This document shows, one piece after another, positions 1 to 52,988 of a stretch of 52,988 nucleotides of DNA. The stretch is taken from the NCBI GenBank assembly GCA_017856985.1, contig JAFMEA010000010.1, positions 1 through 52,988 on the forward strand. The letters are read 5' to 3'. The translations under genes were made by a program, and so were the position numbers. Source of the DNA: Planktomarina sp. (GTDB lineage Bacteria > Pseudomonadota > Alphaproteobacteria > Rhodobacterales > Rhodobacteraceae). Under the pieces are notes generated by a model. The model saw only the letters and a list, made by a program, of their open reading frames with translations, did not search any database and was not told the origin of the DNA. Within the stretch, counting starts at the first letter, position 1. Each line of letters starts with the position of its first letter.

Positions 1-32
1 ACGAAGCGCTCTACCAACTGAGCTAACGACCC
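1..32 (-). tRNA. tRNA 5' part, probably tRNA-Val (cut by window edge)
   Basis: Read on the minus strand, the first 32 bases form the acceptor 5' strand GGGTCGT, a D-arm with TAGCTCAGTTGGTAGAGC, and the first half of the anticodon stem, CTTCG. The anticodon lies outside the window. The GAGCGCTTCGT context is typical of bacterial tRNA-Val, so Val is the best guess; identity is an inference. It lies about 50 bases beyond the lon stop codon on the same strand. Confidence 0.75.
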
Positions 33-79
33 ACTGATTTGGATATAGATTGCGGACTAGGGGTGATGCAAGTAGTTTT

Positions 80-2485
80 TTAATGGGTTGTTGCGCTTGC
101 TTCCCCTAACTGCTTCGCATCAATCCTCGCTGCGGCTTCTTCTGCAGCTTCATCCCATAAAATTGGTTCTGGCTTTGATACCAAGGCATGTTCCAAGACT
201 TCAGAAACATGTTCTACCGGAATTATCTCCAGACCGTTCAAGACGCTCTCAGGCAGATCTATTAAGTCTTTTTCATTTTCTTTTGGAATTAAAACTTTTT
301 TAATCCCACCCCTTAAAGCCGCTAATAATTTTTCTTTTAATCCACCAATAGGTAATGCATTACCTCTAAGTGTAACCTCTCCAGTCATCGCCAGATCTTT
401 GTAAACCGGAATGCCTGTAAGGACCGACACAATTGAGGTTACCATTGCTAACCCAGCAGATGGACCATCCTTCGGTGTGGCACCTTCTGGAACGTGAACG
501 TGAATATCTATTTTATCAAATCGCGGCGGTTTAACTCCTATTTCTGGGGAAATGGATTTCACATATGAACTAGCTGCGTCTATACTTTCCTTCATCACAT
601 CACCTAAAGTCCCAGTAGTCTTCATTCTACCCTTACCCGGTAACCTCAATGCCTCTATATGTAGTAAATCTCCACCTGCGCTAGTGTATGCTAATCCAGT
701 AACTACACCCACTTGGTGGTCATCTTCCGCTAAGCCATAGCGGTATTTTTTAACACCAAGAAAGTCCTCCAAGTTATCAAGTGTAACCGCCACTGATGTT
801 TTTTCTTTTTTAACAATCGCAGTCACGCACTTTCTAGCTAGCTTACCTATTTCCCTTTCTAAACTTCGAACTCCAGCTTCCCGCGTGTAAGTCCGTATAA
901 TCTCTTTTAGCGCTTCAAAACCTAGTGAGAACTCTTTGGCCTTCAGACCATGATTTTTGATCTGCTTTGGAAGTAAATGACGATTAGCTATCTCAGCTTT
1001 TTCTTCCTCGGTATAACCAGCCAAAGGTATGATCTCCATTCTGTCAAGTAACGGCGCCGGCATATTATAACTGTTAGAAGTTGTTATAAACATTACATCA
1101 GACAGATCATATTCCACCTCAAGGTAGTGATCAGTAAACGTGGAATTTTGTTCAGGATCCAAAACCTCGAGCATCGCAGAAGCTGGGTCACCCCTAAAAT
1201 CCTGTCCCATTTTATCTATTTCATCCAACAATATTAGAGGGTTGCTTGTCTTTGCTTTTTTTAAAGCTTGAATGATCTTACCCGGCATAGAACCAATATA
1301 GGTTCGGCGATGTCCTCTTATTTCACTCTCATCACGTACACCGCCAAGCGAAATCCTTATAAATTCACGGCCGGTAGCCCGTGCAACGGATTTACCGAGA
1401 GATGTTTTTCCAACACCAGGGGGGCCAACCAAACACATTATTGGCCCTTTCAGCTTCCTCGAACGTTGCTGGACCGCAAGATACTCCACGATCCGCTCTT
1501 TAACTTTATCCAATCCATAATGGTCATCATCTAAAGTCTTTTTCGCTTTGTTAAGGTCCTTTTTTACTCTGCTTTTAATACCCCATGGGACAGACAACAA
1601 CCAGTCTAAATAGTTACGGACGACTGTAGCTTCTGCCGACATTGGAGACATGTTTTTTAACTTCTTAAATTCAGCCTCTGCTTTTTCTTTGGCCTCTTTA
1701 CTAAATTTTGTTGCCTCAATTTTAGTCTCAAGTTCAGCTAATTCACCCTCGCCCTCATCGCCATCTCCAAGTTCTTTTTGTATGGCCTTCATCTGCTCAT
1801 TTAAATAATATTCTCTTTGGGTTTTTTCCATTTGGGTTTTGACCCGAACTTTAATTTTTTTCTCAACTTTTAATACCGACATCTCACCTTGCATTAGGCC
1901 GTAAACTTTTTCCAGTCGTTCTGCCACATTAAGAGTTTCTAAGAGTTCTTGTTTTTGTTCGACCTCTACGCCCAGATGGCCTGAAGCCAGATCAGCTAAC
2001 TTCGACGGATTGCGCGTTTCGTTAATGGCTGTGAGAGCTTCTTCAGGCACATTCTTTTTTATTTTTGAATATTGCTCAAACTCCGACGAAACGGACCGCA
2101 CCAAAGCCTCCGTGGTGGGCTGATCGCCATCCACTTCCTCCATCAAAACTGCTTTTGCCTCGAAGAAGGACTCATTTGTCAGAAATTCGTTTATTTTTAC
2201 CCGTGCACGACCTTCCACAAGCACCTTCACAGTCCCATCAGGGAGTTTTAGCAACTGCAGTACGTTCGCCAAAACACCCACCCTGAAAATACCATCAGCA
2301 CTGGGATCATCTTCAGTTGGATCACACTGCGATGACAATAGAATATGTTTATCTTGATCCATGACTTGCTCTAGCGCGCGCACAGACTTATCCCGACCAA
2401 CGAATAGTGGAACAATCATGTGGGGGAAGACTACAATATCCCGCAATGGCAACACTGGGTAACTGTCAGCTAATTCTAAAGTCAT
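80..2485 (-). CDS. lon: ATP-dependent protease Lon
   Basis: Cytosolic AAA+ serine protease that degrades misfolded and regulatory proteins. The 801-residue length is usual for LonA. The N-terminal substrate-binding domain (about residues 8-200) starts with the characteristic PVLPLRDIVVFPHM, a coiled-coil linker follows, and then comes the AAA+ module with Walker A GPPGVGKT (about 354-361) and Walker B ILLDEIDKM. The C-terminal protease domain shows the catalytic dyad Ser676 in KDGPSAG and Lys719 in GGLKEKL, with the same 43-residue spacing as E. coli Ser679/Lys722. The start ATG is followed directly by the conserved N-terminus. In many alphaproteobacteria lon is followed by an HU gene; here only a tRNA follows within the window. 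Confidence 0.98.
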   Translation of the reverse strand: MTLELADSYPVLPLRDIVVFPHMIVPLFVGRDKSVRALEQVMDQDKHILLSSQCDPTEDDPSADGIFRVGVLANVLQLLKLPDGTVKVLVEGRARVKINEFLTNESFFEAKAVLMEEVDGDQPTTEALVRSVSSEFEQYSKIKKNVPEEALTAINETRNPSKLADLASGHLGVEVEQKQELLETLNVAERLEKVYGLMQGEMSVLKVEKKIKVRVKTQMEKTQREYYLNEQMKAIQKELGDGDEGEGELAELETKIEATKFSKEAKEKAEAEFKKLKNMSPMSAEATVVRNYLDWLLSVPWGIKSRVKKDLNKAKKTLDDDHYGLDKVKERIVEYLAVQQRSRKLKGPIMCLVGPPGVGKTSLGKSVARATGREFIRISLGGVRDESEIRGHRRTYIGSMPGKIIQALKKAKTSNPLILLDEIDKMGQDFRGDPASAMLEVLDPEQNSTFTDHYLEVEYDLSDVMFITTSNSYNMPAPLLDRMEIIPLAGYTEEEKAEIANRHLLPKQIKNHGLKAKEFSLGFEALKEIIRTYTREAGVRSLEREIGKLARKCVTAIVKKEKTSVAVTLDNLEDFLGVKKYRYGLAEDDHQVGVVTGLAYTSAGGDLLHIEALRLPGKGRMKTTGTLGDVMKESIDAASSYVKSISPEIGVKPPRFDKIDIHVHVPEGATPKDGPSAGLAMVTSIVSVLTGIPVYKDLAMTGEVTLRGNALPIGGLKEKLLAALRGGIKKVLIPKENEKDLIDLPESVLNGLEIIPVEHVSEVLEHALVSKPEPILWDEAAEEAAARIDAKQLGEASATTH

Positions 2486-2655
2486 AATCGATCCTTTTAG
2501 TAAATTATTCCAAGCAAACGTAAGGTTCGGGAGTTAAACATTTTGTCCTGATTGTTTATTTGGTGCGTAAACGAAGCTCTTTCAAGGTCAAAAACAGATT
2601 CAATTTTATTTTCACCAAAGGTTTCAAATTATATTCTAAAAATAATAGCATTGAG

Positions 2656-3786
2656 CTATAATGGATCAATATCTCCATTTACCCTTTGAGCGAAAAACTC
2701 TGAAACAAATTCTGAAAACTTATCCACGGCAATAGCGTGACGTATATTCTCCATAAGTTCCTGAAAATAGTGTAAGTTATGCCAGGTTAGTAGCATCGAA
2801 CTTATAATTTCTTGGCTCCGAAATACATGGTGTAAATAGGCACGGGAATAATTACTACATGCTGGACAATTACAATAATTATCCAATGGACGTGGATCAT
2901 TTTGATGGCGGGCATTTTTAATATTAACGACCCCATTTCGAGTAAATACTTGACCAGTGCGGCCCGATCTACTTGGAAGAACACAATCCATCATGTCGAC
3001 ACCGCGCAACACTGCGCCAACAATATCATCAGGCTTGCCAACCCCCATCAAATAGCGTGGCTTATCGACCGGCAGTTGATCTGGAGCAAAATCTAAAACT
3101 TTAAACATTGCACTTTGACCTTCCCCAACCGCCAAACCACCGATAGCGTAGCCATCAAAACCTATGCCACCGAGTTTCTCCGCACTTTCTTTACGCAGGT
3201 CCAACTCCAAACCGCCCTGTTGAATGCCAAATAGAGCTTTGCCGGGGTTAACACCAAAGGCCCGCTTCGATCGTTCAGCCCAACGCATAGACAAAAGCAT
3301 GCTGCGAGCGATATCATCTCGAGTTGCTGGAAGTGCCGGGCATTCGTCAAAACACATTAAAATGTCACTGTCCAAAAGCTTTTGAATTTCTATCGAGCGT
3401 TCTGGGGTTAGGTTATGCTTGGATCCATCGATATGAGACTTAAAAGTCACCCCCTCCTCACTCATGTTGCGTAAGTCAGCCAAACTCATCACTTGGAAAC
3501 CACCACTGTCAGTTAATATTGGGCGCTCCCAATTCATAAATTTATGTAGACCCCCAAGGCGGTCTATTCTTTCAGCTGTTGGCCGCAGCATCAGGTGGTA
3601 AGTATTGCATAGAAGTATGTCAGCGCCAGTCTCCCTCACGGACCCGGGTAGCATTGCTTTCACAGTCGCCGCCGTACCCACTGGCATAAATGCTGGCGTC
3701 CTAATTTTGCCTCGCGCAGTTGTTATAGTTCCAAGCCTCGCTTTGCCCGAAGTGGAGTTAAGTGTAAAAGAAAATTTTTCTGCCAT
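2656..3786 (-). CDS. tgt: queuine tRNA-ribosyltransferase
   Basis: Exchanges guanine 34 for preQ1 in the wobble position of GUN-anticodon tRNAs. The protein shows the substrate-site motif [10 protein letters not shown], the nucleophile Asp267 in [14 protein letters not shown] (E. coli Asp264), and the structural zinc site CNCPAC plus the His in YLHHVF. An upstream in-frame GTG at 3807 would add seven residues, but the ATG at 3786 gives [11 protein letters not shown], which fits the usual Tgt N-terminus better; neither start has a strong ribosome-binding site. It lies on the same strand as lon with a 170-base gap and is divergent from the sufT-like gene. Confidence 0.96.
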
Positions 3787-3977
3787 AACTACCAAATGCT
3801 TTAACACAAGATTGGGATCAAGCCTTCAAAACAATATTCTGAAATTAAAAAATAATCATCAGAAGTAAAATGTAACGGGAGGAACCGAATAATGCCAAAA
3901 AAGATATAAATTGAGGTCGCCCTTTACCCCGGGGGCTCCGCGGCATATATCTCATTCAAACAATTAAGGAACAAGCT

Positions 3978-4337
3978 ATGTCTGAAGACGCTCAACTCGA
4001 AGGTACCCCTTTGATAGCGCCCTCAAGTACAGAACACCCGCTCTATGAATCTATCGTAGAAAGTATCCGTTCGGTTTACGATCCAGAAATACCAGTCAAT
4101 ATTTTTGATTTAGGCTTAATATATACAGTAAATATTAATAACGAGTCTGAAGTACAAATCATAATGACCCTAACGGCACCAGGCTGTCCTGTCGCAGGTG
4201 AAATGCCTGGTTGGGTGGCAGAAGCAATAGAGCCCCTGCCAGGAGTAAAACACGTAGACGTTGAACTTATTTGGGAACCACCATGGGGCATGGATATGAT
4301 GTCAGATGAAGCGCGGCTGGAATTAGGTTTCATGTAA
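3978..4337 (+). CDS. sufT: SufT/MIP18-family (DUF59) Fe-S assembly protein
   Basis: Small cytosolic protein of 119 residues from the MIP18/DUF59 family, implicated in maturation of iron-sulfur proteins. It carries the family signatures DPEIPVNIFDLGLIY (about residues 35-49) and TLTAPGCPV with the conserved Cys, and ends in EPPWGMDMMSDEARLELGF, typical of the SufT branch that normally closes suf operons. The rest of a suf operon (sufB, C, D, S) is not next to it here; an A-type carrier gene follows 74 bases downstream on the same strand, so the two may form a small Fe-S unit. AAGGA precedes the ATG. Confidence 0.88.
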   Translation: MSEDAQLEGTPLIAPSSTEHPLYESIVESIRSVYDPEIPVNIFDLGLIYTVNINNESEVQIIMTLTAPGCPVAGEMPGWVAEAIEPLPGVKHVDVELIWEPPWGMDMMSDEARLELGFM

Positions 4338-4411
4338 TTAATTGAAATTCAGAATACTTCCGTTAAACTACTTATGGAATTAAATTTCTCGCATATTTAA
4401 TAGGATCTTAA

Positions 4412-4777
4412 ATGTTTGGCATTCCTGGAAAACCGGCCGTCACACTGACAGAAGCTGCAGCAAATCAAATAAAAAAGCTAATGAAAAAAAATGCTCATGA
4501 AGGCTTAAGAATTGGCGTAAAAAAAGGTGGCTGTGCGGGTATGGAATATACAATGGAATTTGTAGACGTTACAACATCACACGATGAAGTAGTTGAAAGT
4601 GAGGGGGCAGTTATATTAATCGCTCCGATGGCACAAATGTTTTTGTTTGGGACAGAAATTGATTATGAAACAAGCGTATTAGAGGCAGGCTTTAAATTCA
4701 AAAACCCAAATGTTGTTGACGCCTGTGGATGTGGGGAAAGTATTAAATTTGATGAATCCCTTTCAGCTGAGATATAG
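4412..4777 (+). CDS. sufA: A-type iron-sulfur cluster carrier (SufA/IscA family)
   Basis: Protein of 121 residues that binds and transfers Fe-S clusters to apo-proteins. The three family cysteines are present: Cys41 in KKGGCAGM and Cys105/Cys107 in DACGCGES. GTEIDYETS and AGFKFKNPNV are further family signatures. Its position after the SufT-like gene favours a SufA rather than ErpA assignment, but sequence alone does not separate SufA, IscA and ErpA safely. AGGA lies a few bases before the ATG. Confidence 0.9.
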   Translation: MFGIPGKPAVTLTEAAANQIKKLMKKNAHEGLRIGVKKGGCAGMEYTMEFVDVTTSHDEVVESEGAVILIAPMAQMFLFGTEIDYETSVLEAGFKFKNPNVVDACGCGESIKFDESLSAEI

Positions 4778-4967
4778 CTTTTAAATTACGTTACCTTCTA
4801 ATTAAAACATAGCGTTGAGTAGCCATTATTAGAGCATATTATTAAAATCTAAGCTTAACTTACAACATTTCGAACAAAAAAAGTTGACGCAATGTTGGAT
4901 TTATTCAACCGTAGAAAAGAGTGCCAAGTTTTCGGGTTATTAAAAACATACAACCAGAGGGGTTTTA

Positions 4968-5699
4968 ATGCCTACAAAAATAGCTGCAGGAAATTGGAAA
5001 ATGAATGGTCAGCAAACTGACATTTCAGAACTACAATTGATATCAAAAGCTGCAGACCAGCTGGATTGTAGAACGATCATTTGTCCTCCAACAACACTTC
5101 TAGGAAATGCCACTAAGTTCTGTAATGAAATTTTTATTGGGGGTCAGGATTGTCACCCTAAGCCAAGCGGTGCTTATACAGGCGATATATCAGCAAATAT
5201 GTTAGCAGATATGGGAGCAAGTTATGTAATTGTTGGCCATTCTGAGAGACGCACCTATCATGGCGAAAATTCAACGATAGTAAAGGCAAAAGCTGAGGCC
5301 GCAATTGCCGCAGATTTAAAACCGATTATATGCGTAGGGGAAAAACTGCAACAGCGCGAGAGCGGGGACGCAATTGAGGCAGTGAGTTTACAGATCAAAG
5401 GCTCCATACCAACAAATTCTGAAATCATACTAGCGTATGAGCCAATCTGGGCGATTGGAACTGGCGTCATTCCATCATTCAAAGAAATTTGCCAAATGCA
5501 CGATGCAATTAGAGCATTACTAACTAAAAACTATGGATCCAGTGGACAAAAAATTTCAATATTATATGGCGGTTCGGTAAAACCCAGCAATGCTGCAGAA
5601 ATTTTCAGCGCGACAAATGTCAACGGGGCACTGGTCGGAGGCGCAAGTTTAAAATCAGCTGACTTTATTCCAATCATGCGAGCATTAGCTAAAAGTTAG
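4968..5699 (+). CDS. tpiA: triosephosphate isomerase
   Basis: Interconverts dihydroxyacetone phosphate and glyceraldehyde 3-phosphate. A single TIM barrel of 243 residues with the complete catalytic set: Asn and Lys in AAGNWKMN (residues 7-14), His91 in VGHSERR and Glu158 in YEPIWAIGTG, plus the phosphate-binding YGGSV and VGGASL loops. The start is supported by CAGAGGGG just upstream. Its stop codon overlaps the stop of the convergent permease gene by four bases. It is slightly short for the family (about 250) but complete. Confidence 0.97.
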   Translation: MPTKIAAGNWKMNGQQTDISELQLISKAADQLDCRTIICPPTTLLGNATKFCNEIFIGGQDCHPKPSGAYTGDISANMLADMGASYVIVGHSERRTYHGENSTIVKAKAEAAIAADLKPIICVGEKLQQRESGDAIEAVSLQIKGSIPTNSEIILAYEPIWAIGTGVIPSFKEICQMHDAIRALLTKNYGSSGQKISILYGGSVKPSNAAEIFSATNVNGALVGGASLKSADFIPIMRALAKS

Positions 5700-7588
5700 A
5701 ATATTAAGTTCATAACAAACATTGAAACAATTAAAAACAAAACTGTCATAATAGAACCACATCGGACAAAATCTGTTACTCGATATCCACCCGGACCCAT
5801 TATTAGTGCATTTACTTGGTGGGTCGGAATCAAGAAGGAGTTCGACGTAGAGATCGCTACAGTGAGGGCAAATACTGCAGGATTAGCACCAGCAGCTACA
5901 GCGATTGAAACAGCAAGTGGAACCAGCAAAACTGTGGCACCTACATTTGACATAATTAGCGTAAAAATAGTAGCCATGATGGCTACCCCAATTTGTAGTC
6001 CCCAAACAGGCCAGCCATCCAACAAACTAAGAATCTGCTGGGCAATCCAACCGGCCGTCCCAGTAGCCTGCACAGCAATCCCAAGTGGGATCAAGCTAGC
6101 CAAAAGAAATACAGTATTCCAGCCGACCGACCCGTAGGCTTCATCCACTGACAGAACACGGGTTACAACCATACCGACAGCGCCAGTCAACAAACAAAGA
6201 GATAAGCGAATATCAGTCGTGAGGATCATCACTATAGCTATTGAAAAGAATGCTAAAGCCCAACCAACTTTTTGAGGTCGAACCTCTTCCCTTGGATACT
6301 CAGAAGTAACAATTACATAATCACGGTTGTTACTAAGACGCGTTAAAGATTCCCATGTTGTGTGAACAATCAACGTATCACCAGCAAATAAGGGTATATC
6401 AGTTAAACGAGTGGCCGAATGTTCTGGAGTTTCGACATGGCTCAAAGTTTCTGTACTACGGTGAATTCCTAAAAGTGAAAGACCGTGTGTTGCCCGGTAT
6501 CTTATTTCTCCTGGTGTTTTGCCAATTACTGGTGATCCGGGAGGTATTACAAGTTCAGCAACCCCAGCATGTGTTGCGGCAAACTCATCTGAAAAGTTTT
6601 GAAGTTTTGGCAGTAGTTCAAGTCCGAAGTCTACGGCAAACTCTTCGACCACCCTGCGCAATCCCAAAATTGCCAACCTACATGGAGCTTCAATTTGAGT
6701 TGTCGCCAGAGGCGCGACCACGCGCTTTCCACGATAGTCCGTACCAATGATGTAAATGTGATGCGCATCCATTAAATCAGCAAGAGAATGGCCAATCAAG
6801 ATATTTCCTTCAGGAACTTTGACTTCAAAAATATCCACCTGTAGCCCATAGGTATTTTTTACGTATTCACGCATTGATTGCCCAGAAGCACCCTCGTCAT
6901 TACTTTTTCCAGAAGGTAAGACCCACCTTCCAAGAATGATAAAGTAAAGTATCCCAGTAATAACAAGACAAATACCAATGGGAGTAACATCAAATAAACC
7001 AAACGGCTGCATCTGTTGGTTGGGAGGTAATCCTGCGTTGGCGACCCCCATAAGGTCATTCAACAAAATCAGCGGGGACGAGCCCACCATCGTAATGGTA
7101 CCCCCCAAGATAGCACAAAACCCCATAGGCATTAACAAGCGCGACAGCGATATTTCTGTTCTTACTGATATTCGACTAGCAACTGGTAAAAAAAGTGCTG
7201 CGGCTCCAACATTTTGCATAAAGGACGAAATCACGCCAACCGAACCTGACATAATGGGGATAATTCGACGCTCTGTACTACCCCCAATTTTTAAAATGTA
7301 TCCTGCCACTTTTGACATCAATCCAGTTTTATCAAGGCCGGCACCTATGATCATTACCGCTATAATCGAAATCACTGCGTTGGATGCAAAACCATCAAAC
7401 AATGTTGAAGGATCTGCTAGATTATGCAAACCCGGCAATTGGCTCAAAAGACCCAAAGTGACCATTGCAAGGATGGCGGTAAGATCTATGCGAAAAGCTT
7501 CAGTAACAAAAAGAAAAACTGTGACCCCAAGGACTGCCAAAACAACTACCATTTCTGTAGTGAGCAATATTGGATCCATAGTAGTCAT
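5696..7588 (-). CDS. SLC13/DASS-family permease with cytoplasmic TrkA-C (RCK-C) region
   Basis: Inner-membrane ion-coupled transporter of 630 residues. About five to six hydrophobic segments (residues 10-230) precede a soluble insert (about 245-430) with two TrkA-C-like units (for example FEVKVPEGNILIGHSLADL and ELVIPPGSPVIGKTPGEIR), and hydrophobic segments follow to the C-terminus. The second half contains SNSFLIPTHQVNALIMGPGGY, typical of DASS/sulfate-citrate-type permeases. The substrate (sulfate, dicarboxylate or another anion) cannot be read from the sequence. It is convergent with tpiA and divergent from the P450 gene, so it is probably transcribed alone. Confidence 0.88.
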   Translation of the reverse strand: MTTMDPILLTTEMVVVLAVLGVTVFLFVTEAFRIDLTAILAMVTLGLLSQLPGLHNLADPSTLFDGFASNAVISIIAVMIIGAGLDKTGLMSKVAGYILKIGGSTERRIIPIMSGSVGVISSFMQNVGAAALFLPVASRISVRTEISLSRLLMPMGFCAILGGTITMVGSSPLILLNDLMGVANAGLPPNQQMQPFGLFDVTPIGICLVITGILYFIILGRWVLPSGKSNDEGASGQSMREYVKNTYGLQVDIFEVKVPEGNILIGHSLADLMDAHHIYIIGTDYRGKRVVAPLATTQIEAPCRLAILGLRRVVEEFAVDFGLELLPKLQNFSDEFAATHAGVAELVIPPGSPVIGKTPGEIRYRATHGLSLLGIHRSTETLSHVETPEHSATRLTDIPLFAGDTLIVHTTWESLTRLSNNRDYVIVTSEYPREEVRPQKVGWALAFFSIAIVMILTTDIRLSLCLLTGAVGMVVTRVLSVDEAYGSVGWNTVFLLASLIPLGIAVQATGTAGWIAQQILSLLDGWPVWGLQIGVAIMATIFTLIMSNVGATVLLVPLAVSIAVAAGANPAVFALTVAISTSNSFLIPTHQVNALIMGPGGYRVTDFVRCGSIMTVLFLIVSMFVMNLIF

Positions 7589-7865
7589 CCTTATAATTCT
7601 ACGACTAAAAAGTACGACGAGAGTTCCACGTCACTTTCAGCTCAAGGGCGTTATTTAGCTTCCCAATCGGTCAATATGATTGAGCTTTAGGTTACAATAA
7701 AAATATAGGCAATATATGTTATGGCAAGCAATGGTGCATGGGCGCTGCAAACAAAACATTAAAATAGTGCCACGTTAAGGCATAAAGATACAGTGCCGGT
7801 TCATTACTAATATAATGTTTTCACTTCCAACTTGCTTCGCAAAACAGTTCAGGCGATATGGTCTC
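7589..7865. promoter_or_regulatory. divergent intergenic region, permease / P450
   Basis: A 277-base stretch between two divergent genes, which must hold both promoters. I see no convincing -35/-10 pair, no clear palindrome and no small gene. An in-frame extension of the P450 upstream to 7815 exists but has no ribosome-binding site. Confidence 0.4.
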
Positions 7866-9023
7866 ATGGAAAGTTTTAACCAATCGCCCTTTGACCAAAC
7901 GTTTGTTCAAAACCCTTACCCAGCCTACGAAATCGCTCGTAAATTAGGTGACGTAGTTTGGTGGGAAGACTATGAAATGCCGGCAGCGGTAAGTCACCGC
8001 GCAGTGCGAATGATTTTAAGCAACCGCAATTTAGGAACTGAGCCACCCAGTCCAGCACAGTGCCCAATACATTTAACAGAATGGCAGGCTAATGAATCTC
8101 ACTCAATGCTTGCACTCGAGCCACCCAGACACAAACGTCTGCGGGGATTAGTGCTGCGGGCATTTACAGCCAAGACTGTTGCCTCTACTTCAGACGAGAT
8201 CAGAGCCACTTGCCACCGATTGATAGACGGATTTCCAGATAAGCCATTTGATTTTCTTAATTATTTCGCACGCCCTCTACCAGTGCGCGTAATAGCTAGT
8301 CTACTAGGCGTACCCACTGAAAAATGTGATGACCTCTTACGTTGGTCAAACGCAATGGTCGCTATGTATCAATCAAAGCGCAGTCATGAAATTGAGTTAG
8401 CAGCCAATCTAGCCACTATTGAGTTTACCGAATTTCTAGAAAGCTACATAACGCATCGGCGTAAAAACCCTCGCCCTGACCTATTGTCAGATTTAATCGC
8501 CGCTGAAGAATTAGGAGAAAAGCTGACTGGAGCTGAGCTGATTTCAACATGCATTTTACTATTGAATGCGGGGCATGAAGCTACCGTCCATACACTTGGC
8601 AACGCATTAAATACGCTGTTACCAACAAATTTTAGATCAGTAACATCCGAATTGATTGAAGAGGTTTTACGCTATGATCCACCGCTTCATGTCTTCACTC
8701 GTTTTGCTTATGAAGATATCGACTGCTTTGGTTATAAAATAGAGAAAGGCCAAGAGGTAGCTTGTGTATTGGCATCAGCGAACCGGGATCCAGCTTTTTT
8801 GGAAAATCCTAATAAATTTGATCCTTTTCGTAAACCTGGTCAACATCAGTCATTTGGAGCTGGCATTCACTTTTGTGTCGGCGCGCCATTGGCTCGATTG
8901 GAAATCAATTTGGGCCTAGCTACCCTTTTTGAACGCCTACCTAATCTACAAATAAATTCACCCGCAGAATACGGAGACACGTATCATTTCCATGGCCTAA
9001 AGGCTTTAATGCTGAAATATTAA
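7866..9023 (+). CDS. cytochrome P450
   Basis: Soluble bacterial-type P450 monooxygenase of 385 residues. The three diagnostic elements are present: an I-helix oxygen-activation motif (LLNAGHEAT), the K-helix ExxR (EEVLRYDPP), and the heme loop FGAGIHFCVGAPLA with the thiolate ligand Cys337. No membrane anchor is visible. The ATG at 7866 is preferred because AGGCG lies 10 bases upstream; an earlier in-frame ATG at 7815 lacks a Shine-Dalgarno sequence. A ferredoxin-NADP reductase gene follows 149 bases downstream and could supply electrons, but no dedicated ferredoxin is encoded nearby. The substrate is unknown. Confidence 0.94.
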   Translation: MESFNQSPFDQTFVQNPYPAYEIARKLGDVVWWEDYEMPAAVSHRAVRMILSNRNLGTEPPSPAQCPIHLTEWQANESHSMLALEPPRHKRLRGLVLRAFTAKTVASTSDEIRATCHRLIDGFPDKPFDFLNYFARPLPVRVIASLLGVPTEKCDDLLRWSNAMVAMYQSKRSHEIELAANLATIEFTEFLESYITHRRKNPRPDLLSDLIAAEELGEKLTGAELISTCILLLNAGHEATVHTLGNALNTLLPTNFRSVTSELIEEVLRYDPPLHVFTRFAYEDIDCFGYKIEKGQEVACVLASANRDPAFLENPNKFDPFRKPGQHQSFGAGIHFCVGAPLARLEINLGLATLFERLPNLQINSPAEYGDTYHFHGLKALMLKY

Positions 9024-9172
9024 TATTATAGAGTTAGGCCTCTGTTAAAAATTTTCTATAATAAGTAATTTATTTTTGATTGCAGAATAATCACTATTAT
9101 TTTCTGGCAATTGAACTTTTAGTATTCAAAGCGTAAACGCCCCTAGAAACCAATAAGACCGAGCTCAGCACC

Positions 9173-9988
9173 GTGCCCCAAGACACATCCCAATCGCAGC
9201 TATTGCCCGACGCACAGACCGTGACAGAAGTCCAACATTACAGTGACAGTTTGTTTCGGTTTCGTGTCACGCGACCGGCGTCGTTGCGCTTCAGATCTGG
9301 TGAATTTGTAATGATCGGCTTGATGGGTGACCCAAATCCAGAGACTGGCAAAATAAAGCCACTTCTGCGAGCATATTCGATCGCGTCCCCATCTTGGGAC
9401 GAGACCCTGCAGTTTTACTCTATCAAAGTTGAAAATGGACCACTTACAAGTAAACTACAACATATCAAGCCTAATGATCAGGTAATTTTACGTCCAAAGC
9501 CTGTCGGAACTTTAGTACATGACGCCCTGACAACTGCAAAACGAATTTGGTTTTTTTCCACGGGAACAGGTATTGCACCATTTGCGTCACTGCTTCGTGA
9601 ACCCGAAACATACGAGCGATTTGAAAAGGTTGTGCTCACCCACACCTGCAGAGATTTGGCAGACTTGAAATTTGGTGAAGAATTGATCCATGCAACTAAA
9701 AATGATATTTTGGTCGGCGAACAAGCGCAGGAAAAGTTACATTATTATCCCACTACAACCCGGGAAAAATCTAATAAGATGGGTAGAGTCACAACTTTGT
9801 TAGAGGATGGAACACTGTTTAAAGAACTCGGCGTTACTAATTTTAACTCAATTAATGACCGCGCAATGGTTTGTGGTTCTATGGGACTTAACACCGATAT
9901 AAAAAGAATTTTGGAGAAATATGGTTTAAAAGAGGGTGCTAACTCGGACCCCGGTGATTACGTCGTCGAAAAAGCTTTTGTGGGTTAG
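9173..9988 (+). CDS. fpr: ferredoxin-NADP(+) reductase
   Basis: FAD enzyme that shuttles electrons between NADPH and ferredoxin or flavodoxin. At 271 residues it matches alphaproteobacterial FPRs. It shows the FAD-binding RAYSIASP (about residues 63-70), the nicotinamide-domain STGTGIAPFASLLR, the VCGSMG loop, and the C-terminal VVEKAFVG tail typical of the alphaproteobacterial group. The start is a GTG with only a weak GAG upstream, so the first few residues are uncertain. It may serve housekeeping or oxidative-stress functions; pairing with the upstream P450 is an inference from position only. Confidence 0.92.
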   Translation: MPQDTSQSQLLPDAQTVTEVQHYSDSLFRFRVTRPASLRFRSGEFVMIGLMGDPNPETGKIKPLLRAYSIASPSWDETLQFYSIKVENGPLTSKLQHIKPNDQVILRPKPVGTLVHDALTTAKRIWFFSTGTGIAPFASLLREPETYERFEKVVLTHTCRDLADLKFGEELIHATKNDILVGEQAQEKLHYYPTTTREKSNKMGRVTTLLEDGTLFKELGVTNFNSINDRAMVCGSMGLNTDIKRILEKYGLKEGANSDPGDYVVEKAFVG

Positions 9989-10186
9989 CTCCAGACAGAA
10001 AGTACAAACAATTTATTTTTCAACAATAATCAATACGTTTCTGCATTAATGGCTCAATAACTGCATGTTACTGAAACTATTTTATGTGCAAGCGGGGTTA
10101 ATAAATGAGAATGGTCTAAGCGCCTAACATTAACCTTGAAACTAGAGCAGTGGGACGCTAGGTACTCCACATACATTTATTTAAAA

Positions 10187-10191
10187 AAGGA
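10187..10191 (+). promoter_or_regulatory. ribosome-binding site deciding the AUA start of infC
   Basis: AAGGA sits 8 bases before an ATA codon at 10200, the ideal spacing. No ATG, GTG or TTG in this frame is similarly placed, and the codon before the ATA is GTT. Confidence 0.8.
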
Positions 10192-10199
10192 CTACTGTT

Positions 10200-10748
10200 A
10201 TAGCTCGAAGACCTCACAACGCGCCTCCGCAGCGCGAAACTGGACCCCGCGTAAATGAACGCATTAATAATCCTGAACTTCGCTTAATTGATGCTGAAGG
10301 CGAAAATGTTGGATTAGTAACACCACAACGTGCAATGGTTATGGCCGAAGAGGCAGGATTGGATTTGGTCGAAATTTCGCCAAATGCAAACCCACCAGTT
10401 TGCAAAATCATGGACTTTGGGAAATTCAAGTATGAAACCCAGAAAAAAGAAGCCGAGGCACGAAAAAAACAAAAAATTATAGAGATCAAGGAAGTTAAAT
10501 TCCGCCCAAATACTGATACGCATGACTACGAAGTAAAAATGCGTAATGTTTATAAATTCATAGAAAATGGTGATAAAGTTAAAATCACAATGCGCTTCAG
10601 GGGCAGAGAGATGGCCCACCAAGAGCTTGGCCGTGAGCTTTTACTTCGCGTTGCAGATGATACCAAAGAGATGGGTAAAGTGGAAAATATGCCCAAGATG
10701 GAGGGGCGGCAAATGATTATGCTCATCGGGCCTCTACCCAAGTCATAA
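10200..10748 (+). CDS. infC: translation initiation factor IF-3, with a non-canonical ATA start codon
   Basis: IF-3 binds the 30S subunit and checks start-codon pairing. The conserved alphaproteobacterial N-terminus [17 protein letters not shown] begins directly after an ATA codon, giving 182 residues. The first in-frame ATG lies 45 codons in, inside the N-domain. The N-terminal domain (to about residue 80), lysine-rich linker and C-terminal domain ([15 protein letters not shown]...[14 protein letters not shown]) are all present. infC genes commonly use rare AUU/AUA/AUC starts so that IF-3 represses its own translation; this gene fits that pattern. rpmI and rplT do not follow. Confidence 0.95.
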
Positions 10749-10767
10749 GTTAAAATACAATTAGACG

Positions 10768-10791
10768 AATTCTAATTAAAAATTTAGAATT
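10768..10791 (+). terminator. AT-rich stem-loop after infC
   Basis: Perfect 8-bp arms AATTCTAA / TTAGAATT with an 8-base loop, followed by TTATTTCTT. The position just after infC and the T-rich tail suggest an intrinsic terminator, but the stem has almost no G-C pairs, so it would be weak. Confidence 0.45.
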
Positions 10792-10898
10792 TTATTTCTT
10801 CAAATTGTCATTTGTAGTGTTTAATTAAATTTTCAGGGTATTTTTTTAAAAATAGTTTGCCTCATTAACATTCAATTAAAATTAAAGGGTGATCAATA

Positions 10899-12098
10899 AT
10901 GTCAGAACTCAAACCACAACTTGGAGATTTCTATTGGCAAGACCCCTTCTTATTAGAAAGTCAATTAACTGAAGATGACCGCATGTTGCGTGATGCAGCG
11001 GCACAGTTTGCTAAAAAAGAGCTTCAGCCGTCAATCGTAGAAGTGTATCGAGAGGCTCATGTCCAACCAGATCTGTTCAAAAAAATGGGACAGGCTGGGC
11101 TACTTGGTTCTACCATTCCAGAGGAATATGGCGGCATAGGAGCCAGCTACTCAGCTTATGGATTGATTGCCCGCGAAATTGAACGCGTTGATAGTGGGTA
11201 CCGCTCTATGATGTCGGTGCAGTCTTCATTGGTTATTTATCCAATTCATGCATACGGCAATGAGCAACAGCGTCAAAAATATCTACCTGAATTATGTGCA
11301 GGTGATTTAATTGGCTGCTTTGGACTGACAGAGCCTGACGCAGGTTCTGATCCAGCAGGCATGAAAACCCGTGCAGAGAAAACATCCACTGGGTATCGTA
11401 TTACAGGATCTAAGATGTGGATATCGAACTCACCAATCGCAGATGTATTTATAGTCTGGGCAAAGTCAGAGGCTCATGGTGATAAAATTCGTGGTTTCAT
11501 TTTGGAAAAAGGCATGCGCGGACTAAGTGCCCCTAAAATTGGAGGAAAATTATCACTCCGAGCTTCCGTTACTGGTGAAATAGTGATGGATGGTGTTGAA
11601 GTTGGTGAAAATGCGCTGCTACCAAATGTTGAAGGCCTGAAAGGCCCCTTTGGTTGTCTTAATCGAGCTAGATATGGAATAGCATGGGGCGTGTTGGGGG
11701 CCGCTGAATTCTGTTGGAATGCTGCCCTACAGTATGGTCTTGATCGAAAACAATTTGGCAAGCCACTCGCTCAGACACAATTATTCCAAAAAAAGTTAGC
11801 AGACATGCAGACTGAAATTGCACTTGGCCTTCAATCTGTTTTTCGTCTTGGCCAAATGATGGATGATGGCACAGCCAGCCCAGAGCTAATTAGTCTAATG
11901 AAACGTAATAACTGTGGAAAGGCATTGGATATTGCCCGTATCAGCCGAGATATGCATGGTGGAAATGGTATATCAGAAGATTTTCAAATTATGCGTCATG
12001 CAGCGAACTTAGAGACAGTAAATACCTATGAAGGAACGCATGATGTCCATGCTTTAATATTAGGACGTGCACAAACTGGGCTACAGGCATTTTTCTAA
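10899..12098 (+). CDS. gcdH: glutaryl-CoA dehydrogenase
   Basis: FAD-dependent acyl-CoA dehydrogenase that oxidises and decarboxylates glutaryl-CoA to crotonyl-CoA in lysine/tryptophan breakdown. The 399 residues contain [14 protein letters not shown] and [17 protein letters not shown] (FAD/substrate domain). Glutaryl-specific marks are the Arg-containing [14 protein letters not shown] and the catalytic Glu378 in [17 protein letters not shown]. These distinguish it from short-chain acyl-CoA dehydrogenases. The leader AAAGGGTGATCAATAATG supplies the ribosome-binding site. It lies upstream of the suc operon but is separated from it by a likely regulatory region with two palindromes. Confidence 0.95.
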
Positions 12099-12159
12099 AA
12101 TAATGTTTTAAAAATTACCAAACCTAGCAAAATCTTCATTCAAACCTTTAAAATTAATA

Positions 12160-12195
12160 ATTTGTGATCACGGATTTTTTACCGTGATCACAAAT
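12160..12195. promoter_or_regulatory. paired GTGATCAC palindromes upstream of sucC (candidate operator)
   Basis: A perfect inverted repeat with 14-base arms (ATTTGTGATCACGG / CCGTGATCACAAAT) and an 8-base A/T spacer. Each arm itself contains the palindrome GTGATCAC, centred at 12167.5 and 12187.5, exactly 20 bp apart or about two helical turns. It lies 93-128 bp before the sucC start. No U-tract follows the repeat, so a simple terminator for gcdH is less likely than a double protein-binding site. The same octamer precedes the GntR gene at 20935-20942. Confidence 0.65.
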
Positions 12196-12287
12196 GTACG
12201 AAATATTCAGAATTTCAAATAAAGACCTGTAATACCTTGCGAAATTCCCGGTACATTTGGAATCATAATACTTGATAGGAAGACCAA

Positions 12288-13484
12288 ATGAACATTCACG
12301 AATATCAGGCGAAAGCCTTGCTGCGGAGTTACGGCGCACCGGTATCGGATGGTAGGGTCGTACTAAAAGCTGACGAAGCGAAAATAGCTGCAAGCGAAAT
12401 GGATGGTCCACTTTGGGTTGTAAAAGCTCAGATCCATGCAGGGGGTCGAGGAAAAGGGCATTTCAAAGAGGCGGACGCCGGTGTAACCGGTGGAGTTCGT
12501 ATGGCTAAAAGTGTTGAGGAAGCCGAAAAAGAGGCAAAGGCTATGCTGGGCCGTACATTAGTCACTAAGCAAACTGGACCAGCCGGAAAGCAAGTTAATC
12601 GCGTTTATATTGAAGACGGTTCAGAAATAAAAAACGAGTTTTATCTCGCAATCTTGGTGGACAGGCAAACTAGTCGGATATCTTTTGTTGCCTCAACCGA
12701 GGGCGGCATGGACATTGAAGAGGTTGCCGCATCCACCCCGGAAAAAATAATATCCTTTTCAGTTGATCCAGCAACAGGATATCAGGGATTTCATGGACGG
12801 CGGATTGCATTTAATCTTGGACTAAGTGGAAAACAGGTTAAGCAATGCGTTACCTTGATGGGCAACCTTTTTCAGATGTTTGTAGAAAAAGATATGGAAA
12901 TGTTAGAAATAAATCCACTTATTGTGTCCGGCAGTGGAGATCTAAAATGCTTAGATGCCAAGATGGGATTTGATGGTAATGCCGTCTACCGACATGCTGA
13001 TATATCGGAATTGCGTGATACAACAGAAGAAGATCCAAAAGAACTTGAGGCCAGCAAACACGATCTGAATTATATAGCCCTAGACGGTGAAATTGGCTGT
13101 ATGGTCAATGGCGCAGGCTTGGCTATGGCCACCATGGATATAATTAAGCTCTACGGCGCAGAACCCGCAAACTTTCTGGACGTTGGGGGAGGTGCAACCA
13201 AAGAAAAGGTAACAGAAGCCTTTAAAATAATTACATCTGACCCACAGGTGAAAGGCATACTAGTCAATATCTTTGGTGGCATTATGCGTTGTGACGTAAT
13301 TGCTGAAGGCGTCGTTGCGGCAGTTAAGGAAGTCGGTCTAAAGGTTCCTTTGGTTGTAAGGCTTGAGGGTACTAATGTGGAAAAAGGTAAAAAGATCATA
13401 AATGAAAGTGATCTAAATGTAATTGCGGCCAATGACCTAAAAGATGGTGCCCAAAAGATTGTTGCGGCAGTTAAAGAAATTTGA
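12288..13484 (+). CDS. sucC: succinyl-CoA synthetase, beta subunit
   Basis: ADP/GDP-forming subunit of the TCA-cycle enzyme that makes succinate and NTP from succinyl-CoA. The 398-residue ATP-grasp protein starts with [16 protein letters not shown] and carries [12 protein letters not shown] (nucleotide-binding strand), LEINPLIV (metal ligands), and the C-terminal [18 protein letters not shown] power-helix region. AGGAAGACC precedes the ATG. First gene of the sucC-sucD-sucA-sucB-lpd block; mdh, often found upstream in alphaproteobacteria, is replaced here by gcdH on the other side of the operator-like repeat. Confidence 0.97.
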
Positions 13485-13531
13485 CGCGAGATGATTAAGA
13501 CAAATCAAGATTTTATTAAAAGGAGCGTCTA

Positions 13532-14413
13532 ATGGCCGTGCTAATTGATCAAAACACCAAAGTTATATGTCAGGGTTTTACGGGCAGTCAGGGCACATTC
13601 CATTCCGAACAAGCAATTGAATATGGCACCAACATGGTGGGCGGTGTGACGCCTGGAAAGGGCGGTCAATCACATCTAAACCTACCAGTATTCAATTCCG
13701 TACATGAAGCAAAGTCTGTTACAAACGCCAATGCAACGGTAATTTATGTTCCACCACCATTTGCCGCCGATTCAATATTGGAGGCAATTGATGCCCAAAT
13801 GGAAGTAATAGTATGTATCACCGAAGGCATTCCAGTTTTAGATATGATAAGAGTTAAAAGGGCACTGGAGGGGTCATCCAGCCGATTAGTGGGGCCCAAT
13901 TGCCCCGGCGTTATAACTCCCGGTGCTTGCAAGATTGGAATTATGCCAGGACACATCCACCACCGCGGATCAGTTGGCGTGGTGTCTCGGTCTGGAACTT
14001 TGACGTATGAGGCAGTTAAACAGACCACAGACGTAGGATTAGGCCAATCAACCTGCGTCGGCATAGGCGGTGATCCAATAAAGGGAACTGAGCACTTGGA
14101 TGTGCTGGAATGGTTCCTAGCGGATGATGAAACTGAGAGCATAATCATGATTGGAGAGATTGGCGGATCTGCGGAAGAAGAGGCTGCGCAATTTTTAGCT
14201 GACGAAAAGAAAAAAGGTAGATGGAAACCCACTGCTGGATTTATTGCAGGACGCACCGCGCCCCCTGGCCGCCGTATGGGCCATGCTGGCGCCATAGTGG
14301 CCGGTGGGAAAGGTGGGGCAGACGATAAAATAGAAGCAATGCGGTCAGCCGGAATTATTGTTGCGGAAAGTCCAGCTGGCCTAGGAGAAGCTGTATTAGA
14401 GGCGATAGGGTAA
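13532..14413 (+). CDS. sucD: succinyl-CoA synthetase, alpha subunit
   Basis: CoA-binding and phosphohistidine subunit. The 293 residues include the CoA-binding [16 protein letters not shown], the VGPNCPGVI and SRSGTLTYE loops, and the phosphorylated His251 in [11 protein letters not shown]. It begins 47 bases after sucC with AAAAGGAGCG just upstream, consistent with cotranscription and translation coupled to sucC levels. Confidence 0.97.
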
Positions 14414-14635
14414 CCTTATGGAGATGATTTTAAGCCAGTATAAAATAATAAACAGATATACGGCAGACATTAACAAATTTTGCAACTTGCTTCGCCTTTT
14501 TCAATTAGAAACTCAATATTGGGTTACCAATAGCATGTTGCCCTTATTATGTAGAATGATTTTAATCCCAATGCTTCCAGAAGTTAAAAAAAGCTTTAAA
14601 TTCTATACTTCCAGCCCACTTTGAGGTAATCTTCA

Positions 14636-17593
14636 ATGACTAATCATCCAGACAACACTCAATTTCATGCTTCCTCTTTCATGCAAAGCCACAACGCAGA
14701 GTACTTGGAACAAATGCATGCCCGCTACGCCACAAACCCAGAATCTGTAGATGAGCAATGGTCTAAATTTTTTAAAGAGCTTGGCGATGCTAATGTCGAA
14801 GCTTTAGCTGAGGCATCGGGGCCATCTTGGGGTCGAAACGATTGGCCACCACTCCCGATGGACGATCTTACATCTGCTCTGACTGGAGAATATCCCAACA
14901 CCACAAAAACTGCTAACCCTAACAAAAATATGCCTACTATGGCCGAGCAAAGTGATGCAAATCTTGATGACGACCAGATAAAGAGAGCCGTACTTGACAG
15001 TGTGCGTGCGTTAATGCTGATCCGCGCCTACCGAATTCGTGGTCACTTAAGCGCAGATCTTGATCCCTTAAATATGCGCATGGAAACCGAACGACCCGAA
15101 TTAGATCCCAATACTTATGGTTTTAATCAAGCTGACCTTGATAGGCCAATCTTTTTAGACAATGTCTTGGGTTTAAAATTTGCATCGATGCGCGAAATTC
15201 TTGAAATTGTTAGACGAACGTATAGTGGCACGTTCGCCCTACAATATATGCATATTTTGGACCCTGAACAATCCTCCTGGCTAAAGGAACGAATAGAGGG
15301 CTTTGGTAAAGAAATTAGTTTCACGCGTGAGGGACGAAAAGCTATTTTAAAAAAGCTTGTAGAAGCCGAGGGCTTTGAGAAATTTCTCCACGTAAAATAC
15401 ATGGGTACCAAGAGGTTTGGTCTTGATGGAGGAGAGAGCCTTATCCCAGCAATGGAGCAGATAATAAAACGTGGCGGCGCACTGGGTGTTAAAGACATAA
15501 TTATTGGAATGCCACATCGTGGCCGCTTATCTGTACTTGCCAATGTAATGGCAAAACCTTACCGCGCTATTTTTAATGAATTTCAGGGTGGATCCTCCAA
15601 GCCTGAGGACGTCGATGGATCAGGTGACGTAAAATATCACCTTGGAGCATCTTCAGATAGGGAGTTTGACGGCAATAACGTGCATCTTTCATTAACTGCA
15701 AACCCAAGTCATTTGGAGGCAGTAAATCCTGTAGTTTTGGGAAAAGCGCGCGCAAAGCAGGATCAAAATAATGATTCAGAGCGGACAACTGTTCTGCCAA
15801 TTCTGTTACATGGCGATGCGGCATTTGCAGGCCAAGGCATAATAGCTGAAGGTTTTGGCTTATCTGGCCTCAAAGGCCACAAAAATGGTGGGACAATACA
15901 CATTGTTGTAAATAACCAAATAGGTTTTACAACAGCACCCCACTTTAGCCGCTCCTCAGCATACCCAACAGATATTGCACTGATGGTAGAGGCACCCATC
16001 TTCCACGTGAATGGTGACGATCCTGAGGCAGTGGTTCATGCAGCGAAAGTAGCTACTGAGTATCGACAGAAATTTAAAAAAGACGTCGTTCTAGACATTA
16101 TTTGTTATCGGCGATTTGGCCATAACGAAGGTGATGAGCCAATGTTTACAAACCCCATAATGTATAAAAAAATTAAAAACCAAAAAACAACACTCTCACT
16201 CTACACCGCGCGCTTGGTAAAAGATGGCTTAATACCTGAAGGTGAAATTGAAGATAGTAAAGCTGACTTTCAGGCTTACCTAACTGCGGAGTTTGAAGCA
16301 GGTAAAAGCTATAAACCTAATAAAGCCGACTGGTTAGATGGCAGGTGGTCAAAAATAAATCGCCGTGGTGAAGAATATCAACGGGGTGACACAGCAATAC
16401 CCGAGACAACTTTCAACGACGTTGCAAAAGCTTTGGGACAAGTTCCAAATGAATTTCCAGTGCATAAAACAGTGCAAAGAATGCTTGATACAAAAGCTAA
16501 TAATTTAAAGTCTGGAAAAGAAATCGATTGGGCTACTGGTGAAGCATTGGCGTTTGGATCTTTATTAACTGAAGGTCACCCAGTGCGCCTATCTGGGCAA
16601 GACAGCACGCGTGGTACGTTTAGCCATCGGCACTCAGGATTGGTAAATCAAAATACAGAAGAGCGTTATTACCCTCTAAATAACATTCGTAAGGGACAGG
16701 GTGAATACGAAGTGATAGACTCGATGCTTTCTGAATACGCCGTCTTGGGTTTTGAATATGGCTATTCTTTGGCTGAACCAAACGCTTTAGTAATGTGGGA
16801 GGCTCAATTTGGAGATTTTGCAAATGGCGCCCAAATTATGTTTGACCAGTTTATTTCAAGCGGTGAAAGCAAATGGCTTCGGATGTCTGGGCTAACGATG
16901 CTCCTTCCACATGGCTTTGAAGGCCAAGGGCCAGAGCACAGTTCCGCAAGACTAGAGCGTTTTTTACAGATGTGTGGACAAGACAACTGGATTGTTGCGA
17001 ATTGCACAACACCAGCAAATTATTTTCATATTTTACGTCGTCAAATTCATCGTACGTTTCGCAAACCATTAGTACTAATGACCCCAAAATCACTACTACG
17101 TCACAAAATGGCAGTTTCAAAGCGCGAAGAGTTTACTTCGGGTTCTAGTTTTCATCGAGTTCTTTGGGACGATGCTCAATATGGAAATTCTAAAACCAAA
17201 CTTTTAGCTGACAAAAAAATTAAACGATTAGTTTTGTGCTCAGGTAAAGTTTACTATGACCTCCTCGAAGAAAGAGATGTGCGTGGAATCAACGATATAT
17301 ACCTCATGCGAATTGAACAATTCTATCCGTTCCCAGCCATATCCATGGTGAAAGAGCTGGAACGCTTCAAATCCTCGGACGTTGTCTGGTGTCAAGAAGA
17401 ACCAAAAAATCAAGGCGCATGGTCATTTATTGAACCTAATATTGAGTGGGTTCTCAATCGTATTGGCGCTCAAAACTTACGTCCAACTTACGTCGGACGT
17501 TCTGCCTCGGCCTCGCCTGCCACAGGCCTTGCATCAATTCATAAATCACAGCAAGCAGCGCTCATTGATGAAGCGCTAACGTTGAAAGGATAA
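14636..17593 (+). CDS. sucA: 2-oxoglutarate dehydrogenase E1 component
   Basis: Thiamine-diphosphate enzyme that decarboxylates 2-oxoglutarate and passes succinyl to the lipoyl arm of E2. At 985 residues it has the full family length. The N-terminal E2-binding segment with YLEQMHARYATNPESVDEQW is followed by the catalytic core with GMPHRGRLSVL, GDAAFAGQGI and VVNNQIGFTT (ThDP/Mg site), and the C-terminal transketolase-like half with RGTFSHRHS and LPHGFEGQGPEHSSAR. GAGGTAATC lies before the ATG. The 222 bases between sucD and sucA hold no convincing gene. Confidence 0.98.
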   Translation: MTNHPDNTQFHASSFMQSHNAEYLEQMHARYATNPESVDEQWSKFFKELGDANVEALAEASGPSWGRNDWPPLPMDDLTSALTGEYPNTTKTANPNKNMPTMAEQSDANLDDDQIKRAVLDSVRALMLIRAYRIRGHLSADLDPLNMRMETERPELDPNTYGFNQADLDRPIFLDNVLGLKFASMREILEIVRRTYSGTFALQYMHILDPEQSSWLKERIEGFGKEISFTREGRKAILKKLVEAEGFEKFLHVKYMGTKRFGLDGGESLIPAMEQIIKRGGALGVKDIIIGMPHRGRLSVLANVMAKPYRAIFNEFQGGSSKPEDVDGSGDVKYHLGASSDREFDGNNVHLSLTANPSHLEAVNPVVLGKARAKQDQNNDSERTTVLPILLHGDAAFAGQGIIAEGFGLSGLKGHKNGGTIHIVVNNQIGFTTAPHFSRSSAYPTDIALMVEAPIFHVNGDDPEAVVHAAKVATEYRQKFKKDVVLDIICYRRFGHNEGDEPMFTNPIMYKKIKNQKTTLSLYTARLVKDGLIPEGEIEDSKADFQAYLTAEFEAGKSYKPNKADWLDGRWSKINRRGEEYQRGDTAIPETTFNDVAKALGQVPNEFPVHKTVQRMLDTKANNLKSGKEIDWATGEALAFGSLLTEGHPVRLSGQDSTRGTFSHRHSGLVNQNTEERYYPLNNIRKGQGEYEVIDSMLSEYAVLGFEYGYSLAEPNALVMWEAQFGDFANGAQIMFDQFISSGESKWLRMSGLTMLLPHGFEGQGPEHSSARLERFLQMCGQDNWIVANCTTPANYFHILRRQIHRTFRKPLVLMTPKSLLRHKMAVSKREEFTSGSSFHRVLWDDAQYGNSKTKLLADKKIKRLVLCSGKVYYDLLEERDVRGINDIYLMRIEQFYPFPAISMVKELERFKSSDVVWCQEEPKNQGAWSFIEPNIEWVLNRIGAQNLRPTYVGRSASASPATGLASIHKSQQAALIDEALTLKG

Positions 17594-17596
17594 AAT

Positions 17597-18799
17597 ATGT
17601 CCACTGAAGTTCGTGTGCCCACTTTGGGTGAATCTGTCACTGAAGCAACTATTGCAACATGGTTTAAAAAAATTGGTGATCCCGTTGAATTGGATGAAAT
17701 GCTTTGTGAATTGGAAACAGATAAGGTAACCGTAGAAGTCCCTAGTCCTATAGCCGGCGTTATTACAGAAATTGTGGTCGCAGAGGGCTCTACCGTAAGC
17801 GTTGAAGCTTTATTAGCAAAAATTAGTGAAGGCGCTGTTGCACAGATAACCAAAGCCTCCGAACAGCTATCAAATCGAGCTAAGCAGGAGCCCAACTCAT
17901 CTAAATCTGAGACTATTGATATCGAAGATGCTCCATCAGCCAAAAAAATAATGGCTGAAAAAGGAATTACAAGATCCGACGTAATTCCTACTGGGAGGGA
18001 TGGACGTATCATGAAGGCCGATGTCCTTAAGGATCCTACTGGCGGAGCACCAGAGCTCACACCCATCAATACCCCCTCACCAGTACCAGTGAGTGATGCT
18101 TCACGCGAAGAGCGGGTAAAGATGACACGCCTACGCCAAACTATTGCCCGTCGCCTCAAGGACAGTCAAAATACTGCTGCCATGCTAACTACTTATAATG
18201 AAGTTGATATGACCGAGGTGATAGCATTACGTGATCAATACAAAGAACTATTCCTGAAAAAACACAGCGTAAAATTGGGCTTTATGTCCTTTTTTACTAT
18301 AGCCTGCTGTCACGCACTTAAGGAAGTGCCAGAAGTTAATGCTGAAGTCGACGGCACTGATATAATCTACAAAAACTTTGTTCATATCGGCATAGCCGCC
18401 GGTACACCGACCGGCCTTGTCGTGCCCGTAATTCGAGACGCAGACGCAATGTCATTTGCGCAGATAGAAAAGGAAATTGCAGAAAAAGGGTCCCGAGCAA
18501 GGGATGGAAAGCTGACAATGGCTGAAATGCAAGGCGGTACATTTACCATATCTAATGGAGGCGTTTACGGCTCTTTGATGTCGTCACCAATTCTAAACCC
18601 ACCACAATCAGGAATCTTGGGGATGCACAAAATTCAGGAGCGTCCGATAGCTTTGAATGGTCAAGTTGTAATTCGCCCGATGATGTATTTGGCCCTTAGC
18701 TATGATCATAGAATAGTCGATGGCAAGGGAGCAGTGACATTCCTTGTGAGAATTAAAGAAGCCCTAGAAGACCCACGTCGGTTACTCATGGATCTCTAA
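17597..18799 (+). CDS. sucB: dihydrolipoamide succinyltransferase (2-oxoglutarate dehydrogenase E2)
   Basis: Core of the 2-oxoglutarate dehydrogenase complex. Of 400 residues, the lipoyl domain occupies 1-75, with Lys43 in [11 protein letters not shown] as lipoylation site. A peripheral-subunit-binding segment follows ([18 protein letters not shown], about 114-131), then a Ser/Pro-rich linker and the acyltransferase domain with the catalytic His in [16 protein letters not shown] near the C-terminus. Only three bases separate it from sucA, so the two are cotranscribed and probably translationally coupled. Confidence 0.97.
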
Positions 18800-18884
18800 C
18801 AGGTTAAAAAGTGGTTTTAAAAATCTAAAAGATGTTATTTTGCGTTATAAATCGCATTACTGTTCAACTAGAAGGATAAGTCTC

Positions 18885-20273
18885 GTGGCTTCATACGACG
18901 TAATTGTGATTGGTTCCGGTCCCGGCGGATATGTAAGCGCTATTCGCTGCGCTCAGTTAGGGCTAAAAACAGCTTGCGTAGAAGGTAGAGATACCCTGGG
19001 AGGCACATGCCTTAATGTAGGTTGTATCCCATCAAAAGCTTTGTTGCACGCCAGCCATCAACTCCATGAAGCACAACATAACTTTGCAAAAATGGGCCTA
19101 ATAGCTGATAATCCTTCTGTTGATTGGAACAAGATGCAGGGATACAAATCTGAAGTTATTGAGGGAAATACTAAAGGCATTGAATTTTTATTTAAGAAGA
19201 ACAAAATCGACTGGTTAAAGGGCTGGGCATCGATTCCTAGCGTTGGAGAAATTCTTATTGGTGATGAAACATACACAGCCAAGCATATTATTATAGCAAG
19301 TGGGTCAGAACCTTCGGCCCTTCCAGGAATTAAGATCGACGAAAAAATAGTGGTCACCTCCACAGGGGCTCTTGCCCTAGACAAAATACCTGCAAAAATG
19401 ATCGTCATTGGTGCCGGCGTAATTGGTCTTGAGCTTGGATCCGTTTATGCACGCCTAGGCACAGAAGTAGAGGTTATAGAATTTTTAGATGAAATCACCC
19501 CAGGCATGGATGCAGAAATTCAAAAGAATTTTAAACGTATATTAAAAAAACAAGGCCTCAAATTTACCATGGGTTCGGCTGTAAAATCAGTTTCTGTTAA
19601 AAATAAAACAGCCAGCGTTACTTACGTAAACCAAAAAAAAGATACCGAGCACCAGGTCGATGCTGACGTAGTATTAGTTGCAACTGGACGAAAGCCATTC
19701 CTTGATGGACTAGGTCTTGAAGCTCTTGGTATAACGCTCACAGACGGTGGACAGATCAAAACTGATAGCAATTATTCAACAAATATCACAGGGGTCTATG
19801 CTATAGGAGATGCCATAAGTGGACCCATGTTGGCTCATAAAGCTGAAGATGAAGGCATGGCAGTAGCCGAGATTTTAGCTGGCCAAGCTGGGCACGTAAA
19901 CTACGGAGTAATTCCCGGTGTAATCTATACGCACCCAGAAGTTGCTTCTGTTGGCTTAACCGAGGAACAATTGAAAGAAACCGGGAATGAATTTAAGGTA
20001 GGCAAGTTTTCATTCATGGGAAATGGCCGTGCAAAGGCAAATTTTGCTGGTGAAGGATTTGTAAAAATTCTCGCCGACGCAGCCACCGACCGTATTTTAG
20101 GCGCACATATTATTGGGCCAATGGCGGGCGATTTAGTTCACGAGATTTGTGTTGCGATGGAGTTTGGCGCGGCAGCTGAAGATCTTGCTCGGACCTGCCA
20201 TGCTCATCCAACTTATTCAGAGGCGGTACGCGAAGCAGCCTTGGCCTGTGGCAGCGGCGCAATTCATAGCTAA
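18885..20273 (+). CDS. lpd: dihydrolipoamide dehydrogenase (E3)
   Basis: FAD enzyme that reoxidises the lipoyl arm and reduces NAD. The 462 residues contain the N-terminal FAD fold [18 protein letters not shown], the redox disulfide [15 protein letters not shown], the NAD fold [18 protein letters not shown], and the C-terminal His-Glu pair in [10 protein letters not shown]. The start chosen is GTG at 18885 ([10 protein letters not shown]) with GAAGGA 9 bases upstream; an in-frame TTG at 18840 has no ribosome-binding site. Being last in the suc block suggests this E3 serves the oxoglutarate complex. The GntR gene converges on it 8 bases away. Confidence 0.96.
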
Positions 20274-20281
20274 TAAATTCT

Positions 20282-20926
20282 TTAACGAGCCAGCATGCGC
20301 AGACCCTGGGTCACGTCAGCACGGACAGCCATACGTAATCCTGGCTCGTCGCCTGCCTTAAGAGCTGCCAATATTAGCCTATGGTTGACTGGTGGCTCTT
20401 TACGCTGAAGTCGCCCGTAGAGAGAGCGCATTGTTGGGCCCATTTGCAACCAAACTGTTTCAACCGTAGCCAACATTGCCGGAGCCTGCGCCCTAAGATA
20501 AAGAGTACGGTGAAACTCTAGGTTGGTTTTGATGTAGGCCACAGCGTCTGATTTAGCGATAGCCACTGCAATTGAGTCGTTAATATTCTGCAGTCGCTCC
20601 ACTAATGCCAAGTGTACCCGTGGTAGAGCACGCGACGCGAGCTCAACTTCAATAAGGGCGCGTAGAGAGGCTAACTCCTCTATACGATCATTCGAGAGTT
20701 CCGGAGTTTGAAATCTACCAGTCACCGAAATACTCAGAGCACCCTCTGCCGCCAAACGTTTCAATGCTTCCCGCACAGGGGTAACCGAAACACTGAATTC
20801 TGCAGCTATCCCCCTAAGGGTCATCGCTTGCGCAGGCTTCGCCTCCCCGTACATTATACGCCGGCGCAAAATACGAAATAACTGATCATGGGTTGATAAA
20901 TAATTATCTTCTAACTTCTCTGACAT
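20282..20926 (-). CDS. GntR-family transcriptional regulator, FCD (FadR-like) subfamily
   Basis: Protein of 214 residues. The N-terminal winged helix-turn-helix (about 12-75) contains LRGIAAEFSVSVTPVREALKRLAAEGAL, split here by LRGIAAEFSVSV and TPVREALKRLA, typical of the GntR fold. The C-terminal all-helical FCD ligand domain (about 85-208) has EFHRTLY and VNHRLILAALKAGDE, two of the usual His ligand positions; the final His expected near the end appears replaced in VRADVTQG, so metal binding may be altered. The gene converges on lpd and has a GTGATCAC palindrome immediately before its start, the same motif as upstream of sucC. I infer autoregulation and control of the suc block; the effector is unknown. 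Confidence 0.9.
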   Translation of the reverse strand: MSEKLEDNYLSTHDQLFRILRRRIMYGEAKPAQAMTLRGIAAEFSVSVTPVREALKRLAAEGALSISVTGRFQTPELSNDRIEELASLRALIEVELASRALPRVHLALVERLQNINDSIAVAIAKSDAVAYIKTNLEFHRTLYLRAQAPAMLATVETVWLQMGPTMRSLYGRLQRKEPPVNHRLILAALKAGDEPGLRMAVRADVTQGLRMLAR

Positions 20927-20933
20927 AGGCCTT

Positions 20934-20960
20934 TGTGATCACATTTTTTTACACTGTCAA
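20934..20960 (-). promoter_or_regulatory. candidate promoter and self-operator of the GntR gene
   Basis: On the minus strand TTGACA (20955-20960) is a perfect -35 box. Seventeen bases on, at the -10 position, lies CACAAA inside TTTGTGATCACA read from the other strand (10-bp perfect palindrome TGTGATCACA at 20934-20943). The palindrome ends 7 bases before the ATG. A protein bound here would cover the -10 box and ribosome-binding region, as expected for autorepression. Confidence 0.6.
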
Positions 20961-20971
20961 ATTAGAAGCAT

Positions 20972-21691
20972 TCAAAACTTGTAACTATGTAAATTTTCAC
21001 CATTTACCTTTAACCAATTTCGTTGCTGGTCATAATTAGGGAAAAGCTGTTCCACAACAGACCAAAATTTCGGAGAATGGTTCATTTCCACTAAATGGGC
21101 TGCTTCGTGCGCGCAAACATAATTTAATACATCCGAAGGCGCCATAATTAATCGCCACGAGTAATTTATGTTGCCTGCAGAGGAACATGACCCCCACCTT
21201 GATATTGTATCACGCAAAGTAAGTTTACCATAAGGCCGCCCCAACGCCTCTGCGTAAAAATCAGTCGATGCTCTTAAAGCTTGTCTTGCTTGAAGTTTTA
21301 GGAATACTTTTGTTCGAGAAGAAATCATTGATTGAGGGCCTGGTACAATTAAATTTGAAACCTCTGGTATCACTTTTTTACCTTGGCCCATGCGTATGGT
21401 AAATTTATTTCCTCGATATAGAAGTTGGGTACCCACACATACTTGTATATTTGTTGGTAGGGCTATCAAATTTTTTCTAATCCACGGTTCTTTTTCGATT
21501 AAAAAGGATTTCGCCTGCGTAAGAGGGCAGGAAATTGGTAAACTTAGAGTTACCAGTCCTTTTATTCGTGAAATTCGAAGTGACAATCTTTTTGAACGCC
21601 TGGATCTACGCAAAACAACACTAATTTGGGGATTTCCTGGCAAGAACACGAGCTGTTCAGAAGAAATTGATGCTGAATTCATACAAGACAT
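20972..21691 (-). CDS. YgjP-like (DUF45, SprT/M48-type) metal-dependent hydrolase
   Basis: Predicted cytosolic zinc protein of 239 residues. The family N-terminal half with RRSRRSKRLSLRIS precedes the zinc motif HEAAH (195-199) and third ligand His205 in MNHSPKFW, followed by LFPNYDQQRNWLK, the standard DUF45 signature. RDTISRWGSCSSAGNINYSWRL is also a family hallmark. The cellular substrate of this family is not firmly known. It lies upstream of the GntR gene on the same strand, 45 bases apart, but that gap holds a promoter-like signal. It is divergent from the FYDLN protein gene. Confidence 0.9.
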   Translation of the reverse strand: MSCMNSASISSEQLVFLPGNPQISVVLRRSRRSKRLSLRISRIKGLVTLSLPISCPLTQAKSFLIEKEPWIRKNLIALPTNIQVCVGTQLLYRGNKFTIRMGQGKKVIPEVSNLIVPGPQSMISSRTKVFLKLQARQALRASTDFYAEALGRPYGKLTLRDTISRWGSCSSAGNINYSWRLIMAPSDVLNYVCAHEAAHLVEMNHSPKFWSVVEQLFPNYDQQRNWLKVNGENLHSYKF

Positions 21692-21779
21692 CCATTAATT
21701 AATAGATTCACCTTTGACACCAGCCAATCTCTATGGCACTCGACATGGAATGTCACCGAATTACTAGAGGGGGGAACCC

Positions 21780-22100
21780 ATGCCCGAAGCAGAATGGGGT
21801 ACAAAACGCATATGCCCGACCACCGGTAAGCGTTTTTACGACCTGAACAAAGATCCAATTGTAAGTCCATATACAGGTGAAGTTGTTTCTGTAGATTCCA
21901 ACAAAGGCCGCACTATGGTGGCTGATGCGCAGGATGCTCAAACTAAAAAGATGGAAGAGGCCGAGGCAGAAGCCGAGGAAGTGGTATTAGAAGACGATGT
22001 TGATGTAGATTTGGGTGATGACGTACTTGAAGATGATGATGACGAAACTGTGTCTCTTGATGAGATAGCTGATGTTGCCGCTGATGATGACGATAGCTAA
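21780..22100 (+). CDS. FYDLN acid-domain protein (TIGR02300 type)
   Basis: Conserved alphaproteobacterial protein of 106 residues and unknown function. The N-terminus WGTKRICPTTGKRFYDLNKD is the defining motif and resembles a small zinc-ribbon-like or CPxTG element; it continues with PIVSPYTGEVV. The C-terminal half is strongly acidic (runs of Asp/Glu), suggesting a disordered tail. GAGGGGGGAACCC before the ATG gives a strong ribosome-binding site. A tRNA-Ala gene follows 51 bases downstream on the same strand. Confidence 0.92.
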   Translation: MPEAEWGTKRICPTTGKRFYDLNKDPIVSPYTGEVVSVDSNKGRTMVADAQDAQTKKMEEAEAEAEEVVLEDDVDVDLGDDVLEDDDDETVSLDEIADVAADDDDS

Positions 22101-22151
22101 CAGTACAATTATTGAAAATGTATTAGGCGTAGTCTAGAAAGATGCATTAAA

Positions 22152-22227
22152 GGGCCCTTAGCTCAGCTGGGAGAGCGCCTGCATGGCATGCAGGAGGTCA
22201 GCGGTTCGATCCCGCTAGGGTCCACCA
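22152..22227 (+). tRNA. tRNA-Ala (anticodon GGC)
   Basis: A 76-base cloverleaf with the CCA end encoded. Acceptor GGGCCCT pairs with AGGGTCC, the D-arm is GCTCAGCTGGGAGAGC, and the anticodon stem CCTGC/GCAGG encloses loop ATGGCAT with anticodon GGC. The T-arm is GCGGTTCGATCCCGC. All stems close; discriminator A. Confidence 0.98.
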
Positions 22228-22286
22228 AATCTCCAAAAAATAGAATAAAATAAATTTTTCAATACTCTGTTGGGCGTAAGACTCAC

Positions 22287-23762
22287 CTAGGTCAAAGTAC
22301 GTCGAACCGCGTCCCGCCAACCGCCATAGAGTGTATCTCGATCTTTGCTAGGCATTTGTGTTTTAAATCTCCGTTCTAGAGCCCATTTTCTGGCAAAAGT
22401 ATCTTGGTCTGGATACACCTCTGCTTTCGAACCCGCCAACCACGCCACACCTAAAGCCGTTGTTTCAAGCACTTCTGGACGATCCACGGGGGCATCTAAG
22501 ATATCTGCTAAAAACTGCATTGTATAATTACTAGCTGCCATCCCCCCATCTACCCTTAACACAGATGTATTTATCTCGCTGACATCACCTTGCATGGCTA
22601 GGAGCAAATCACGCGTTTGATAGCCAACACTCTGCAATGCAGCTTTTGAGATTTCGTTGGGTCCAGAATTACGAGTTAAGCCAAAAATAGATCCTCGACA
22701 CTCAGAATCCCAGTATGGGGCACCTAACCCAGTGAATGCTGGCACGAGATACAATGACTGGGTAACATCAGCTGCTGAAGCCATATTTTCTGTTTGGCTA
22801 GCGTCCTTGATTATTCCAATTCCATCACGAAGCCACTGCACCACTGCTCCTGCAATAAAAATTGAGCCTTCCAAGGCATATGTCGGGCTTCCATCAAATT
22901 GATATGCAATCGTTCCTAATAAACGATTTTTTGATTTGACCAGAGTAGACCCTGTATTTAATAAAGCAAAACAACCTGTGCCATATGTAGATTTTAACAT
23001 ACCTGGAGTGAAACAAGCCTGCCCAATAGTCGCCGCTTGCTGATCACCAGCAACACCAAAGATTGGTATATTTCCTCCAAAACATTTGGTAACTCCAAAA
23101 TTTGAAGCACAATCATTTACTTTCGGTAATATGGTCATGGGTATGTCTAATAGGTCACAGATTTGTGGATCCCATTTGCCTTCGACAATATCGTACATCA
23201 TTGTCCGAGCCGCATTTGTCGCATCAGTTACGTGAGATGCGCCATTAGTCATTTTCCAGATCAAATAACTATCTATAGTACCAAATAATAGTTCGCCCCT
23301 TTTAGCAGCCAATTTAGCGCCTTCCACATTCTCCAAGATCCAATTGACTTTAGTGGCTGAAAAGTAAGGGTCGATCAGCAAACCAGTTTTATCTGTAATC
23401 ATTGCCTCATGCCCAGCAGAGCGAAGAGTATCACAATAGGAAGCGGTCCTACGATCCTGCCACACGATAGCTCTAAAAATTGGAATGCCTGAATTTCGAT
23501 CCCAAATCACGGTGGTTTCTCGCTGATTTGTGATCCCAATTGACGCAATATTTTCTGGTTTACACGATGCCTTCTTCATAACATCGCGAACGGTTGCCAT
23601 AACCGAAGCCCAAATTTCTTCCGCATCATGCTCAACCCAACCAGATCGAGGGTAATACTGTGCCAACTCCTGCTGGCTGATAAAGGCAGGCCGCATATTT
23701 TTATCAAACAAAATGGCCCTGGTGGATGTAGTACCTTGATCTATGGCTAATACAAAAGTCAT
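22287..23762 (-). CDS. glpK: glycerol kinase
   Basis: Phosphorylates glycerol to sn-glycerol 3-phosphate; FGGY carbohydrate kinase fold. The 491 residues start with [20 protein letters not shown] (phosphate loop) and include [35 protein letters not shown] and the C-terminal [21 protein letters not shown]. The ATG at 23762 has a near-perfect GGAGG 4 bases upstream; an ATG 15 bases earlier has none. No glpD or glpF lies next to it, so the gene stands alone here, convergent toward the tRNA-Ala. Confidence 0.97.
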
Positions 23763-23886
23763 CTCACCTCCATTCAACTATAACTAACCCGAGTGACCAC
23801 AGTATAATTTTGAGCTCCATTACATTAGCTTCAGCTATTGGGAGCATAAATTTACTATGTCATCATAAAACATCACCTGCATAGCT

Positions 23887-24615
23887 CTAGAGCTTTTGGC
23901 CAGCTTCCCCCCGAAAACCAGTTGCAACTACGAATTTTTCTGATGAGTTTGACCGTGAAGCGGGAGGTTTAATATTAGAAACCTTAGTAAATTTTTTCTT
24001 CAGTAGTCCCTGTAGTTCTCCTTCAGCACCACCGGCCAAAACCTTAGCCACAAAAGTACCACCAGGAGCCAAAACGTCGAACGCAAAATATGCCGCAGCC
24101 TCACAGAGAGATATTATCCGCAGGTGGTCGGTTTGTTTATGTCCAGAAGAGGCCGCAGCCATATCTGACATAACAACATCAGCCTCACCATTAAGCCATT
24201 CTTTGACCTGCACGTCTGCTCCATCACCCATAAAATCAAGAATGTAAATTTCAGCTCCAGGGATAGTTTCAACTTCCTGCAGGTCAACACCCAAAACAGT
24301 GCCAATCTTCTTACTTTTGCGCTCGCCCAAGGCATTTATCCGGCGCGCAGCTACTTGGCACCAACCACCGGGCGCACAGCCTAGATCTACAACGCGAGCT
24401 CCTGGAATTAAAAACCTATATTTGTCATCAATTTCAAGTATTTTATAAGCGGCACGACCACGATAGCCCTCCACCTGAGCTCTTTTTACATAGGGATCAT
24501 TTAATTGACGCTCCAACCACAGCGTTGAGGAAAGGCGGCGGCCTCTCGCTGTTTTAACTTTTACACGCAGTTCACGTTGGCCACGTCCACTATTATTAGA
24601 TGAATTTTTCACCAT
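23887..24615 (-). CDS. rlmE: 23S rRNA (uridine-2552-2'-O) methyltransferase RlmE (FtsJ/RrmJ)
   Basis: Methylates the A-loop of 23S rRNA late in 50S assembly. The Rossmann methyltransferase of 242 residues has [17 protein letters not shown] (catalytic Lys), the SAM loop [15 protein letters not shown], the [16 protein letters not shown] segment with catalytic Asp, and GGTFVAKVL with the third catalytic Lys. The basic N-terminal extension is normal for alphaproteobacteria. The ATG at 24615 with AGAG 8 bases upstream leaves a 4-base gap to the Ppx/GppA gene, so the pair is likely an operon. Confidence 0.95.
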
Positions 24616-24619
24616 TTGT

Positions 24620-25735
24620 TTAGCTCTTTTGTTCCCGCAACACAGAATCTGCACTCATTTGGGCGTATAGTAAACCTTCTCTAAGACCACGATCTGCTAC
24701 TGACAAATTATGTGTTGGCCAAATACGTAGAAGCGCCTGCAAAATTGCAGCCCCCGACATTATTAAAGCCTGCCGCTCATGGCCAATAAGTGGATCTTTT
24801 TGTCTTCCATCCTGACCCAACCGTAGATAATCATGAATTACTTTATCAATCTGTGTAGAAGACATCGACAAACCATCTACCTTGTTACGATCATAACGCC
24901 GTAAGCCCAAATGACTAGCTGCAACAGTAGTAACGGTCCCACTTGTACCGATGATTTGAAACTGGTTTTTTTCATGTGCACGCTCATAGGGAACAAATTT
25001 CTCAAGTTTTTCTTCGAACATAAGGCTCATGAGGGCAAACCTCCCTGCGTCGTCATCTACATCATTAAATAAATCACGTAATGTAGCCACGCCTAGCGGT
25101 ATGGAAATCCAATCAACCACTTTAGCGCCAAATTTATTCGGACGTGAACCTGACCTAAACCCTTTATGCATATGCATTATGGCACGGCTTCGTAGGGATG
25201 GCTCAACATTTACAAGGTCAATCCAAACCAGTTCAGTAGAGCCACCGCCTATATCAACTACTAACAATTGTTCCGTTTCTTGGTGTACTAAAGGCCCACA
25301 AGATAGGACTGCTAGCTGGGCCTCCTCCTCAGACGAAATAATATCAAGTTGTAGCCCAGTTTCTGTCTTGATTTTGTTCATCAACGCCTGACCGTTTTCT
25401 GCCCGTCTACAAGCCTCAGTTGCAACCAATCTCTTTTTCTTAATATTGAATTGGGCAAGCTTTTGAGCGCATATTCGCAATGCTTGTAATGTACGATTCA
25501 TAGATACCTGGCTAAGTCGGCCACTACTTTCTAAACCAGCTCCAAGTTGGACCGACTTTGAAAAGCTGTCTACAACTTTGAATTGCGCGCCATCAGGCTG
25601 CGCAATAAGCATCCGACAAGAATTTGTACCCAAATCCAGCGCTGCATACAGCTGCTGACTTTGGGGCTTTGAGCCTGCGGTAGATCCAACCGCTTTAGGA
25701 ACTGCGCCCGCAGACTTAGGACGCTTTGGCGTCAT
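24620..25735 (-). CDS. Ppx/GppA-family phosphatase (exopolyphosphatase / pppGpp phosphohydrolase)
   Basis: ASKHA-fold phosphatase of 371 residues. Motifs: phosphate 1 [16 protein letters not shown] (about 30-45), phosphate 2 [14 protein letters not shown], and [15 protein letters not shown]. It has only the catalytic domains, without the C-terminal HD extension of long exopolyphosphatases, which is the usual alphaproteobacterial form. The N-terminal 25 residues (Pro/Lys/Ala-rich) are outside the conserved fold. It acts on polyphosphate and/or pppGpp; the sequence does not decide between them. Located directly upstream of rlmE, a common alphaproteobacterial pairing. Confidence 0.92.
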
Positions 25736-25862
25736 AATTACGCCTTTCGAATATCGAGTTGGAACAACCGTAGGCTCATTTATCCTGTCTTACAATCACG
25801 GATGAAGATAATAGAGCGTCCTATTAATTTAAGGCTCAATATTATGGTAATTGATTGGTTAA

Positions 25863-25905
25863 GACACCAAAGTCGCTGCCACCCTTTCGGGTGTCGAAAA
25901 TCGAC
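25863..25905 (+). promoter_or_regulatory. foldable leader with competing hairpins before the C1 cluster
   Basis: In the 222-base gap before the C1 genes: hairpin CACCC-TTTC-GGGTG (25880-25893) and hairpin GTCGA-AAA-TCGAC (25893-25905) share one base. GACACC (25863-25868) can instead pair with GGTGTC (25890-25895), excluding both. Mutually exclusive helices in a leader are compatible with a cis-regulatory RNA, but I recognise no known riboswitch class. Confidence 0.35.
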
Positions 25906-25957
25906 GATGAATTAACGATACAAGCACCTAGAGACTTATTTAACAGCGAGGAATCAG

Positions 25958-26257
25958 ATGGCAGACGTAGTGATTGTGTATTGGCGAGACATTCCAGCTC
26001 AAGTTATTGTGGGCAAGGGGCGTAAAGCATCTAAAATTCAACTTCCAGAGCGTTTCGAGCAGGCAATCGATAGGGCCGCGATGAAAATCGGTGCCGAAGA
26101 TACTGACTCTTATCTTGCCGAATGGCGAAAAGCAGAATCTTATTCTGTTGACGGAGAGCCAGACCTGATTGCTAAGTCAGAGGCCACTAGGATTGATACG
26201 GAATACACGAAGCAGAAAATTAAAGAGCTGATAGACAACGATGGCTGGGCCAGTTGA
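25958..26257 (+). CDS. 'virulence factor' domain protein of the C1/folate cluster
   Basis: Small protein of 99 residues of the PF13769-type family, whose name is historical; no virulence role follows from it. Recognisable segments are VVIVYWRDIPAQVIVGKG, LPERFEQAIDRAAMKIG and DTDSYLAEWRK, near-invariant in alphaproteobacterial members I recall beside MTHFR-like and methyl-H4folate methyltransferase genes. No cysteines, no signal peptide, no membrane segment. AGCGAGGAATCAG before the ATG is the ribosome-binding site. It is followed after 31 bases by the MTHFR-like gene, so it probably acts in or regulates the same C1 step; its biochemical role is unknown. Confidence 0.85.
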   Translation: MADVVIVYWRDIPAQVIVGKGRKASKIQLPERFEQAIDRAAMKIGAEDTDSYLAEWRKAESYSVDGEPDLIAKSEATRIDTEYTKQKIKELIDNDGWAS

Positions 26258-26288
26258 ACAGAACAATCCGTAATAAGAGGAATAACCA

Positions 26289-27215
26289 ATGGGCTTATTA
26301 AACTTCGCTAAAAAAGATACTCAGGCTCCAGAGGGTAACATCGAACTGGAAAGTTTTCTAAAAGATTTTTCTATTGAAGTTATGCCACGCACAGCGGAAA
26401 AAATTGAAAACTTTCGGGATCTGCTTCCTATTGGAACCACTGTTTACATTGCTCACTTAGAAGACACTCCCATAGAGGACATGGTGATAACAGCCAAACG
26501 AATAGCTGCCGAGGGGTTTGATGTGATGCCACATTTCCCTGCGCGTATAATTAAAAACAAACAAACTCTGAAAAACTGGGTTGCAATGTATCAAGGCGAG
26601 GCAAATATTAGCCAAGCTCTGCTATTAGCCGGAGGCTTAACTAAGCCGCATGGAGACTTTGAGGATTCCATGCAATTACTTGAAACTGGCGTCTTTGGAG
26701 ATGCAGGGTTCAAAAGGTTACATGTTGCCGGTCATCCTGAAGGTAATAAAGATATTGATCCAGACGGATCTCTAACCAACGTCAACAAAGCGCTCCACTG
26801 GAAACAAGCATTCTCTGACACATCAGACGCTAAAATGGCGATAGCAACACAATTTTGCTTTGAAGCAGATCCAGTAATCAAGTGGGCTAATAGTTTGGTA
26901 GAAAATGGTATTAAATTGCCTATCCATATTGGAGTGGCGGGGCCCGCCAAACTGCAAACACTTATCAAATTCTCTATAGCCTGTGGTGTTGGAGCGTCTT
27001 TACGTGTTCTACAGCGCCGCGCAAAGGATCTGAGCAAATTACTGCTTCCATTTACTCCAGATGAGTTTCTTGCAAGTTTGGCAATCGAAAAAAGTAAAAA
27101 CCCAGATTTTAATATAACTAACGTTCATTTTTTTCCACTTGGTGGCATAAAAACAAATGCTAAGTGGGCTACGGAGAACGGTGGATCCTCCGCTGTTCCT
27201 CTTTCTCAATCTTAA
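26289..27215 (+). CDS. methylenetetrahydrofolate reductase-like protein
   Basis: Protein of 308 residues related to the MetF TIM-barrel flavoenzyme that interconverts 5,10-methylene- and 5-methyl-H4folate. Supporting segments are FSIEVMPRTAEKI (N-terminal strand with the catalytic-type Glu), the HVAGHPEGNKDID loop that resembles the GYPEGH motif of MetF, and FCFEADPVIKWA, resembling the TQFCFD element. It is divergent from housekeeping MetF and belongs to the version found with methyl-transfer genes. AAGAGGAATAACC precedes the ATG. It ends 11 bases before the methyltransferase gene, so the three genes form an operon. Confidence 0.82.
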   Translation: MGLLNFAKKDTQAPEGNIELESFLKDFSIEVMPRTAEKIENFRDLLPIGTTVYIAHLEDTPIEDMVITAKRIAAEGFDVMPHFPARIIKNKQTLKNWVAMYQGEANISQALLLAGGLTKPHGDFEDSMQLLETGVFGDAGFKRLHVAGHPEGNKDIDPDGSLTNVNKALHWKQAFSDTSDAKMAIATQFCFEADPVIKWANSLVENGIKLPIHIGVAGPAKLQTLIKFSIACGVGASLRVLQRRAKDLSKLLLPFTPDEFLASLAIEKSKNPDFNITNVHFFPLGGIKTNAKWATENGGSSAVPLSQS

Positions 27216-27226
27216 GGATCCCCTAA

Positions 27227-28291
27227 ATGACACGAACTGTTGTCGAGTCCAAAACTAAGACTGCCATAATCGGCTTTGACGAACCATTTTGTGTTATAGG
27301 TGAACGGATTAACCCAACCGGTAGAAAAATATTAAACGCAGAACTGGAAGCTGGGGACTTTTCCAGAGTTGAAGCAGACGCAATGTCTCAAACAGCTGCT
27401 GGAGCAAATATTTTAGATATTAATTCTGGTGCAGTATTTTCCAACAAAATGGCTGAAGACCCACGTTACGCAGATAATAACTTTGTGGAGCCCACCCTAA
27501 TGGAGGAGTTGGTCAAACGGGTACAGGCTGTAGTTGACACTCCACTGTGTATTGATAGTTCAGTGCCAGGCGCTTTGGAGAACGGCCTAGCTGCTGCCGA
27601 GGGCCGCCCGCTGCTTAACTCAGTGACCGGTGAGGAAGATAGACTTGAGCTAGTGTTGCCACTGGTCAAAAAATACAACGTGCCAGTAGTAGCAATTTCC
27701 AATGATGATACCGGCATTTCAGAGGATCCAGACGTAAGATTTGCAGTTGCTAAAAAAATTGTTGAGCGTGCCGCTGATTTTGGCATCCCCGCACATGACA
27801 TTGTAGTTGACCCACTGGTGATGCCTGTTGGCGCCATGGGCAGTGCCGGTTTGCAGGTATTTACACTAGTACGCCGCCTGCGTGATGAACTTGGAGTAAA
27901 CACAACATGTGGTGCGTCCAATATTTCCTTTGGACTGCCAAATCGACATGGGATTAATAATGCATTTTTACCAATGGCGATGGTCGCAGGAATGACATCC
28001 GCGATTATGAACCCCGTGTCTTTGCCTGTAAGCCAAAAAAAGATTGCAGAAAAAAAACTGGCAATAGCAGCTGCTGGAATAATTTTACCACAAGACATGG
28101 ACGACGAGGCATTTGTAAGTTTATTTGGCTTAGGCTCCACTCAATTTCGCGCTGGGAAAGAAATGGAAGCCATCCGAGCTGCTAACTTTTTAACCGACAA
28201 TGACCCCAGCGGTGGCTCATGGATTAAATTTAATAAAATTCCTGGAGCTGATGCTGGTGGACGTGGCGGGCGTAAGCGCCGAAGAAGTTAA
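27227..28291 (+). CDS. methyltetrahydrofolate:corrinoid/cobalamin methyltransferase
   Basis: Pterin-binding TIM-barrel enzyme (354 residues) related to the H4folate domain of MetH and to DHPS. VIGERINPTGRKIL, GANILDINSGAVF, IDSSVPGALENGL, NSVTGEEDRLELVLPL and TTCGASNISFGLPNR are the pterin-site signatures. It should move a methyl group between a corrinoid protein and H4folate, in either direction. The C-terminus is a short basic tail GGRGGRKRRRS. No corrinoid-binding protein, trimethylamine- or betaine-type methyltransferase, or corrinoid activase is encoded in the window, so its methyl donor is not apparent. Confidence 0.9.
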   Translation: MTRTVVESKTKTAIIGFDEPFCVIGERINPTGRKILNAELEAGDFSRVEADAMSQTAAGANILDINSGAVFSNKMAEDPRYADNNFVEPTLMEELVKRVQAVVDTPLCIDSSVPGALENGLAAAEGRPLLNSVTGEEDRLELVLPLVKKYNVPVVAISNDDTGISEDPDVRFAVAKKIVERAADFGIPAHDIVVDPLVMPVGAMGSAGLQVFTLVRRLRDELGVNTTCGASNISFGLPNRHGINNAFLPMAMVAGMTSAIMNPVSLPVSQKKIAEKKLAIAAAGIILPQDMDDEAFVSLFGLGSTQFRAGKEMEAIRAANFLTDNDPSGGSWIKFNKIPGADAGGRGGRKRRRS

Positions 28292-28323
28292 GATTTTCAA
28301 CTTACCATCCTCCTGACTGCAAT

Positions 28324-29094
28324 TTACGCCCGGTTAATGGCCAATTTAGTCGCCTGCAACGCTGATTGAAACAGGGTGACATCGGCCTCCACACAAAGAA
28401 ATGTACCACCCTGCCCCACAAATCTCTTTTGATCTTTTTCTGAAAACGCAATCGTACCAGCTGCAACACCGGCAGCGACTATGTCTTTCATTCCTTGAGC
28501 AATAACCACTAAGACATCTGGGTGATTTAACTCAGCCAAATATCCCATATCAGCACTCAAGTCAGCGGGCCCAATAAAAACACAATCTACGCCCGGAACT
28601 CGAGCGATTTGTGGAATATTTTTCATGGCGGTTAAAGTTTCTACTTGCACTATTACGCATACTTCCTCGTTCGCAGTCTTTGCATAGTCTGGTATTGCGT
28701 TGTAGTTACTAGCCCTCACCAGCGCATACCCGACACCCCGGCGACCCTCAGGGGCATATTTGCAGGCAGCCACTACATCAGCAGCCTGCTCTGCGGTCTC
28801 GACCATCGGTACTAAAACAGTTTGAGCACCAAGATCTAAAACTTGTTTTAAAATCCAATCATCACCTTGAGGCACACGCACGATCGCGCTTGTGGGCTGG
28901 CCTGCCAAGGCACGCAATTGTTCTTCAATCCTAGGAAGGTCGTTTGGACCATGCTCACCGTCAATTAAACACCAGTCAAAACCGTTACTACCTGCCATTT
29001 CAGCTACGCCCGGGCTAGCTAAACTAAGCCACAATCCATATTGCATCTTGCCAGACAAGATTGCAGATTTTAATTTGTTTTTTGGAGCTGGCAT
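28324..29094 (-). CDS. HpcH/HpaI-family aldolase
   Basis: Class II pyruvate aldolase of 256 residues, of the 4-hydroxy-2-oxoheptanedioate / 2-keto-3-deoxy-sugar-acid aldolase family. It shows DWCLIDGEHGPND (active-site His), RVPQGDDWILKQVLDLGAQ (substrate Arg), VIVQVETLTAMKN (metal Glu) and DCVFIGPADLSADMG (metal Asp). The ATG at 29094 is supported by AGAGGA 9 bases upstream; an earlier in-frame ATG at 29151 lacks such a site. No partner genes of a homoprotocatechuate pathway adjoin it, so the natural substrate is open. Convergent with the C1 cluster. Confidence 0.92.
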   Translation of the reverse strand: MPAPKNKLKSAILSGKMQYGLWLSLASPGVAEMAGSNGFDWCLIDGEHGPNDLPRIEEQLRALAGQPTSAIVRVPQGDDWILKQVLDLGAQTVLVPMVETAEQAADVVAACKYAPEGRRGVGYALVRASNYNAIPDYAKTANEEVCVIVQVETLTAMKNIPQIARVPGVDCVFIGPADLSADMGYLAELNHPDVLVVIAQGMKDIVAAGVAAGTIAFSEKDQKRFVGQGGTFLCVEADVTLFQSALQATKLAINRA

Positions 29095-29246
29095 CAGGAA
29101 GTCCTCTAAATTGCTTGTTTGAAGACACCCATATATTGGCATCAATGGCAAGACTTCTTAGTAAGAACCCGGCGCAATAGGCTTGCATGAATTGACAAAA
29201 AGTAAGTAAGTAACAGATAAGAAATCTGGCGAATTGGACAGCAAAC

Positions 29247-30206
29247 ATGGTTGCACAATATTTGGTAGCAGATGTCGGCGGGACTAATACACGAGTAGCA
29301 CTAGCAAGTGACGGAAAATTGCAGATAGAGAGCATAAAAAGTTATCGTAACTCAGATCAATCTGGCGTTGACACGATCTTACAAAAATATCTTCTGCAGT
29401 ACCAACCTAGCGCAAAGCCATCAGCTGTCTGTGTCGACTTGGCTGGCCCAGTAGGCACCGATCAAGGGGAACTGACTAATCTTGACTGGGTTGTGACTAC
29501 AGCACAGCTTTGTAGCGCATCAGGTGCAGAATTTGGTGCTATCCTCAACGATATGCAGGCACAGGGCTTAGCCCTATCTCATTTACCAGCTACGGCGGTC
29601 AGCGGCATCTTAAAGGGTACCTCCCATGCTGGAAGCCATCTTGTGGTTAATGTTGGAACCGGGTTCAACTCTGCCTTGGTTTTAGACAATGGCAACAACT
29701 ACACCGTTCCAATTAGTGAGACTGGGCACGTCAATTTACCCACACCTAGTCTCGCGATATTTGAATTGCATCAATACTTGACTAGGCAGTATGGTTTTGC
29801 GTCGGTTGAGGAAGTTTTATCTGGTCGTGGTTTGGCCCACATTTATGAATTTCTATCTCAGCAGGAAACCAAAAAGCTAACCGCAAACTCTGCAAGCATA
29901 ATAAAAAATTTAGATACAGATCCATTAGCTTACAAAGCCGTAAATATATTTTTAGAGGTATTTGGCTGCGTTTGCGGTAACCTTGCACTTACTCACTTAC
30001 CATTTGGTGGCATATTTTTAGTAGGTGGCATGGCTAGAGCTATGGCAGACCACTATCAAGAAAGCTCTTTTCAGAGAGAATTTACTGCAAAGGGACGGTT
30101 CACAGACTTTATGAAGCAATTTTCAGTTCACTTGGTAGAAGACGACAACGCTGCACTTTTGGGGTGTGTCTCTTATTTAAAAAGTTGTAATCTTACAACT
30201 CGATAA
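29247..30206 (+). CDS. glk: glucokinase
   Basis: ATP-dependent glucose kinase of the bacterial Glk family (319 residues). The phosphate motif VADVGGTNTRVALAS lies at the N-terminus, then VCVDLAGPVG, ILNDMQAQGLAL (catalytic-base region), NVGTGFNSAL, SETGHVNLPTP, and near the C-terminus GGIFLVGGMARAM. It makes glucose 6-phosphate for glycolysis or Entner-Doudoroff flux. It has its own short upstream region of about 150 bases, divergent from the HpcH/HpaI gene. Confidence 0.9.
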   Translation: MVAQYLVADVGGTNTRVALASDGKLQIESIKSYRNSDQSGVDTILQKYLLQYQPSAKPSAVCVDLAGPVGTDQGELTNLDWVVTTAQLCSASGAEFGAILNDMQAQGLALSHLPATAVSGILKGTSHAGSHLVVNVGTGFNSALVLDNGNNYTVPISETGHVNLPTPSLAIFELHQYLTRQYGFASVEEVLSGRGLAHIYEFLSQQETKKLTANSASIIKNLDTDPLAYKAVNIFLEVFGCVCGNLALTHLPFGGIFLVGGMARAMADHYQESSFQREFTAKGRFTDFMKQFSVHLVEDDNAALLGCVSYLKSCNLTTR

Positions 30207-30216
30207 CCCAGCGCCA

Positions 30217-30459
30217 CTATCGATAAGTACCCATGACCAAAGAATAACTACCGTCCGAAAGCGTACGCTCGAACGGTTCCCCAGCATCCAATATTCCATT
30301 ATTGTTATAATCAAGAAAGGCAATCGCATTCAGCAAAGGCTCATCCTCCACTGTACCAGTAAAATCGGCAATGAAGGTACTCGTAGTAGTGCCTTTGCAA
30401 GCTGCCAGCAAAACCAAGCCAAGTGGGGTTAAATTACCAAATAAGTTGTTCTTTCGCAT
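30217..30459 (-). CDS. small lipoprotein with one EF-hand-type calcium loop
   Basis: Predicted exported lipoprotein of 80 residues: basic start MRKN, hydrophobic segment, and lipobox LLAAC with Cys21 as lipidated residue. The mature part contains the loop DYNNNGILDAGE (residues 50-61), with Asp50, Asn52, Asn54, Asp58 and Glu61 at EF-hand positions 1, 3, 5, 9 and 12. This resembles dockerin/SdrD-B-type repeats, usually in much larger surface proteins. It stops (TAG) shortly after, so it may be a complete mini-lipoprotein or a truncated remnant. AAAGAGGGCT lies before the start. Convergent with glk, 10 bases apart. Function unknown. Confidence 0.62.
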   Translation of the reverse strand: MRKNNLFGNLTPLGLVLLAACKGTTTSTFIADFTGTVEDEPLLNAIAFLDYNNNGILDAGEPFERTLSDGSYSLVMGTYR

Positions 30460-30610
30460 TCAGCCCTCTTTAGACCATGATTTAAGGGCTTTACGCTATT
30501 GGAAAATAACCATTATGGAAACAGTTAATCAGCTAACACCAGCGTTAGTGCTTTTATTGAAAATTAAAAAGACCTGTAAGGCAGCAAGGTCAAAGTAGGA
30601 GTAGAATAAG

Positions 30611-31459
30611 ATGAAATTAGTGCGTTATGGAAATGAAGGCTTTGAGCGGCCGGGCTTAATTGATGATTCTAGAATACTGCGAGATCTGTCGCAACATATC
30701 CCAGATGTCAGCTCATCAATTTTAAGTGATAGTTCATTAGAAAAATTGCGTAAAATAGAGACGGGCACACTACCGAAAGTGGAGGGTACGCCACGCTTTG
30801 CGCCAATTATTTCCAATATTGGTAAGTTTTTGTGTATTGGTCTGAACTATTCCGATCATGCCGCCGAAACTGGCGCCACAATTCCAGAACATCCAATTTT
30901 GTTTTTAAAAGCCAATTCAGCCATAACTGGCGCAAATGACAATGTGGTTATGCCCAGACGTTCAACTCATACCGATTGGGAGATTGAACTAGGCGTAATA
31001 ATTGGAAGTAAGGCAAAATATGTTTCCGAAGAGCAAGCTTTAAACCATGTTGCGGGTTATTGCATAGTCAATGATGTGTCGGAACGCCGTTTTCAAAACC
31101 GCCTAAGTGGCCAATGGACTAAAGGTAAAAGCTGCGACACCTTTGGCCCGATTGGACCCTGGCTGGTTACACGCGATGAAATCCCCGACCCCCAATCCTT
31201 ATCAATGACTTTAGAAGTAAATGGCAAGCGGATGCAGACCGGGAACACCGGCACAATGATTTTCACAGTGGCACAAATCATTAGTCACCTATCAGAATTA
31301 ATGACCTTACATCCCGGTGATATTATATCTACTGGCACCCCACCCGGTGTTGGGGCAGGTAAGAAGCCAAATCCCATTTTCTTAAAACAAGGTGACGTAA
31401 TGGAGCTGCAGATAAGTGGATTGGGCCAACAGCGACAGGTCATCAGCCAAGATAAATAG
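30611..31459 (+). CDS. fumarylacetoacetate hydrolase (FAH)-family protein
   Basis: Protein of 282 residues of the FAH superfamily, which includes hydrolases, decarboxylases and isomerases of diketo acids. Motifs: FLCIGLNYSDHAAETG, FLKANSAITGANDNVV, the metal-binding HTDWEIELGVIIG (Glu/Glu ligands), VNDVSERRFQ, GKSCDTFGPIGPWLV and DIISTGTPPGVGAG. Length and IPEHPILFLK match the ureidoglycolate lyase / 2-hydroxyhepta-2,4-diene-1,7-dioate isomerase-like group. The exact reaction cannot be read. GTAGGAGTAGAATAAG provides the ribosome-binding site. No pathway genes flank it. Confidence 0.9.
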   Translation: MKLVRYGNEGFERPGLIDDSRILRDLSQHIPDVSSSILSDSSLEKLRKIETGTLPKVEGTPRFAPIISNIGKFLCIGLNYSDHAAETGATIPEHPILFLKANSAITGANDNVVMPRRSTHTDWEIELGVIIGSKAKYVSEEQALNHVAGYCIVNDVSERRFQNRLSGQWTKGKSCDTFGPIGPWLVTRDEIPDPQSLSMTLEVNGKRMQTGNTGTMIFTVAQIISHLSELMTLHPGDIISTGTPPGVGAGKKPNPIFLKQGDVMELQISGLGQQRQVISQDK

Positions 31460-31496
31460 TCCGGTGACTAAAGTAGGCTGACCGACAATTCATAAT

Positions 31497-31523
31497 GGGC
31501 CACACTCCATAAGAGTGCGGCCC
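31497..31523. terminator. hairpin between convergent FAH and ndk genes
   Basis: Arms GGGCCACACTC / GAGTGCGGCCC, 11 bp with one A-C mismatch and a 5-base loop CATAA, located in the gap between the stops of the FAH-family gene and ndk. It can serve both strands. No long U-run follows in either direction, so strength is uncertain. Confidence 0.6.
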
Positions 31524-31542
31524 AACTAAAAAGTTATCTGAT

Positions 31543-31965
31543 CTACCCAACCAACTCGAGGCCTGAGAAAAAGTAGGCAATTTCTAATGCAGCTGTTTCA
31601 GGTGCATCAGATCCATGAACTGAGTTTTCGCCTACAGACTGCGCAAAATCTGCACGGATTGTACCCACCGCCGCATCTGCTGGATTAGTGGCCCCCATAA
31701 CTTCACGATTTTTAGCAATAGCACCCTCGCCCTCCAAAACTTGGGCGATAATTGGCGCGGAAGCCATAAATTCGCAAAGCTCAGCGAAAAACGGACGCTC
31801 TCTATGAACCCCATAGAACTCGCCGGCTTGTTCCATTGTTAAATGGATCCGCTTTTGCGCAACAATGCGCAATCCAGCATCTTCAAATTTAGCATTAATT
31901 TTACCGGTTAAGTTACGTTTAGTAGCATCTGGTTTTATTATCGAAAAAGTGCGCTCTAAAGCCAT
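31543..31965 (-). CDS. ndk: nucleoside diphosphate kinase
   Basis: Transfers gamma-phosphate from ATP to other NDPs through a phosphohistidine. The 140 residues carry [15 protein letters not shown] at the N-terminus and the active-site His117 in [12 protein letters not shown], exactly the family position. The ATG at 31965 has AAAGGA 9 bases upstream; an upstream in-frame start at 32025 would add 20 residues unlike any Ndk. Divergent from the ABC-F gene. Confidence 0.97.
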
Positions 31966-32086
31966 TTCTAAAATCCTTTTAATTATCAGGTCATCCTGAA
32001 GTTTTCTTTGGTCGCGCGGTAGCACGGCGTCTTACGGAAGAAAAGGTGTGATTGACGCCCAGCGAAAGCTAGGCCATGGGTTCGAT

Positions 32087-33952
32087 ATGTTAAAAATACA
32101 AGATATAACTTATGCCATAGACGGCCGCCGTTTGTTTGAAAACGCAAGTGCCACAATTCCAACCGGACACAAAGTGGGCTTTGTCGGACCTAACGGAACG
32201 GGAAAAACAACACTTTTCCGTATAATTCGTGGTGAATTAGCACTTGAAGGTGGTGAGATAGAACTTCCCCGCCGTGCTAAAATTGGCGGCGTCGCTCAGG
32301 AGGCGCCAGCAAGCGATCAATCACTAATTGAAACCGTGCTTGCCGCCGATCTTGAGCGCGCGTCACTTATGGCTGACACAAGTCAAGATCCAAGTAGAAT
32401 TGCAGAGGTTCAAACTCGATTGGCTGATATTGATGCTTGGTCTGCTGAAGGAAGGGCTTCATCAATTTTGAAGGGCCTAGGCTTTGACGAAATAGCACAA
32501 AAAAAACCATGTGCTGACTTTTCTGGAGGGTGGCGAATGCGAGTTGCATTGGCAGCCGTTCTTTTTTCTGCTCCAGATGTTTTATTACTGGATGAGCCTA
32601 CTAATTATCTTGATCTAGAGGGTACAATCTGGCTCGAGTCTTTTCTCGCACGATATCCTCATACTGTTGTAGTAATTAGTCACGACCGTGACCTACTCAA
32701 TCGTGCCGTCGGAGCAATCTTGCACCTTGAGAATAAACAACTCACGTTTTACCAAGGCAATTATGACACATTTGCAAAAACGCGTGCATCGAAGCGAGCG
32801 GTCCAGGCCGCCGCAGCTAAAAAACAGACAGCTCAACGTGAACATTTGCAAAAATTTGTCGATCGCTTCAAAGCTAAAGCATCAAAAGCAAAACAAGCTC
32901 AGTCACGCGTGAAGGCACTAGAGCGGATGGAATTAATTACTCCTCCAGAGGAAGTCGCAAAACGTGTATTTTCGTTTCCACAGCCAGAAGAGCTGTCACC
33001 ACCAATTGTAGCTATAGAAGACGCCGCAGTGGGGTATGGTGGACCAGATATTTTATCCAAACTAGAATTACGTATTGATCAAGATGACCGCATTGCGCTC
33101 CTAGGTAAAAATGGAGAAGGAAAATCAACTCTTACTAAACTTATTTCAGATCGTTTAAAAACTTCTGCCGGCCGTCTCACCACCCACAACAAACTACGTA
33201 TTGGCTATTTTGCTCAACACCAGGTCGACGAATTAAATCTTGATGAAACTCCGCTTCAACATTTACAATCAGAGCGCCCAGACCACAGCCCTGCCAAGTT
33301 GCGTGCCTTAATGGCTGGTTTTGGTTTAGGACCAGACCAAGTAGATACAATAGTACAAAAATTATCTGGGGGTCAAAAAGCACGCTTATCTCTATTGCTA
33401 GCGACTTTAGACGCGCCACATCTATTAATCCTAGATGAGCCCACAAACCACCTAGATATAGAAAGCCGGGAAGCTCTTGTTCGGGCTTTGACCACATATT
33501 CAGGCGCCGTTGTCTTGGTCAGTCACGACATGCATTTACTGTCTTTAGTTGCAGACAGACTGTGGTTGATTTCTAATGGTCATGTTGTCCCCTTTGAACA
33601 GGATCTCGCAGCATATAGGTCATTTCTATTAGGCACCCCCGCCACAAAAAATAAATCTGAGAAATCTAAACCTAAAAAATCTAATCGTGAATATTTGATT
33701 GCCGCCAAAGCTGAAGTCAGCCGCAATGAAGTACGATTGGAAAAATTAAACTTAATGAACACTAAATTACAGGACAAGCTGGCTGACCCAAAGCTATATG
33801 AAGACCATAATGCCGCTGATCTTGTAGTCTGGCAAAAGAAGTTTCATGAAGTCGAAACTGCTTTACTACGTGCAGAAAAATTATGGCTAACCGCAATTGA
33901 GACGGTAGAGAGACTGGAAAGCAGCACATCAAATAAAAATAGTAATGTATGA
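32087..33952 (+). CDS. ABC-F family ATPase (YheS/Uup-like)
   Basis: Soluble twin-ATPase protein of about 621 residues without membrane segments, of the ribosome-associated ABC-F group. First cassette: GPNGTGKTT, signature FSGGWRMR, LLLDEPTNYLD. Then the inter-domain linker rich in Lys/Ala/Gln (about 235-300) typical of the P-site tRNA-interaction motif region. Second cassette: GKNGEGKST, LSGGQKARLS, LILDEPTNHLD. A Lys-rich coiled-coil tail occupies the last 90 residues. The ATG at 32087 fits family starts (MLKIQDITYAI); an in-frame GTG at 32048 would add 13 residues and cannot be excluded. It probably aids stalled ribosomes. Confidence 0.93.
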   Translation: MLKIQDITYAIDGRRLFENASATIPTGHKVGFVGPNGTGKTTLFRIIRGELALEGGEIELPRRAKIGGVAQEAPASDQSLIETVLAADLERASLMADTSQDPSRIAEVQTRLADIDAWSAEGRASSILKGLGFDEIAQKKPCADFSGGWRMRVALAAVLFSAPDVLLLDEPTNYLDLEGTIWLESFLARYPHTVVVISHDRDLLNRAVGAILHLENKQLTFYQGNYDTFAKTRASKRAVQAAAAKKQTAQREHLQKFVDRFKAKASKAKQAQSRVKALERMELITPPEEVAKRVFSFPQPEELSPPIVAIEDAAVGYGGPDILSKLELRIDQDDRIALLGKNGEGKSTLTKLISDRLKTSAGRLTTHNKLRIGYFAQHQVDELNLDETPLQHLQSERPDHSPAKLRALMAGFGLGPDQVDTIVQKLSGGQKARLSLLLATLDAPHLLILDEPTNHLDIESREALVRALTTYSGAVVLVSHDMHLLSLVADRLWLISNGHVVPFEQDLAAYRSFLLGTPATKNKSEKSKPKKSNREYLIAAKAEVSRNEVRLEKLNLMNTKLQDKLADPKLYEDHNAADLVVWQKKFHEVETALLRAEKLWLTAIETVERLESSTSNKNSNV

Positions 33953-33997
33953 TTTTTCAACCAGATAAAATATAGATAAGTATTTGGAGAGATCTGT

Positions 33998-34570
33998 ATG
34001 GCTGATATTACAGCACGACTAATTTACTTAGGGCTATTGCTGTTAGCGTTAGCTGGCTGGTTTGCTGCAAGCAACCGCCCCTCAATCGGTAAATCGTTAC
34101 AAATGGCGTTGGTTTGGGGAATGATTTTTTTAGGTGGTATGGCAATTTATGGTCTCTGGCAAGATATAACCAGCTCGCATGAGGCTCAAAATATCAGCGA
34201 AGATGGGATAATTTTAGTTCAAAGGTCAAGCGACGGACACTTTTACCTAACCTTACAAGTTAACAAAATTGATATTGAGTTTTTAGTTGATACCGGGGCT
34301 AGCGACTTGGTACTTTCACCACAAGACGCAATCAATGTGGGGCTCGATTTTGAAAATCTTGCGTTTTTAAATAGTGCAAAAACTGCAAATGGAGCTGTTC
34401 CAATAGCATATGTAAGGCTCCAAGAGGTTCAGTTAGAAGAATATATAGATAAATCCGTGTCAGCTGCTGTGAACAGCAGTAAAATGAACAAGAGCCTTCT
34501 GGGTATGAGTTATTTAGATCGATACCAACGAATTGAAATGTCGGCAGATAGCCTCAAGCTATATAGGTAA
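33998..34570 (+). CDS. membrane-anchored retropepsin-like aspartic protease (TIGR02281 type)
   Basis: Protein of 190 residues. Two N-terminal hydrophobic segments (about 7-24 and 36-55) anchor it; the remainder is a single retropepsin-like domain with the catalytic LVDTGASDLVLS (Asp98) and the late hydrophobic SLLGMSYLDRYQRIEM, conserved in this clan-AA family. As with viral retropepsins, only one Asp motif is present, so activity would need dimerisation. GGAGAGATCTGT precedes the ATG. Physiological substrates of the family are unknown. Convergent with holC. Confidence 0.88.
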   Translation: MADITARLIYLGLLLLALAGWFAASNRPSIGKSLQMALVWGMIFLGGMAIYGLWQDITSSHEAQNISEDGIILVQRSSDGHFYLTLQVNKIDIEFLVDTGASDLVLSPQDAINVGLDFENLAFLNSAKTANGAVPIAYVRLQEVQLEEYIDKSVSAAVNSSKMNKSLLGMSYLDRYQRIEMSADSLKLYR

Positions 34571-34581
34571 CGAAGAAAATA

Positions 34582-35049
34582 TTATTTTGGCAGGGTTTCT
34601 GCTTTCAGCTCCCAACTCCCCGAGGACTGATCCCAATACTTTGCGGATAAGCCTTCATCCAAAAACTTTTTCCACTGATTGCGAGCATGCTCCACATCAC
34701 TTGGACTATCATCCTGAAATATAATACAAACACGCTTGGCAAGAGATACTTCCTCGCTCGTCACACTGGCGTTGGAGATACAAATCAAACAATCATGTGG
34801 TGGTGCCACCTGGCCTTCAGGAACAAGCAATACCGGTTGATCTGAATCATGAGCCCCCCCCAACAAGCCATGTGGTAGAAATTCATTACCGGGCCCCTCC
34901 CAAAGCGTCTCATCCAGCGCCTCTAGCAACTTTAAATCTGTCCCTCGCACCACAACCCGCCAATTATTATCCAGACATTTTTTCAACAGTGGCACTAAAG
35001 CTTCATTTATTGATTGGCGTGTGAGATGGTAGAAATATACCTCACCCAA
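34582..35049 (-). CDS. holC: DNA polymerase III chi subunit, probable TTG start
   Basis: Chi links the clamp-loader complex to single-strand-binding protein. Segments GEVYFYHLTRQSINEALVPL, NNWRVVVRGTD, LDETLWEGPGNEFLPHG and CLICISN fit HolC. The usual N-terminus begins at GEVYFYHL, matching a TTG at 35049 preceded by GGAGGA 9 bases upstream; an in-frame ATG at 35067 adds MWRINL but lacks a proper site. With the TTG start the gene overlaps the end of pepA by 8 bases, indicating translational coupling. The pepA-holC order is common in proteobacteria. Confidence 0.88.
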   Translation of the reverse strand: MGEVYFYHLTRQSINEALVPLLKKCLDNNWRVVVRGTDLKLLEALDETLWEGPGNEFLPHGLLGGAHDSDQPVLLVPEGQVAPPHDCLICISNASVTSEEVSLAKRVCIIFQDDSPSDVEHARNQWKKFLDEGLSAKYWDQSSGSWELKAETLPK

Positions 35050-36529
35050 TAGGTTTATCCTCCACATCTTCGTAGTTATCTGCTATCATTCGGTTCAAGG
35101 CGCGGACGCCCCAACCAGTTGCACCTTTAGGTGAAAAAGTACTTTCTTGAGCCATAGAAGCAACTCCTGCAATATCTAAGTGAGCCCAGGGCATGTCATC
35201 TTTTACAAAGCGTTTTAGAAACTGCCCCGCCGTTATAGAACCCGCCGCCCGTCCACCAACATTTTTCATATCTGCAATACGCGATTTCAACTGTTTATCG
35301 TAAGCTTGTGTCAAGGGCATCCGCCAAGCCCCCTCTCCTTCTGCTGTAGCAGCGTCAATAAATTGATCAGATAACTTGTCATTATTGGAAAATACCCCCG
35401 CCATCTCATGACCTAAACCAATAATAATTGCTCCGGTTAAGGTAGCGAGATCGATCACTCCAGACGGCATAAACCGTTCCTGAGTATACCATAAAATATC
35501 AGCGAGGACGAGCCTGCCCTCAGCGTCAGTATTAATCACCTCAACTGTATCGCCTTTCATTGATTTGATCACATCACCTGGCCTGGTTGCGTTGCCAGAT
35601 GGCATATTTTCTACAAGGCCCACCACTCCAACTACGTTAGCTTTCGCCTCGCGAAGAGCAAGTGCCTTCATTGCGCCAGCGACAACGCCAGCACCCCCCA
35701 TATCCATTGTCATATCTTCCATGCCTGCCGCAGGCTTTAAGGAAATCCCACCCGTATCGAACACTACACCTTTACCTACAAGGGCAAACGGCGCTTCCTT
35801 CCCTCCACCGTTCCAATGCATGACTACAACCTTAGAAGGACTATCCGAGCCTTGTCCCACACAGAGCAAGGTTCGCATCCCTAATTTCATCAATTCTGGT
35901 TCGTCTAGTACTTCAACTTTGATGCCAAGTTCAGAGAGTGCTGATAACTGTTCAGCAAATGAAGTTGTTGTAAGGACATTTGCAGGCGCATTTATAAGGT
36001 CACGGGTAAAGAACACACCATCAACAACCGCAAGCTTTTGGTTTATTTTATCGACGTGGTCTTCAACAGATTGAACCATAACTTGCAAATTAAAAGTAGT
36101 AATCTTGGTGTTTGTCTTCTGATCAAGGTAATTATAATTGCGCAGTGCAAGCCCCTCCACCAGATTAGCGGCTTTTTCGAACTCACCACTTAAGATTAAA
36201 ATATCTTTGCATTCAACCGCTTTTGCAATTTCAACGCCACAGGCGCTCACCTCATCAACTCCAGAGCCTTGATTTAATTTTGCAATAGCCAGGCCTTGAG
36301 CCTTTAAGCCTGCTGGGTATGAAAGCAAAAGCACTTTCCCTAACGCTAGGCTTTGGAATTCGTCTGATGCCAGGGCTCTATCAAGACCGCCCGTCATTAG
36401 TTTGTTGATTTGACGACCCAAAACCTCCAACTTTCCATCCTCATCAACCAAAATTACAAGCTGGCCCTCATAATTCATTAAAGCATCAAAATTCATTTCG
36501 ATAACTGAAGTTTTTGGTAGCGGTGTCAT
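35042..36529 (-). CDS. pepA: leucyl aminopeptidase (M17 family)
   Basis: Cytosolic hexameric two-metal aminopeptidase of 495 residues. The N-terminal macro-like domain is followed by the catalytic domain (from about 170) with KGVVFDTGGISLKPAAGM, DMGGAGVVAGAM, the M17 signature NTDAEGRLVLAD, and LTGAIIIGLGHEMAG. Some family members also bind DNA; nothing here tests that. AGGA lies 7 bases before the ATG. Divergent from the lpt block and coupled to holC. Confidence 0.97.
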   Translation of the reverse strand: MTPLPKTSVIEMNFDALMNYEGQLVILVDEDGKLEVLGRQINKLMTGGLDRALASDEFQSLALGKVLLLSYPAGLKAQGLAIAKLNQGSGVDEVSACGVEIAKAVECKDILILSGEFEKAANLVEGLALRNYNYLDQKTNTKITTFNLQVMVQSVEDHVDKINQKLAVVDGVFFTRDLINAPANVLTTTSFAEQLSALSELGIKVEVLDEPELMKLGMRTLLCVGQGSDSPSKVVVMHWNGGGKEAPFALVGKGVVFDTGGISLKPAAGMEDMTMDMGGAGVVAGAMKALALREAKANVVGVVGLVENMPSGNATRPGDVIKSMKGDTVEVINTDAEGRLVLADILWYTQERFMPSGVIDLATLTGAIIIGLGHEMAGVFSNNDKLSDQFIDAATAEGEGAWRMPLTQAYDKQLKSRIADMKNVGGRAAGSITAGQFLKRFVKDDMPWAHLDIAGVASMAQESTFSPKGATGWGVRALNRMIADNYEDVEDKPIG

Positions 36530-36652
36530 TTACTGTTCCTTTTAAAATCTCATTGGCGAACCCTAACCTTTGTTAATATTATTGACCAGATTCCTATTTC
36601 TGTTTTAACCAAATTCAGTTATCGATGTGTTAATAATTCACCAGGAGAAATG

Positions 36653-37771
36653 ATGTCACACATCAACAACTACATCTTAAAGCAATTGCTAACACTGTTT
36701 GGTTTTTTTGCTTTAGTCTTGGTGTTGATATATTGGATCAATCGAGCCGTGAGATTGTTTGATGAATTAATTGCAAATGGACAATCAGCAATAGTATTTT
36801 TGGAATTCACCTCACTAACACTTCCATGGATGATTTCTATAATTACCCCCGCGGCAGGTTTTGCAGCGGCAGTTTATGTAATAAACCGTTTGTCGTCTGA
36901 CGGTGAACTCGTAATACTAAAAAACTCTGGTCAATCAACCCAAGCTATATCACTACCTGTTTGGGTATTTGCATTGTTGATGGCTACAATGAACCTGGTG
37001 TTGAGTAACATTCTAGTACCTATCAGCCAACACCAATTACATGGGCGCCAACTAGAGGTAGCAGAAAACTTGACAGCCCGACTACTCACCGAAGGCAAGT
37101 TTTTGACACCAAGCGATGGCATCACTTTCTATTTAAAAGAAATGAACTCTGATGGGCAACTTGGATCTGTTTTTTTGAATGATACCTCTAACCCCAGAAC
37201 AAACCTGACTTATACCGCGTCAAAAGCATTTCTGGTTAGGGCTGAAAATGGACCACGACTAGTCCTTATTGATGGTCTAATCCAAAGCTTTGACAACGAG
37301 ACAAAACAGCTCACTGTGACAAAGTTTAATGATTTTGTCATAAATATTGGTGAATTAATAAGCCCAAACGTTACAAAAACAAAAAACATTACCCACTATA
37401 CAAGTCTAGAAATTTCTAAGGAACTACTTCTGGGAAAGATACACCAAAGCGTCAGCATTCATGAAGCTTTGTTCACACTGAACCTCAGGATTTCAAGTCC
37501 TCTACTAGGCATTTTTGCTGTGTTGTTAGGTTATGCAGCTCTTTCGTCCGGCACCTTTAGTAGGTTTGGCCTCTGGCGACAAATCCTTGTCGCAGTTTTC
37601 TGGTTAATCTCTTTGAAGTTTATTGAAGGCCTATGCATTGATTACGTACGCCATGTAGGAAATTCTATCTGGGTACTTTATCTTCCACTCTTGTTTGGCT
37701 TTTTTGTATTTCAATCAGTTATATTTACTGTCGATAGGCCATGGCTTAAAACTCAAGGACCTTTGCTATGA
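36653..37771 (+). CDS. lptF: LPS export permease LptF
   Basis: Inner-membrane half of the LptB2FG transporter that extracts lipopolysaccharide. The 372 residues show the usual layout: three N-terminal transmembrane segments (about 12-120), a periplasmic beta-jellyroll region (about 125-270), then three C-terminal segments. IYWINRAVRLFDELI and ELVILKNSGQS are LptF-type motifs. Two ATGs are adjacent; the second (36653) has better spacing (5 bases) to AGGAG. First gene of lptF-lptG-lptD-surA-pdxA-ksgA. Confidence 0.93.
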   Translation: MSHINNYILKQLLTLFGFFALVLVLIYWINRAVRLFDELIANGQSAIVFLEFTSLTLPWMISIITPAAGFAAAVYVINRLSSDGELVILKNSGQSTQAISLPVWVFALLMATMNLVLSNILVPISQHQLHGRQLEVAENLTARLLTEGKFLTPSDGITFYLKEMNSDGQLGSVFLNDTSNPRTNLTYTASKAFLVRAENGPRLVLIDGLIQSFDNETKQLTVTKFNDFVINIGELISPNVTKTKNITHYTSLEISKELLLGKIHQSVSIHEALFTLNLRISSPLLGIFAVLLGYAALSSGTFSRFGLWRQILVAVFWLISLKFIEGLCIDYVRHVGNSIWVLYLPLLFGFFVFQSVIFTVDRPWLKTQGPLL

Positions 37772-38865
37772 CATTGCATTTTTATTTTGCAAAAAGGTTT
37801 TTTGTTTCATTTTTAATTGTTGCTAGTGCATTTCTAGTATTAATATTTATGATAGATTTTATTGAGCATCTACGTAGCTTTCGAGGTCAAGATGTGGCTT
37901 TCGTCGAGATTTTAGAATTAGTCGCTTTAAACGTTCCCTCTAGCTTGCATCAAACCCTCCCACTTATGATGATTTTGTGCAGCATTATGCTATTTTTGAG
38001 TCTTTCAAAAAGCAATGAATTGGTTGTGACTCGCGCAGCAGGCCGGTCAGCGGTTCGCTCACTAATAGGTCCTATCACGGCAGCATTCTTGATTGGAGTT
38101 ATTTCCATAATACTTCTCAATCCAATCGTCGCAGGAACAAAAAAACAATACGAAAATCGTACATCAGAGCTTTCTAATCTGCCGATCAACACTTCGTATC
38201 TATCGGCCAATGGACTATGGCTTCGCCAGGGGAATGAAACCACACAGACCGTTATTCATGCAGCTAACGCTAATCTTGATGGCACAAAGCTTTTTAACGT
38301 AATACTTCAAGACTTTAATCTTTCTGGAACAGCTATCAGACGGATTGCAGCAGAATCAGCATCTCTGGAAATTGGATATTGGCAATTAATAAATGCTAAG
38401 GAATGGCCGCTTGGACAAGGACAAAACCCCGAGGCTAACGTCGTTAGGCGATCAAATTACAAGCTTCCAACCGATCTTACAAAAAACCAAATACAAGATA
38501 GCTTTGCCACACCCGCATCCATACCTATCTGGCAATTACCTGCATTCATCCAACAACTTAAAAAAGCTGGTTTTTCTGCAAAACGCCATATTGTTTGGTT
38601 TCATATGGAAATAACACTTCCTATTTTTCTATCCGCAATTGTGATGATTGGGGCCGGTTGTACGATGCAACAAACTAGACAAGGAAAAACTAAACTGATG
38701 GTACTGATGGCTATTCTTTTTGGATTTTCTCTCTATTTCTTGCGAAATTTTGCGCAGATTTTGGGTGAAAATGGTCAGCTGCCAGAGGTTTGGACTGCCT
38801 GGATCCCACCTATGGCTGCTATAGGTCTTTCACTTGCATTCTTGTTGCATACTGAGGACGGTTGA
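37768..38865 (+). CDS. lptG: LPS export permease LptG
   Basis: Partner of LptF, 365 residues with the same three-plus-three membrane segment layout. FMIDFIEHLRSF, NVPSSLHQTLPLMMILCSIM and ELVVTRAAGRSA (coupling region) identify it. Its ATG overlaps the lptF stop by 4 bases, indicating coupled translation. lptB is not in the window. Confidence 0.94.
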   Translation: MTLHFYFAKRFFVSFLIVASAFLVLIFMIDFIEHLRSFRGQDVAFVEILELVALNVPSSLHQTLPLMMILCSIMLFLSLSKSNELVVTRAAGRSAVRSLIGPITAAFLIGVISIILLNPIVAGTKKQYENRTSELSNLPINTSYLSANGLWLRQGNETTQTVIHAANANLDGTKLFNVILQDFNLSGTAIRRIAAESASLEIGYWQLINAKEWPLGQGQNPEANVVRRSNYKLPTDLTKNQIQDSFATPASIPIWQLPAFIQQLKKAGFSAKRHIVWFHMEITLPIFLSAIVMIGAGCTMQQTRQGKTKLMVLMAILFGFSLYFLRNFAQILGENGQLPEVWTAWIPPMAAIGLSLAFLLHTEDG

Positions 38866-40998
38866 GTGCGATTAAACTTAGCAATTATCTTTATTATGTT
38901 TAGCAGTCTCAGTGCTGTAGCAGAAAATATTACAAATTTGATTGCGGATGAGATTAAAATAAATCAAGCGGGCGAACTGGTGGCCAGCGGTGCTGTGACC
39001 GTGTGGTATGAAGACCGTAAGGTCACTGCCAGCAGTATAACTTATGCCAGCCAAAATGATAAATTGATCATACGGGGACCCATACGTATAATTGATAACC
39101 AATCTACTATGATTTTGGGTGATCAGGCTGAGCTATCTGAAGATCTAAAAGTAGGCATAATAAAAAGTGCTAAGATAATTCTGGGCTACCAAGTTCAAAT
39201 AGCCGCTGCAAAAGTTTTACAAAAAGATGCTCGTTATTCAGAAGCTTTTAATATCGCAGCGACGTCGTGCCATGTTTGCCTTAACAAAACCCCACTTTGG
39301 CAAATTAGGGCTAGAAAAATTGTTCAGGATAAATTTGAAAAGCAAATCTATTTTGAACATGCGCAACTTAGAGTACTGGACATTCCAGTTTTCTATTTAC
39401 CATTCATGCGCCTGCCAGATCCATCTTTAAAAAGAGCCACTGGCTTGTTGGCTCCAAAACTAAAAACCTCCAGTGTTTTGAATACTGGAATAAAAATTCC
39501 TTACTTTATTAGGTTAAATAAACATAAAGATTTTACGATAACGCCGTTTTACTCGCCTAAAACAAAAACAATAGAGTATCGTTATCGACAGGCGTACACT
39601 TCAGGCTTCATGCTGATTGAAGGAGCCCTCACTCGTGACGCTCTAATACCAAATAAAAATCGTGGATATATTCTCAGTGATACTAGTTTGATTTTACAAA
39701 ATGGTTACAACCTAGGAATACAATTACAGGCCGTAAGTGACCCTTCTTACCTTTTTGAATATGATTTTGCGCAGCTTGATCGCCTTAATACTAAATTAGA
39801 GTTGTCACGTTCTATGCGATATCAAAATTCTGAAGTTAAGTTATCTAACTACCATTCACTGCGTGAAAATGAAAATAACGCCACCCAGCCAACCCTTGTC
39901 GCAGAAGGTGCAATAGAGAGCCGCTTAAATCCAGACATGATAAAGGGGGAAATTGGGCTAGAAGCTAATTTTTTGAAAAGCTACCGTTATTCAGACTTGA
40001 ATAACGATGGCCCAGACTCTGATACTTTAGTTGACGGTTATGACACCACTCGTCTGTCACTTTTGTCAAATTGGGACCATGGCTGGGAAATAGCAAATGG
40101 AATAATTTTGCATTTTGAGAACGAGTTCGGACTGTCGCAATACTACGTCCAACAACACGCCGATATTGGACCCAAAGCAACGCGAATGTTTGGTGTCGGC
40201 GCCGTTGGGTTGCGGTGGCCATGGTATCGTATTAATTCAAATGGTGGAATTGGGGTTGTTGAACCACAAATACAGCTGGTACGCTCAGTATCCAGCAACT
40301 CAGCGGTGCCAAACGACGACAGCACACAAGTCGAATTTGATGAAGGGAATTTATTCCGGCTAAACCGTGCTCCAGGGTTGGATTTGATTGAAAATGGAAG
40401 CCGATTAAATGTTGGATTGGCGGGTTCGCAGTTTATGGACAGTGGCTCTAATTTAAGTTGGAAAATTGGTAGGGTATTACGATCCGAGGCATTATCGACA
40501 TTCCCCTCAGGTTCTGGATTATCAAACTCAATTTCTGATTGGCTTTTAGCAACTAATTTTCAACAAAAAAATGGAATTGAATTAATTAATCGAGCACTGA
40601 TAGCATCTGATGGAGTAGTTACTAAATCCGAGACCAGTTTAAAGGTAAATAGAAATCAACACCAAATTAGGGCCACCCATGTTGAATTAACCAAAGATTC
40701 AAATATCTCACAAAATCAATCACTTAGCTCAGTGGCCTTAGAGTGGAACTATAATTTAAACTCTAATTGGCGATCTGACTCAAAATTTCAATTTGACTCT
40801 AACATTGGTCGCCTGTCCAAATTAGAGCTTGGTTTAAGATATGAAAATGAATGTGTAAATGTTGACTTATCAAGCTCCCGTAGTTTTTCCACGTCCAGTA
40901 CCCTGATTGATAAGACTGATTTTACTTTAAGTGTTGAGTTAACTGGTTTTTCCTCTAGTGATAGAAAAAATGCCAAAAGTCACAAATGTGGTGTTTAA
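38866..40998 (+). CDS. lptD: outer-membrane LPS assembly protein LptD
   Basis: Beta-barrel that inserts LPS into the outer leaflet. The 710 residues begin with a signal peptide (cleavage probably after SAVA, residue 19), an OstA/LptA-like jellyroll (about 25-130), then the barrel. The start is GTG immediately after the lptG stop. Four cysteines are visible: Cys135 and Cys138 in SCHVCLNK, Cys663 and Cys708. The N-terminal CxxC and two C-terminal Cys could form the inter-domain disulfides known from E. coli LptD, although the N-terminal pair is placed differently. YFEHAQLRVLDIPVFYLP is a family signature. surA follows closely. Confidence 0.93.
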   Translation: MRLNLAIIFIMFSSLSAVAENITNLIADEIKINQAGELVASGAVTVWYEDRKVTASSITYASQNDKLIIRGPIRIIDNQSTMILGDQAELSEDLKVGIIKSAKIILGYQVQIAAAKVLQKDARYSEAFNIAATSCHVCLNKTPLWQIRARKIVQDKFEKQIYFEHAQLRVLDIPVFYLPFMRLPDPSLKRATGLLAPKLKTSSVLNTGIKIPYFIRLNKHKDFTITPFYSPKTKTIEYRYRQAYTSGFMLIEGALTRDALIPNKNRGYILSDTSLILQNGYNLGIQLQAVSDPSYLFEYDFAQLDRLNTKLELSRSMRYQNSEVKLSNYHSLRENENNATQPTLVAEGAIESRLNPDMIKGEIGLEANFLKSYRYSDLNNDGPDSDTLVDGYDTTRLSLLSNWDHGWEIANGIILHFENEFGLSQYYVQQHADIGPKATRMFGVGAVGLRWPWYRINSNGGIGVVEPQIQLVRSVSSNSAVPNDDSTQVEFDEGNLFRLNRAPGLDLIENGSRLNVGLAGSQFMDSGSNLSWKIGRVLRSEALSTFPSGSGLSNSISDWLLATNFQQKNGIELINRALIASDGVVTKSETSLKVNRNQHQIRATHVELTKDSNISQNQSLSSVALEWNYNLNSNWRSDSKFQFDSNIGRLSKLELGLRYENECVNVDLSSSRSFSTSSTLIDKTDFTLSVELTGFSSSDRKNAKSHKCGV

Positions 40999-41014
40999 TA
41001 AGACGAGGTCCATA

Positions 41015-42211
41015 ATGCTCAAAATATTTGTGTCCTGGAGTTTGGTAGTATTTACTTTATTTAGCGTTCTTTCAAATAAACTTGCTGCTGAAGGTATTTT
41101 TGACACAATTATATCAGTTGATGGGGCAGCTATTACTAATTATGAATTAGAGCAACGTATCCTATTTTTTAGTTTTCTTAATGAACCAGGTGACACCCTT
41201 ATTAGTTCTCGCCAAAGTTTAATTGATGACCGCCTGAAAATGGCCGCAGGGAGTAAAGACGGCTTTGCACTGACCCCTACAGAACTAGAAAACGCGATGT
41301 TAGATTTTGCAAAAAATTCCAATCAAAGTCTTGGTGGACTTCTTAACCTTCTAAAGGAGGGAGGAGTTGATGCTGAAACATTTCGCGATTACGTAGAGGT
41401 TGGTGTTGTTTGGCGTGAAGTAGTACGCAAACGCTTCGGTTCGCAATCCCAGCCAACAGAATCTGAAATAGATCGAGCTTTGGCTGCTGAAAGAGCTGAA
41501 GGTGATATTAGTGTTTTATTAACAGAAATTGTATTACCAGCAGGTCCTAGCCAGTTAGAAGAAAGTCGAAAAATTGCCAGAGAGTTAGCCAAGATCACAT
41601 CTATTGGTAGTTTTTCAGAAAAAGCAAAAAAACTGTCAGTTTCCAGTTCACGGGATAACGGTGGAAAAATTCCATGGAGAAACTTAAAAGACCTCCCGAA
41701 CGGGCTACGTCAAATAATTGCAAGTCTCCGTCCCGGTCAGGTAGCAAAACCATTAGAAGTTCAAAATGCAATTGTATTATTTCAGTTGCGCGATGTTGAA
41801 GAATTGGGATTAAAAGCGCCAGAAATAATATCAATGAAGTTTGCAAAAATTACGGGCATTAATTCTGTGTTAGATTTAGCGACAAAAACTGTAAACTCAT
41901 GTAATGATCTCTATGGACTGGTAAAATTGGATAAAGATGTAGTTCTAGAGATGTTAACTCAGCATCCAGATGAAATTGAACAAGCTACAGCGCTTCGCTT
42001 AAATAGATTAGACAGGCACGAAATGAGTATCTTTTCTGATAGTCCAGATAGTATCGGAAATATGATAATGCTTTGCGAAAGAAACTATACAACCTCAGCA
42101 GATATATCACGCAGTGAGGTTGCCAAAAATATTAGAGCAGCACGCCTCACCAATTTAGCGGAAGGATATTTGGCTGAATTACGCACCAATGCTACGGTAA
42201 TATTTAAATGA
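41015..42211 (+). CDS. surA: periplasmic chaperone / peptidyl-prolyl isomerase SurA-like
   Basis: Chaperone for outer-membrane proteins. The 398 residues start with a signal peptide (MLKIFVSWSLVVFTLFSVLS, cleavage near KLAAEG), then the SurA N-domain with IISVDGAAITNYELEQRI, and one parvulin-like domain (about 160-265) with LLTEIVLPAG and a degenerate isomerase core. A second parvulin domain is missing, as usual in alphaproteobacteria. ATG at 41015 with GAGG 8 bases upstream gives a proper signal peptide; a start 57 bases earlier would overlap lptD. It sits between lptD, its best-known client, and pdxA. Confidence 0.9.
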   Translation: MLKIFVSWSLVVFTLFSVLSNKLAAEGIFDTIISVDGAAITNYELEQRILFFSFLNEPGDTLISSRQSLIDDRLKMAAGSKDGFALTPTELENAMLDFAKNSNQSLGGLLNLLKEGGVDAETFRDYVEVGVVWREVVRKRFGSQSQPTESEIDRALAAERAEGDISVLLTEIVLPAGPSQLEESRKIARELAKITSIGSFSEKAKKLSVSSSRDNGGKIPWRNLKDLPNGLRQIIASLRPGQVAKPLEVQNAIVLFQLRDVEELGLKAPEIISMKFAKITGINSVLDLATKTVNSCNDLYGLVKLDKDVVLEMLTQHPDEIEQATALRLNRLDRHEMSIFSDSPDSIGNMIMLCERNYTTSADISRSEVAKNIRAARLTNLAEGYLAELRTNATVIFK

Positions 42212-43185
42212 TTCTACGACCTCCTCTTGCAGTCACCTCTGGAGATCCTGCTGGAATTGGAATCGAAGTTTTTTTAGCGGCTCAAGAGGAAATAGGCGAA
42301 GAAATACCAATTGTTTGGTTTGGCGATAGCCAGCATTTGCCTAGAGAAAAATTATTCACTAGCTGGTCTCCAGAAAAACCAAAAGAATTAGCACCGGGAC
42401 TTAACTTATATCAAATTGACTTTAAAAACCCGGCAGAGCCCGGCAATGGTGATCCAGGAAATGCCCTAGGGGTTATAAACGCAATTAAAACAGCAACTAA
42501 TTTTGCAAAAGAAGGTAAAATCTCTGGCTTGTGTACAGCTCCTATTAATAAAAAAATTTTAAAAGAAGGTGCTAACTTTAATTTTCCAGGCCATACAGAA
42601 TATTTAGCCCACCTTTGCGGCGTAAAAAACGCAGTGATGATGCTTAGTTGCCCGCAACTTAGGGTAGTTCCACTTACAATCCACATACCCATATCTGATG
42701 TTGTCAAAAATATAACAAAAAGTTTGTTTGAAAGGACTGTGGAAGTTATTCATTCTAGTTTGATACTGGATTTTGGAATTAAAAATCCTAAAATTTCAGT
42801 TGCTGGGCTTAATCCTCATGCCAGTGAAGGGGGAAGTATTGGGAATGATGACATAGAGTATATTGGACCCTGGATCACCCAGCTTCAGTCTAAGGGCATT
42901 TCAATTTCTGGACCAAATCCCGCTGATACAATGTTCCACTTTAATGCCAGGTCACAGTACGACGTTGCGCTATGTATGTATCATGATCAGGCTTTAATAC
43001 CCTTAAAAACTTTAGATTTTTATGGTGGAACAAATATAACACTGGGGCTACCAATAGTACGCACTTCACCTGATCACGGAACAGCGTTTGACATAGCAGG
43101 TCAGGGCATTGCAAACAAAAAATCGATGGTGGAAGCAATACGAGCTGCAGATTTGATAATCAAGGCACGCCATAATGCAAATTGA
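42208..43185 (+). CDS. pdxA: 4-hydroxythreonine-4-phosphate dehydrogenase
   Basis: NAD-dependent enzyme of pyridoxal-phosphate synthesis. The 325 residues contain [28 protein letters not shown] (metal His), [28 protein letters not shown] and [14 protein letters not shown] with the other metal ligands. Overlaps the surA stop by 4 bases and ksgA by 11, so it is embedded in the operon. Confidence 0.97.
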
Positions 43186-44011
43186 CTCTCTACCCCCTCT
43201 GCGTGAAGTCATTGCAAATCATAGGTTAGATGCACAAAGGTCTTTAGGACAAAATTTTATACTTGATCTTAATTTAACCGCAAAAATTGCACGGCTTGCG
43301 GGCGTTTTAAAAGGCCATGATATTCTGGAAGTAGGCCCTGGACCAGGTGGTTTGACCCGTGGCCTGTTAACAGAAGGCGCGCGTAAAGTTGTCGTACTTG
43401 AAAAAGATTCAAGATGCCTACCCGCTTTAAAAGAGATTGCTGATGTGTATGGCGATAAATTAGAAATATTTAATGTGGACGCACTTAATTTCAACGCGAT
43501 TATCCATTTAAAAAAACCCGTCCGTATTGTCTGTAATCTACCATACAATATAGGCACAGAGTTACTGATACGTTGGCTTACGCCGACAGAATGGCCGCCC
43601 TTTTGGCACACTATGACTTTGATGTTTCAAAAAGAAGTCGCTGAACGAATAACGGCGCTACCAGGAACCAAATCATATGGCCGCCTTGCAATATTAAGTC
43701 AGTGGAAAACCGATGCTAAAATCGTGATGTCATTGCCCCCAGAGGTATTTTCACCGCCACCAAAAGTACATTCTGCCGTAGTACATTTTGAGGCTTTGAC
43801 ATCACCTCGTTTTCCTGCGCCCGCAAAGTTATTGTCATCTACCGTAGCTATGGCATTCAATCAACGCCGCAAGATGCTGCGCTCAAGCCTTAAATCTGCA
43901 GCGCCCAATATTGAGAAAATACTGCAAGACACTGGACTTGATCCGACAGCGCGCGCTGAAGAAGTTTCTCTTGAACAATTTTGTGCTCTTGCGAGGCAGC
44001 TGGCTGATTAG
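43175..44011 (+). CDS. rsmA: 16S rRNA (A1518/A1519-N6,N6)-dimethyltransferase
   Basis: KsgA/RsmA dimethylates two adenines in helix 45 of 16S rRNA. The 278 residues have [14 protein letters not shown] motif [16 protein letters not shown], catalytic [14 protein letters not shown] and [13 protein letters not shown] in the C-terminal helical domain. The ATG lies 11 bases inside pdxA. It is convergent with the DUF4167 gene, 6 bases between stops. Confidence 0.97.
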
Positions 44012-44017
44012 TAATAT

Positions 44018-44617
44018 CTAATGCCCAGTTTCTTTCGCCTCTCCTGATGGGAGCGAGTGAGGACTAGATAAATCTTCGCTAACAACTTTTGCTGTTCGCC
44101 GCGGACGAGTTTTCTGAGGTGGGCTTTTTTCAGCATCAACATTTTCTAAATCTTGTTGCAATTCTGAAGTTGAAACACTGTCAACAATTGGGACCGCTGC
44201 CGGTCGCTCAGAAGTTCCCAAATTTGTAACTTCAGGAGTGTCCACAACAGGTTTATCATTTTCAACCCCATCTGCACGCTCACCTCGTTCGTGATCGCGT
44301 TGGGCCTGTTTTTCACGGTTCTCGCGACTCTCACGATCCTGCTGTTCCCGACGCAAGTCAATTTCACGTTGCGCGTCAGCTTGAAGGCGCATGTAGTGTT
44401 CAGCATGTTGTTGGAAGTTTTCAGCAGCAACCCGATCTCCTGAAAGCTGAGCGTCACGAGTTAGTTGTTGATATTTTTCAATAACCTGTTGTGGAGTACC
44501 ACGAACTTTACCCTCTGGGCCGGAGCTATCAAACACGCGGTTCAACACATTGGCAGCAGATCGATTGTTATTATTACGGTTATTCTTCGAGCGAGGGCGC
44601 GGTTTTGAAGATCTCAT
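44018..44617 (-). CDS. DUF4167 protein (alphaproteobacterial)
   Basis: Uncharacterised protein of 199 residues. The N-terminus is Arg/Lys/Asn-rich and low-complexity (SKNNRNNNNRSAANV). The conserved block VFDSSGPEGKVRGTPQQVIEKYQQLTRDAQLSGDRVAAENFQQHAEHY follows (positions about 28-75; key residues Phe29, Gly33, Pro34, Gly36, and the Tyr of the QHAEHY end). Then comes a long charged Arg/Glu-rich region and a disordered tail. The basic Arg/Asn start suggests nucleic-acid binding; no function is established. It lies with prmC and prfA, the usual alphaproteobacterial neighbourhood, which hints at a translation link. Confidence 0.9.
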   Translation of the reverse strand: MRSSKPRPRSKNNRNNNNRSAANVLNRVFDSSGPEGKVRGTPQQVIEKYQQLTRDAQLSGDRVAAENFQQHAEHYMRLQADAQREIDLRREQQDRESRENREKQAQRDHERGERADGVENDKPVVDTPEVTNLGTSERPAAVPIVDSVSTSELQQDLENVDAEKSPPQKTRPRRTAKVVSEDLSSPHSLPSGEAKETGH

Positions 44618-44789
44618 ATGATGTAATTAGCCTATTTGGCGAGTGACCCTTAAAGCGATAGCCCTGTTCGGTCATGTTGGGGTTAAATTAGTGACAAGCA
44701 CTTTTGCTGTATCAACGTTTGCTTAAAAGCATGCCAGACAGAAATCAGCAAGTTAAAAATTAAAAATAATATAATTTATCTATTTATGG

Positions 44790-45626
44790 TCACTTTGAGC
44801 AACATGTTATCATACGGTCGCATCCATTTAAATCCGGCACTACCCGTATATCTTGAAATCCACTTGTATTAAGTATCTCTGCCACTAATGGCCCTTGGTC
44901 ATACCCAATTTCAAAAACCAACCTAGCCCCCACAGCCATAAATTTTTGGGCACTCATTGCGATTTTTTTAAAGGAACCCAGCCCGTCTTCATTATCAGTC
45001 AAAGCCATCATTGGTTCCTTTAATACCTCCGGAGAAAGGCGTTCCAACTGGTTAGGATGAATATACGGAGGGTTAGCAACAATTAAATCAAATTTCTGTT
45101 TTTCAACATTAGAAAACCAATTTGATAAAGAAAAATGCGCTCTATTCTGTAGATGCAAATTTTTTGCATTTTTTCTTGCAACTGCTATCGCCGCTTCAGA
45201 TATATCTACCCCTAGCCCTTGGGCACTCAGATTTTTTGCTAATAAAGAGAGCAATATACAACCAGAACCAGTTCCCAAATCAAGTACATTTTGACAACTT
45301 TCTTTCAGTGCCTCGACAACTAATAGCTCAGTTTCGGGACGTGGGTCGAGTACATCAGGTGTTACAAAAAAGCGATGCTCGAAAAAATCACGGTATCCCA
45401 AGATATGTGATACAGGTACGCGGCTTAGGCGTTTTTGGATTACCTCTCCAAATCTTTCTAATTGAGTTTTATCTAGAAAGTTACCGCCAAGTAGTGAAGC
45501 CTGGTGCGGGGCAACTTTCAATACTGAAGACATTAAAATACGTGCATCAAGATGAGCGCCTTCAATACCCGCCAAGGCAAGCTGGCGAGTTGCATCCAGA
45601 ACCGCTGATCCAATAGTCTTTGTCAT
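44790..45626 (-). CDS. prmC: release factor glutamine methyltransferase
   Basis: Methylates the Gln of the GGQ motif in RF1 and RF2. The 278 residues include the N-terminal helical recognition domain (to about 85) and the methyltransferase domain with [16 protein letters not shown] and the catalytic NPPY (185-188) in [11 protein letters not shown]. The start overlaps the prfA stop by 4 bases, so enzyme and substrate are translationally coupled. Confidence 0.96.
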
Positions 45627-46672
45627 GCGCTTATTTCTGCCAACAGCTTAGCTTGCGCCTCGGCCGTTAGGGCATCAATAATTTCACCCAAATCACCATG
45701 AAGAATTTGATCCAAACGATATAATGTCAAACCGATCCTATGATCTGTCATTCTGCCTTGTGGAAAGTTGTAAGTTCGGATCCTTTCTGAACGGTCTCCA
45801 GACCCAACCTGAGATTTGCGGTCAGCAGACCGTTCGCCATCCACCCTCGCACGTTCCAAGTCGTAAAGTCGCGTCTTTAAGACTTGCATTGCAATTTCTC
45901 GGTTCCGGTGTTGGGATTTCTCAGAGCTAACTACAATTAATCCAGTAGGTAAGTGGGTAATTCGTACAGCAGAATCTGTTGTATTTACGTGTTGGCCCCC
46001 GGCACCGCTTGCTCGCATTGTGTCAATACGGATGTCGTTAGTTTCAATATGTATATCTACGTCCTCTGCCTCTGGCAAAACTGCAACGGTCGCGGCAGAA
46101 GTATGTACGCGCCCCCCACTTTCAGTAGTTGGAACACGCTGAACACGGTGAACACCAGATTCGTATTTTAGTTTTGCAAAAACACCAGCCCCCTTGATAT
46201 TTACCACTAACTCTTTGAGCCCACCCAACTCAGTAGTTTGATTTTCCACCACTTGAAAAGTCCAACCTTGAGTTTCTACATAACGCTGATACATCCGCAT
46301 CAAATCTCCAGCAAACAGGGCAGCTTCATCCCCACCGGTCCCAGGTCGGATTTCCATAATGACAGAACGCGCATCCGCCGCATCTTTTGGTAGAAGAGTA
46401 ATTTGTAAATTATATTCTGCTTTTGGTAGAGCCGCCCGTAATATAGGCAACTCTTCTTTCGCCAGTTCTCGCATTTCTAAATCTTCTAACATTGCCTCAG
46501 CGTCAGCAATATTACGAACCAAACCTTGATAAGCCCTCACCTCTTCCACCACCGGCTTCAAATCAGAATACTCCTTAGCCAATTTCGCTATATCGCTAGA
46601 TCCCTCAGCCATTTGAGCTTCCAAAAATTCAAATCGTTGTGTAATTTGGATTAATATATTTTCTGTTATCAT
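45623..46672 (-). CDS. prfA: peptide chain release factor 1
   Basis: Terminates translation at UAA and UAG. Within 349 residues are [20 protein letters not shown], the stop-codon region [19 protein letters not shown] (here PTT where E. coli has PAT; still PxT), and the GGQ loop [16 protein letters not shown] with Gln227, the PrmC target. AAAGGTGA lies 9 bases before the ATG. Followed by prmC. Confidence 0.97.
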
Positions 46673-47134
46673 ACTTTAAGTTCACCTTTGTTTGGTTTTT
46701 GATCACGTGTATAGTTTGTTAGGGTTAACAAATTAGTGACCCAACCACGCCAAATTGCGTTTTTTGCTTGCACCCAAATCGTAGAATCCAATGATAAGTT
46801 GGCCCCAAACGTGAACCCAATCACCTTCTCGCCAAAGCTCTGTGATGTGAGGAAATCTCCAGGGCCAAGACCGCAAAACACCAATAATATATGCCTAATT
46901 GAAATAATTTGAAACCATAGTGGCAGCCAAATTTTATTTCTCAAATCATCAAAAAAAATGTCACTCCGTAAAATGTAGCACCCCCCCCAGCTTTGCCATC
47001 TCAGTGGAACCTCCAGCCAACTTTTGTTCCCATAATGGCTAACTGAAAACGGCCAAAAGAAAAATAACGGTTTGTGAACGAGAAAAGTGGCTAGTCAAAG
47101 ATATATTATTTTCAATTCAATGGCCAAATTAAAA
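46673..47134. other. 462-base intergenic region between ureohydrolase operon and prfA
   Basis: The stretch should contain the 3' end of the ureohydrolase transcript and the prfA promoter. Visible elements: a small inverted repeat TTTGTTA-GGGT-TAACAAA (46715-46732) and a run of eight C (46981-46988). A 91-codon open frame (46669-46944, minus) ends overlapping the prfA start by 4 bases, but resembles no protein I know and has no recognisable ribosome-binding site; I do not call it a gene. Confidence 0.4.
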
Positions 47135-48076
47135 TTAACGGAACTTCACACCGGGTAAAATACAAAGAATTTCAAACATTAAATTAGCCGCGGTTAATGC
47201 TGTATTTCCAGAGGTATCATACATCGGGCTCACTTCAACCATATCAAAACCTATAATATTAAGACCACGCAAAGCTCGAATAAACTCCATTGCTTGAGGG
47301 GTGGTAAGACCCCCAATTTCGGGTGTGCCAGTACCTGGAGCATAGGCCGGATCTAAGCTATCAATATCATAGCTGAGATAACAAGGATGAGACCCAATTG
47401 CACTTTGAACATCTTTACCTAAAGGCGTCAGAGATTTATGCCATATATCAGGCGCTGTAATCATGTTGAAACCCCAGCCCGCCGCTTCAGAAAAATCTAA
47501 AGCGGTATAGCCAGTACCACGTAAGCCTACCTGAAATACTAACTCTGGCACCAGAAGCCCCTCCTCATAAGCCCTACGAAACACTGTCCCATGAGTTTCA
47601 CGTTCGCCAAACATATCATCATTAACATCTGCATGCGCATCAACATGAACTAGAGCTACAGGCCCGTGTTTTTTTGCGATAGACCTTAAAATTGGTAAGG
47701 TAAGTGAATGATCGCCACCCATTGTGGCCGGCAAAACAGAATAATCATGTAAGCGATCATATGTCGCTTCAATAATCTTTAAACTATCCACTAACGAGAA
47801 TGTATTTATACTAACATCACCCAAGTCTGCTATCTGAAGACTATCAAAAGGAGCCGCGCCCGTTTGCAAATTGTATGGGCGTATCATAGCGCTTTCCTGC
47901 CTGATTTGCTTGGGACCAAAGCGTGTCCCAGACCTCCAACTCGTACCTATATCTATGGGGACTCCCATAAAACATACGTCTAATCCTTCCGGGCTGGTAG
48001 CCTCAGGCAATCGCATGAATGTTTGTGGTCCGGAAAACCGGGCCATATCATTTCCTGAGATGGGTTGGTTTGGCAT
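47135..48076 (-). CDS. gbuA: arginase-family ureohydrolase, guanidinobutyrase-like
   Basis: Manganese (or nickel)-type ureohydrolase of 313 residues that releases urea from a guanidino compound. Metal ligands are in MGGDHSLTLPI, HVDAHADVND and SYDIDSLDPAYAPGTGTPE. IRPYNLQTGAAPFDSLQIAD, GDVSINTF and SPMYDTSGNTAL closely resemble Pseudomonas guanidinobutyrase as I remember it, more than agmatinase. Guanidinobutyrate to 4-aminobutyrate plus urea is therefore the best guess; guanidinopropionate or free guanidine cannot be excluded. It is 14 bases downstream of a second paralogue, in one operon. Urease genes are not in the window. Confidence 0.82.
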   Translation of the reverse strand: MPNQPISGNDMARFSGPQTFMRLPEATSPEGLDVCFMGVPIDIGTSWRSGTRFGPKQIRQESAMIRPYNLQTGAAPFDSLQIADLGDVSINTFSLVDSLKIIEATYDRLHDYSVLPATMGGDHSLTLPILRSIAKKHGPVALVHVDAHADVNDDMFGERETHGTVFRRAYEEGLLVPELVFQVGLRGTGYTALDFSEAAGWGFNMITAPDIWHKSLTPLGKDVQSAIGSHPCYLSYDIDSLDPAYAPGTGTPEIGGLTTPQAMEFIRALRGLNIIGFDMVEVSPMYDTSGNTALTAANLMFEILCILPGVKFR

Positions 48077-48090
48077 TAAATTTTCCCCTC

Positions 48091-49074
48091 TTATTTTTTT
48101 ATATTTTTGCGATTAGCCCTCAAGTTCCAACAATACAGGCACATCAATTCCATAGCCACATGTGCACCAGCAATAGCTGTAGCACCGGAAGCATCAAATT
48201 GTGGGGAGACCTCAACCACATCTGCACCTACCATATTAATTCCACGAATATTACGAAGGATGCCTGCAGCCTGGGCAGATGAGAGGCCGCCCCATACCGG
48301 CGTACCAGTCCCAGGCGCAAAAGCTGGATCCAAACAATCAATGTCAAAAGTTAAATAAACTGGGTGATCGCCCACAATATCTTTTATTTTTGCAGCAGTA
48401 TTTGCAGTTGTTTGTTCATGTACTCGCGGCGCATCAATGACATGTAGGCCCGCATCAAAATCATTCTGGGTACGGATGCCTATTTGAACTGATTTATTCG
48501 GAATGATCAGTCCTTCTTTGACAGCCTTATAAAACATTGTGCCATGATCAACCCGATTCATATCATCATCGGGCCAGGTATCAGAGTGAGCATCAAATTG
48601 TACCAGCGCGATTGGGCCAAATTTTTCTGCAAAGGCGCGCAGTATTGGGAAGGTCACATAATGGTCTCCACCAAGCGACAGCACACCACTTCCATGAGTT
48701 AAGATTCCTCTAATGTGATCAGTCAATCTTTTAGGGAAAGCCGCAACATTAGCATAATCAAAAGCTAAATCACCATAATCAACAACGTCAAATTCTGTAA
48801 GTGGATTAATGTCCCATCCATAGGGTGGGTCACATGGTTGAAGAGTGCTCGCCTCGCGAATTGCACGTGGGCCAAAACGCGATCCAGGTCGGTTAGTTAC
48901 CGCTTGATCAAACGGGATCCCAGTCACAGCAAGGTCAACGTCAGTTAAATCTTTTGTATAATTGCGCCGCATAAATGATAGAATGCCCCCAAAAGCATTT
49001 TCATATGACATACCGCGTTTACCTTTACGGGTTATCGCATTGTCTACATCAGATGCCGCGTCTTTTAGAGCCAT
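48091..49074 (-). CDS. speB: agmatinase-type ureohydrolase
   Basis: Second arginase-family protein, 327 residues. Ligand motifs are SLGGDHYVTFPIL, VQFDAHSDTWPDDD and FDIDCLDPAFAPGTGTPVWGG. FDQAVTNRPGSRFGPRAIREAS is the agmatinase-type N-terminal signature. It probably converts agmatine to putrescine and urea. It begins right after the stop of the M20 gene (no spacing) and lies just before the guanidinobutyrase-like gene. It clearly differs from its neighbour (DTWPDDD versus ADVNDDM region), so the two are functional paralogues rather than a recent duplication. Confidence 0.88.
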   Translation of the reverse strand: MALKDAASDVDNAITRKGKRGMSYENAFGGILSFMRRNYTKDLTDVDLAVTGIPFDQAVTNRPGSRFGPRAIREASTLQPCDPPYGWDINPLTEFDVVDYGDLAFDYANVAAFPKRLTDHIRGILTHGSGVLSLGGDHYVTFPILRAFAEKFGPIALVQFDAHSDTWPDDDMNRVDHGTMFYKAVKEGLIIPNKSVQIGIRTQNDFDAGLHVIDAPRVHEQTTANTAAKIKDIVGDHPVYLTFDIDCLDPAFAPGTGTPVWGGLSSAQAAGILRNIRGINMVGADVVEVSPQFDASGATAIAGAHVAMELMCLYCWNLRANRKNIKK

Positions 49075-50241
49075 TTAATTCTCCAACGGGAGTGCACGCT
49101 CCACCAGTCGGGCAAAAAAAGAGGCACCAATAGTAGATACGTCATCATTAAAATCAAATTTTGCATTGTGCCATGACGCTCCATCTCCCTGACCCAGAAA
49201 CAAATAACAACCTGGTCGTTTTTCTAATAAATAGGAAAAATCTTCAGCACCCATATCTCGGATGCGATCTGACACAGTCATAGCATCACCACAAACCTCC
49301 CTCGCAACATTGAGTGCAAATTCACTTTGAATTTCAGAGTTTATAGTTGCCGGGTAGCCGCGTTTATAAACATACCTTACATCCACATCAAAGGCTTCGG
49401 CATGACCCCTGCAAATTTCGCCCATGCGCCGATCAACCATATCTTGAACATGCGAATTAAACGTCCTTACGGTACCACCAACAAACGCATCATCATTTAT
49501 AACATTGTCGATAGTTCCAGCGTGAATTTGGGTAACACTAATGACCAAATCTTCCACTGAATTATGATTTCTACTTACAATCGTCTGAAAAGCCTGGGTA
49601 ATGGATACTGCCGCTGGTATCGCATCTTTAACCGCATGAGGCATTGCCCCATGCCCGCCCTGTCCAGTCACATAAACCTCAAATGTGTCCACCGCTGCCA
49701 TAATTGGCCCCGGCGTGGTGCTCAACTGCCCCGCTGGCGCACCAGGTTCGGTATGCAAAGCATAAACTGTTTCAATTTCGAACCGTTCTAAAATACCTTC
49801 TTGCACCATCACTTCACCACCACCCCCGTTTTCTTCAGCAGGTTGAAAAATCAAGGCGACCGTTCCAGCAAAATTACGCGTCTCAGCCAGGTATCGGGCA
49901 GCACCCAGTAGCATAGTAGTATGACCGTCATGTCCACATGCATGCATTTTTCCTGGCACTGCGCTTGAATAGTCAGCCCCTGTGGCCTCTTCAATTGGAA
50001 GGGCGTCCATATCAGCGCGCAATCCGATTACGGGGCCCGATGTACTCCCATGGATCAATGCCACTACGCCCGACTGCGCGATACCTGTATGAATATCCAC
50101 AATCCCAAATTCTTTTAGTCGGTCGACAACAAAACTTGCTGTATTATGGCAATCAAAACCTAATTCTGGATTCTGATGCAAAAAGCGGCGCCAAGTTTTC
50201 ATTTCTTCATCAAATTCAGCGATACGGTTGACGATTGGCAT
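49075..50241 (-). CDS. M20-family amidohydrolase (hippurate-hydrolase / amino-acid deacylase type)
   Basis: Zinc peptidase-like amidohydrolase of 388 residues. Motifs: RRFLHQNPELGFD, GLRADMDALPIEE, MHACGHDGHTTMLLGAA, FQPAEENGGGGEVMV and the C-terminal MGAEDFSYLLEKRPGCYLFLG. The dimerisation domain is in the middle (about 185-300). It cleaves N-acyl or N-carbamoyl groups; substrate unknown. The ATG at 50241 with AAGGAG 7 bases upstream is preferred over an in-frame ATG at 50349. First gene of the three-gene ureohydrolase operon, so it may release or process an acylated guanidino or amino compound. Divergent from mazG with a gap of 49 bases. Confidence 0.92.
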   Translation of the reverse strand: MPIVNRIAEFDEEMKTWRRFLHQNPELGFDCHNTASFVVDRLKEFGIVDIHTGIAQSGVVALIHGSTSGPVIGLRADMDALPIEEATGADYSSAVPGKMHACGHDGHTTMLLGAARYLAETRNFAGTVALIFQPAEENGGGGEVMVQEGILERFEIETVYALHTEPGAPAGQLSTTPGPIMAAVDTFEVYVTGQGGHGAMPHAVKDAIPAAVSITQAFQTIVSRNHNSVEDLVISVTQIHAGTIDNVINDDAFVGGTVRTFNSHVQDMVDRRMGEICRGHAEAFDVDVRYVYKRGYPATINSEIQSEFALNVAREVCGDAMTVSDRIRDMGAEDFSYLLEKRPGCYLFLGQGDGASWHNAKFDFNDDVSTIGASFFARLVERALPLEN

Positions 50242-50290
50242 TAGTATACTCCTTATGGATAGAGAAAAGCGGATATCACAAGGCAACACA

Positions 50291-51094
50291 ATGGATAATA
50301 ACGATTTAGTATACGCAAAAAATGGTGGAATTGAGCGCTTATTACACATTATGCGAAGCTTGCGAGATCCACAAACTGGATGCCCGTGGGATATAAAACA
50401 AACATTTAGCTCTATTGCCCCTTATACAATCGAAGAGGCATACGAGGTAGTGGATGCTATTGAACGTGCTGATATGGCCGATTTAAAGGGTGAATTAGGG
50501 GATCTATTACTGCAGACGGTCTACCATGCGGCCATTGGAGAAGAGCAAGGTCTATTTGACTTTCACTCAATAGCAGACGTGATAAGTGATAAGATGGTTG
50601 CACGCCACCCTCATGTTTTTACCAATTCATCACAAAAAAAATCAAAACATAAACAAACTCAAGACTGGGAAAAAATAAAAGAAGAAGAACGTAAGGCACT
50701 TAATCAAAATGGGACTTTAGATGGTGTGGCACTTGGCCTACCCGCACTGACCCGCGCGGTAAAGTTACAAAATCGTGCAGCCAGAGTAGGCTTTGATTGG
50801 CCAAAAGTAGATAGCGTTTTAGACAAGGTTTCCGAAGAGATTATAGAATTAACCGAAGCAAAAAGTGCGTTACATCGACACGAAGAATTTGGTGACTTGA
50901 TGTTTGTGTTGGCAAACCTTGCTAGACATTTAAAGATTGACCCGGAGCAATCCCTACGAGACGCAAATAAAAAATTTACTCGTCGTTTCAGTGAGGTAGA
51001 AAGAAAACTTTACAAAAAAGGTAGTACTCCCACACTTTCAAACCTGACCGAGATGGATGCATTATGGAACGAGGTCAAAGGAGAAGAAAAATAA
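50291..51094 (+). CDS. mazG: nucleoside triphosphate pyrophosphohydrolase MazG
   Basis: Hydrolyses NTPs to NMP and PPi, and can lower ppGpp levels in some bacteria. The 267 residues contain LRDPQTGCPWDIKQTF, the first domain EEAYEVVDAIE...KGELGDLLLQTVYHA (ExxE metal motif), and the second with KVSEEIIELTEA...EEFGDLMFVLANLARH. ATG at 50291 has AAGG 7 bases upstream; earlier in-frame ATGs at 50228 and 50255 would run into the divergent gene's start region. Confidence 0.95.
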   Translation: MDNNDLVYAKNGGIERLLHIMRSLRDPQTGCPWDIKQTFSSIAPYTIEEAYEVVDAIERADMADLKGELGDLLLQTVYHAAIGEEQGLFDFHSIADVISDKMVARHPHVFTNSSQKKSKHKQTQDWEKIKEEERKALNQNGTLDGVALGLPALTRAVKLQNRAARVGFDWPKVDSVLDKVSEEIIELTEAKSALHRHEEFGDLMFVLANLARHLKIDPEQSLRDANKKFTRRFSEVERKLYKKGSTPTLSNLTEMDALWNEVKGEEK

Positions 51095-51171
51095 TCTTAT
51101 TATTTTTGTCAGGTATTGATGTAATTGTTTTTATGAACTAAAAGCATCTAAGTAATTTCTTGGAGGCCATT

Positions 51172-52182
51172 ATGACGTTTCGAACCTTCGCTGCTGCATT
51201 CATTTCATTCTATATAGTAACTACATTTGTGACTGCCGAGGAGGTGAATGTTTATTCATACCGTCAACCTCACCTGATCGAACCACTGACAAGTGCATTT
51301 ACAGCTGAGACTGGAATTGCTGTGAACGTCGCCTTTCTTAAAAAAGGTTTAATTGAACGCCTGCGTGCTGAGGGAAGCCGGTCACCAGCAGATTTAGTTT
51401 TTACTGTCGATATATCACGCTTGAATGCAGTTGTTGAGGCTGGCTTAACACAATCACTCAACAGCGAAGCAATAAATCTAAATATCCCATCAGATTTTAG
51501 AGATCCCAATGGTCATTGGTTTGGACTCACCACTCGTGCACGAATAGTTTACGCCTCAAAGGATAGGGTTTCGCCTGCTGATATCACAACATACGAAGAT
51601 TTAGCGAACCCCAAATGGAAAGGTCGTATCTGCACGCGTTCTGGCACTCACCCGTACACGCTGGCATTGACCGCTGCACATTTGTACCATCACAGTGAAC
51701 CTGAAACTCTGGCCTGGTTACAAGCGGTCAAAGACAATTTAGCTCGCAAACCTCAAGGAAATGACCGTGCCCAAATTAAAGCAATTTGGTCTGGAGAATG
51801 TGATATTGCGCTTGGAAACACCTACTACATGGGGAAAATGTTGACTGATCCGGAACAAGCGGCCTGGGCTCAAGCATCATTTATTAATTTTCCAATATTT
51901 GAGGGTGGCGGCACCCACGTCAATGTCTCTGGCGTTGCTTTAACAAAAGCTGCCCCCAATCGGGGCTCAGCAATTAAATTAATTAAGTTTTTGACTTCGC
52001 CGAAGGCTCAAGAAATATATGCTGCTGATAATTTTGAATACCCAATCGCACCTGGAACAAAAGCAGATCCACTCGTGCAAAGCTGGGGTAGTTTTGAGCC
52101 AGACCCAGTTAACTTAACCTCAATTGCCGAACTTCGAGCGGATGCTTTAAGGTTGATTGAAATGGCTGACTTTGACGGCTAA
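51172..52182 (+). CDS. ferric-iron-type ABC transporter substrate-binding protein
   Basis: Periplasmic binding protein of 336 residues with a signal peptide (about 1-22, cleavage after FVTA). EVNVYSYRQPHLIEPLTSAF, LGNTYYMGKM (the tandem Tyr used for iron binding), and GGTHVNVSGVALTKAAPNRG match the FbpA/IdiA/FutA cluster. A strong GGAGG precedes the ATG at 51172; an in-frame TTG at 51160 would start inside that site. The fbpB permease and fbpC ATPase normally downstream are absent; the next gene faces the other way. Confidence 0.92.
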   Translation: MTFRTFAAAFISFYIVTTFVTAEEVNVYSYRQPHLIEPLTSAFTAETGIAVNVAFLKKGLIERLRAEGSRSPADLVFTVDISRLNAVVEAGLTQSLNSEAINLNIPSDFRDPNGHWFGLTTRARIVYASKDRVSPADITTYEDLANPKWKGRICTRSGTHPYTLALTAAHLYHHSEPETLAWLQAVKDNLARKPQGNDRAQIKAIWSGECDIALGNTYYMGKMLTDPEQAAWAQASFINFPIFEGGGTHVNVSGVALTKAAPNRGSAIKLIKFLTSPKAQEIYAADNFEYPIAPGTKADPLVQSWGSFEPDPVNLTSIAELRADALRLIEMADFDG

Positions 52183-52362
52183 AAAGTCTATCGATATCAG
52201 AAAATGTCTAAGATTAAGCTTTGTAATTCTTAAAAAGAGTTTCTTCTCAGTATATTAGCCTGTCGAGACACTAAACGCGTCACTCTCTCAGTTTCAGTCG
52301 GTGTTCCTGGGTAAAAGTACTAAGCACTCATTCAATATGTTTTTCCAAGCTTTTTTAAAAAC
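52183..52362. other. gap between convergent genes
   Basis: About 180 bases between the binding-protein stop and the cyclophilin stop. I see no gene and no clear terminator hairpin. Confidence 0.4.
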
Positions 52363-52911
52363 TCATTCAGTGACGGAGACTTTAACCATTCGGTCAGGGA
52401 TGCCATCAATTGCCCCCGAGCTGGGGTTACCCAACTTCAGTTGGTCTATTAACTCCATACCCTCAGTCACACGGCCGACAACAGTGTATTGGCCATTAAG
52501 GAAATAGCCAGGTGCGAACATAATAAAAAATTGGCTGTTAGCACTGTTGTGGCTTTGCGATCTAGCCATCCCGACAATTCCTCGCTCGTAGGCCACATCA
52601 GAAAACTCAGCATCCACGTCAGGAAGCTGTGACCCCCCCGTCCCAGCGCGTGACATATCATCTGCATCCTTGCCAAAACGGACATCACCAGTCTGAGCCA
52701 TAAAACCCGGAATCACACGATGGAAAACCACACCATCATAAGCTCCATCTGCTGCAAGTGTAGTAATTTGAGCTACATGCAATGGCGCCACTTTCTCAAG
52801 CAGGTCAATCTTAACAGTACCACGAACATCTTCTCCAGCTAGTTGGATTTCTAGCCCAGCCGAAAATGCGGGGCTACCCAAAAATAATAAAATATAAAAC
52901 AGTTTATTCAT
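52363..52911 (-). CDS. ppiA: periplasmic cyclophilin-type peptidyl-prolyl isomerase
   Basis: Protein of 182 residues with a short signal peptide (MNKLFYILLFLGSPAFSAG). The cyclophilin core contains YDGVVFHRVIPGFMAQTGD (active-site Arg), VGMARSQSHNSANSQFFIMFAPG and LNGQYTVVGRVTEGMELID. Typical PpiA-like periplasmic folding helper. The start is close behind the preceding lysine-rich protein's stop, on the same strand (6 bases). Confidence 0.94.
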   Translation of the reverse strand: MNKLFYILLFLGSPAFSAGLEIQLAGEDVRGTVKIDLLEKVAPLHVAQITTLAADGAYDGVVFHRVIPGFMAQTGDVRFGKDADDMSRAGTGGSQLPDVDAEFSDVAYERGIVGMARSQSHNSANSQFFIMFAPGYFLNGQYTVVGRVTEGMELIDQLKLGNPSSGAIDGIPDRMVKVSVTE

Positions 52912-52917
52912 TTGTTG

Positions 52918-52988
52918 CTACTTCTTCTTACTTGCTGGCTTCTTGGCAGCTGGCTTCTTGGCAGCTGGCTTCTTGGCAGCTGGCTTCT
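52918..52988 (-). CDS. lysine/alanine/proline-rich C-terminal tail (partial protein)
   Basis: Only the end of this gene is in the window. It reads as repeated KPAAK units followed by KKPASKKK and a TAG stop at 52918-52920. Such tails occur on histone H1-like and extended HU proteins and on alphaproteobacterial topoisomerase I; the body lies outside, so identity is open. The tail is likely to bind DNA or RNA non-specifically. Confidence 0.7.
   Translation of the reverse strand, partial: KPAAKKPAAKKPAAKKPASKKK
52939..52988. repeat. 15-bp in-frame tandem repeat encoding KKPAA
   Basis: Three exact copies of cttcttggcagctgg (52939-52953, 52954-52968, 52969-52983) and the start of a fourth cut by the window edge. 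The unit is five codons, so copy-number change would keep the reading frame. Confidence 0.9.

Follow-up and report, generated by a model that had tools for sequence, protein, structure and literature searches.

In Rhodobacter sphaeroides, the GntR-family protein RSP_0981 has been predicted to regulate the genes for succinyl-CoA synthetase, succinate dehydrogenase and 2-oxoglutarate dehydrogenase (portions of PMC4344238). AkgR is called a transcriptional activator, with GTGATCAC among its sites, in excerpts of PMC6365646, where the same octamer is also proposed for PS417_07240, a GntR-like protein of Pseudomonas simiae that is 32% identical to AkgR. The palindrome stands before the regulator's own gene there, as it does at the locus described here, but PS417_07240 differs from AkgR in serving another pathway – it belongs to a deoxyribonate cluster – and in heading its own cluster (same excerpts). 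A third relative, Escherichia coli McbR/YncC (PDB 4p9f), is the best match of our regulator in both profile and fold searches. The targets of McbR/YncC differ from those of AkgR, and we take RSP_0981 and AkgR to be one protein.

The main text of PMC4344238 contains no word beginning with 'autoregul', and no published account of AkgR autoregulation was found among the literature titles and opening parts of abstracts listed; the primary AkgR paper may contain one.

The window – the whole analysed stretch of 52,988 nucleotides from a Planktomarina sp. contig – carries a GntR/FCD regulator gene next to a suc block. The initial annotation knew of no described regulator with this arrangement, but the gene matches AkgR (RSP_0981) of R. 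sphaeroides, as far as the excerpted sources go. The likeness covers an orthologous protein (68% identity to the G051 gene), the octamer, sucCD and 2-oxoglutarate dehydrogenase as main targets and a pair of octamers before sucC in genome G051, which we infer to be R. sphaeroides 2.4.1 (see below). Unlike its G051 counterpart, the akgR gene of the window has an operator on its own promoter; furthermore, an sdhC pair present in G051 is missing from the genome of the window, which has an extra pair before an aldehyde dehydrogenase gene. The regulator and its suc and sdh targets are known already; what may be new is the regulator's site on its own promoter, together with the lack of that site in the model species.

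The suc–akgR locus

The features of the locus are as follows (predicted operators are given without strand).

12164..12171: distal predicted AkgR operator of sucC, in arm TTTGTGATCACGG (12161-12173)
12184..12191: proximal predicted AkgR operator of sucC, in arm CCGTGATCACAAA (12182-12194)
12288..13484, plus strand: sucC, which opens the proposed target block; open frame, 82% identical to G051 sucC
13532..14413, plus strand: sucD; open frame, 86% identical in G051
14636..17593, plus strand: sucA; open frame, 75% identical in G051
17597..18799, plus strand: sucB; open frame with matches in G051
18840..20273, plus strand: lpd; open frame with matches in G051 (partial, at the region edge) and in the congener G045; the listed TTG is probably slightly ahead of its true start
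20282..20926, minus strand: akgR, GntR/FCD regulator of 214 aa (Pfam FCD 1.3e-17, GntR 2.9e-13)
20935..20942: predicted AkgR operator GTGATCAC over the akgR -10 region; exact sequence, present without mismatch in 74 of 91 orthologous promoters
20934-20943: extended predicted operator TGTGATCACA at akgR; exact sequence
20955..20960, minus strand: akgR -35 element TTGACA; by sequence; in 63 of 74 promoters with the operator, TTGAC precedes the octamer by exactly 18 nt
20972..21691, minus strand: gene for a YgjP-like metallopeptidase (Pfam YgjP-like 2.5e-49), the same-strand upstream neighbour of akgR

As had been annotated, the regulator gene converges on lpd, the last gene of the suc block. There are just three copies of the octamer GTGATCAC in the window, at 12164, 12184 and 20935, whereas 100 shuffles of the window held 0.54 copies on average and none reached three. 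The annotation had located copies only before the regulator gene and before sucC; both places stand, although the copies at sucC are two, 20 bp apart, and not one. Together they form a single inverted repeat, TTTGTGATCACGG-N8-CCGTGATCACAAA (12161-12194), with 13-bp arms, each containing a palindrome of its own. The repeat lies 62 bp past the stop codon of the upstream acyl-CoA dehydrogenase gene, and 96 bp separate its proximal octamer from the sucC ATG.

An ortholog of AkgR

An N-terminal GntR winged helix and a C-terminal FCD domain are both recognised above the Pfam cut-offs, and in the AlphaFold model (mean pLDDT 84) the C-terminal part is all helical. Only two genes in the genome of the window match the FCD model. 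The protein is 68% identical over 210 aa to a GntR gene of G051 (one-way best match, E 2.4e-89), and a close homolog (best E <=1e-53) is found in 177 of 198 genomes of the family.

The identity of G051 was approached through its reaction-centre M protein (PufM), a stretch of which is identical over 254 aa to solved reaction centres in the PDB. The species of those structures we take to be R. sphaeroides, from which G051 is inferred to be R. sphaeroides 2.4.1. The G051 homolog lies about 4.7 kb from sdhC, with ygjP upstream as in the window, and this is the place expected for RSP_0981 from its locus number. By sequence, the regulator gene of the window is an ortholog of AkgR (RSP_0981).

Within the FCD domain, N135, H139, H182 and D204 are conserved at a fraction of 1.0 (rounded) over 170 aligned rows. 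Metal-binding FCD proteins use Asp-His-His-His as metal ligands; where these would carry Asp, our regulator has the invariant Asn135, a point of difference from McbR/YncC. The latter provides the best match both in the profile search (4p9f, 4e-24) and in the fold search (4p9f, TM 0.80, 28% identity), in which the matched structures also include VanR repressors. No ligand for AkgR is indicated by the structure search, which yielded fold neighbours only.

Paired octamers upstream of TCA-cycle genes

Octamer pairs with a spacing of 16-28 bp were found in 175 of the 198 family genomes, usually two pairs per genome, a count that may still include cases like coding matches and a 28-bp repeated element. 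In this family scan the spacing is mostly 21 bp among the matches listed, where the linkers differ freely. A class-wide scan at 19-22 bp spacing found pairs in 4/4 members of the family versus 3/285 other genomes. A control with the reversed pattern gave 0 in the 198 family genomes, 7 versus 22 in the genome of the window and 10 in the unrelated genome G289; CTAG being rare, we think that this control is biased low by the CTAG it contains, and rely on the class-wide scan instead.

Thirty pair loci were fetched, of which 28 lie before sucC (15), sdhC (11), sucA (1) or fumC (1), at 96-191 bp from the start codon; the fumC locus (L070/L295:1994-2147, G042) has its pair 124 bp before this class II fumarase gene, and the two remaining loci, L062 (of the 27-28 bp class) and L069, look coding. 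An apparent further target, mdh in G204, was rejected: mdh reads toward the pair (L296), which follows it at a contig edge.

Pair and regulator tend to occur together, as the initial annotation had proposed to check: of the 198 genomes, 172 have both, five the regulator only, three the pair only and 18 neither (Fisher 2.7e-18, kinship ignored). Several of the exceptions are incomplete genomes; two others, G040 and G114, are listed at 100%.

The akgR promoter

Read on the minus strand into akgR, the window has the layout TTGACA-N11-TGTGATCACA-N7-ATG, in which the ATG begins at 20926, 34 nt from the first base of TTGACA. The window's letters bear out the annotated position of the octamer, at the expected -10 place 17 bp past TTGACA and before the ATG. 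The reading as a -10 box holds for position rather than quality: the 17-bp spacer leads to CACAAA, a weak -10 hexamer that shares bases with the octamer's right half.

This layout was followed through 91 akgR loci, made up of 90 of the 91 top-scoring homologs (with that of the window among them, but without a second copy in G193) plus G051, a sample that leans towards relatives of the window's organism. The exact octamer stands within 120 nt before codon 12 in 74 of the 91 and is absent from 17; none was found 121-300 nt before codon 12 in any of them. When the promoters are aligned on the octamer, TTGAC precedes it by exactly 18 nt in 63 of the 74, and by 17-20 nt in 70, while the 13 nt in between are variable, except for T-rich positions adjoining the octamer. 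Among TTGAC-to-ATG distances of 30-40 nt in the 74 operator-bearing loci, 67 of 78 are 34-36 nt. With the -35 element at the conserved TTGAC place, the -10 element would fall within the octamer and the transcription start on the ATG. To judge from sequence, the akgR promoter fits a self-repressed one, with a leaderless transcript and an operator over the -10 element.

At 86 of the 91 loci, ygjP is the same-strand gene ahead of akgR, and in 31 of the 74 operator-bearing ones its stop codon TGA doubles as part of the -35 TTGAC. That TTGAC is kept merely as the ygjP stop was considered and rejected, as 40 of the 43 loci without a shared stop still have it. Among the 17 octamer-free promoters, 11 keep TTGAC at 35-36 nt from the ATG, so the akgR promoter seems able to work without the site.

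A proposed dual-mode circuit and its alternatives

The arrangement that we regard as highly probable, on sequence grounds, is one in which the AkgR ortholog activates sucCD-sucAB-lpd from the octamer pair and represses its own leaderless promoter from the single site. AkgR dimers would bind GTGATCAC. At sucC, the two sites, separated by 20 bp here and by 21 bp in most of the relatives fetched, would face the same side of the helix and take up two dimers per pair well upstream of the start codon, and bound AkgR – published as an activator, in the excerpts of PMC6365646 – would raise transcription of sucCD-sucAB-lpd. At akgR, the single site would cover the -10 element of a transcript starting at the ATG and therefore leaderless, where AkgR would block RNA polymerase and limit its own amount. 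A metabolite, probably a small carboxylate bound within the FCD pocket, would act as the signal.

The initial annotation had proposed here an autoregulated circuit for 2-oxoglutarate/succinyl-CoA flux. Conservation speaks for it – at 28 of 30 pair loci and 74 of 91 promoters, and in the co-occurrence of pair and regulator – even though the regulator had already been described. A conserved promoter word is in this way tied to a named central-metabolism regulator in a large bacterial family, and an exact, testable layout is supplied for the akgR promoter.

GntR/FCD proteins are mostly repressors, which counts for a different reading of the pair, as do the VanR repressors among the solved structures matched: AkgR might repress sucC too, the pair being a repression operator that a metabolite releases. 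The description of AkgR as a transcriptional activator (excerpts of PMC6365646) and the position of the pair, which keeps a fairly constant distance well ahead of the start codon, argue against this, and we consider it unlikely.

The same printed description (PMC6365646, in part) would by contrast favour positive feedback, with AkgR activating its own gene from the single site. Yet that site overlaps the end of the spacer and the -10 element (18 nt past TTGAC in 63/74), where a bound dimer would block the polymerase; the presumed activated targets have a pair in place of a single site, at a distance of 96-191 bp from the start codon; and 11 of 17 octamer-free promoters keep TTGAC 35-36 nt from the ATG. 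Self-activation accordingly seems quite improbable.

That a different regulator with the same motif owns the sites we hold to be very unlikely. The proposal of GTGATCAC for a Pseudomonas GntR protein as well (excerpts of PMC6365646), and a distant FCD gene outside the family, 25% identical, with a pair before it, would suit such an owner; against it stand the mere two FCD-matching genes in the genome, the co-occurrence of sites and akgR, and the site on akgR's own promoter.

Finally, the sucC repeat has the 13-bp inverted arms, and the place 62 bp past a stop codon, of a terminator or RNA hairpin of the acyl-CoA dehydrogenase gene – the akgR copy then being coincidence – but this reading is hardly credible and was dropped, as the second arm is not followed by a run of T, both arms contain palindromes of their own, and the same pair recurs before sdhC, sucA and fumC with linkers that vary freely among the matches listed.

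Presence and absence of the self-site

Returning to the preferred reading of activation from pairs and self-repression from the single site, the octamer was not found in the akgR promoter of G051, where TTGAC is retained 36 nt before the ATG. With the operator absent from G051, the inferred R. sphaeroides, autoregulation is not transferable from the studied species, which seems to be without the proposed self-control loop of most examined relatives of the window's organism.

A further set comprised 80 named loci, the best among the matches listed for the G051 regulator (R. sphaeroides itself is not among them). The octamer is on the akgR promoter in 14 of these and absent from 66; where enough upstream DNA was available, the sucC pair is there in 8/8 and the sdhC pair in 3/4. 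In a FastTree phylogeny built from 170 distinct rows (171 loci, the octamer being present in 87), presence and absence require 14 changes versus a mean of 57 with shuffled labels, on a tree with many weakly supported branches, and such counts do not separate gain from loss.

A further indication comes from the promoters without the octamer, 63 of 83 of which have TTGAC. For 11 of the 63, the sequence at the expected place differs from the octamer by at most two mismatches, versus 2% in simulations (65% GC), which suggests that some akgR sites have decayed and were not simply never present. From these sequences, the relatives of R. sphaeroides are mostly without the akgR self-site and have probably lost it.

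Possible rewiring in Planktomarina

In the genome of the window (2.58 Mb, 175 contigs), TGTGATCAC is found at 17 distinct positions on either strand. Twelve lie inside open frames of at least 100 aa, two of these frames being just 104 and 134 aa long, and five lie outside, namely both sites at sucC, the one at akgR and two before an aldehyde dehydrogenase gene. Outside open frames, the genome-wide scan that had been suggested thus reveals no scatter of the motif, all five positions fitting the proposed scheme. The extended form TGTGATCACA has 15 copies in the congener G045, three accounted for by sucC (a pair) and akgR and 12 lying elsewhere, and three copies in G051, all at sucC and sdhC.

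No AkgR site was found in the sdhC promoter of the window's genome (L113:3845-4100, contig C29). In the congeners G200, G207 and G215, sdhC is preceded by pairs spaced 19-20 bp, and in G045 by a pair with one mismatch. With its sdhC site absent, the regulon in the window's genome differs from the published AkgR regulon.

The additional pair, two perfect GTGATCAC copies 23 bp apart, precedes the aldehyde dehydrogenase gene at C114:151062-151094 (L023:9063-9095). It recurs with other linkers in the two other genomes with full-length close orthologs of the enzyme, G214 (94% identical, 22 bp) and G212 (86% identical, 31 bp, one mismatch in the second site); the ortholog in G202 (83%) is cut by a contig end. 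Six genomes with homologs at 57-60% identity yielded no pair in the loci examined; one locus of this set, L310, has two isolated octamers. Against NCBIfam, all of the enzyme's matches among those listed are below the cut-off.

Taken jointly, these points could describe an AkgR that acts in a dual mode in many Rhodobacteraceae, phased pairs activating suc and sdh and a single -10 site repressing a leaderless akgR, with relatives of R. sphaeroides mostly without the feedback, which was probably lost, and with Planktomarina rewired by loss of the sdh site and, in some members, gain of the aldehyde dehydrogenase as a target – a composite that we would neither favour nor disfavour as a whole.

Other occurrences of the octamer

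Near unrelated genes of congeners, four further pairs were seen whose octamers stand 28 bp apart and whose linkers resemble one another (L287:2032, L290:2049, L291:2055 and L292:2000). They look like a separate repeated element and were not counted as AkgR sites. An octamer pair also stands before the distant FCD-type gene outside the family (L298:992-1813, 25% identical), and on this sequence, use of the octamer may extend to FCD regulators more broadly.
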